A stretch of DNA of 31,840 nucleotides from a virus, in IMG/VR virus record IMGVR_UViG_3300044994_000197, positions 1 to 31,840 of that record; one strand, given 5' to 3'. The notes below the pieces were generated by a model. The model had not been told where the DNA came from, did no database searches, and was given only the letters and a program-made list of their open reading frames with translations. Shown here one piece after another: positions 1 through 31,840 of the stretch; positions within the stretch are counted from its first letter, which is position 1; each line of letters opens with the position of its first letter. The position numbers and the translations under genes were made by a program.

Positions 1-48
1 GGGTTCCAGCTGTGACCTTTAGTTCGCCAATGGATATTCCGAAAGTCA
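1..48. repeat. Left copy of 48-bp terminal direct repeat
   Basis: Bases 1-48 are identical to bases 31793-31840. The repeat lies inside a coding frame that continues correctly across the join, so it is the overlap of a circular or terminally redundant map rather than two genomic copies. The unit length is then 31,792 bp. Basis: read directly in the sequence. Confidence 0.97.
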
Positions 49-230
49 GACCAATAAAAGAGATGCTGATTGGCCCCACGCAAACATTGGAGTTTGCGAA
101 ATTGGTACACGATTGGTGCGAGTCTGTGGGAACTCCTGTTTTTTGGGTCGATGAGGATGACAGCTTAGGACCAAATTGGGCAAAGCGAAGAGTTACACCT
201 GATGAACTTAAAAGTGGATGGGCCGATTGA
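1..230 (+). CDS. Helix-turn-helix protein, 3' part (begins at 31510)
   Basis: C-terminal part of the gene that starts at 31510. Codons are in phase from base 3, after the TGG codon split over the join, and end at TGA 228-230. Taken alone it would look like a GTG-started peptide of 72 residues from base 12, but that start is an artefact of where the circle was opened. The segment is mixed alpha/beta in character, with an acidic WVDEDD stretch. No catalytic motif is visible. Confidence 0.85.
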   Translation, partial: VPAVTFSSPMDIPKVRPIKEMLIGPTQTLEFAKLVHDWCESVGTPVFWVDEDDSLGPNWAKRRVTPDELKSGWAD

Positions 231-294
231 GCCAGAGGAGGTGAGGCGAAGTGTGCCATTTGGTGGCGGTGGGTGAGGTTGGCTGAGAAATGGT

Positions 295-369
295 TTGCTT
301 GCACGCTGGGGCGTGTGCTAATGGCCGGGGGGTCTTGTTAGCGAGGTGGTTCGATTCCACCCAAGCATT
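295..369 (+). other. tRNA-like 3' half (T-arm and acceptor-like pairing) of unknown role
   Basis: Bases 345-361 form a textbook T-arm: stem GGTGG/CCACC around loop TTCGATT. TGCTTG at 296-301 can pair with CAAGCA at 362-367, at the spacing expected of a 75-nt tRNA. The middle does not fold as a tRNA: there is no 5-bp anticodon stem with a 7-nt loop and T33, and the D region instead forms a GC-rich hairpin at 301-318. I read it as a tRNA remnant, or a tRNA-3'-end mimic such as a former attachment site. The 231-345 gap otherwise holds only a strong ribosome site (GAGGAGGTGA near 235) with no convincing gene behind it. Confidence 0.35.
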
Positions 370-402
370 TTCGGAAGAATCAAAATTCACACGGTAGTAA
401 AC

Positions 403-1359
403 ATGCAAGCATTAGCAAATGTGCAGGGCGGATTTTCGCTCGACCAAGTTGAGTTAATCAAGCGGACGATTGCGAAAGGTGCGTCAGACGATGAGTTGAG
501 TTTGTTCATTAACGTCTGCAATAAGACGGGTCTGGACCCGTTCATGAAGCAAATTTACGCGGTGTTTCGTTGGGACTCGAAACTGGGTCGCAACGTCATG
601 TCGATTCAGGTGAGCATTGACGGTTTGCGTTTGCAGGCTGCACGATCTGGTGAGATTGACGGGCAGGACGGCCCCTACTGGTGTGCAGAAGATGGCATTT
701 GGAAAGAGGTTTGGTTGTCAGATAAACCGCCCGCAGCTGCCAAAGTGTTGGTGTACCGTCGTGGTTGTTCACATCCCTTCGTTGGGATCGCTCGATTCGA
801 TGCGTATAAGCAAACTCAAAAGGATGGCAAACTGACTACCTTTTGGGCACGGATGCCCGATCTGATGATTGCGAAGGTCGCTGAATCGTTGGCGCTTCGC
901 AAGGCATTTCCTGCGGAATTGTCGGGGCTTTATTCGGGTGAAGAAATGGGTGAGGAACCCGTTGTCGAAGCCATTCAAGCTCCAAAAACGCAACCACAAA
1001 CTCAACAAGCAATCGCACACACGCCACAACAACCAGTGCCAAGCGAACGGGTTGAGGACGCTGAGTATTCACCTGTGTCTGTGCCTGTTGGCACAACAAA
1101 CAATACTCCACAACCAACAGCACGCACGCCGGTTATCGTGTTACCGGCTGATTCAATGAAGATGCTCTTAAAGCAATTTCAACGGCTGGAACGCTCGTGG
1201 TATGCAGCAAAAACCAAAGAGTGGGTGAGCAAGGTTTTGGGCCGTGCAATCCCCTCAGATATGCAACTCGGTGAGTTGACAGAAGAAGAAGCGAACACGC
1301 TCTACTCTGCGTTGGAAGAGATTGCAGCGAAGAAGAAAACGAAAGCGGGTGCAGTATGA
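403..1359 (+). CDS. bet: Single-strand annealing protein, Bet/RecT family
   Basis: This protein of 318 residues is a phage recombinase of the lambda Bet kind, which anneals complementary single strands during recombination and replication. Family-like features are DELSLFINVCNKTGLDPFMK, the RNVMSIQVSIDGLR segment and LRKAFPAELSGLYSGEEM closing the core at about residue 190. A Gln/Pro/Thr-rich linker and a short charged C-terminal part follow, as is usual for partner-binding tails. I chose ATG 403 because a GTG at 346 would start inside the tRNA-like arm and add residues outside the family. Its stop overlaps the start of the YqaJ exonuclease by 4 nt (ATGA), so the two are coupled as a Red-type pair. 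Confidence 0.9.
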   Translation: MQALANVQGGFSLDQVELIKRTIAKGASDDELSLFINVCNKTGLDPFMKQIYAVFRWDSKLGRNVMSIQVSIDGLRLQAARSGEIDGQDGPYWCAEDGIWKEVWLSDKPPAAAKVLVYRRGCSHPFVGIARFDAYKQTQKDGKLTTFWARMPDLMIAKVAESLALRKAFPAELSGLYSGEEMGEEPVVEAIQAPKTQPQTQQAIAHTPQQPVPSERVEDAEYSPVSVPVGTTNNTPQPTARTPVIVLPADSMKMLLKQFQRLERSWYAAKTKEWVSKVLGRAIPSDMQLGELTEEEANTLYSALEEIAAKKKTKAGAV

Positions 1360-1988
1360 CCTTGTCACAATCGTTCGTTAAACGGGATTTGGTGCAAGGC
1401 TCGTTGACGTGGCTTGATTGGCGACGGTGGGCCGTGACTGCATCGGACATTGCAGCGATTGTGGGATTGAGTCCGTATACGACCCGTGACCAGATCATGC
1501 AACAGAAGGTCATCGGGACACAACCCAAAATGAATTTTGCGATGCAACGGGGGCAGAACCTTGAACCCGAAGCACGCCGACGGTTTGAGGGGGTGATGAG
1601 AAAGAACTACCCTGCGTGCTGCGTGGAGCATTGTGAACAAAGTTGGATGCGAGCTTCGCTTGATGGATTATCTCACGATAACGAAATTGTTGAGATAAAA
1701 GCACCGAGTTGGAAAGTGCATGAGATGGCGTTATCGGGTTTTCTTCCCGATCACTACATGGCCCAAGTTCAATGGCAACTGTTGGTGACGGGGTTGGATT
1801 TAGCTTGGTTCGTGACGATTTCGCTGAAGCGTGATTTCGTTCCCACGCAACAATTAGCGAGCGTGCGAGTCACGCCGAATCCCGAATTGCAAGCGTTTCT
1901 GCTCGAAGAGGGTGAGAAATTTTACACGGAATTGATGGCCGAAAAATTAGCATTGCCCCCGATTCCACTGAATAACGATCCGAATTGA
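1356..1988 (+). CDS. YqaJ/lambda-exonuclease family recombination nuclease
   Basis: A 210-residue nuclease that resects double-stranded ends to supply single strands to the annealing protein encoded just upstream. The N-terminal WLDWRRWAVTASDIAAIVGLSPY is the classic YqaJ opening (W...R...TASD...G.SPY). MQRGQNLEPEARRRFE gives the E-containing motif, and MRASLDGLSHDNEIVEIKAP carries the catalytic D...E.K triad at about residues 103-117. HYMAQVQWQLLVTG supplies the later Q.Q motif. All the key acidic and Lys residues are present, so an active enzyme is expected. The ATGA overlap with the upstream gene argues for one transcript and coupled translation. Confidence 0.92.
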   Translation: MTLSQSFVKRDLVQGSLTWLDWRRWAVTASDIAAIVGLSPYTTRDQIMQQKVIGTQPKMNFAMQRGQNLEPEARRRFEGVMRKNYPACCVEHCEQSWMRASLDGLSHDNEIVEIKAPSWKVHEMALSGFLPDHYMAQVQWQLLVTGLDLAWFVTISLKRDFVPTQQLASVRVTPNPELQAFLLEEGEKFYTELMAEKLALPPIPLNNDPN

Positions 1989-2095
1989 AACTTCGAGAAG
2001 CGTTAGAGAATACGCCTGAGCTTGTTTCTCAGGGGAAAACGACAATACCTGAACCATTGGATTGCGTGAAGAGTTGTGTCAAGATTGTGTGTTGA
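1985..2095 (+). CDS. Possible small protein, 36 residues, TTG start
   Basis: TTG at 1985 overlaps the stop of the exonuclease gene (TTGA), and the frame stays open for 36 codons: LREALENTPELVSQ, then a Cys-containing end (DCVKSCVKIVC). No Shine-Dalgarno is seen, so expression would rely on coupling. The same TTGA overlap occurs at 7563 and 25017, which makes it worth recording. I do not recognise the product. Confidence 0.3.
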   Translation: MKLREALENTPELVSQGKTTIPEPLDCVKSCVKIVC

Positions 2096-2098
2096 TTA

Positions 2099-2200
2099 AT
2101 GAACGGAATATCCGCAGCGAGAGTTCGTCAGATTATTGCAGTTGCAATTGAGAAAGTTAAATCTCACACACAACAATTTGGATTGAGTTTTAGTGTGTGA
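2099..2200 (+). CDS. Possible small basic protein, 33 residues
   Basis: ATG 2099 to TGA 2198-2200, 3 nt after the preceding small frame. The peptide (MNGISAARVRQIIAVAIEKV then KSHTQQFGLSFSV) could form one amphipathic helix. No clear ribosome site. The remaining 2201-2319 stretch is non-coding and can form CGAAGCC/GGCTTCG pairing at about 2269-2298, just ahead of the ribosome site of the next gene. Confidence 0.3.
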   Translation: MNGISAARVRQIIAVAIEKVKSHTQQFGLSFSV

Positions 2201-2319
2201 ATTTGTGCCTGTTGTTGTGACTTGGTGCTTATCCTTTCGGGCTAAGTTGCAAGAAAAGGGTTCATACCCCGAAGCCGTTCAAATCGGCAAACAGGCTTCG
2301 CCTAATGGAGAGATTCTTG

Positions 2320-2652
2320 ATGAAACGTTTGATTCTTGCCCTCGTTGTTGCATTGGCTTGCAAAAGCCAATCACAAGCGTTCTTTTTCCGATGTGGGCCG
2401 TGTGTCCCCTGTCAACCACGCCCCATGCAGGTGTGCCAACCATGCCAACCGAGTTACGCACAACCGGTTTACACAACGGGAACTGTGTTCCCACAAGCAC
2501 AACCATTCACACCATCACCCGTGCAAACGGTGGGTTACTCGGATGGTGGAGTGATGCAGACACCGGGGTTCCCTTACCAGAATCAAGGGTTCAACGGTCA
2601 ATGGATTCGTTACCCAAATCAAGGGTGTGCAAACGGGAATTGTCTTCGATAG
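2320..2652 (+). CDS. Secreted Cys/Pro/Gln-rich small protein
   Basis: A 110-residue protein with a clear signal peptide: MKRLILALVVALACKSQSQA, with cleavage expected near residue 20. ATG 2320 is preferred over ATG 2305 because GGAGAG sits 7 nt upstream of 2320, while 2305 would bury that site in the coding region. The mature part is low complexity, with CGPC and CQPC pairs early, then Tyr/Pro/Gln/Gly-rich sequence and a terminal CANGNC. It resembles in style the small exported proteins abundant in planctomycetes, and the phage product of 14940-15362. The paired cysteines suggest disulphides or metal binding outside the cytoplasm. An envelope-modifying role is inference. Confidence 0.7.
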   Translation: MKRLILALVVALACKSQSQAFFFRCGPCVPCQPRPMQVCQPCQPSYAQPVYTTGTVFPQAQPFTPSPVQTVGYSDGGVMQTPGFPYQNQGFNGQWIRYPNQGCANGNCLR

Positions 2653-2758
2653 ACAACAGGGGAACAATCAAAAGCATGTGACAGTAACCCCCAAAAAAAA
2701 TGCTGATTATGCCGAAAACCTGATCGAGAAACAAGTGACAGCCGGAGAGACGGCAACC

Positions 2759-2831
2759 CAGAGAGTGGAGCAGTTGGTAGCTCGTGAGAGTCATGATCTC
2801 AAGGTCGGTGGTTCGAGTCCATCCTCTCTGA
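2759..2831 (+). tRNA. tRNA with anticodon CAT (Met, or Ile if C34 is lysidine-modified)
   Basis: A 73-nt cloverleaf. Acceptor CAGAGAG/CTCTCTG has seven perfect pairs; D-stem GAGC/GCTC encloses loop AGTTGGTA; anticodon stem TGAGA/TCTCA encloses loop GTCATGA; T-stem GGTGG/CCATC has one G-T pair around TTCGAGT. The discriminator is A and CCA is not encoded. The anticodon stem lacks the three G-C pairs of an initiator, so it is an elongator Met or a CAT-type Ile tRNA. Position 37 is G, where tRNAs reading A-starting codons normally carry A, and position 32 is G, also unusual. It stands between the secreted-protein gene and the primase gene on the same strand. Confidence 0.88.
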
Positions 2832-2859
2832 ATCGATTAAACAAACGGAGTCATGCCAG

Positions 2860-2930
2860 ATGGCAAAGAAAGAGGAAGCGACACCATGAATTATCACACC
2901 CCTAACCGATTGGAGACAAACGAGCCGTGA
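2860..2930 (+). other. Two linked mini-frames leading into the primase start
   Basis: ATG 2860, with GGAG about 9 nt upstream, encodes MAKKEEATP and stops in TGA 2887-2889. ATG 2886 overlaps that stop (ATGA), encodes MNYHTPNRLETNEP and stops in TGA 2928-2930. That stop overlaps the GTG start of the primase at 2927 (GTGA). A relay of this shape could feed ribosomes into the large gene. It could also be chance, as both frames are very short. Confidence 0.35.
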
Positions 2931-5272
2931 CGCAGTTGCAAATAGCTCTCGATCTCCGAGCAGTTGGAATTAGTGTGATACCTACAGACCCCACAGGCAG
3001 AAAGGAACCAACGAACGGGAAGTGGGATGCTGATAGGGTTTATGAAGATCGGAAAACGAAAGCCAAAATGAAGGGTGCATATTCCTTGCTACCTTGGGCT
3101 TTGTTTCGTTCGCGTTTGCCGTCTGAGGCTGAGTTAAAGCGGTGGTTTGGTGGGCCTGAATGCGGGATGCCCGCACTTGGAATGGCTGCGGTGTGTGGTG
3201 CTGTTAGTGGTGGGCTAGAGTGCCTTGATTTTGATGAGCTTGGTTATTTCGAGCAATGGGTAGCCGAGGTTATCAAAGAAGTCCCGAATCTGTTTGAGTT
3301 GATTTGCATGGTTGAGACCCCTTCGGGTGGAAACCATGTCTGGTATCGAGCGGATCACGTGTCAGGAAACAAACCGTTAGCACGCCGACCCGCATCAGAA
3401 GCGGAGTTGAAAGTCAAGCCAGAACAGAAATCATATGTGTTGATCGAGACACGCGGAGAAGGGGGATACGCCATCATACCCGGTTCATGTGCCGATGCTC
3501 ACGAAGATCACAAGGAATATCGATACTCGATTTCGACGTTGACCCAAGTGAAAAAAATCACCGACCTTCAACGGTCGATTTTCCTTCGAGTGGCTTCTTC
3601 GTTCGATCAACTGGTCGAAGATCGACAGATCAACGCAGAGGAAACGGCACGGTCGAAGAGTTTGCGGGTTGGTGACGATTTCGAGATGAGGGCCTCGTGG
3701 CGTGACATCCTCGAACCGCACGGTTGGCGGTTAGATTCGGGGACGTGGGAGAGGGGACGGTTGACCCGTCCCGGAAAAGATCGTGGTTGTAGTGCGACGA
3801 TTGGCTACGCCGTGAGTGGGGGTGTTCCGTTGCTCAAGGTGTTCACATCGAGCGCAGGAATCGATCCGGGGGCATACGGGAAGTTTCGAGCCTATGCCCA
3901 TCTCAATCATCGCAGTGATTACAGTGCGACGGCACGCGATTTGAGTTTACGCGGTTACGGGGTTCAGAATAGCCCCTCACGAGGCCCACAACAACGCAAG
4001 CACGACGGGCAGCCCCAACAGCGATTGCCAGAAGAAACAACGGCAAACGGGGCTGCTGCCCCACAGAAAACAAAACCACAACCCAAGAAACAGAGTTTTT
4101 CAACACTTAAAGTAGCAGAGTCCAAAATCGTGAACGTGAATTGGCTTGTCCACAGAAAGATACCCGCCGGAAAAATGGTGTTGCTCGCTGGTGAGGGTGG
4201 CATGGGGAAATCAACCCTCGTGCGTCACCTGATTGCGAAGCTCACGACAGGGCAACCTGCGTTTGGCTTGAATTACGAGCCTGACGGCCCTTGTGATGTT
4301 TTGTTGGTGTCGGTCGAAGATTCGCTTTCAGATACAGTTGCACCCCATTTGCTGGCGGAGGGAGCCGATTGTAACCGTGTGCATTTTGTTACGGGGACAA
4401 ACGATCCTGACACGCAAAAACCGCGACCGGTTGACCTTCGAGAGATTGAACCATTTGAGACGTTTATCGAGGCAAACCCTGCTTGTAAATTGATCGTGAT
4501 TGACCCGATCATGTCGTTTATTTCGCGTGCGGGAATCAATGAGGCGAAGGCTAGTGATGTTCGTTATATGCTCGATCCGTTGATCGATTTAGCAGAGCGA
4601 ACCAATGTCACCGTGATGCTGATTGCTCACTTCTCGAAAGACAAGCAGGCAAAGGCATCGGACCGGATTGCGGGTGCAGCTGCGTTTCGTGATGCGTGCC
4701 GTGTGGCCTATATGTTTGGACCTCACCCACTGTTGGCAGAACAACGAGTTATGGCGGTCGTGAAGAATAATATCTCAGGGTTAGACCAAAGTTCATTAGC
4801 TTTTTCGCGTCGCTATCTCACACCCGACGAAGCCAACGAGGTGATGCAACATCCCCAATTTGATCAACTTCGAGACGATCAACGCGAAGAAATGCGGGCA
4901 CAGTTAGCCGTGATTGTGTCGCATGGTGTGACCGACACAACGGCAGATGAATCGGCATCGGCGAAGCCACGCACAGTGGCAGAAAGGGCGATTGGGCGTT
5001 CTGTGAGTAAAAAACAACAGGAAGCCGTTGATTGGCTTCGCCAACGCGCTTTGGGTGGTGTGCGGTGGCCTGACGGTGTATTAGAAGCCGACGCAATCAA
5101 ACATGGCTTTTCAATTTGGGAATTTCGGCGAGCAAAAACCATTCTCAAAACGGAAGGATATCAAGCAAAACCAATCGGCGTGAATTGGTATTTCGGCTTC
5201 GGAGATATCCGAACCCTTCCTGAACCCGAAGCAGCAAACAACGCAAGCAACGAAGAGGAGATACCACAGTGA
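2927..5272 (+). CDS. Prim-pol primase fused to RepA-like AAA helicase
   Basis: A 781-residue replication protein. Residues of about 1-200 are an archaeo-eukaryotic-type primase-polymerase domain: LECLDFDE carries the metal-binding D.D at about 101-103, TPSGGNHVWYR is the SGG.H motif at about 131-141, and ETRGEGGYAIIPGS matches the closing RG.GGY region near 174-187. A Gln/Pro/Lys-rich linker (about 345-390) leads to a RecA/RepA-type ATPase with Walker A GEGGMGKST at 422-430 and Walker B LIVIDP near 522-527. ASDRIAGAAAFRDACR is a family-like sensor region. It would make primers and unwind DNA at the origin, leaving elongation to the host polymerase, since no phage polymerase is seen. The start is GTG 2927, with GGAG upstream at 2912-2915. 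Confidence 0.9.
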   Translation: MTQLQIALDLRAVGISVIPTDPTGRKEPTNGKWDADRVYEDRKTKAKMKGAYSLLPWALFRSRLPSEAELKRWFGGPECGMPALGMAAVCGAVSGGLECLDFDELGYFEQWVAEVIKEVPNLFELICMVETPSGGNHVWYRADHVSGNKPLARRPASEAELKVKPEQKSYVLIETRGEGGYAIIPGSCADAHEDHKEYRYSISTLTQVKKITDLQRSIFLRVASSFDQLVEDRQINAEETARSKSLRVGDDFEMRASWRDILEPHGWRLDSGTWERGRLTRPGKDRGCSATIGYAVSGGVPLLKVFTSSAGIDPGAYGKFRAYAHLNHRSDYSATARDLSLRGYGVQNSPSRGPQQRKHDGQPQQRLPEETTANGAAAPQKTKPQPKKQSFSTLKVAESKIVNVNWLVHRKIPAGKMVLLAGEGGMGKSTLVRHLIAKLTTGQPAFGLNYEPDGPCDVLLVSVEDSLSDTVAPHLLAEGADCNRVHFVTGTNDPDTQKPRPVDLREIEPFETFIEANPACKLIVIDPIMSFISRAGINEAKASDVRYMLDPLIDLAERTNVTVMLIAHFSKDKQAKASDRIAGAAAFRDACRVAYMFGPHPLLAEQRVMAVVKNNISGLDQSSLAFSRRYLTPDEANEVMQHPQFDQLRDDQREEMRAQLAVIVSHGVTDTTADESASAKPRTVAERAIGRSVSKKQQEAVDWLRQRALGGVRWPDGVLEADAIKHGFSIWEFRRAKTILKTEGYQAKPIGVNWYFGFGDIRTLPEPEAANNASNEEEIPQ

Positions 5273-5552
5273 CAAGCGTTTTACGGTTGATGGGCCTTTC
5301 GATATGTTGCCCGGCGAATCGCTTCTGGGAACGTCGATTGAGAACATCGAAATGCCCGATGACCTCATTGCTATCGCTAACGGAAAATCCACACTCGCAC
5401 GCTGTTTTCTGTTGGTCTATGTGACACCCATTGAACCCGGATTCAAAGGAAAAATCACACTGGAACTCACGAATAACTGCCCCGTGCCCCTCAAAATTTA
5501 TGGTGAACACCAATGCCAATGCGACTACCGGCGGAGATGGAAACAAAGGTGA
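5271..5552 (+). pseudogene. dCTP-deaminase/dUTPase-like remnant lacking its N-terminus
   Basis: The frame reads RFTVDGPFDMLPGESLLGTS, then PDDLIAIANGKSTLAR and IEPGFKGKITLEL. These match the conserved core of dCTP deaminases and dUTPases (VDG.PF.L.PGE..LG, the G+SSLAR nucleotide loop, and PGF.G.ITLE with the catalytic Glu). Homology begins upstream of the only ATG (5304), so the family's first 80-90 residues are missing. The frame is open back to 5184 inside the primase gene. Two residues are also absent before IEPGF, and the C-terminus after PLKIY is not family-like. I read this as a deletion-truncated gene at the end of the primase gene. A shortened product from ATG 5304 (82 residues) remains possible. 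Confidence 0.65.
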
Positions 5553-6073
5553 TGGAACTCCTAGCGAAGAACGGGGGAACGATCACCCAAACGAACCAAC
5601 AGCCGTTGAACCAAGCGAACCCAACGAGCTTACCCCCAAACGGTTTGCCATCGAAGAAGCAACCGTCGAAGCCCTTGAGCGAGACGAAGACGGCTTCGAG
5701 TACGCCAACGACAGTGAAGAAGAAGCAGCCGGACTCGAAGAGGCCATCAAAGGGTAAGTCTAAATACCGGAATAGGAAGTTTGTGATTGATGGTGTGAAA
5801 TGGGACTCTGAGAGAGAATACGTGCGTTGGTTGGTGTTATTTGAATGGTTCTCGAAGGGTCTCATTTCACACCTGAGACGGCAGGTAAAGTACAAAATCA
5901 CGCATAATAATGAGTTTATTTGTGTGTACAAAGCGGACTTTGTTTATGTTCGCAACGGGAGTTTGGTCGTGGAGGATGTGAAAAGTGATTTCACGGCCAA
6001 GCTCCCCGTCTATCGCCTCAAAAAGAAATTGATGAAAGCCCACTATGGCATTGAGATTACGGAGATCAAGTGA
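5513..6073 (+). CDS. DUF1064-like phage nuclease
   Basis: A 186-residue protein. The N-terminal half is a Lys/Pro/Thr/Gln-rich, probably unstructured tail. From about residue 80 it is the compact DUF1064 type: KYRNRKFVIDGVKWDSEREY, then KADFVYVRNGSLVVEDVKSD and a C-terminal PVYRLKKKLMKAHYGIEITEI. The E, D and E.VK residues form a PD-(D/E)XK-like set, so a structure-specific nuclease that trims recombination or replication intermediates is the usual inference. The start could also be ATG 5519 or 5552; ATG 5513 has a weak GGTGA upstream. Its 5' end overlaps the dCTP-deaminase remnant, which suggests rearrangement here. Confidence 0.8.
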   Translation: MPMRLPAEMETKVMELLAKNGGTITQTNQQPLNQANPTSLPPNGLPSKKQPSKPLSETKTASSTPTTVKKKQPDSKRPSKGKSKYRNRKFVIDGVKWDSEREYVRWLVLFEWFSKGLISHLRRQVKYKITHNNEFICVYKADFVYVRNGSLVVEDVKSDFTAKLPVYRLKKKLMKAHYGIEITEIK

Positions 6074-6075
6074 CC

Positions 6076-6204
6076 ATGACCTTCGGATCGTTATTCAGTG
6101 GAATCGGGGGCATCGATCTTGGTCTCACTTGGGCAGGAATGGAATGCAATTGGTATTCAAATCTAACCCCTCCCCAACTATCACGTCATCGAGAAATGCC
6201 GTAA
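6076..6204 (+). pseudogene. Truncated C5-cytosine DNA methyltransferase, N-terminal fragment
   Basis: ATG 6076, 2 nt after the preceding stop, begins MTFGSLFSGIGGIDLGLTWA and continues GMECNW. This is the motif I (SAM-binding FSGIGG..LGL) opening of a Dcm-type methyltransferase. After about 26 residues the similarity stops, and the frame closes at TAA 6202-6204 with no catalytic PC motif. The last 24 nt overlap the 3' end of the convergent tail-tube gene. The fragment cannot methylate DNA. It marks a deletion, or a population variant, exactly at the junction of the early and late arms. Confidence 0.75.
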
Positions 6205-6684
6205 AACTCCGCTACCAGCGTCGTAGGGGAGTAATTGCAACTTTACCGGCACTTTCCGCAATTTGGTCGTAAATAGCAGCTTGACTGGGTATCCGGGAGC
6301 AAGGAGAGCCTTGCTGGCCGTCAAGCTCGCAGGCGATGCCTCCGCAGGCGTGTTTGCCACAGCTGTCAACACCGACGCAACGGCCAAATTACTCGCCAAC
6401 CGACCAATCGGATTAGCCGCGTTCGTGAGAATGCCCAACGCACTGGAAACGATCGTGTATGGGACAATCGAACCGGCTTTGTAAGCCTTGCCGGTGTATT
6501 CAAGAGTCACATTTCGACCCCGCCAAATCCAGTCGATGATTGTACCACCGTAAGCGTCAGAATCGTCGATCAATTCTTCGACGGTCTGTTGCTCCAATGC
6601 GTAGCCGTCGTCGTCTGTAATACCCGTATCGACGCTGTTGTATGTGTGTGCGTATCGACCCGAAATAAATGTATCAAGAGCCAT
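6181..6684 (-). CDS. Probable major tail tube protein
   Basis: 167 residues, last gene of the late arm. A perfect ribosome site (AAGGAGG) precedes ATG 6684, consistent with high expression. The N-terminal half (SGRYAHTYNSVDTGITDDDG, then WRGRNVTLEYTGK) looks like a beta-rich tube subunit. A stretch rich in Ala, Ser and Thr follows. The position after the capsid, connector and terminator genes is where a tail tube gene is expected, and the tape measure gene is the first late gene on the other side of the early arm. The assignment rests on position, size and expression signal rather than a clear family motif. The alternative is a head decoration protein. Confidence 0.5.
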   Translation of the reverse strand: MALDTFISGRYAHTYNSVDTGITDDDGYALEQQTVEELIDDSDAYGGTIIDWIWRGRNVTLEYTGKAYKAGSIVPYTIVSSALGILTNAANPIGRLASNLAVASVLTAVANTPAEASPASLTASKALLAPGYPVKLLFTTKLRKVPVKLQLLPYDAGSGVLRHFSMT

Positions 6685-7015
6685 TGGTTTCCTCCTTTAA
6701 CTCAACTTCATCGACACTTTTTTGCTTTGCATCGTTCGCTGTTTTCCAAACGTCGGTTAAACGACAATTCGGACAATTCACGGCATCGGGTTCGGCACTG
6801 TGCATTGTTGTTTCTGTTGGCTTTTGGCCACAGGCCAAAACACCACAACCACGATTCTTGATGATGGCGTGCGGGGCCATGAAGTGGATTGTCCGTAAGG
6901 AAATCACAGTGTTAGCCATGTCGTTCTGAGTGGCATCGGCCCCGCATTTTTTGCAGGTGGGGGCATCGCCCCAAAAATCGGTTGTACAGTTGAGACAACG
7001 GAACGGCCTTGCCAT
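6674..7015 (-). CDS. Zinc-ribbon protein of unknown function
   Basis: 113 residues from ATG 7015, which has AGGTG 6 nt upstream and starts just after the stop of the previous gene; a GTG at 7021 overlapping that stop is an alternative. CLNC (about residue 7) and CKKC (about 21) form one zinc knuckle. A later CGVLACG and CPNC could form a second. It lies between a neck protein and the presumed tail tube gene, and its 3' end overlaps the next gene by 11 nt. Small Cys-rich proteins in this position are seen in some phages, but I cannot assign a role. Confidence 0.7.
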   Translation of the reverse strand: MARPFRCLNCTTDFWGDAPTCKKCGADATQNDMANTVISLRTIHFMAPHAIIKNRGCGVLACGQKPTETTMHSAEPDAVNCPNCRLTDVWKTANDAKQKSVDEVELKEETNGS

Positions 7016-7017
7016 AA

Positions 7018-7548
7018 TCACACCTGTGTTGAAATATCTTGCGTGCGTCTGAGTCCCGAAAAGACCACAGTAATCGCTACACCCGATACCGCCTTACTCT
7101 CTTTTTGGTCTGAGTAAAACCAGTCTGGTTTCTTTTTGGTTGGCCCTTCGATCACTCGGAACCGGAGGGGTTCATTGAATGGTTGTTCTCCCGCATCTAA
7201 CAGGGCATTTATCGCATTGAAGAGCGTGTAATCGACGTGAATTGCAGAACGAACTTTTGCAGCCTGCAAACGAGCTTGCGTGTAAATCTCTGCATCAAGT
7301 CGATCCGTCGGCACACCGCCCGCACGAAGGGTGATAGTCACTTTCACGCCGTAGATTTCGTCGAGTGAGTTATCAGAACCCTCCTCGTGAATTTTCCAAT
7401 CGCCTTGATGGACAGCGTAATAGATTTTCCCTGAATTGGGTGGTGGTTGCCCTTCGGGCTGTGCATCGCAGTCAGTGTCGTTGAGTGAGAGTGTGGATCG
7501 AAGGTGAGCCACGACTGCGTTAATCGCTGCGGTCATGCCGTCGGTCAT
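7018..7548 (-). CDS. Probable tail terminator/neck protein
   Basis: 176 residues from ATG 7548 (GAGG 9 nt upstream). A TTG at 7563 overlapping the upstream stop as TTGA would give 181. The mix of an N-terminal helix (MTAAINAVVAHLRSTLSLND) and a central beta-rich part (IYGVKVTITLRAGGVPTDRL, then GVAITVVFSGLRR at the end) resembles tail-terminator or tail-completion proteins. Position directly after the head-tail connector gene supports this. No sequence motif proves it. Confidence 0.5.
   Translation of the reverse strand: MTDGMTAAINAVVAHLRSTLSLNDTDCDAQPEGQPPPNSGKIYYAVHQGDWKIHEEGSDNSLDEIYGVKVTITLRAGGVPTDRLDAEIYTQARLQAAKVRSAIHVDYTLFNAINALLDAGEQPFNEPLRFRVIEGPTKKKPDWFYSDQKESKAVSGVAITVVFSGLRRTQDISTQV
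7067..7080 (-). promoter_or_regulatory. Weaker late promoter motif inside 7018-7548 gene
   Basis: Minus strand GTAGCGAT followed by TACTGT, one mismatch to the core, 51 nt before ATG 7015. It could serve the zinc-ribbon and tail tube genes. Being inside coding sequence, it may be chance. Confidence 0.35.
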
Positions 7549-7559
7549 GAGGTCAATCC

Positions 7560-8048
7560 TCAATCGTAAGGGTCGATGTCGCGGATATCGACCGGCCCCC
7601 TGACGGTGGAAGGTTCTTGTCCGGCACTACGCGAAGGGGAGGTGACAACGTGAGGAACCGGTTGGAGATCAACACGCTGATTGCCAAGCGATGGGGCAGC
7701 TGCACGGAGCATCGGCACGCCCGGTAGCGTAATTTGACCGAGGCGCACCTTCTCGAGCATCTGTAATGTCTTCTCATACGCGGTCTGTGCCGATGTTGGG
7801 GCATCGTTTAATCTCCTCAGACAGAGCAAATAAACTGCGATGTTGGTTGTTTGCCACTGCACCCATTCCGACGCTGCAAGGGATGTGCTTGAATAGAGTT
7901 GACCGAGATAGAGATAAGTCTCAGAGGAAGCCTCAGAAATGACGCTGGTAACAGCCGTGCCAAGATCATCGATGCGAAGGTTGATGGCCATTTGCCCGAT
8001 TCGTGCAATGATTTTTGCCTCAGTTGTTAGAGTCGGGATAGTGGCCAT
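7560..8048 (-). CDS. Head-tail connector, Mu gp36/DUF1320-like
   Basis: 162 residues, ATG 8048 with GAGG 7-8 nt upstream. It is mostly helical: repeated short helices, an LGQLYSSTSLAASEWVQWQT segment, then YEKTLQMLEKVRLGQITLPG. The last is the typical closing helix and G..LP turn of DUF1320 connectors that sit between portal and tail. The C-terminal 40 residues are an extended Pro/Ser-rich tail. It directly follows the major capsid gene, as in Mu-like head modules. Confidence 0.65.
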   Translation of the reverse strand: MATIPTLTTEAKIIARIGQMAINLRIDDLGTAVTSVISEASSETYLYLGQLYSSTSLAASEWVQWQTTNIAVYLLCLRRLNDAPTSAQTAYEKTLQMLEKVRLGQITLPGVPMLRAAAPSLGNQRVDLQPVPHVVTSPSRSAGQEPSTVRGPVDIRDIDPYD

Positions 8049-8081
8049 GAGGAAACCTCAGAGAACAGAGAGGGAAGGGGT

Positions 8082-9242
8082 TTAGCTATTTCGGACGCGA
8101 GCAACAGCGATACCTTTCGGCACGTTGAGTTCGATTCCGAAGTTTTGCAGTTGGTGCATGATAAACACGGCAGGATCGGCCTTTTCCATGATCCATGCGT
8201 AGAAGCCCTGACGTTCAACAGCCGTTGCGAGGTCGTTATCCTTCACGATCTCCGAACCCTCGATTCCAGCCAGCCAATCACCCATAGTCGGGTCAATCAT
8301 AAACGTGGCATAACCATCGGGAAGAACACGGGTAAGAGTATTATCTAAGCCGACTTCGATTTGACCATCGTAGATGAACCACTTGATCCAAGGAAGCCCC
8401 TTGATAGACCCCATGAACATCCCTGTGGGCGTTCCATCCTCAGTGGTTTCCTTAATCATCTCGTAGGTAGCAAACGGGGAACCCGTTGTTCCTGCGAGTT
8501 GGCGAACGTAGGTGTTTTGCAGGACGTTGAGCCACGTTTTGTGATCGACGTAAACCCGATCCAACGGAGCCCCAACTTGTCCCTGAAACGCTGCACTGAT
8601 AGCCACCAATTGAGATGGGATATCGGTAGCCGCATCAGCCCACGTTGCGGTGATGAGGTTAGAACCTGTTTCCATTTGCAAACCGGCTGCAAAAGTGTCA
8701 CCGATCAGTTTGTTCGAGGATGGGATTTTCATATCAACACCGAACAGAGTGCCGGAACTTGTCCACGAGGGGATAAGATCATCACCTTGAGCGATGAAGT
8801 AGTAAATCCCACCACGAAACAGCGAACCAATGATGAATTCACGGAACGTGTCCGACCGTTGGCGAAGAGCGAGAGCTTGCTTTTCGACGTAGCGAACGCC
8901 CATTCGATCAAGCGTTCCGGCATTGGCACCGAGCGTTCGGATATTGTGAATCTTGTTGTAGTCGAGAGGTAACTTTTCGGCGGATCGTGCGAGCGTCACC
9001 GTGTTTGTGCCGACAGGTGCAGCAGCGATTGCGTTAGCCGATGCACCGGGTAACTTACCACGAGCAGGCCGACGAACATTATCGAAAAGGTCGTAGGTGT
9101 AGGTTCGTCCGGGTACTTGTTGGATATTCGGCCCGTCGATCTGCATACCGAAGTGGCGAGAGAGGACGGAACCCGGAACCCGAATACGCGAGATGATTTT
9201 TCTGACTACGCTTGGGGTCAGAATATCGATTGAACTTGCCAT
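8082..9242 (-). CDS. Major capsid protein, E-like (HK97 fold)
   Basis: 386 residues, the length expected of this capsid family. The opening SIDILTPSVVRKIISRIRVP, with its FGMQIDGPNIQQVPGRTYTYD, matches lambda-E-type and related capsid proteins. SAEKLPLDYNKIHNIRTLG is also family-like, as is the middle QRSDTFREFIIGSLFRGG. IEGSEIVKDNDLATAVERQG near the end fits a C-terminal P-domain strand. It sits in the usual order after the protease/scaffold and decoration genes. It is a late structural gene, with GGAG 11 nt before ATG 9242. Confidence 0.85.
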   Translation of the reverse strand: MASSIDILTPSVVRKIISRIRVPGSVLSRHFGMQIDGPNIQQVPGRTYTYDLFDNVRRPARGKLPGASANAIAAAPVGTNTVTLARSAEKLPLDYNKIHNIRTLGANAGTLDRMGVRYVEKQALALRQRSDTFREFIIGSLFRGGIYYFIAQGDDLIPSWTSSGTLFGVDMKIPSSNKLIGDTFAAGLQMETGSNLITATWADAATDIPSQLVAISAAFQGQVGAPLDRVYVDHKTWLNVLQNTYVRQLAGTTGSPFATYEMIKETTEDGTPTGMFMGSIKGLPWIKWFIYDGQIEVGLDNTLTRVLPDGYATFMIDPTMGDWLAGIEGSEIVKDNDLATAVERQGFYAWIMEKADPAVFIMHQLQNFGIELNVPKGIAVARVRNS

Positions 9243-9303
9243 ACTTTAACACTCCAAGTGAAGTCAGAAACAAAGGTAAAACAAAGGGCGATTACGGTGT
9301 TGG

Positions 9304-10089
9304 TTAGGCAATCGTTGGGGTCTGTGTCTCTGCACCGAGCGAGACTTTCGTGAGGTACTTTGTGCCGTCAGCGTTGGCGTAAACCTCGACCATCGCACCG
9401 ACTTTTTCGGAGCTTGTCGAGAACGAAATGCTTGTTGCAGTTGCGTTGTTGAACGCAACGAGTTTGCCAGCAGGAGCCGTTACGGTTAGGTTCTGGTTTG
9501 CTTCGACAAAGAACGCGAATTTGAGACCCTGAGCAACAGCAGGGAGTGTGAAATTCACAGCACCCGATGCGCCCTGATTCGTGAAGAGCTTGCCGTTATC
9601 CGTGCTTGCCGAAACGGTGTAGTCGGCAGTTTTGGCAACGACGTTTGTGTACGTTGCGGGGATGCCTTGCAGCATATCGTCGAAAAGAAAACGCCCGTAC
9701 ATTTGTTGGCGTGCTTGCACATCTAACAAAAGCAACTGAGCAGCCTTCACGTTCCCGCCAACCATAATCACGCAGCGTTTATCTTCTGCCGATCCGGTGC
9801 GAAAATTCAGCATGTTTATGTTGTCAAACAACACACCTGCAACAATTTGAGAACCGTCTGTACCAGTCGGATTGTACTCCTTGTATTTGAGAGACGAAGT
9901 GACCTGACCTACCAACAATCCCCGTCGAAGTTGCGTAGTCGGGGAGTTACCCGCATCGACAGCAGCTGAACTCATCACACCCGTAATGAGGACTGGTTCT
10001 TGCTTACCCCAAGTAAACTCACGTTCGGTCGATACAACCGCATCGCCCATGCCCGGCATGTCGTACGGATTGATTAAAGTATTTGACAT
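9304..10089 (-). CDS. Capsid decoration (head stabilising) protein
   Basis: 261 residues from ATG 10089, with GAGGG 8 nt upstream; a GTG one codon earlier is possible. The N-terminal part (FTWGKQEPVLITGVMSSAAV, GLLVGQ, VAGVLFDNINM) is like the lambda gpD class of decoration proteins, which cap the capsid threefold sites. The C-terminal third (SASTDNGKLFTNQGASGAVN followed by FTLP) is a beta-domain common on phage surface proteins. It could project as an adhesive knob. A weaker late-promoter motif lies at 10121-10134. Confidence 0.8.
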   Translation of the reverse strand: MSNTLINPYDMPGMGDAVVSTEREFTWGKQEPVLITGVMSSAAVDAGNSPTTQLRRGLLVGQVTSSLKYKEYNPTGTDGSQIVAGVLFDNINMLNFRTGSAEDKRCVIMVGGNVKAAQLLLLDVQARQQMYGRFLFDDMLQGIPATYTNVVAKTADYTVSASTDNGKLFTNQGASGAVNFTLPAVAQGLKFAFFVEANQNLTVTAPAGKLVAFNNATATSISFSTSSEKVGAMVEVYANADGTKYLTKVSLGAETQTPTIA

Positions 10090-10120
10090 CACAAGCCCTC
10101 AAAATTCAGTGAATAAAAAT

Positions 10121-10134
10121 ATGATAACCGATAC
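10121..10134 (-). promoter_or_regulatory. Weaker late promoter motif for decoration gene
   Basis: Minus strand GTATCGGT followed by TATCAT, one mismatch to the core GTAGCRGN, 31 nt before ATG 10089. It could boost decoration and capsid protein expression. Confidence 0.45.
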
Positions 10135-10149
10135 ACAAACGCCCAACTG

Positions 10150-11196
10150 TTATTTTGTTGCGTCCCATTGCTTCATAATTTCGTCCGTCTTCTCTGGGGA
10201 GTCGGCATCGTCTTCCAGTTCGGGTTTGCCTTTGCTCAGTGCGACCCGTCCTGACGGTTTGAATAATGATCCTTCGGGAAGAGCTTCATACGCTTCGATT
10301 TGCGTGAGAACGTTGTTGGAGTTTAGTTCTCCGTCATCGCCAAACGAGAGTTGAACCGTTGTCACAGCTTTGGTGAGCTTTTCGCCAATTTGGGGAGTGA
10401 TGCGACCTGATTTATTCAACGCTTCGATACGTTTGCAGAGGTCTTTGCGTGCCAAGTTTGTTGCACGGTCAAGTTGCTTTTGCAAGCTCATCGCAATCGG
10501 TTGAGATTGTTTGGTCTCTTCAGGTTTGGCCCCACTTTCGGGCTTGTTTTCATCGGGCTTGATGGTGTCGTCGCCTTTTGCTGCAAGAGCATCGCAGATA
10601 AGGGTAATGCGTTCCCATGCGTTCTCTGGGGTGGTGTCTTCGGGTAAGTTGATCCCGTGTTTTGCCAACGCTTCCAGAGCTTTCTTGAACCACTCTTCCA
10701 TTGTTTCCCCTTGCTTGTAGTCTGACTCTGAGAGCCGGATCACTGGATATTTGCGACCGTTTGACAATTGGAACGGTTGCTGGTTTGTTTGCACAGGTCT
10801 TGGTGTAACCGCTACATGAGTGATCGTTGCTTTTCCGCTTCGATCATCGACCCCATTCGACCAACCGTAATCGATTTCAGGGGAGACGTATTTCACTGAT
10901 TTGAGTTTTTGCACATCCTCTTCATTGTCGAACTCGTGCAGAGCCTCAAGGACTCCCCCTACAACTCGATAATCGACGATGCGTCCGATTGTTCCTTTTG
11001 CTTTGTCAGCTTCGCTGAGTTTGTAAGGCCCGCCGTTTTGATGTTCCCAATAGATGGGAATTTGGTAGCCGTCGCTAATGAGCTTTTTCCCACCGTGCAA
11101 ACCTTCCTGCACGTCGGCATCGGTGAAGGTGTGGAATCGCCCTTGCGCGAAGACTCGACCAGTTCGGAGAATATCTTTCCAGACTCGGAATGCCAT
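10150..11196 (-). CDS. Prohead protease with C-terminal scaffold, Mu I-like
   Basis: 348 residues. The N-terminal domain resembles the Mu gpI-type head maturation protease: GRFHTFTDADVQEGLH, IPIYWEHQNG with a likely catalytic His, LKSVKYVSPEIDYGW and ATITHVAVTPRPVQ. The C-terminal half is charged and helical, with EEWFKKALEALAKHGINLPE and a long Lys/Glu region, as expected of an internal scaffold that is removed on maturation. It lies just upstream of the decoration and capsid genes. The start ATG 11196 follows GGTGATTT. Its promoter motif at 11275-11288 is shared back to back with the plus-strand gene at 11313. Confidence 0.85.
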   Translation of the reverse strand: MAFRVWKDILRTGRVFAQGRFHTFTDADVQEGLHGGKKLISDGYQIPIYWEHQNGGPYKLSEADKAKGTIGRIVDYRVVGGVLEALHEFDNEEDVQKLKSVKYVSPEIDYGWSNGVDDRSGKATITHVAVTPRPVQTNQQPFQLSNGRKYPVIRLSESDYKQGETMEEWFKKALEALAKHGINLPEDTTPENAWERITLICDALAAKGDDTIKPDENKPESGAKPEETKQSQPIAMSLQKQLDRATNLARKDLCKRIEALNKSGRITPQIGEKLTKAVTTVQLSFGDDGELNSNNVLTQIEAYEALPEGSLFKPSGRVALSKGKPELEDDADSPEKTDEIMKQWDATK

Positions 11197-11274
11197 AAAT
11201 CACCATTGAAAATTGGGTGGAGAAGTTGCCTCCCCCACCCCACACGGAGCCTCTCATTTCGAAGAGACTCACAA

Positions 11275-11291
11275 ACTGTATCCGCTACACT
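11275..11291. promoter_or_regulatory. Bidirectional promoter core between 11196(-) and 11313(+)
   Basis: Minus strand GTAGCGGA followed by TACAGT (11275-11288) serves the protease/scaffold gene. Plus strand GTATCCGC followed by TACACT (-10 at 11286-11291) serves the 11313 gene. The core is nearly palindromic, so one short block holds both -10 elements face to face. The same arrangement occurs at 19189-19205. Confidence 0.55.
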
Positions 11292-11312
11292 GGAACAAAA
11301 TTGAGGTGATTT

Positions 11313-12677
11313 ATGGCGATTGATTACGATGGGTCTAATACGGGGATTTTCACACGAATTGGCAAGTTCATCAAATACATCAACACCCGCTACACTGAGG
11401 CAGCGACGGGGCTTCCCGCCGAACTCAAAGAGATTGCCGACCAATTTGAGGCAGCCGATTTGACCGACCAAATCACAGGGCTTTACCGATACTACGACGG
11501 GATGAGGGGGTCAAAAGTCCGCGAACGCCAACGGCTTGCAACATTCGTTGATAACATTTTGCTCGACCCGACAACGGTACTAAAACAATTTACTCCACCA
11601 CTTGACACATCGGACGCTCAGGCATCGGCTTTGGCCCTCTTTCGCCAAATGCAACTCGACACGGAGACAGTAAATAAAAGCACGGTCTCGATTGGTACAG
11701 TGACAGCAGCAGGGGCAAACGTCGGTAACGGAACCGTGCTCATTACCAAGTTGCTTGATGGGGTCTCTCGACCTCGTGCCGATTGGCCATCGAATCTCTA
11801 TTACGCGGGAATCAACAGCGAACTGGCGTGTAGCGAGACGATGACCTTCACCTGCATTCGGGACTATTCGCGTGACGGTGCAACAGAGGGGAGTGAGGTC
11901 TTTGCGTGGAGTGGTGGGATTCTGACAGAACCATTCACCTACCTCGCAGAAGGGTCAGGGGTTGGCCCCACCGTGATGGTGAGTGCAGGTCGTGCCCTGA
12001 ACAGTAATGGGGATTTTGAGAGTTGGTCGAGCAACACGCCTTCGGGGTGGACAATCGCTGCGGGAACCGCAGGAACGCACATCCTGCGAGAATCAGGGGC
12101 AGGGAATTTCCATCGGGGTAGTTACTCTTGCAAATTCCATGGGGATGGGGCACTCGCTGCAATCACCATCACGCAGGCGATGCGCAACCAGATGAAGGCC
12201 CGCAAACTCTACTGTGTTTCGCTTCGAGTGAAAGCCTCTGCGTCAACGGGAACAGGTTCGTTTGAGTGCAAATTCACGGGGACGGGTTACACGGCATCTT
12301 CGACGGAGAAAGTTAGCATTTCAGCCGGATCAATGCCCACCTCACCGTTCACAGCTTCGGGATCGTTGCAATGGTTCTGGATTGTCACACCCGCCACGAT
12401 GCCCGCCGACTGGACACTCTCGATTTCCAACGCCGGAACGCCGGGGGCTTCGAGTGCGGTCTATGTGGATTCGGTGCATGTGGTAGAAGGGATTTATCAC
12501 GGTGGATTGGGCGTGGCAATCGTTCCGGGTTCGACTCGATTTGTTGCGGGGGATTTGTTCACATCTGCAATCACAAACGACGATGCAGGGGTGATTCAGA
12601 GGTTCTTTCGACACGCCTACGGGGTTCAATTACCGTCTGATTCTTCCCCGTCGATTGCCGATTCGCTTGCCACCTGA
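11313..12677 (+). CDS. Virion-associated protein with possible sugar-binding domain
   Basis: 454 residues, read against the surrounding late genes. The N-terminal 110 residues are helical (FTRIGKFIKYINTRYTEAAT onward). From about residue 225 comes a beta-sandwich pattern: NGDFESWSSNTPSGWTIAAG, then a GSYSCKFHG segment and aromatic strands. This is typical of CBM_4_9/galactose-binding-like modules, and YVDSVHVVEG is its usual last strand. A surface or tail protein that binds host glycan is the natural reading. A GAGGTGA ribosome site precedes ATG 11313. A -10 TACACT (11286-11291) lies in the same block as the promoter of the opposite gene. Its 3' end overlaps the next convergent gene by 52 nt. 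Confidence 0.7.
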   Translation: MAIDYDGSNTGIFTRIGKFIKYINTRYTEAATGLPAELKEIADQFEAADLTDQITGLYRYYDGMRGSKVRERQRLATFVDNILLDPTTVLKQFTPPLDTSDAQASALALFRQMQLDTETVNKSTVSIGTVTAAGANVGNGTVLITKLLDGVSRPRADWPSNLYYAGINSELACSETMTFTCIRDYSRDGATEGSEVFAWSGGILTEPFTYLAEGSGVGPTVMVSAGRALNSNGDFESWSSNTPSGWTIAAGTAGTHILRESGAGNFHRGSYSCKFHGDGALAAITITQAMRNQMKARKLYCVSLRVKASASTGTGSFECKFTGTGYTASSTEKVSISAGSMPTSPFTASGSLQWFWIVTPATMPADWTLSISNAGTPGASSAVYVDSVHVVEGIYHGGLGVAIVPGSTRFVAGDLFTSAITNDDAGVIQRFFRHAYGVQLPSDSSPSIADSLAT

Positions 12678-13000
12678 TTTGGTTTGGTCAATTCATCAAG
12701 GGTCTTTTCGAGGCTTGCTTTTTCAGCGTGGATCTTTTCATAGTCGAGCAAGTGTTGAGTCACTTCTTCTTCGTGTTGTTTTTTGAGATGTTCGATTGTT
12801 TGTTTGAGTTCTGTGTTTTCGGCTTGAAGTGCCGAAAATGCTTCTGGGTTGAGTTGTTTTTCAAGCTCTTGACAATGCTCCCACGCCAACACTTCTTCGG
12901 GTGAGGCCATGTACATGAGTGTGTGTTCTGGGTAGGTTTTCCACGCATTCAGAAAACCCGATGCGTTTGGTTTGTATTCAATTTGGTAGGGAAATCCCAT
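12626..13000 (-). CDS. Coiled-coil protein downstream of terminase
   Basis: 124 residues from ATG 13000, which overlaps the terminase stop (TGATG). The first 50 residues (GFPYQIEYKPNASGFLNAWK and on) look globular. From about 60 to 110 there is a heptad-rich helix (FSALQAENTELKQTIEHLKK). The coupling to the large terminase suggests co-expression, but I recognise no family. It may be a packaging accessory or virion protein. Longer starts inside the terminase gene are possible but unnecessary. Confidence 0.65.
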   Translation of the reverse strand: MGFPYQIEYKPNASGFLNAWKTYPEHTLMYMASPEEVLAWEHCQELEKQLNPEAFSALQAENTELKQTIEHLKKQHEEEVTQHLLDYEKIHAEKASLEKTLDELTKPNQVASESAIDGEESDGN

Positions 13001-14439
13001 CACTGGCCTCCGATGATCTTTGGTGCAATCGATTTTTGCGGGCGGGTCTGCTGACACTCTACCGCATACGCAAGGGTGTCAACGATGTCATCGTGTGAGT
13101 CCCGTTTTTCATCGCCGGTGAACCGACACAACTCGCTCAAAACCTCGTCGATGGGAAAACGGGTTGGTGCTTGACCGACGTGATGGAAGGGGCACGGCAT
13201 CGCAGGCAAATAGATTCGACCTGACTTCGCCAACGTGCTTGCAGCGATGGCCCTTGAGCGTTTATCCCGTCCCATTGGGGACACTTCACGGCACGGCAAA
13301 ATCGGGTTCACGGATCGTTGAGCAAGTTGGAACACTCCACGATTTGACATCACCGCTTCGATAGCGATAAACGACGGTTTCCAGATTCTCGCTACCCGTT
13401 GAATATGAGGGAGAATATCGGGTATTTCTGCCTTGAATCGGTAGCATTCCAACCACACCAAATCGCCGGTAGGCGAAACAGTCCACACCGAAATAACCGT
13501 ATAGTCGGCAAGTTCACTGACACTCGACGCTGGATCGATTGTGAAAAAGATTTCTTGCTTTCGTAGGTCAAATTCTGTTGTTCCGGTTGGCGATTTGAGG
13601 ATGATGAAATCACCTTGTTTCGTCCAGTAGCGGAAATCATTCCGTTTGAAGAGATCACCTCCACCGGCATCCCAATCACCCTTCTCAATTCGGTCGCGTG
13701 TGAGTTGGTCAGCGTTCGCCAACGAAGCAAGGTACGTTTCCTGATCCAGGGCAGGGTTATCACTCATCAACGCCTTGATAAACACGGCATTTCGCTTGCG
13801 GGTGTCGGAATCAATAAACCGCGTTTTAACCCAATCGTGACCAATCCCGCCGGGGTTCGATGCCGATCTCATTCGCAACGGGGTTGTGCTATTTTTGAGC
13901 TTTCGTAATCGAGAAAAAAGGAACGTGTACTGAGTCTCCGTGAACTGGGTGAGCTCATCAAAGGCGATGTATTGAAATTCTGCCGATGCGTACCGGTATT
14001 TGTCATTCTCGGTTTCGAGATAACCAAAGGTTAACGTCGAACCCGAAGGGAAAGTGTAGGTCTTGCGTTGCTCGTTCCATTTCGCCCGTGTCCCTGCAAG
14101 GTACATATGGGCTCGATTCATCAATGATGAAGGTAGGGAAAGGTCAGAATAGGTACGTCGCAAGATCAAAGCAGCATAGTTTTTTTCTTCGACGAATTGC
14201 AAAGCACCAAAGAGAATTGCATCAGATTTCCCACCACCACCAGCCCCACCATAGAACAACTCTTCCGTGTAGGAGTGCAGCAAAAACTCTTGTTGTTTTG
14301 GATAGGGTATGCGTTTATGTTCGCGTGCGAGATGATGAAACCACTCGTTATCCGTTACCGTCCTGTGGTACGTCTCCCAATGCTTCCAAAGTGCGTTGGA
14401 AGGACTTGAGGGATTCAAGGTTGATGCTGTATTCGGCAT
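13000..14439 (-). CDS. terL: Terminase large subunit
   Basis: 479 residues. The ATPase domain has Walker A GGAGGGGKS at 64-72, Walker B YIAFDE near 157-162 and the coupling motif SNPGG near 194-198. The nuclease domain has IFFTIDPASSVSELADYT, WKPSFIAIEA and HDDIVDTLAYAVE, which supply the acidic metal ligands of the RNase-H-like fold. It is the motor that cuts and packages concatemeric DNA. ATG 14439 starts 92 nt inside the small-subunit gene, which is longer than the usual overlap; the ATPase core begins only near residue 43, so a later start is possible. All catalytic residues are present. Confidence 0.95.
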   Translation of the reverse strand: MPNTASTLNPSSPSNALWKHWETYHRTVTDNEWFHHLAREHKRIPYPKQQEFLLHSYTEELFYGGAGGGGKSDAILFGALQFVEEKNYAALILRRTYSDLSLPSSLMNRAHMYLAGTRAKWNEQRKTYTFPSGSTLTFGYLETENDKYRYASAEFQYIAFDELTQFTETQYTFLFSRLRKLKNSTTPLRMRSASNPGGIGHDWVKTRFIDSDTRKRNAVFIKALMSDNPALDQETYLASLANADQLTRDRIEKGDWDAGGGDLFKRNDFRYWTKQGDFIILKSPTGTTEFDLRKQEIFFTIDPASSVSELADYTVISVWTVSPTGDLVWLECYRFKAEIPDILPHIQRVARIWKPSFIAIEAVMSNRGVFQLAQRSVNPILPCREVSPMGRDKRSRAIAASTLAKSGRIYLPAMPCPFHHVGQAPTRFPIDEVLSELCRFTGDEKRDSHDDIVDTLAYAVECQQTRPQKSIAPKIIGGQ

Positions 14440-14842
14440 GATCTACCGCTCCTGAATGCTTCACCTGAACGGGTTTATCAGGGTCTCCTTTGATAGTGTG
14501 TTTCTTCGCGGGTCGGAAATCTGGGTTCATCGACTGGATCACGAACATGAGCATTTTTTCGGACGGCTTTTTGATTGTGCCAACTCGAACATGATCGCGG
14601 TAAACGGGTTGCTCAATCCCTTCCGTTCCCCATTTGATCGCCAGGCTAACAAATCGCCACGAACCGATTTTGGCAGCGAGGTCAAATTCTGATTTGAGTT
14701 CGGGCGTGGATTCGCTGTACCTAATCACATCAATGAAATTGACGCCAACAATTTTTGCAGCTTCTGTGGGATCGCCACACTCGGAGAAAGCGTTGAGAAA
14801 AAGTGGCCACCAGATTTTAGGGTCATCGAATTCGACTTCCAT
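14348..14842 (-). CDS. terS: Probable terminase small subunit
   Basis: 164 residues, ATG 14842. The N-terminal part (FLNAFSECGDPTEAAKIVGV, then IDVIRYSESTPELKSEF) is a helix-turn-helix of the kind small terminases use to bind packaging sites. PSEKMLMFVIQSMNPDFRPA resembles the oligomerising helix and the usual L....P..+ segment. It directly precedes and overlaps the large subunit. The late-promoter motif at 14852-14865 ends only 9 nt before the ATG, so its transcript would be nearly leaderless. A terminator hairpin stands immediately upstream. Confidence 0.75.
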   Translation of the reverse strand: MEVEFDDPKIWWPLFLNAFSECGDPTEAAKIVGVNFIDVIRYSESTPELKSEFDLAAKIGSWRFVSLAIKWGTEGIEQPVYRDHVRVGTIKKPSEKMLMFVIQSMNPDFRPAKKHTIKGDPDKPVQVKHSGAVDHAEYSINLESLKSFQRTLEALGDVPQDGNG

Positions 14843-14851
14843 AATGTGAAA

Positions 14852-14865
14852 ACTTTAACCGCTAC
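14852..14865 (-). promoter_or_regulatory. Late promoter motif for terminase genes
   Basis: Minus strand GTAGCGGT followed by TAAAGT (-10-like). It is one of the set described under 25353-25366. It lies between the terminator hairpin (14870-14899) and the small terminase ATG (14842), so termination and restart are stacked in about 60 nt. Confidence 0.6.
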
Positions 14866-14869
14866 ACGA

Positions 14870-14899
14870 AAAAGGGATGTGAGAAATCACATCCCTTTT
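14870..14899 (-). terminator. Intrinsic terminator hairpin
   Basis: A perfect 13-bp stem, AAAAGGGATGTGA/TCACATCCCTTTT, with a 4-nt loop. On the minus strand it is followed by one more T (T5 run). It would end transcripts coming from the accessory cassette before the terminase promoter. It is symmetric enough to act on plus-strand transcripts too, but none is expected here. Confidence 0.8.
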
Positions 14900-14939
14900 C
14901 GAGATTTAATCACACTCCTTTGAGTGTTTGAGGTGAGGG

Positions 14940-15362
14940 TTAGCGACCGATAATTGCGCCAAGTGTGTTGCGGAGAACATTTAAGACCCCAATCACACCA
15001 ACGCCTGCCCCGTTGTTTACTTCGATTCGTTGAACCCGTTGAACTTGTTGGGCCCGAAAACCTTGAGCGTGGAAGTTTTGGGCTCGGAAATTCTGAACAG
15101 GTGCGACGTAGTAACCCGTCGAGAAGTTCTGGGCACGGAAGGCAAACGCTTGAGGGGCATAGACTGGTGCAGAGAATCGACGAATCTCAAGGGTCTGGGT
15201 AGGGACATCGGTATACCCACCACACCCACTGGTTACGGCTTGGGTGAACCCTTGAGAGTAACCGGTTTGGATGATTGGTGCGGGTGCAACCCGCAAGCAA
15301 TCACCGGCGGTTGCCACACCGCCAAACACAAGCACAATGGCAACGAGAGAAAGAAAACGCAT
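14940..15362 (-). CDS. Secreted Gln/Phe-rich repeat protein
   Basis: 140 residues with a signal peptide (MRFLSLVAIVLVFGGVATAG, cleavage near 19). The mature part carries the repeat FRAQNF three times or in variants (FRAQNF, FRAQNF, FHAQGFRAQ), and a YYVAPVQ segment echoed by NYVAPVYN in the haem protein at 15742-16326. The C-terminal GVGVIGVLNVLRNTLGAIIG is hydrophobic and could insert in or lie on a membrane. GGAG 8 nt before ATG 15362 is a good ribosome site. The style matches planctomycete exported proteins. An outer-envelope role is inferred. It is the last gene before the terminator. Confidence 0.75.
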   Translation of the reverse strand: MRFLSLVAIVLVFGGVATAGDCLRVAPAPIIQTGYSQGFTQAVTSGCGGYTDVPTQTLEIRRFSAPVYAPQAFAFRAQNFSTGYYVAPVQNFRAQNFHAQGFRAQQVQRVQRIEVNNGAGVGVIGVLNVLRNTLGAIIGR

Positions 15363-15376
15363 AACAAAATCTCCAT

Positions 15377-15422
15377 AGATGGGCGTATAGGTGTAATGCA
15401 GATGGGCGTATAGGTGTAATGC
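15377..15422. repeat. 23-bp tandem duplication in leader of secreted-protein gene
   Basis: The unit AGATGGGCGTATAGGTGTAATGC is present twice head to tail (15377-15399 and 15400-15422), directly upstream of the ribosome site of the 15362 gene. It could be an operator pair or an untranslated-leader duplication. Confidence 0.9.
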
Positions 15423-15474
15423 TGTGAGAACGATTTTCTGACAACAATTTGCAGAAATTATTCTGGGTTAGCCG

Positions 15475-15666
15475 TTAATCCCAGAGCTTGCCCACTGCAA
15501 AGCGAATCCGAGCAAGTGCCAAACACGATCCTTGATTCGTTTTCGGACTCCACGAATGATATTCGTTGGGAAGCCCGTACTGGTAAACGACGTGGTAACC
15601 ATCCCGATCACCCTTTCGTTCGGGCCATGCGAAAACCTTTTTGTTTCCGATGTAAAACTGACTCAT
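15475..15666 (-). CDS. Small hypothetical protein, 63 residues
   Basis: ATG 15666 with AGGAG about 10 nt upstream. The peptide is compact and aromatic (YIGNKKVFAWPERKGDRDGY followed by HVVYQYGLPNEYHSWSP) and ends in a helix (CLALARIRFAVGKLWD). It has no signal peptide or membrane segment. The codon pattern and ribosome site support a real gene. Function unknown; two Trp-Ser/Trp-Pro turns suggest a small beta domain. Confidence 0.65.
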   Translation of the reverse strand: MSQFYIGNKKVFAWPERKGDRDGYHVVYQYGLPNEYHSWSPKTNQGSCLALARIRFAVGKLWD

Positions 15667-15725
15667 AAATCCATGACTCCTATTGATATAACAAGGCAGT
15701 TATCTTTACCCTGTTTACTCCTTGC

Positions 15726-15739
15726 AGTCTAACCGCTAC
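15726..15739 (-). promoter_or_regulatory. Late promoter motif upstream of 15666 gene
   Basis: Minus strand GTAGCGGT followed by TAGACT, located 2 nt after the stop of the haem-protein gene and about 60 nt before ATG 15666. Same class as 25353-25366. Confidence 0.55.
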
Positions 15740-15741
15740 TT

Positions 15742-16326
15742 TTATTTGATCGGTTTTTCGTCGGCCCAATCAGCGAATACGTTAAACTCTTTTTGTTCCA
15801 TCGCCGGTTTACCTTTGGGCATTCGGCCTTTGCTCACTGCGATAAACGAGCGTAACCGAACCGATTCGGGAATCTTTGCAGGATCGATGGACAGATCGGG
15901 TTCGGTTGCTCCTTTCTTGTGGCAACTGGCACAACGGGTTGCCAGAATCTGATTGATTGTGCCGTCCTTCGGTGCCACGATATTTTCTTTCGGGGTCACA
16001 TCAAGGGGGGGAGTTCCGTTTGTTAGGGGGGGAGTTCCCTTTCCCGCTTGGATCAACCCGTAAAGCTCTTTGGCAACCAATCGAGCAAATTCGGCTTGCC
16101 GTGCTTCGTCGGAAGGTTGTGCGAAGTAGTCGGGTCGAACCTGAACCGCGAATGCCTTTGGCACTAACACCGTGTCATAGTAGTAGTGTTGTGCGTAGGT
16201 CGGTGTGTTATAGACAGGGGCGACGTAATTGCCCGTTGTCACCACACGCCGACAATCGGACGCATTGAGCGTAAAAGCACAAGCCAACAGCACAAGGCTT
16301 GCGAAACAAAAGATTCGTGCGAACAT
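15742..16326 (-). CDS. Exported small c-type cytochrome
   Basis: 194 residues. The signal peptide MFARIFCFASLVLLACAFTL has cleavage expected after NAS near residue 23. The CASCH haem-attachment site is at 132-136, in ILATRCASCHKKGATEPDLS. RMPKG, with Met 169, is the likely distal ligand in SKGRMPKGKPAMEQKEFNVF. This is the layout of a class I mono-haem domain like those fused to planctomycete proteins, and haem would be attached outside the cytoplasm by the host machinery. The linker contains a seven-residue duplication (GTPPLTN/GTPPLDV) from two identical 14-bp G7-containing repeats. Its ATG overlaps the stop of the larger cytochrome gene (TAATG), so the two are translated together. Confidence 0.85.
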   Translation of the reverse strand: MFARIFCFASLVLLACAFTLNASDCRRVVTTGNYVAPVYNTPTYAQHYYYDTVLVPKAFAVQVRPDYFAQPSDEARQAEFARLVAKELYGLIQAGKGTPPLTNGTPPLDVTPKENIVAPKDGTINQILATRCASCHKKGATEPDLSIDPAKIPESVRLRSFIAVSKGRMPKGKPAMEQKEFNVFADWADEKPIK

Positions 16327-18071
16327 TATTTCTTCTCCTTCAATTTGAGTTCAAATTTCTCGATAGCGTCTTGAATTAACAAATCCTTGAGCATGAGTTT
16401 GATCCTCTCCTCTTGCCCCTTATCGGCATCGAGAATCAAAAACATCTCACGGGCAACCCCGTCTATCGGGTCTTCCCATGCTTCACGCGGAATCGACTTG
16501 CCCAAAGCCAGTTGGTTCGGTCGAGTCTTCACGGGTCGATACTGCAACACAATGAGTTTGAGCCGATCTTCTGACACACCTAATTCACGCGATGCCGATT
16601 TTAGATCGATATTCGAATCGTACATATCCCGAAACTTTTGGAACTGTTTGACAGTTTCAACCGGTGTCCAACTCTTTTTTGTGGCAGGATCAAACGTCGT
16701 TTGCTCTACGAAGTAGAGGTACGGGTCTTGCCAACCCTTGATCTTGCGTGTCCACGACGTGTAAAAATCCTCTATCTGTTGCTGCTTGATTGGATCATCC
16801 GATGCAAGTTCCAACCCATATTTTTTTGCAGCCGTTACTTGCTCTTCAAACGTGATGAATCCCCCCGAAGGAAGATGACACACGACACAACTCATATGGG
16901 TGCGAACATCGAGATACTTATCAATCTTGGAATCGACCTGAGCTAGATTTGACGGTGCAATCTCGACCCGTTTATCATCGCCCCCCACGAGTAAACCTGA
17001 TTGTGAGCCGTTGGGAAGGGTTGCGAGAATTTCCGATCCGTCGGCTTTAATATCGCCCTTTGCAATCTGCCCGAAGCGTTCCATATGGTCTTTGTCGCCC
17101 TGCACTTTGAACACATCGAAGGTTCGAGTCACAACGCCGAAATCGGAAGGGGTCACGCGAACCGCACGGGTACGCAAAGCCACGAATGAGCCTGCCCCAT
17201 CTCCATCGAGTTTGCCCAATCCGATGCCACCAACACGCGGGTCAACGCCGGTGTTTTTAATCGCTTCTGCGAAGTTGTTCCCACCCCACTTCTTCTCAAA
17301 ATCCGCTCCTGTCTCTGGGAAGTTTACTTGCCCTTTCTTTGCAGATTTAGCCACGACGGGGAAGGGATTATCAACACCTTTCACTGGCACTTCAACCCAC
17401 TTGTTGTATTTGAATGAACCCTTCGGATAGGTCTTCCCATCTTCGGGCCAAACGCCCCCTTCCCAATCAGTGATTACCGTTTTCCACTCGGTCTGTGGCT
17501 TCGCGGTCGGTCGGTCAATCGGGATAAGAATATCCCCATCGGGGAAGCGTTCTTGAGCGTAGAGCAAGTCGTAGTAGGTCGTCGCTTTATTGCTCTCTAT
17601 GCTATCCCGAAACAGTTGCCAAGCGTTCATCACGATTACAGATGCAAGCGTCTTCGGGTCTTGTTTCACGCCACACGCACGCCGGATGAACTCGGCTTGT
17701 TGGGTGGGGATGAGAGGTTCCCTGAATAGGTAATCTCTGTTCCCGACGACCTCCCATGCGGTTCGTGTCCAATTTGGGGCACGGCGTATATCGTAACGGA
17801 CGATCAACCCGTTAGCGATTTCCGTTTCAGGAAGGATGCTCTTGGCAGTGGATAGATGATTGATCCAGAAACGAAAGACCCGACGAAACGCCGGTCGATC
17901 ATCTTCGGGAATCGTGTGAAAGGAAAAGTAACGCTGAAAAGGAGCGTCTTCGGGTTTGACCTTCACGGCAAGATCGTTCACCACAAGCCCAATAATCTGA
18001 GCCGGTGAGACGAGTTCCTTTTCGGGCATCGGTTGCCCAATCGTCATCGACAATAACAACAACCCCTGCAT
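16326..18071 (-). CDS. Large cytochrome c-domain protein, planctomycete-like
   Basis: 581 residues. The short hydrophobic N-terminus (MQGLLLLSMTIGQP) may be an export signal. It carries one haem site, CVVCH, at 395-399, preceded by SEILATLPNGSQSGLLVGGD and RVEIAPSNL. From memory, that order (E-I-....LPNG.Q.G....G......AP then C..CH) is characteristic of a large cytochrome c-domain family common in Planctomycetota. The early RYFSFHTIPEDDRPAFRRVF also fits that family, as do FWINHLS and TTYYDLL. Electron transfer or redox sensing in the periplasm is the family expectation, but I know of no proven function. GGAG precedes ATG 18071, 21 nt after the small membrane-peptide gene. Confidence 0.8.
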   Translation of the reverse strand: MQGLLLLSMTIGQPMPEKELVSPAQIIGLVVNDLAVKVKPEDAPFQRYFSFHTIPEDDRPAFRRVFRFWINHLSTAKSILPETEIANGLIVRYDIRRAPNWTRTAWEVVGNRDYLFREPLIPTQQAEFIRRACGVKQDPKTLASVIVMNAWQLFRDSIESNKATTYYDLLYAQERFPDGDILIPIDRPTAKPQTEWKTVITDWEGGVWPEDGKTYPKGSFKYNKWVEVPVKGVDNPFPVVAKSAKKGQVNFPETGADFEKKWGGNNFAEAIKNTGVDPRVGGIGLGKLDGDGAGSFVALRTRAVRVTPSDFGVVTRTFDVFKVQGDKDHMERFGQIAKGDIKADGSEILATLPNGSQSGLLVGGDDKRVEIAPSNLAQVDSKIDKYLDVRTHMSCVVCHLPSGGFITFEEQVTAAKKYGLELASDDPIKQQQIEDFYTSWTRKIKGWQDPYLYFVEQTTFDPATKKSWTPVETVKQFQKFRDMYDSNIDLKSASRELGVSEDRLKLIVLQYRPVKTRPNQLALGKSIPREAWEDPIDGVAREMFLILDADKGQEERIKLMLKDLLIQDAIEKFELKLKEKK

Positions 18072-18092
18072 GAAGTCTCCGTTTTTTTGTTG

Positions 18093-18218
18093 TCAATCGT
18101 CTAATCTTTTAGTAATAGCTTGAATAATTAAACACGCAATACAGATTAGCACTAAAGCCCCACCCGCATAAATCACGGTCTCGAAAAATCCTTTCGTGAT
18201 GTTCATTTGAGCAATCAT
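18093..18218 (-). CDS. 41-residue single-span membrane peptide, holin-like candidate
   Basis: ATG 18218 overlaps the stop of the metalloprotease gene (ATGA), giving coupled translation. The product, MIAQMNITKGFFETVIYAGG then ALVLICIACLIIQAI and TKRLDD, has one strong hydrophobic span (about 15-35) and a charged C-terminus. It is the only small membrane protein seen in the late arm. By size, topology and place it could be a holin-like or lysis-regulating peptide, or a membrane partner of the adjacent protease and cytochromes. No homology supports either choice. Confidence 0.6.
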   Translation of the reverse strand: MIAQMNITKGFFETVIYAGGALVLICIACLIIQAITKRLDD

Positions 18219-19111
18219 TTTTGCAACTCAACTTTGTATCCTGCTTGCCGGAAAGCATCGATCAGCTTTTCGACATCTGCGGTTACGGTGATCGGGATCG
18301 TGACGGGCTTGGCAGAAGGCTTTTCATTGCGTCGAGCATAACCAAGAGCAATCGCACGCGATGCGTCCCTCTCGTTTGGGAATTTGACGTTTCGTGAGTA
18401 GGTCGGTTCCATCAGTGAACCGGTTCCGATTTGGTCATGTACGAGTCCTAAAACGTGACCGATCTCGTGGGCAGCGACCCTTACCATTTCGATTATGTTT
18501 GCGGGTGGAGGTTCAGTTGAACTCAATCCCCACGGTTCGGCGGAATCATACAACTGCTCTTTTGGTACCAGTGTGCCGTCTGCAAGTTCTGAATAAGCAA
18601 GGATGTTGCCCCTTCCATCGGGCATTCCATCGTTGCGGGCAATCACGCCAAATCGGTGATTTACGAGGGATTGTTTTACGTCGGTAACGGGGGTTGGATC
18701 GATATCGATCCAACGTGACCATGACTGCCATGCCATCGAGAATGCAGCACGGATTTCATCTGGTTTGAGGCTTCCCCGATACCCCGACACATCGACAAAA
18801 TACGTGATCTTTTTGGTAGGCCACTTTTTGGCGACAAAGTTCTCTTGCAGCCTGCTATCGGTTCCGCAAAAGTAAATCACACTGTCAGCAATCGCCTGAA
18901 CTTCAGCTTTTTCTTTTGGAGTTTCTTCGACCGGTGGTGGTGCAACGATTTCGGGACCGGTTAGCCCTGTTAATTTTTCGAGATACCGAGCAAAAAGAGA
19001 AAGGAGAAGCACACCAAGAGCAATCGCAAACCAACGCAAAACGGGACTGACCCACGCCCACGGGTTACTCGGTTCTGGTGTTACTGCGGTCTGGGTGTCT
19101 GAGGTTGCCAT
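18215..19111 (-). CDS. Membrane-anchored matrixin-type zinc metalloprotease
   Basis: 298 residues from ATG 19111 (GGGAG 8-13 nt upstream; a TTG two codons earlier is possible). A transmembrane span lies at about 22-43 (VLRWFAIALGVLLLSLFARY). A linker and a catalytic domain from about 95 follow. KKITYFVDVSGY and IRAAFSMAWQSWSRW are the matrixin strand and first helix. The zinc site HEIGHVLGLVH has H215, E216, H219 and H225, followed by the Met-turn SLMEPTY with Met 234. All catalytic residues are intact. The domain should face the periplasm or outside, cutting envelope or cell-surface proteins. In a late operon it is a candidate for release, receptor shedding or exclusion. There is no propeptide Cys switch. 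Confidence 0.85.
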   Translation of the reverse strand: MATSDTQTAVTPEPSNPWAWVSPVLRWFAIALGVLLLSLFARYLEKLTGLTGPEIVAPPPVEETPKEKAEVQAIADSVIYFCGTDSRLQENFVAKKWPTKKITYFVDVSGYRGSLKPDEIRAAFSMAWQSWSRWIDIDPTPVTDVKQSLVNHRFGVIARNDGMPDGRGNILAYSELADGTLVPKEQLYDSAEPWGLSSTEPPPANIIEMVRVAAHEIGHVLGLVHDQIGTGSLMEPTYSRNVKFPNERDASRAIALGYARRNEKPSAKPVTIPITVTADVEKLIDAFRQAGYKVELQK

Positions 19112-19176
19112 TGTCAATACTCCCTAAATCGTTGGAACTATTTCTGAAAATCTGGAACATCAGTGAAACTCCCAGA

Positions 19177-19205
19177 TTGAACGATCCGAGAGTACCTGCT
19201 ACGAT
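19177..19205 (+). promoter_or_regulatory. Promoter of 19212 gene, predicting a leaderless mRNA
   Basis: -35 TTGAAC (19177-19182), spacer 17, -10 TACGAT (19200-19205). The expected start of transcription, about 7 nt on, falls at or next to the A of ATG 19212, and no ribosome site precedes the ATG. The -10 shares bases with the late motif of the opposite strand (19189-19202). Confidence 0.6.
19189..19202 (-). promoter_or_regulatory. Late promoter motif for metalloprotease-cytochrome operon
   Basis: Minus strand GTAGCAGG followed by TACTCT, 77 nt before ATG 19111. It belongs to the set described under 25353-25366 and overlaps the plus-strand -10 of the 19212 gene. Confidence 0.55.
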
Positions 19206-19211
19206 GGAATC

Positions 19212-19970
19212 ATGGTAAACCATCGGTTAGAGTTATCACGGCTTGCACGTTTAATTCGCAAACATCCGCGAAAAAATGCCTATCACGCCATTCAAATCGG
19301 TCAACAGCTTGCACACGCCAAAAGGCTTGTTCCCTACGGAAAATGGGGCAAGTGGCTTGAAAAGAATATCCCATTCTCAGATTCACTAGCTTGTCAATTT
19401 GTGAAAGCATCAAGGATCATTAATGTGTTTGGTGTTGATTTCTTGCAGCGATGTTCCATCGCATGTTTGCCAATGTTAATGCGAAGAATGAAACCCGAAA
19501 CCAGAGAGAAAATCTTAGCACTCGAAGGGAAGAAGATCACTTACACCCAATGCCGTTTTGCGATTGGATCAAGTGAACCACGCAATTTCCTTGAGCCAAC
19601 GAAGATTTCAGCGTCAGAGAAGATCGGAGAATATATTGAGAAAATCATTCAAAAAGAAGAATTCATCACGATCACAAAATCGACCGACGAAGACTATAAC
19701 GAAGAATCTTTTTCAGTGGTCGGAATGACCACACAAACACACGCAACAAAATCAAGTCTTCTCGAAGCTCTGGCAACTGTCGCAGGTGACACACAAAGAA
19801 AGGTGTGCCCGTCGTGTAAACGTGAATTAGAACTTTCGATGTTCTCGAAGAAGTGTCACACCTGCAAAAACTGTGACCGTGCGAGGGTGAAAAAGTACAC
19901 ACAAGCCCGCAAGGCTAGGAAGGCGAAGCAAAATCTTTCGCCTTCATCCGCACCCGCAAATCAAGGATAG
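19212..19970 (+). CDS. DUF3102-like protein with C-terminal zinc ribbon
   Basis: 252 residues. The opening LIRKHPRKNAYHAIQIGQQL, followed by AHAKRLVPYGKWGKWLEKNI and PFSDSLACQFVKASRI, follows the DUF3102 pattern (A..IG..L..AK...H..W..WLE......A....++A), usually a DNA-binding or regulatory domain of mobile elements. The C-terminus holds CPSCKRELELSMFSKKCHTC then CDRAR, a zinc ribbon ahead of a Lys/Arg-rich tail. It is read against the late genes from its own promoter with no leader, so it may act earlier or constitutively. The last 56 nt overlap the convergent gene 19915-20259. A regulator is the likely role. Confidence 0.7.
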   Translation: MVNHRLELSRLARLIRKHPRKNAYHAIQIGQQLAHAKRLVPYGKWGKWLEKNIPFSDSLACQFVKASRIINVFGVDFLQRCSIACLPMLMRRMKPETREKILALEGKKITYTQCRFAIGSSEPRNFLEPTKISASEKIGEYIEKIIQKEEFITITKSTDEDYNEESFSVVGMTTQTHATKSSLLEALATVAGDTQRKVCPSCKRELELSMFSKKCHTCKNCDRARVKKYTQARKARKAKQNLSPSSAPANQG

Positions 19971-20259
19971 CTTTTTCCAAATCCAAACCATATTGGTTCG
20001 CCAAATCCCAAAGGTCGAAGTAAATCTCCGTTGCCAACCGGAAGTGAAAAGGGTTGCCTTTCAAAGCAGCTTCACGGGCTTTATCCCACATGTTTTTTCG
20101 GGGTCGAGGGTATTCACCCTTTGGGCCAACCTTGCACCGTTTGCACATCATTTCGAGCCACTGCACCCCCTTCACTGGATGCAGCAATTGGAGCATCCGG
20201 TGAATTTCCGAACGGTCGTCGAGGTTATCGAATTGAAAGTGTGCAGGTTTATTGGGCAT
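19915..20259 (-). CDS. Hypothetical protein, 114 residues
   Basis: ATG 20259 lies 11 nt inside the preceding gene. The protein is helical and basic, with a KRCKVGPKGEYPRPRKNMWD segment and FRLATEIYFDLWDLANQYGL toward the end. A CKRC pair near residue 39 is isolated, so a full zinc site is not evident. It follows the tail fibre and a coiled-coil gene and may be a fibre chaperone, but I recognise no family. Its 3' end overlaps the opposite-strand gene. Confidence 0.6.
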   Translation of the reverse strand: MPNKPAHFQFDNLDDRSEIHRMLQLLHPVKGVQWLEMMCKRCKVGPKGEYPRPRKNMWDKAREAALKGNPFHFRLATEIYFDLWDLANQYGLDLEKAILDLRVRMKAKDFASPS

Positions 20260-20635
20260 TTTCGGGAGTTGGTTCGAGTTTCTTTAGTTCGGCTTCGAGT
20301 CGTGCCTTTTCGGTTTCGATCGCTTTTTTCTTTGCGGCAATCACGTCGGGATGATTCGCATAACTTGCAAGTTTGGCAACCAATTCCCTTTTCTCGGCTT
20401 CGAGAGATTCGATAATCACACTTTTGCTTTGCGATTCCGCTTTGAGTGTCTCGACTGTAGCTTCAAGCTCTTGAATGCGGAACCACCGATCCGATGCGTT
20501 TTTAGACTCCACCGCAGCAAGTTTTTTGTAATTATCGAAGCGAGCTAAAAGGGCGTTCAATCCGTCAGCAAACTGCTGCAACTTCTCTGGAGTGTCAGGG
20601 TATGGATCAATGATTTCTTTTGTTTCGTCAGCCAT
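20249..20635 (-). CDS. Coiled-coil protein downstream of tail fibre
   Basis: 128 residues, ATG 20635 with AGGAA close upstream, 9 nt after the large tail gene. Residues of about 18-115 are nearly continuous heptads (FRIQELEATVETLKAESQSK and SLEAEKRELVAKLA among them), ending in a Pro-rich tail. No signal peptide or membrane span. It could be a fibre-associated trimeric stalk, a chaperone or a small virion protein. Confidence 0.6.
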   Translation of the reverse strand: MADETKEIIDPYPDTPEKLQQFADGLNALLARFDNYKKLAAVESKNASDRWFRIQELEATVETLKAESQSKSVIIESLEAEKRELVAKLASYANHPDVIAAKKKAIETEKARLEAELKKLEPTPENAQ

Positions 20636-20644
20636 ATTCCATTC

Positions 20645-23533
20645 CTATAATGCTTTGACTATGTAATTAAGAACCAAACTTGGTTGCATGTTATTGTGTG
20701 ATCCACCACCACCCTCGGCTCCAGTATAGCCTGTTGCAAACGAGGTAATCCCGTTCACATTAGCCCATACGTTTGTATCAGAAAAGGCCGTACCACCGTC
20801 ACCGAAAGCAACGTGTTTTGTGTGCGTGTGTGGTGGAATTTCGTCAATTACAAGCGTGTGAGTTTCTGATCCACCAGTGTCGCCAATCGCATTACCGAGG
20901 ATCGCCGTTCCCGTTCCGCCTGCTCCAACCAGAGTTCGTCGTGCGACGTTCGGGGTTCCAAAGGTCGTAATACCGTCACCAGGCCCAAAAGTGGTTCCCC
21001 AAAGGGCAAACAGCGAAGCATAGGTTGTTCGGCTTATGTTGGCTCCATCAAGAATTAGCCAATTTGTCGGAGGCGTTCCGGTTCCCCATGCGGCTATAGT
21101 CCCAATCGGCGTGTTATCTGAGGTCGCCGAAAGAATCGTTCCGTTCATCGAAAGGCCAGGGCCTAACGTGATCGCAGCAATGTCACCCGTCGATCCACGC
21201 CCCAATAACTGAGACGCCGAAAGTGCCGTTTCGCCCAAATCACCCGATGAACTTGCAGCCCTTGTAATGACTGTGTTTGCCGATGCGTTTTGCATCTTGG
21301 CGTAGGTGATCGCATCGTCAGCCACTTGCCCTGTAGCCAACTGTGCAGCAACGATATTACCCGCGACTCGACCAAGTACCGTGTTGGTTCCAACTGCGAT
21401 ATCGGTTGCGTTGGCGGTTGATCCGGTGTTGTTCCCTTTGATGGTGTTCGCGGCCATCTGAGCGAGTTGAGTGTTGGTGACCTTGTTCGTTCCAATGGTT
21501 GGATTCGGATAGGTTCCGGTGAGATCGCCACCAGCAGCACCCGAAGGCGGGACGCCACTAGTCCCCTTCGTTAGAACAAGACCGCCCTTTATGGTTGTTC
21601 CATCTTGAAGAGTATCTGTAAGACCTTTTGCTCGACCTGCCCCAATACCGACGGCAAACCCGTCAAGCGCGTGAATCCAGCCCGCCGTAATTGCCGAATA
21701 ATCGCTCGAAGTTGCTGTAAGAAAATCGGTTGCAGCCGGTGAGCTTGAAAGCTTGTACAGGTATAGAGCAGCACTCTCATCGAGATAGGTATACATCAAT
21801 CGCAATCCGGGAATTGATGTCGCAATCAGACCCGTGAAATTCTCAAAACTTCCATACCCTCTATCGCTTTCGAGTTTAAGCGAACGTGTTGCAATATTAA
21901 ATTTGGAAAGCGTTGTGTTGACCGTCGAGTAAATTTCAACGGACGGAGGAACCGTTGGGGGCAATTGGTCATAAAATCGAATCGCCAATTTATCTGACAC
22001 ATCTTGGATTGTAATTGCAGTGTCAAAATTTTTGATGCCTAGTCCCATATCCTGATTGGATAAATTAACTTTTCCGCTTTGGGTTCGGTCAACATCAGGG
22101 ATGGTTCCCGCTTGAATTTCCTGCACAAGATACAACGGGTAATCAGTTTTCTTCTCGACAAACTTACCCAAATATACCTGATCTAATGTGAGCGGTTGGC
22201 CGTCAACACCAATCGCAACGCACTTAATCACATCGGTTTCATAAGCATTCGTTGATGCGTTCCACAACCGCACCTCAGCCGGATAGTACCCATCACCATC
22301 GGGCGTAGAATCGGTGATCTTTACGACCTCGATTTGGCGGAACTTTTTCTTTGGGGTCTTTGGGAACTCGAACTGTGAGGGTGGCCGAATGTCTCGTTTG
22401 ATCCTCGTGGTAAACCCGTAGGTCTGATTGGCCGTCCAAACACTCTCACGCACCGTCGAGCCGGGCATTATCTCCCACAAAGAAGAATAGACCTTCTCGT
22501 AACCGAGTGGGTCTTGTCGAGCAGCACGGAAATAGCTCACAGCAAGGGCGTTTGCCCGCGAAGTCAAGTCACTCGAATTTAGCAAACTTAGACCAGCATA
22601 TTCAGCCCGCAAATCGTCGTGGATGATGTGGACGGTGTTGCTTACCTGCCCCTTCTGAAAACCCGAAGGATCGTCCACCGTGACCACATAGTAGGGGTCT
22701 TGAAGGAAATTTTCTTGCGGTTCACGTCGAAAATGAACTGCAACGGATGAAGGTATCCGTGTTGTGACCGGGTTAAATTGGGAGTCATCACCCAGAAGGT
22801 ACGGTGCGAGTTGTGCCAGTTGGTTTGTTGTTGCTGTGTCGGTTGAACCGACCCGAACAAACGACGCGGTAGCCGTCGTTGGGTTCCACACCAACTCCCA
22901 ACCCAACTTTGCGAATATGGTTTGCAGTGCATATTTTGCCGTCCTACCGCGAAAATCAAACTCAGTTGGCGTTCCGTCTGGTGTTTCGGGAAGTGCGGGC
23001 ACAGTGCCGATAATCGCAGCAGGGGGCCGAGCTACCGCAAAGGTCGTCGGAAGATACCCCCAGATATCCGCAATCATCTCCGACCAAGTCCACGCCGTCC
23101 CCGAATTGAGGGTCGTGTTGATTGTCGGTTGTGATGATGGGTAATATGGCCCCGCCGGTGTGATAGGTAAATTGTACGCCTTGTTGAGCAAGTAAAAATC
23201 CAACAGGGTTCGCACGTCCCGCAACTCGACCAGATATTGAGATTCTGAGTTTGGTCGTGCGGGTGTAACGCAACGAGCTTGATGAATTAGCAGCGATTTG
23301 ATTGTTACCGACCGCGTTTGATCGGATAACACGAGGTCATACGCCTTCTCTCGATCAATCGCGGTTAGCGTTTCGCGGGGGAGCAACACCCACGCAACAC
23401 CTGCATCGAACCCCAACACATTGCGATAGGTGTTACACTTCGCACGCCAAGACGTATCGATTCCCAAGACGCTTAACTGCTCCGCAGTTCGATCCGGGTC
23501 AGTGCAACGATATTGGCCGAAAAACGCACTCAT
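20645..23533 (-). CDS. Large tail tip/fibre protein with collar domain
   Basis: 962 residues. Residues up to about 470 are beta-rich and resemble a baseplate-hub-like or tail-tip module. The next 150 are a short-strand segment. From about 650, fibre repeats appear, including PPSGAAGGDLTGTYPNPTIG, QLAQMAANTIKGNNTGS and QLLGRGSTGDIAAITLG. The last 160 residues are a phage tail-collar domain (PIGTIAAWGTGTPPTNWLIL, the IPPHTHT motif, GGSHNNMQPSLVLNYIVKA). This arrangement joins the tail tip to the receptor-binding fibre in one chain. It is the main host-recognition candidate. Confidence 0.85.
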   Translation of the reverse strand: MSAFFGQYRCTDPDRTAEQLSVLGIDTSWRAKCNTYRNVLGFDAGVAWVLLPRETLTAIDREKAYDLVLSDQTRSVTIKSLLIHQARCVTPARPNSESQYLVELRDVRTLLDFYLLNKAYNLPITPAGPYYPSSQPTINTTLNSGTAWTWSEMIADIWGYLPTTFAVARPPAAIIGTVPALPETPDGTPTEFDFRGRTAKYALQTIFAKLGWELVWNPTTATASFVRVGSTDTATTNQLAQLAPYLLGDDSQFNPVTTRIPSSVAVHFRREPQENFLQDPYYVVTVDDPSGFQKGQVSNTVHIIHDDLRAEYAGLSLLNSSDLTSRANALAVSYFRAARQDPLGYEKVYSSLWEIMPGSTVRESVWTANQTYGFTTRIKRDIRPPSQFEFPKTPKKKFRQIEVVKITDSTPDGDGYYPAEVRLWNASTNAYETDVIKCVAIGVDGQPLTLDQVYLGKFVEKKTDYPLYLVQEIQAGTIPDVDRTQSGKVNLSNQDMGLGIKNFDTAITIQDVSDKLAIRFYDQLPPTVPPSVEIYSTVNTTLSKFNIATRSLKLESDRGYGSFENFTGLIATSIPGLRLMYTYLDESAALYLYKLSSSPAATDFLTATSSDYSAITAGWIHALDGFAVGIGAGRAKGLTDTLQDGTTIKGGLVLTKGTSGVPPSGAAGGDLTGTYPNPTIGTNKVTNTQLAQMAANTIKGNNTGSTANATDIAVGTNTVLGRVAGNIVAAQLATGQVADDAITYAKMQNASANTVITRAASSSGDLGETALSASQLLGRGSTGDIAAITLGPGLSMNGTILSATSDNTPIGTIAAWGTGTPPTNWLILDGANISRTTYASLFALWGTTFGPGDGITTFGTPNVARRTLVGAGGTGTAILGNAIGDTGGSETHTLVIDEIPPHTHTKHVAFGDGGTAFSDTNVWANVNGITSFATGYTGAEGGGGSHNNMQPSLVLNYIVKAL

Positions 23534-23553
23534 GCTCTAAAAATTCTTTTTCT

Positions 23554-24795
23554 CTAAACTGCTTGTGGTTGGTCAGTTACGGAATTATTTTGATTTTCTA
23601 AACTTCCAGACTCTGGAGTTGTTGTAGCTACCTGTTTTCGCATTCGTTTCACGACTAACGACTCATCGGTTTTAACCATGCTTCGCAGCGAGGATGGAAT
23701 AATGCGATACTTGATCCCTTCGCCGAAATTGATGTTCACCAACGGCCTGATAATGCAATCATCAATCGCTTTCAATAACGTCATAACAACTTCATCGAGC
23801 GATGTGAAAAAGACAATCGCGGGAATCGACCGACCCGAATACCCCGACCCCGTTTCGGCAGCACGCACAATTTCAGGGGGTATCCCCATACCCATTAGCA
23901 TTTCATCATTCAGGTGTTTTGGGTATTCGAGGATACCGTCAGCTTCGCCGTTGGTTCCCGGCGGTTCCCATACCCAGAGGTAATTTCCTGTCGTTGGATC
24001 GACGGTGTTGGGCATTGCCAAAGTCCCACCGTTTTCGAACTTTTCAACAATTTCCCGTGCCAGTTCATCGTTGTTTTTGATGATGGGGTTTGCGTCGGTT
24101 CCGACGTTTGTTTCGCCGATGGGATACCGGATCAACCCGCCCCGAAAAGCACATTTTTTGAACCACAACCGGCGTGAATCTTTGGCCCCGGTTCTACCAC
24201 TTGATTCAAGAAAAGGTTCCAACGCATTCGCCATGCGAGGCCGTGACCAATATGAACCAAACTCGGCATTCTCCCCCGCGTACCAAAATGCGTGTGGGGC
24301 TAGGATGTCGTCACTGGTTCGGTTGTCGGCGGTCGATTTAGTGCTATCGTCGTATCGACCTCCACGAAGGCGGAACCCGCAAAACTCACCGTTAATCTCA
24401 AGAGGCGTAGCATCACGGGGGTGAACTTCGTCGAGCCGGTCGTACCGCCAAATTTGCCCGAAGGTGTTAGTCACTTCGTTTCGGAATGTGGTTTCACCGA
24501 TGGACACGCCAAATTCAAATTGACGAGCAAACTTGCGGATATTTTCTTGCCAAATGCGTGCCATCTCGAAATCAATGAACGCACCGACATTTTCGTATTG
24601 ACACTCGGTCGAGAACGAGACTTGATAGAGAGGTGCTCGGAGAATACGCAACCCAAAATCGATTTGCGGGTCGCGTCGCATTCGCTCCGCTTGCTGGTAG
24701 GTGAAGACGGGTTTCCCATCAAGCAAATTCGGCCATGTGGCGCCGTTCAGCACCGTTGGCCTGTAACCCTTCGTTTTTCGCTCTGTGACTTCCAT
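23554..24795 (-). CDS. Portal protein
   Basis: 413 residues. FTYQQAERMRRDPQIDFGLR, then LRILRAPL, is the portal opening (R-DP-+...LR-+..P+). FEFGVSIGETTFR and LVVKRMRKQV are also portal-like. EYPKHLNDEMLMGMGIPPEI then VRAAETGSGYSGR is the wing and stem region of Mu gp29/DUF935-type portals. It forms the dodecameric ring for DNA entry and exit. It is placed among tail genes about 9 kb from the terminase and capsid modules, which is unusual. No clear ribosome site precedes ATG 24795, 9 nt after the previous stop, so coupling is likely. Confidence 0.85.
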   Translation of the reverse strand: MEVTERKTKGYRPTVLNGATWPNLLDGKPVFTYQQAERMRRDPQIDFGLRILRAPLYQVSFSTECQYENVGAFIDFEMARIWQENIRKFARQFEFGVSIGETTFRNEVTNTFGQIWRYDRLDEVHPRDATPLEINGEFCGFRLRGGRYDDSTKSTADNRTSDDILAPHAFWYAGENAEFGSYWSRPRMANALEPFLESSGRTGAKDSRRLWFKKCAFRGGLIRYPIGETNVGTDANPIIKNNDELAREIVEKFENGGTLAMPNTVDPTTGNYLWVWEPPGTNGEADGILEYPKHLNDEMLMGMGIPPEIVRAAETGSGYSGRSIPAIVFFTSLDEVVMTLLKAIDDCIIRPLVNINFGEGIKYRIIPSSLRSMVKTDESLVVKRMRKQVATTTPESGSLENQNNSVTDQPQAV

Positions 24796-24804
24796 GCGAC
24801 GATA

Positions 24805-25017
24805 TTACCCGTTACTTGAGCGTTTGGTGGCGATCTCGATTTCCTCTCGCATTCGTTGCTTTGAGGCTTCCTCTGCAAGCTCTGGTTTACCCGTCGCAGT
24901 TAGCACCGCTTCGTACAGGGCCTCGTGATCCAATTCGCTGCCCTTGCGTGACAGAAGGTCTTCGGCAGCGAGTTTGCCGTAGTGGGCGAGGTGAGCCATT
25001 TTTTCGGCAGGGGTCAA
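24805..25017 (-). CDS. Small protein coupled to 25331 gene, tail-chaperone-like
   Basis: 70 residues if TTG 25017 is used; it overlaps the upstream stop as TTGA. ATG 24999 would give 64. It is helical and acidic at first (HLAHYGKLAAEDLLSRKGSE), basic at the end. Two small overlapping genes just downstream of tail genes resemble the gpG/gpGT chaperone pair, and the overlap invites a frameshift reading, but no slippery heptamer is visible. Identity is tentative. Confidence 0.5.
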   Translation of the reverse strand: MTPAEKMAHLAHYGKLAAEDLLSRKGSELDHEALYEAVLTATGKPELAEEASKQRMREEIEIATKRSSNG

Positions 25018-25331
25018 TCGCCAGACGGCATATCCGTAGAATCGGGAGAGGCGGAGGTCTCTGGCGGAGATGCCTCCGACTCTTCTTTTTTTTTGAAATC
25101 CTCAACGGTCTTTCTGATTTCGTCAATAATTTTGTCAGCACGCCGAGACGATATTGGGACCGTGATTCCATTATCCTTGCAGAGTTGCTTGATGTATTCC
25201 CAACGCTTTTCCCGACCACCACAATCAATGAGTGCGTCGAAAATGTCGTAGAGGTCGGTGTTGAATTGTTGCTCACCGATTTTGACAACAAAAAAGCCGT
25301 CGTCTTCTGGTGGTAGTGTAATCTCTGGCAC
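25014..25331 (-). CDS. Small acidic tail-associated protein, chaperone-like
   Basis: 105 residues from GTG 25331, with GGAG 6-9 nt upstream. The body (FDALIDCGGREKRWEYIKQL and a long Lys/Glu helix) is followed by an unstructured acidic Ser/Pro/Thr tail. Size and place suit a tail assembly chaperone, which would bind the tape measure protein. It is the first gene after a well-formed promoter at 25353-25382, which also serves the portal and fibre genes. Confidence 0.55.
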   Translation of the reverse strand: MPEITLPPEDDGFFVVKIGEQQFNTDLYDIFDALIDCGGREKRWEYIKQLCKDNGITVPISSRRADKIIDEIRKTVEDFKKKEESEASPPETSASPDSTDMPSGD

Positions 25332-25352
25332 AAGTTGCTCCTTTGGTGGTGG

Positions 25353-25382
25353 AGTCTACCTGCTACCGGTTTGACCTTGCAA
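25353..25382 (-). promoter_or_regulatory. Late promoter for chaperone-portal-fibre genes
   Basis: Minus strand: -35 TTGCAA (25377-25382), spacer 18, -10 TAGACT (25353-25358), with GTAGCAGG directly before the -10. This is the clearest of the motifs GTAGCRGN+TANNNT found upstream of minus-strand units at 27201, 25353, 19189, 15726, 14852 and 11275, with weaker copies at 10121 and 7067. The extended -10 character is visible in all of them; a good -35 is seen only here. Confidence 0.65.
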
Positions 25383-25437
25383 TTCTCTTAGGTCGTGCGA
25401 AAATAATCCGGTGAAGGTATCTTGTTTACCCCAGAAA

Positions 25438-27177
25438 CTAAGGTTGTTGAAACGTCGGTGGAGTAGGTGGAGGGGGCATTTTGCCGTAGGGTTGCATCGG
25501 TGGTGAAAAGTTTCCTTTTGCCACGATGAACCGCAAATTCCATTTAGCTGCGTAGATTGGGTGAGACGTGTATCCCACCAACGCATTCGCAAAATAACAT
25601 CCGTGATCGGGGTGATTTTGAGGAATCGCAATCGCGTCGCCAACTCGTTCAAGAACCGGCGGTTCAATCAATTCTCCAACTCGAATAGCACGACCGACCA
25701 ATCGAACAATGAACGATGGTGAATTAAGAGATTGGATAATCGAAGCGTTATCCGGTATCGAGTTGATTGCAAGAGGCCCCCCCGGAAAAATTGACGGCCC
25801 CGAAATCGGTGTTGGTCGATGCTCGATATTGTAGTCGATGGGTTCCACCACGAGGGAGATTTCATACTGCAACCACGACTGCTCTGCCGTGAGTTGATCG
25901 GGTGTCCCCATCGCTTCAAGCAAAATTTCCCATTCTGTATCCGCCGGAAAATACTGAGAACGGAGAGCGTTTTGTTGAGTTGTGCTGATTGGGTTGCTTG
26001 CGGTTCCCGCCTTGTTGCTGGGCGTCGAGCTTGAACCGAGGCACAAGTCAACGATAGCATCATCGGATGCTCGGAACCGGTGATCGGCATTCCCACGCGG
26101 TTTGCGTGCCGACGTTGCAAGCGATTGGGCCCACTTTTCGGGAGAGCCGGGAACTGGTCGCCAAAGACCACCGAGGGGGAATAGGAACTCTCCACCAACG
26201 TGTTGGTATTGAAATGAAAATGAACCAGCTTCACGCCCAAACATTTGAGGTTCGCTGATTGTCATTGCAAGTGGAATTGTTGCAATGACATTGCTTGGCG
26301 TTAATTTCGCTTGTGCTTGCAACTGTGTCCTTTCAGCTTCCAGCCGATCTTTTAGTATTCTTGCAAACTCTCGCCATGAGCGAGAGCGAGACAAACCAGC
26401 ACCAACTTCTAAGGAAACGGATATCGAACCAGACCATCTTGAGAACGCTTGGGTATTTGCAGTAAGAACATGTGAACCAGTTGCGTTTGCCATTCCCTCT
26501 GGGAGCGTTACAGGAAGCTCTTCGTCAGTGAATGTGAAATCAAGTCGTGTGCGGGATTCGTCGAGAACCCTTTGATTTACAGTTCGCTTGCAATCATCTG
26601 GATATGGCGGGAAAACACGCTCAAAATAATCGTCGGCGGAATCGGGAACAGTTTTGTCATCGACACTTCGACGGGTCGCGGGGATGCGAAGATAACCGCT
26701 GAGGGTCTTGGTTGTGTAACCCGCGTAATCGTGGTTGTAGGTGACCTTGTACACTAACTCCATGATCTCATTTTGATCGGAAGCATCTTCACACGGTTTA
26801 AGGGCGAAGTCAATTTGCCATAAGATTTTTGCTGCACGATTGCCACCGGTCGGACTCCAACGCAAGATCGTAGGGATAGGGCCGTATGCCACGTCACGTT
26901 CACCCGATGCCGTGTTGACCCGGATGTCACCATAACCATGATCCGAGTAAACGAACTCCCCGCCCTGTTTGTTTAGTCGGTTTCGGATGTCCGCAAGGGT
27001 TGTGCCCTGATCGTCACCCGCGACAATCCACGCCTCGAACTGGAACGAATAATTCCGTTGAACGATGGTTCGCCCTGCCAAATCCTTGATCGGCCTGCAA
27101 TCCACCGACACGGTTTTTGTTTCGCTTGGAAACTCATAGCCGTTGTAGCTCAACACTCCCAGACGCGGCAGACTCAT
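25438..27177 (-). CDS. Large tail protein, probable distal tail/baseplate component
   Basis: 579 residues. The N-terminal LPRLGVLSYNGYEFPSETKT, with DLAGRTIVQRNYSFQFEAWI, is typical of a distal-tail-type protein with a beta-sandwich start. The middle carries FFxxPP-type and DRLEAERTQLQAQ helical parts. The C-terminus is a Pro-rich tail. It lies directly after the tape measure gene, where the distal tail protein is expected. GAGG precedes ATG 27177, and the late motif at 27201-27214 is about 23 nt away. Assignment is by order and fold impression. Confidence 0.6.
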   Translation of the reverse strand: MSLPRLGVLSYNGYEFPSETKTVSVDCRPIKDLAGRTIVQRNYSFQFEAWIVAGDDQGTTLADIRNRLNKQGGEFVYSDHGYGDIRVNTASGERDVAYGPIPTILRWSPTGGNRAAKILWQIDFALKPCEDASDQNEIMELVYKVTYNHDYAGYTTKTLSGYLRIPATRRSVDDKTVPDSADDYFERVFPPYPDDCKRTVNQRVLDESRTRLDFTFTDEELPVTLPEGMANATGSHVLTANTQAFSRWSGSISVSLEVGAGLSRSRSWREFARILKDRLEAERTQLQAQAKLTPSNVIATIPLAMTISEPQMFGREAGSFSFQYQHVGGEFLFPLGGLWRPVPGSPEKWAQSLATSARKPRGNADHRFRASDDAIVDLCLGSSSTPSNKAGTASNPISTTQQNALRSQYFPADTEWEILLEAMGTPDQLTAEQSWLQYEISLVVEPIDYNIEHRPTPISGPSIFPGGPLAINSIPDNASIIQSLNSPSFIVRLVGRAIRVGELIEPPVLERVGDAIAIPQNHPDHGCYFANALVGYTSHPIYAAKWNLRFIVAKGNFSPPMQPYGKMPPPPTPPTFQQP

Positions 27178-27200
27178 AGTGACCTCTTTGATTTAGGTCA

Positions 27201-27214
27201 AATATAGCCTCTAC
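27201..27214 (-). promoter_or_regulatory. Late promoter motif for distal tail gene
   Basis: Minus strand GTAGAGGC followed by TATATT, 23 nt before ATG 27177. It has one mismatch to the GTAGCRGN core. It is embedded in a short gap shared with the plus-strand lipoprotein gene. Confidence 0.5.
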
Positions 27215-27255
27215 CCCAATCGAATTACTAAAATGACGGCACACGGAGAATCCTT

Positions 27256-27606
27256 ATGAAACGGTCGCTATTGTGGCAGTTGCCTTTACTTGCCATGCTG
27301 TTTGGGTGCGTCGGGCCTTGTGCAAAATCAGAAGCCCAAAGAATGCAAGAGGAATACGAGTCAGCACAAACAAAGGCGAATACTGCCGAAAACGATTTAA
27401 TCAGCACAAGCAAAAAACATAACAGCAAAGAAGCTCACGATAACTTGTTGAGTTTAATTAACTCTTACAACAAAACAGGAATGGATTTTGACACATTGGA
27501 TTTGCTTTTTAACGCATCAAAACCAAGTCAAGCAAACGAAGTCCGATTTGCATATAAGGTTTGGAAACAAGCTAAAATTTACGCATTAAACAAAAAACGA
27601 TTGTGA
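27256..27606 (+). CDS. Phage-encoded lipoprotein
   Basis: 116 residues. A type II signal (MKRSLLWQLPLLAMLFGCVG) with lipobox LFGC fixes the lipid at Cys 18, so the mature protein is membrane-attached. The mature part is helical and charged (EAQRMQEEYESAQTKANTAE, then KKHNSKEAHDNLLSLINSYN), with a basic end. ATG 27256 has GGAG 8 nt upstream. It is an isolated plus-strand gene between two minus-strand tail genes, abutting the tape measure gene stop to stop. That is the pattern of a moron. Superinfection exclusion is a common role of such lipoproteins, but it is inference here. Confidence 0.75.
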   Translation: MKRSLLWQLPLLAMLFGCVGPCAKSEAQRMQEEYESAQTKANTAENDLISTSKKHNSKEAHDNLLSLINSYNKTGMDFDTLDLLFNASKPSQANEVRFAYKVWKQAKIYALNKKRL

Positions 27607-28659
27607 TTATTGTAACCCAATAGATTTGTCAAGACTGCGATAGAAAGCGTCTAACGGGTCTGGTGGCATTTTTTCTTTTTGTTGCTCTCGCCATCGCTTG
27701 AGTTCATCAAGTGCCTTTTCGCCGAAAGGTGCGAGCTTGATTAGCGTCTGCACCAATTCACCAATTTCCTTTGCCATTTGCTCATTCCTCTGGAATAACC
27801 CGTTTACAATATCCGCGACCCACCCAATACCCGTTGCTCCAAGCTCAACCGCCGGAACGATCTTTTCCAACATGCTCTTTTTGATGGGCAAAAGAATCTG
27901 TTTCAACGAATCGTCGATTCTTGATTGGGCATCGATCAACCGCCCGTAACCACCCCCAAGCTCGTTTGCTTCTTTGAAATCGCTCTGGAACCTTCGGACC
28001 GAGTCACGAGCTTGAGCTACGGCAACACTCCCACTCAATCCGCCGAGTTCATTTCCACGTTGAAGCAAGCCGTCTTTGATCTTTTTGGGGATGTCGGTGA
28101 TCTCCCGCGTGAATTGCATCTCAGCTTTGATCATACCCCCAATGATCGGCACACTGTCGGCGAAGCTATCCGCAACCTCACGCATTTCTTTTTTGATGTC
28201 GGGGAACTCATTGCGAGCGATTCCAGACATTATGTCGCCAAATTTTTTTGCACTCTTCGTGGCACCCTCGAAAACCTCTTTGATCTTATCGGCACCGAGT
28301 TGTGCCAACTCGAGCGCAGGGTGAGCACGACCAAGCCCCGCCCCTGCTTTGGCTAACATTTCCTGTCCGCCCGGAAGATTCCCCACCACGCCCGCCAGTT
28401 TGCTTCCCTGTGCCCCGCCAAGAATCCCAAACGACTTCGCTCCCTCTTGTGCGTTGTTGGCCTGTGTGCGTTGCCACGCTTGCTCCGCAAGATCGCTCAT
28501 CTTCTTACGACGCTTCGCTTCGTCTTCGATCTCCTTCGCCCGTTGGCGCCCCAGCTTCGAGTCGGCCCCGAACAACACCCATTCAGCCTGATCGATGGCT
28601 TCTTGCTCTTTGGCCTTCTGGCGTTTTTTGCGTGCTTCTTCAAACGGATCAAACGCCAT
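27607..28659 (-). CDS. Probable short tape measure protein
   Basis: 350 residues from ATG 28659; a TTG at 28671 would add four. It is helix-rich with charged N-terminal heptads (FEEARKKRQKAKEQEAIDQA), a Gly/Ala segment around AKAGAGLGRAHPALELAQ, and hydrophobic helices near VPIIGGMIKAEMQFTREI and GIGWVADIVNGLF. This fits a tape measure protein, which sets tail length and is injected. At about 0.15 nm per residue it would predict a tail of only about 50 nm. Alternatives are a tail scaffold or a portion of a split tape measure. It opens the late arm next to the origin region. Confidence 0.6.
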   Translation of the reverse strand: MAFDPFEEARKKRQKAKEQEAIDQAEWVLFGADSKLGRQRAKEIEDEAKRRKKMSDLAEQAWQRTQANNAQEGAKSFGILGGAQGSKLAGVVGNLPGGQEMLAKAGAGLGRAHPALELAQLGADKIKEVFEGATKSAKKFGDIMSGIARNEFPDIKKEMREVADSFADSVPIIGGMIKAEMQFTREITDIPKKIKDGLLQRGNELGGLSGSVAVAQARDSVRRFQSDFKEANELGGGYGRLIDAQSRIDDSLKQILLPIKKSMLEKIVPAVELGATGIGWVADIVNGLFQRNEQMAKEIGELVQTLIKLAPFGEKALDELKRWREQQKEKMPPDPLDAFYRSLDKSIGLQ

Positions 28660-28707
28660 AGTGTTACCCAATAATTGCGATGAGTGTGATTTTAAGGGTT
28701 ACGCTGA

Positions 28708-28735
28708 TTGTCATTTTCGTTCTCGAAAATATGAC
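28708..28735 (+). promoter_or_regulatory. Probable promoter with operator palindrome, early rightward unit
   Basis: -35 TTGTCA (28708-28713), spacer 16, -10-like TATGAC (28730-28735). The spacer is a perfect inverted repeat, ATTTTCG/CGAAAAT at 28713-28730 with a 4-nt loop. A repressor site inside a promoter is a natural reading. It precedes the 28771 gene and lies divergent to the tape measure gene. Confidence 0.45.
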
Positions 28736-28770
28736 TCCCGATACGGAGTTTTTTCTTGTCGAGGTGATTT

Positions 28771-28944
28771 ATGGCACATCTGATGAAACCTAAATGGGAT
28801 CAAAAAATCCCACCCAACGCAGAATTGTTTTGCGAAGGTGGGGTAAACAAAGACGCCTGCAAAAATCGGGCATATCACCCGAAATCGCCGTATTTCGCTT
28901 TTAACGGCCGATCTCGATTCCATTCGCTTTACACCTCGGCTTAA
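28771..28944 (+). CDS. Small hypothetical protein, 57 residues
   Basis: ATG 28771 follows a strong GAGGTGA 4 nt after a T-rich run. The product begins MAHLMKPKWDQKIPPNAELF, has two Cys (CEGGVNKDACKNRAYHPKSP) and a basic aromatic end (FNGRSRFHSLYTSA). Two Cys and one His could bind a metal, but the set is incomplete. It is the first plus-strand gene next to the origin-like region. The ribosome site and position support it; I recognise no family. Confidence 0.6.
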   Translation: MAHLMKPKWDQKIPPNAELFCEGGVNKDACKNRAYHPKSPYFAFNGRSRFHSLYTSA

Positions 28945-29356
28945 CCCCAGATCGTGGCGCCTTGCCTTATCCTAGCCCCTAGAAATCGGGTTCTAATCCA
29001 GAATCGGGGGCTTGGTTATCACCCCAACAAAGCAACGATGGGATTTGGGTATCGGTTGACCTATCTGCCAACCGGCGAAAAACAAAACCCAATTCACACT
29101 CAAAAAAAATTATGACCCAGAAAACTTTTTGTGTTCACCAACACGCCCGCAAAAGCAAAGCAAGCAAAGCAAATTTTGAGCGATAGCGAAAAACAAACAA
29201 GCAAAACAAACTCAGCGATGCCAGCAAAGCTCTGGGGCAAACCGGCAAGCAAGCTCAACGAAAGCAGCAAGCCCGCGGATGCGCCAGCGCAAAAAATGTG
29301 CAAAAAACGATGCCGAAATGCCGGCAAAAAACGGCAAAGGATTTTGGATTTGTTTT
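28945..29356. other. Non-coding stretch: inverted repeats and A/G/C-rich, T-poor tract
   Basis: No convincing gene. AGCCCC at 28972 can pair with GGGGGCT near 29006. CGGTTG (29053-29058) pairs with CAACCG (29069-29074). From about 29145 to 29340 the plus strand is poor in T and full of GCAAA/GCAAG words (for example GCAAAGCAAGCAAAGC at 29154). A frame across it gives only low-complexity Lys/Ala peptide, which I do not accept as a gene. It leads into the hairpin at 29357. Confidence 0.6.
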
Positions 29357-29393
29357 GGTGTCTTTTTTTTTTTAACAAAAAAAAAAAGACACC
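29357..29393. other. 17-bp perfect hairpin with A11/T11 stem
   Basis: GGTGTC plus eleven T, loop AAC, eleven A plus GACACC. It could extrude as a cruciform, end transcripts in either direction, or be an origin element. Run length in such homopolymers may carry sequencing error. Confidence 0.85.
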
Positions 29394-29418
29394 CCCCAAC
29401 CCCTTACCCCTTCCCCCC
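29392..29418 (-). other. Four-run G-quadruplex motif (minus strand)
   Basis: On the minus strand there are G runs of 6, 4, 4 and 6, separated by TT, TAA and AA. This is a textbook intramolecular G-quadruplex, with a possible i-motif on the plus strand. It abuts the hairpin on one side and the TTGGCTTAG repeats on the other. Confidence 0.8.
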
Positions 29419-29427
29419 TAAGTTTTA

Positions 29428-29672
29428 GCTTAGTTGGCTTAGTTGTTTCGTCAAGCCCTAATTCTGAAAGAAAAAGCCAGTTTCATTCCTTCGCCCAGTG
29501 ATTTTGGCAGAGGTGGCCAAAGCGATGGCATGGAGTATCTAAGCGATTAAGCTGGCTTAGACCCAAGATAAGCCATACTAATCCATACTAAGCCAAGTAG
29601 GTTTGCTTAGTTGATTCACCGTGTTTTATAAGGTTTAGCGATCTGTTTAGCGTCTAAGCCAAATAAGCCAAG
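29428..29672. repeat. TTGGCTTAG iteron-like repeats, candidate replication origin
   Basis: GCTTAGTTG occurs twice in tandem (29428-29445) and again at 29605-29613. The TTGGCTTAG word is at 29434-29442 on plus; its reverse complement CTAAGCCAA is at 29588-29596 and 29654-29662, with a variant TAAGCCAAG at 29664-29672. CCATACTAA is also repeated (29573-29581, 29583-29591). Clusters of 9-10-nt direct and inverted repeats beside an A+T-rich tract are the hallmark of iteron origins. The primase-helicase gene is on the same arm. Confidence 0.6.
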
Positions 29673-29688
29673 TGGCATATAGAGATAC

Positions 29689-29765
29689 CTATAATTAGTG
29701 CCAACTAAATAGATGGTTAGTCAGCGCTAATCAATATATTTATGTTGCTATAAATAGAAGGTTAG
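29689..29765. other. A+T-rich tract next to iterons (possible unwinding element)
   Basis: Very A+T-rich, with CCTATAATTAG, AATATATTTATG and CTATAAATAG and a few more TTAG words. It is a plausible unwinding region, or a cluster of promoter -10 elements. Confidence 0.45.
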
Positions 29766-29947
29766 TGGAGGCTAAGAGATGTATTGGTCTGGTCAATTTG
29801 CACTGTTTCCGGTGCGAGCTCTACCCATTTCCCTTCTCGAATTGAATCGATCCAAGTGTAACCTGCAACAGGAAGGTGCGAGCGTCTATCCCGATCCCCC
29901 CACCGCACAAAACGCAATTCACGTAATAGACCAATGCCCTGACACAT
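29762..29947 (-). CDS. Possible small protein, 61 residues
   Basis: From ATG 29947 the frame reads MCQGIGLLRELRFVRWGDRD and continues with VAGYTWIDSIREGKWVELAP, which looks protein-like. No ribosome site is seen, and upstream in-frame starts (29962, or TTG 30001) would run through the tandem repeats. If real, it is divergent from the 30169 gene with the TGTACA operators between them, as for an early regulator, though no helix-turn-helix is visible. Confidence 0.35.
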   Translation of the reverse strand: MCQGIGLLRELRFVRWGDRDRRSHLPVAGYTWIDSIREGKWVELAPETVQIDQTNTSLSLH

Positions 29948-29979
29948 GATGCAGGTGTACATAGATGCAGGTGTACATA
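29948..29979. repeat. 16-bp tandem repeat containing TGTACA
   Basis: GATGCAGGTGTACATA is present twice head to tail. GTGTACA recurs at 30114-30120 and 30129-30135, so the four copies look like one operator family. Confidence 0.8.
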
Positions 29980-30054
29980 ATTGCACGCCCGTCAGGGTCA
30001 AACAGCAAAAGGTGGATTTTTCGTTAAATGTCGCTCAAGCGGTATTTTGAGAAT

Positions 30055-30080
30055 TTTTGGAACTTTCCAAAATTTTGGAA
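30055..30080. promoter_or_regulatory. Alternating TTTTGGAA/TTCCAAAA palindromes
   Basis: TTTTGGAA, CT, TTCCAAAA, TTTTGGAA in a row. The first two arms form an 8-bp inverted repeat, and the last two a perfect 16-bp palindrome (30065-30080). A site for cooperative repressor dimers, or alternative hairpins, is likely. Confidence 0.65.
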
Positions 30081-30111
30081 CTTCACAAAGGGGCTGAACG
30101 TCTGTATTTTC

Positions 30112-30137
30112 TAGTGTACAGGTTTTTAGTGTACACT
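30112..30137 (+). promoter_or_regulatory. TAGTGTACA operator pair over early promoter -10
   Basis: TAGTGTACA at 30112-30120 and 30127-30135, 15 bp apart. A -10-like TACACT (30132-30137) overlaps the second copy. TACACT also reads twice on the minus strand. The next plus-strand ATG is 30169. No good -35 is seen, so an activator or the repeats themselves may set the level. Confidence 0.5.
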
Positions 30138-30168
30138 TGTCAAACCAACGCAACACGGAGCGTTCAAC

Positions 30169-30519
30169 ATGCCAGAGTCCGATCTAATCTACATCCCCAT
30201 CATCTACAAACGCTGGTACGGGGATAGACCCCTCGTGGAGACAGCTTCGGGGACGTGGTGTGCCATCCACCATACACAAGCGTTGGAAATCGTTGGCAAA
30301 ACCATTGGCCGATTGTGTTGTGTTGGTGTGGTGATCGACCGCGAAGCGGATCGATTGAAAGTGAGGCTACCTGATTCATCAGAGTGCTGGATTATCCCCG
30401 ATCCAGTGTTGGACGGGTTCAAACCGGACAAGGAACCCAAATGGGTGACGCTCTACAGAACGAGCGTCGCAGGAAAAGCGATCAAGAAATCAAAACAAAG
30501 TTGCGAAACTAAAGCCTAG
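30169..30519 (+). CDS. Hypothetical early protein, 116 residues
   Basis: ATG 30169 with GGAG 9 nt upstream. The protein is mixed alpha/beta, with two Trp-rich segments (IYIPIIYKRWYGDRPLVETA and SSECWIIPDPVLDGFKPDKE) and a basic C-terminus (AIKKSKQSCETKA). GTWCAIHHTQALEIVGKTIG has a Cys and two His but no complete metal motif. It is the first gene after the operator cluster, so it should be made early. I recognise no family. Confidence 0.7.
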   Translation: MPESDLIYIPIIYKRWYGDRPLVETASGTWCAIHHTQALEIVGKTIGRLCCVGVVIDREADRLKVRLPDSSECWIIPDPVLDGFKPDKEPKWVTLYRTSVAGKAIKKSKQSCETKA

Positions 30520-30713
30520 AATAGGCTCATTCAAACAAGCCCAACACCACCCACACGACCGCAAGGAGTTGGTAATTTATTACCAAAAACAGCAAATCAA
30601 AGAAATTCAAAGAAATTCCAAGAACTTCCCTTGTCTCTTTATTCGTAACCTGTTATTAGTTATTGAGAGAATTTTGTCAGTTATTTGTTACTGATAACAA
30701 CTAACGAAGGCCA
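30520..30713. promoter_or_regulatory. Intergenic operator region: two palindromes and a 10-bp tandem repeat
   Basis: TTGGTAAT/ATTACCAA at 30569-30586 with a 2-nt spacer. CAAAGAAATT is repeated head to tail at 30598-30617. An imperfect palindrome lies at 30680-30705 (GTTATTTGTTA against GTTAGTTGTTAT on the other arm). A TTGTCA at 30674-30679 could be a -35. No gene is seen. Confidence 0.5.
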
Positions 30714-30947
30714 ATGAAGCAAGATAAAACCCGAATATCGACCAAAGAGGCAGCGAAAATGCTTGGCTATCATGCTGAGTATTTCAGATATCTCGTGAAG
30801 TCAAAACGCCAATTCACAGTCGTGAGGGACCAACCCGCAAAACATGGTGTTCGTGCGTGGCTACTTCGGGATGAAATTGAGATTGCTTTATCTCAAGGAA
30901 ATGAAGCTCTGCAAAAATACCGCAAAGCAAAAGGCCGAATCAAATAA
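30714..30947 (+). CDS. Small excisionase-like helix-turn-helix protein
   Basis: 77 residues, ATG 30714, GAAGG 5 nt upstream. RISTKEAAKMLGYHAEYFRY is a MerR/excisionase-type helix-turn-helix, and RAWLLRDEIEIALSQGNEAL is the wing and following helix. A DNA-binding regulator or directionality factor fits the family. The palindrome at 30680-30705 just upstream could be its own operator. No integrase gene accompanies it. Confidence 0.75.
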   Translation: MKQDKTRISTKEAAKMLGYHAEYFRYLVKSKRQFTVVRDQPAKHGVRAWLLRDEIEIALSQGNEALQKYRKAKGRIK

Positions 30948-30967
30948 CCCCCAACGGAGACCCCCCA

Positions 30968-31492
30968 GTGAAGATTAACGACGAAACGCCCGCACCAACA
31001 CCCGATCCACGAATCGCTAGTGAAATCACCGTACCTCAGCACATTGGATTGGTGAAGGATGCGATGAAACGCGGTCAGTTGTGTTTGCTTGCTACCACAC
31101 CTGCGGGTGTGAAAGTGCTTGCAAGACATGTAAACGCTTTCACCCAACTCACGCCACCTATGGACATCAGTTTTGCCGTGTTGCCCACGTCGGCTGTGTA
31201 CGCGCCGAGTGAGGGAATCTTCGCGGTACTCACGATTGATCGCAGCGTCGGCGAAGCAATGTTAACTGATGCGTATGGGATGCCACTAGGCACGATCCGA
31301 CCTGAAACAACTCTCGTGATGCTATCTCCAATTCACGACACCCGCTACGACATTGTGAGCCGTGACGTTCTGAGTGTTGTTTTCGGGTTGAGCAAATCAA
31401 GAACATTCGTGGTGACATGGTTGCCTTACCAGAAGATCGACAAGTCCGAAGAGTTAACAGCACAACCTAAATACAAACCTTCAACCAACTGA
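30968..31492 (+). CDS. Hypothetical early protein, 174 residues
   Basis: GTG 30968 with GGAG about 11 nt upstream. The N-terminus is Pro/Thr-rich (DETPAPTPDPRIASEITVPQ). The rest alternates beta strands and short helices, with hydrophobic stretches such as DISFAVLPTSAV and RTFVVTWLPYQK. No enzyme motif is visible. It is co-directional with its neighbours (20-nt and 17-nt gaps), so it is part of the same early operon. Confidence 0.7.
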   Translation: MKINDETPAPTPDPRIASEITVPQHIGLVKDAMKRGQLCLLATTPAGVKVLARHVNAFTQLTPPMDISFAVLPTSAVYAPSEGIFAVLTIDRSVGEAMLTDAYGMPLGTIRPETTLVMLSPIHDTRYDIVSRDVLSVVFGLSKSRTFVVTWLPYQKIDKSEELTAQPKYKPSTN

Positions 31493-31509
31493 AATAAGGA
31501 AGACCCCCA

Positions 31510-31840
31510 ATGAAATGGACACTCAAAAAACGGAATGAGCTTTGGAAGAAAGAAGCGTTCTCCGTCCGTGATATAGGGATCCTTTGCGGTGTTACTTATC
31601 ACACCGCGTCCGAGTGGATCAAGAGAAATGGCCTTAAAAGCTATGTGATTAGTGACAAGCGTTCGCGTTGCTTGCGAATTACTCGTGATGAGTTGGTCAG
31701 ATTCTTGCGTGGGTTTGGTTTGGAGGATTGGGTTCCTCTTGAGCGTGGTCTGTTTGGTTTAACGAAACAAGCCGAAGATGCAGCAAAGATTTGGGTTCCA
31801 GCTGTGACCTTTAGTTCGCCAATGGATATTCCGAAAGTCA
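31510..31840 (+). CDS. Helix-turn-helix protein, 5' part (continues at 1-230)
   Basis: The start ATG at 31510 follows a GGAAG ribosome site and lies 17 nt after the previous stop. The frame runs off the window and continues at bases 1-230, giving a 170-residue protein. Residues of about 15-70 look like a winged helix-turn-helix of the excisionase/MerR type: FSVRDIGILCGVTYHTASEW is the helical pair, and RCLRITRDELVRFLR resembles the usual end of such domains. The C-terminal 90 residues match nothing I recognise. It is the fourth gene of a plus-strand early operon that leads into the recombination genes. A regulator or excision/replication accessory protein fits, but the function is inferred from the fold alone. 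Confidence 0.85.
   Translation, partial: MKWTLKKRNELWKKEAFSVRDIGILCGVTYHTASEWIKRNGLKSYVISDKRSRCLRITRDELVRFLRGFGLEDWVPLERGLFGLTKQAEDAAKIWVPAVTFSSPMDIPKV
31793..31840. repeat. Right copy of 48-bp terminal direct repeat
   Basis: Exact copy of bases 1-48. An overlap this short is typical of assembly of a circularly permuted or circular molecule. It does not by itself show whether the virion DNA is headful-packaged or has cohesive ends. Confidence 0.97.

Follow-up and report, generated by a model that had tools for sequence, protein, structure and literature searches.

Planctomycete proteins that join a PSCyt1 cytochrome (PF07635) to a second domain, here called D, are related to the phage genes described below. 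Their D domain is homologous to that of the phages and shares its CxxCH core (for example, L051 4359–6125 and L052 5295–7631), and the cytochrome c domain of the same chain has its own CxxCH and an MP motif. No function is known for the PSCyt domains of PVC bacteria (PMC5615132). Among phages, sulfur phages encode the cytochrome SoxD (PMC8190135), a precedent for phage cytochromes as metabolic genes. An initial annotation of the window analyzed here, which is a whole IMG/VR virus record of 31,840 nt, proposed a pair of exported c-type cytochromes in a phage late region and knew of no described system. Our literature search agrees, as no description of this cluster was found in work on phage cytochromes, planctomycete phages and walls, or PSCyt domains (few subscription papers included), nor any account of a phage that equips the host envelope with a haem-protein system of its own.

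The D–E gene pair

Two overlapping genes in the window encode proteins with CxxCH motifs. Both reading frames are open and intact, and they share a TAATG overlap. The first encodes D (581 aa) with CVVCH at residues 395–399, and the second encodes E (194 aa) with CASCH at 132–136 and Met169, all as initially read from the sequence. A purine-rich, ribosome-binding-like sequence precedes each gene (GGAG for D, AGGAG for E). The whole cassette lies on the minus strand, which corrects the initial annotation. The main features are as follows.

13000–14439, minus strand: terminase large subunit (PHROG phrog_979, E = 1.7e-67)
14348–14842, minus strand: terminase small subunit (PHROG phrog_4044, E = 1.8e-11)
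14940–15362, minus strand: F, 140-aa exported low-complexity protein (visible signal peptide; position after E)
15742–16326, minus strand: E, 194-aa exported protein, predicted class I-type cytochrome c (signal peptide, CASCH 132–136, Met169)
16326–18071, minus strand: D, 581-aa CxxCH protein, putative large haem-c domain (motif in 27/27, leave-one-out E = 1.6e-30)
18093–18218, minus strand: 41-aa protein with one transmembrane segment, MIAQMNITKGFFETVIYAGGALVLICIACLIIQAITKRLDD, encoded between the peptidase and D
18215–19117, minus strand: M10 (matrixin) metallopeptidase (Pfam PF00413, E = 4.9e-18)
20645–23533, minus strand: tail collar/fibre protein (Pfam PF07484, E = 3.2e-16, and PHROG tail families)

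Pfam and PHROG matches in the window place the cassette among late structural genes, with the terminases adjoining it on one side and the tail collar/fibre gene on the other, and portal and major head genes also recognized around the pair. Its initial placement between tail fibre and terminase is thus correct, but the M10 and 41-aa genes intervene on the tail side and F on the terminase side. The 41-aa gene shares 4 bases with the M10 gene, and 21 bases separate its end from D. The window also carries RecT/RecE-type recombination genes and primase genes. No canonical lysis gene (holin, endolysin, or spanin) was recognized with PHROGs and Pfam among the window ORFs searched, and none was identified adjoining the cassette. 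Amid the head genes, a 348-aa protein without annotation (10150–11196, minus strand) resembles, by eye, a Mu-type protease/scaffold.

The CxxCH motifs are confined to D and E among the 40 non-overlapping ORFs of the window. Shuffled sequences of D's length yielded the motif in 0/20,000 cases and those of E's length in 0.13%; these shuffles and the leave-one-out profile matches reject a chance origin, with conservation as the more powerful of the two tests. For E, the motif is conserved in 12/12 aligned phage members, as is a Met ligand (the Met of a G-x-M-P stretch or its equivalent), and the protein has a clear signal peptide. Its match to Pfam Cytochrome_CBB3 (PF13442, E = 9.9e-5) scores 23 bits and is below the curated cut-off of 27, and a leave-one-out profile of phage relatives finds the window's E at E = 0.0015. 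These features identify E firmly as a class I-type cytochrome, a His/Met electron carrier for which covalent haem and redox activity are predicted.

Protein D shows a comparable constancy at its putative haem site. Its CxxCH is exact in all 27 aligned homologues, phage and cellular, at ~20–25% identity; Tyr222, Val297, Gly312, Gly404, and Arg529 are also invariant across these sequences. Leave-one-out profiles recover the window's D at E = 1.6e-30 when built from other phage members and at 3e-17 when built from cellular members (E-values scaled to 1e6 sequences). No His or Met downstream of the CxxCH is invariant across the alignment, as expected if D's haem is open or otherwise ligated. Pfam, PHROG, and NCBIfam contain no family that the window's D matches, and its putative haem site is not covered by a cytochrome profile in Pfam, NCBIfam, and PDB profile searches. 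Nor was a solved structure matched for the D domain, as the good PDB matches fall elsewhere in the family profile. AlphaFold models of D and of one cellular fusion, made with an alignment of five sequences only, reach a pLDDT of ~40. From motif and context we infer that D is a haem-c protein, and we use the word cytochrome for it in that sense. Separately, the C-terminal region of the D family profile (positions 489–544) weakly resembles Tn916 excisionase 1y6u (E = 0.0046), an odd match if D is exported.

Export of D is better supported in its relatives than in the window. D follows a signal or anchor sequence in most phages; the start of the window's D is short, uncharged, and hydrophobic (MQGLLLLSMTIGQ), differs from that of most relatives, and is weak as a signal peptide, so its export is less sure. 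Of the initial claim of two exported c-type cytochromes, the part concerning E stands on both counts; for D, neither a cytochrome fold nor a working signal peptide at its own start could be established. The broader reading, in which a phage late region encodes a pair of haem-c-type proteins destined for the envelope, is supported.

The cassette across viral contigs

The cassette recurs in phages of widely different size. D, E, and F occur in the same order and on the same strand in 15 viral contigs (19–595 kb, window included), with D of 530–650 aa and E of 194–394 aa. E lies directly downstream of D in every one of them, the two genes mostly overlapping or separated by at most ~20 bases. A tblastn search of phage records gave one match, LR756511.1 (595 kb); there too, D is followed by a gene for a signal-peptide CxxCH protein. 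Scanning viral contigs with alignments and patterns added L049 (126 kb) and L050 (187 kb), and further viral scans contributed eight more split pairs and then L108–L110, two of which are nearly identical in the cassette region. Single-sequence viral scans with D and E returned no matches, the relatives surfacing through alignments and DNA patterns, and an E-family scan confirmed none. D was not seen in viral records with related terminases (a set with many fragments and without a positive control), so the cassette is not obviously travelling with this terminase lineage. In L105, it lies near baseplate genes (weak matches). Since the same pair sits in one conserved cluster in fourteen other phage contigs, the cassette has the look of a purpose-built phage tool, not of a host gene carried along by accident.

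Neighboring genes are also shared to differing degrees. An exported protein, A, precedes the pair in 12/15 contigs and was not found in 294 Planctomycetota genomes (a search without a positive control). A papain-type peptidase, B, is present in nine of the 15 cassettes; solved relatives were found, the Q, C, H, and N of the papain site are conserved, and no signal peptide is visible. An M10 peptidase occurs instead in the window and in L049. The window's enzyme has an N-terminal transmembrane segment and the zinc site HEIGHVLGLVH. The L049 enzyme carries a peptidoglycan-binding domain at its N-terminus, with no signal peptide visible, and so is laid out like an endolysin. In L101 and L103, an exported C39-like protein, without Pfam support, lies nearby on the opposite strand, and no peptidase was seen near the cassettes of L099 and L105. 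A helix-rich protein, C, is found in 9/15 contigs. An exported V/A/G/Y-rich protein, also described as Y/F/G-rich, follows E in all 15; no sequence-level homology is detectable between cassettes for this protein, F, whose equivalence is one of position and export only.

Several of these contigs have further features of note. In L104, an intein (Hint/LAGLIDADG, 7157–9139) interrupts the papain-type peptidase exactly at its predicted catalytic Cys; holin-like genes near the same cassette were considered and set aside, having no PHROG or Pfam family support. The large phages LR756511.1 and IMGVR_UViG_3300036766_002288 carry second, shorter D homologues (L054 1495–2673, minus strand, and L061 1162–2310, plus strand; 392 and 382 aa) that directly follow an exported C39-peptidase-like protein (GYCAWxC) and have no adjoining E. 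Near the cassette of L099 is a nicotinamide phosphoribosyltransferase gene (5518–6912, minus strand; PHROG E = 1.5e-151).

Cellular relatives and lineage

The profile search against Planctomycetota and phages that the initial annotation proposed found D relatives in the 14 other viral contigs and in Planctomycetota. D is matched at E ≤ 1e-10 in 8/294 Planctomycetota genomes. A phage-alignment scan of 84,980 species confirmed two loci, both in Planctomycetota, although it ran with few patterns and is silent on absence outside that group. Complete cellular relatives are one chain with two CxxCH motifs, an N-terminal PSCyt1-type cytochrome followed by the D domain; PSCyt1 (PF07635) is matched by these relatives and by neither window protein. 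The split D/E architecture was not seen in the sampled Planctomycetota genomes. A search for the capsid in the same 294 genomes gave one weak relative. Hosts related to Planctomycetota are probable for phages with the cassette. By eye, the cellular PSCyt1–D genes have recurrent FlgO-like neighbors (L051 6204–9368, L070 214–1314, and L073 3271–4524); that of L051 is without a Pfam match, and L051 also has a WD40 protein.

The phage form appears to be an old lineage. In a tree of 27 D domains, a branch of length 2.15 with 100/100 support parts the fused forms from all split phage forms, which argues for an old phage lineage rather than a recent capture; the window and L049 branches are long and their exact place is unsure. 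Recent capture from a host is rejected on the same grounds, as the split phage D is not nested among host sequences. Where not saturated, dN/dS is 0.056–0.117 for D and 0.09–0.22 for E, values from which both genes are judged to be under purifying selection. One viral contig, UViG_2740892559 (L097), encodes a fused, cellular-type PSCyt1–D protein of 1426 aa (6307–10587, minus strand). Exported proteins surround it, a tape-measure-like gene lies nearby, and the fused protein groups with the cellular sequences.

Candidate functions and comparison with known systems

The arrangement of these genes suggests a redox function in the host envelope. We give roughly even chances to the reading that D and E form a phage-specific two-component haem-c module, placed outside the host cytoplasm late in infection, whose redox activity on the envelope serves remodeling or release. 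Both proteins would rely on the host for Sec export and for cytochrome c maturation. Exported E, with one His/Met haem, would act as an electron shuttle, and D would be its large haem-c partner, exchanging electrons with E and possibly offering its own haem as the reaction center. Occurrence as one chain in cells and as two genes in phages makes E and D likely electron-transfer partners, the cellular fusion of a PSCyt1-type cytochrome to D being the argument for the partnership. Together with the peptidase and the exported proteins of the late cluster, the pair may act on the host envelope through a redox reaction, and the neighboring genes suggest envelope remodeling or cell release late in infection as the outcome. 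Remodeling or release is favored by the L049 peptidase, the exported neighbors, the late structural surroundings in the window, and the lack of a recognized lysis gene among the window ORFs searched.

Other functions, or none, can be weighed against the same observations. The main rival, which we regard as unlikely, is auxiliary respiration, in which the pair would feed or relay electrons to the host chain and so sustain the proton-motive force during infection. E does resemble a soluble His/Met electron carrier, and phage electron-carrier genes exist (SoxD, PMC8190135), but D is not among known respiratory proteins, a deep split separates its phage and cellular lineages, and respiration needs neither the peptidase nor the exported low-complexity proteins to which the pair is tied. 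The initial annotation had suggested both an effect on the proton-motive force and envelope remodeling as possible roles. It is this neighborhood of peptidase, exported proteins, and helix protein that favors an envelope role over plain respiratory support. Such a role could also be protective, the exported proteins changing the infected cell's surface so that other phages are excluded, with the haem proteins cross-linking or oxidizing surface components. Haem-c enzymes can oxidize aromatic residues, and several cassette proteins are exported, the Y/F/G-rich F among them; the window genes nonetheless sit in a late structural region, and we judge protection improbable.

We consider it just as improbable that D's CxxCH is not a haem site (being, for example, a metal or disulfide site) and that E is the sole cytochrome. 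D's site does lack both a cytochrome profile and a conserved distal ligand. Against this, the motif is exact in 27/27 sequences at ~20–25% identity, and the domain is fused to a cytochrome c in cells and stands behind a signal or anchor sequence in most phages. Least probable by far, and already contradicted, is that these are host genes carried by chance or through misassembly and without a phage function. Planctomycetota chromosomes do hold relatives, but the same cluster recurs in 15 viral contigs, its genes are under purifying selection, its split architecture was not seen in the sampled Planctomycetota genomes, and its lineage is phage-specific and apart from the cellular form. The misassembled host fragment that the initial annotation had named as a refutation is thereby ruled out.

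An envelope-directed haem-c module remains our preferred reading, and a stronger form of it, which we find rather doubtful, would make the cassette a core system of phages with genomes of ~30 kb to 595 kb, in which haem-c redox chemistry and a peptidase open or remodel the cell. Such a redox-driven attack on the envelope, if true, would be a phage function of a kind not described before. That the cluster is conserved in phages of such different genome sizes suggests a common step of infection that is still unexplored, and the cassette supplies a defined protein family for expression and haem staining.

Each of the known systems resembles the cassette in part. The best solved match of the D family profile is the di-haem iron oxidase FoxE (PDB 5MAB, E = 1.3e-8), a match limited to the cellular PSCyt1 part of the profile that does not cover the D domain. 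Phage lysis cassettes likewise combine a late cluster, exported proteins, a small transmembrane protein, and a peptidase, whereas the core genes here encode putative haem proteins and no holin, endolysin, or spanin is recognized. SoxCD of sulfur phages also comprises a phage-encoded c-type cytochrome with an enzyme partner in the periplasm (PMC8190135). However, the partner there, SoxC, is a molybdenum enzyme, and SoxD belongs to the known metabolic cytochromes. Searches of Pfam and NCBIfam matched D to no family, that of SoxC included, and the phage SoxD and the cassette cytochromes are unrelated. The planctomycete PSCyt1–D fusions share the homologous domain, but they are single chains with an N-terminal cytochrome and other gene surroundings, whereas the phage form consists of two genes, lies in a cluster with a peptidase and exported proteins, and occupies a separate branch of the tree.
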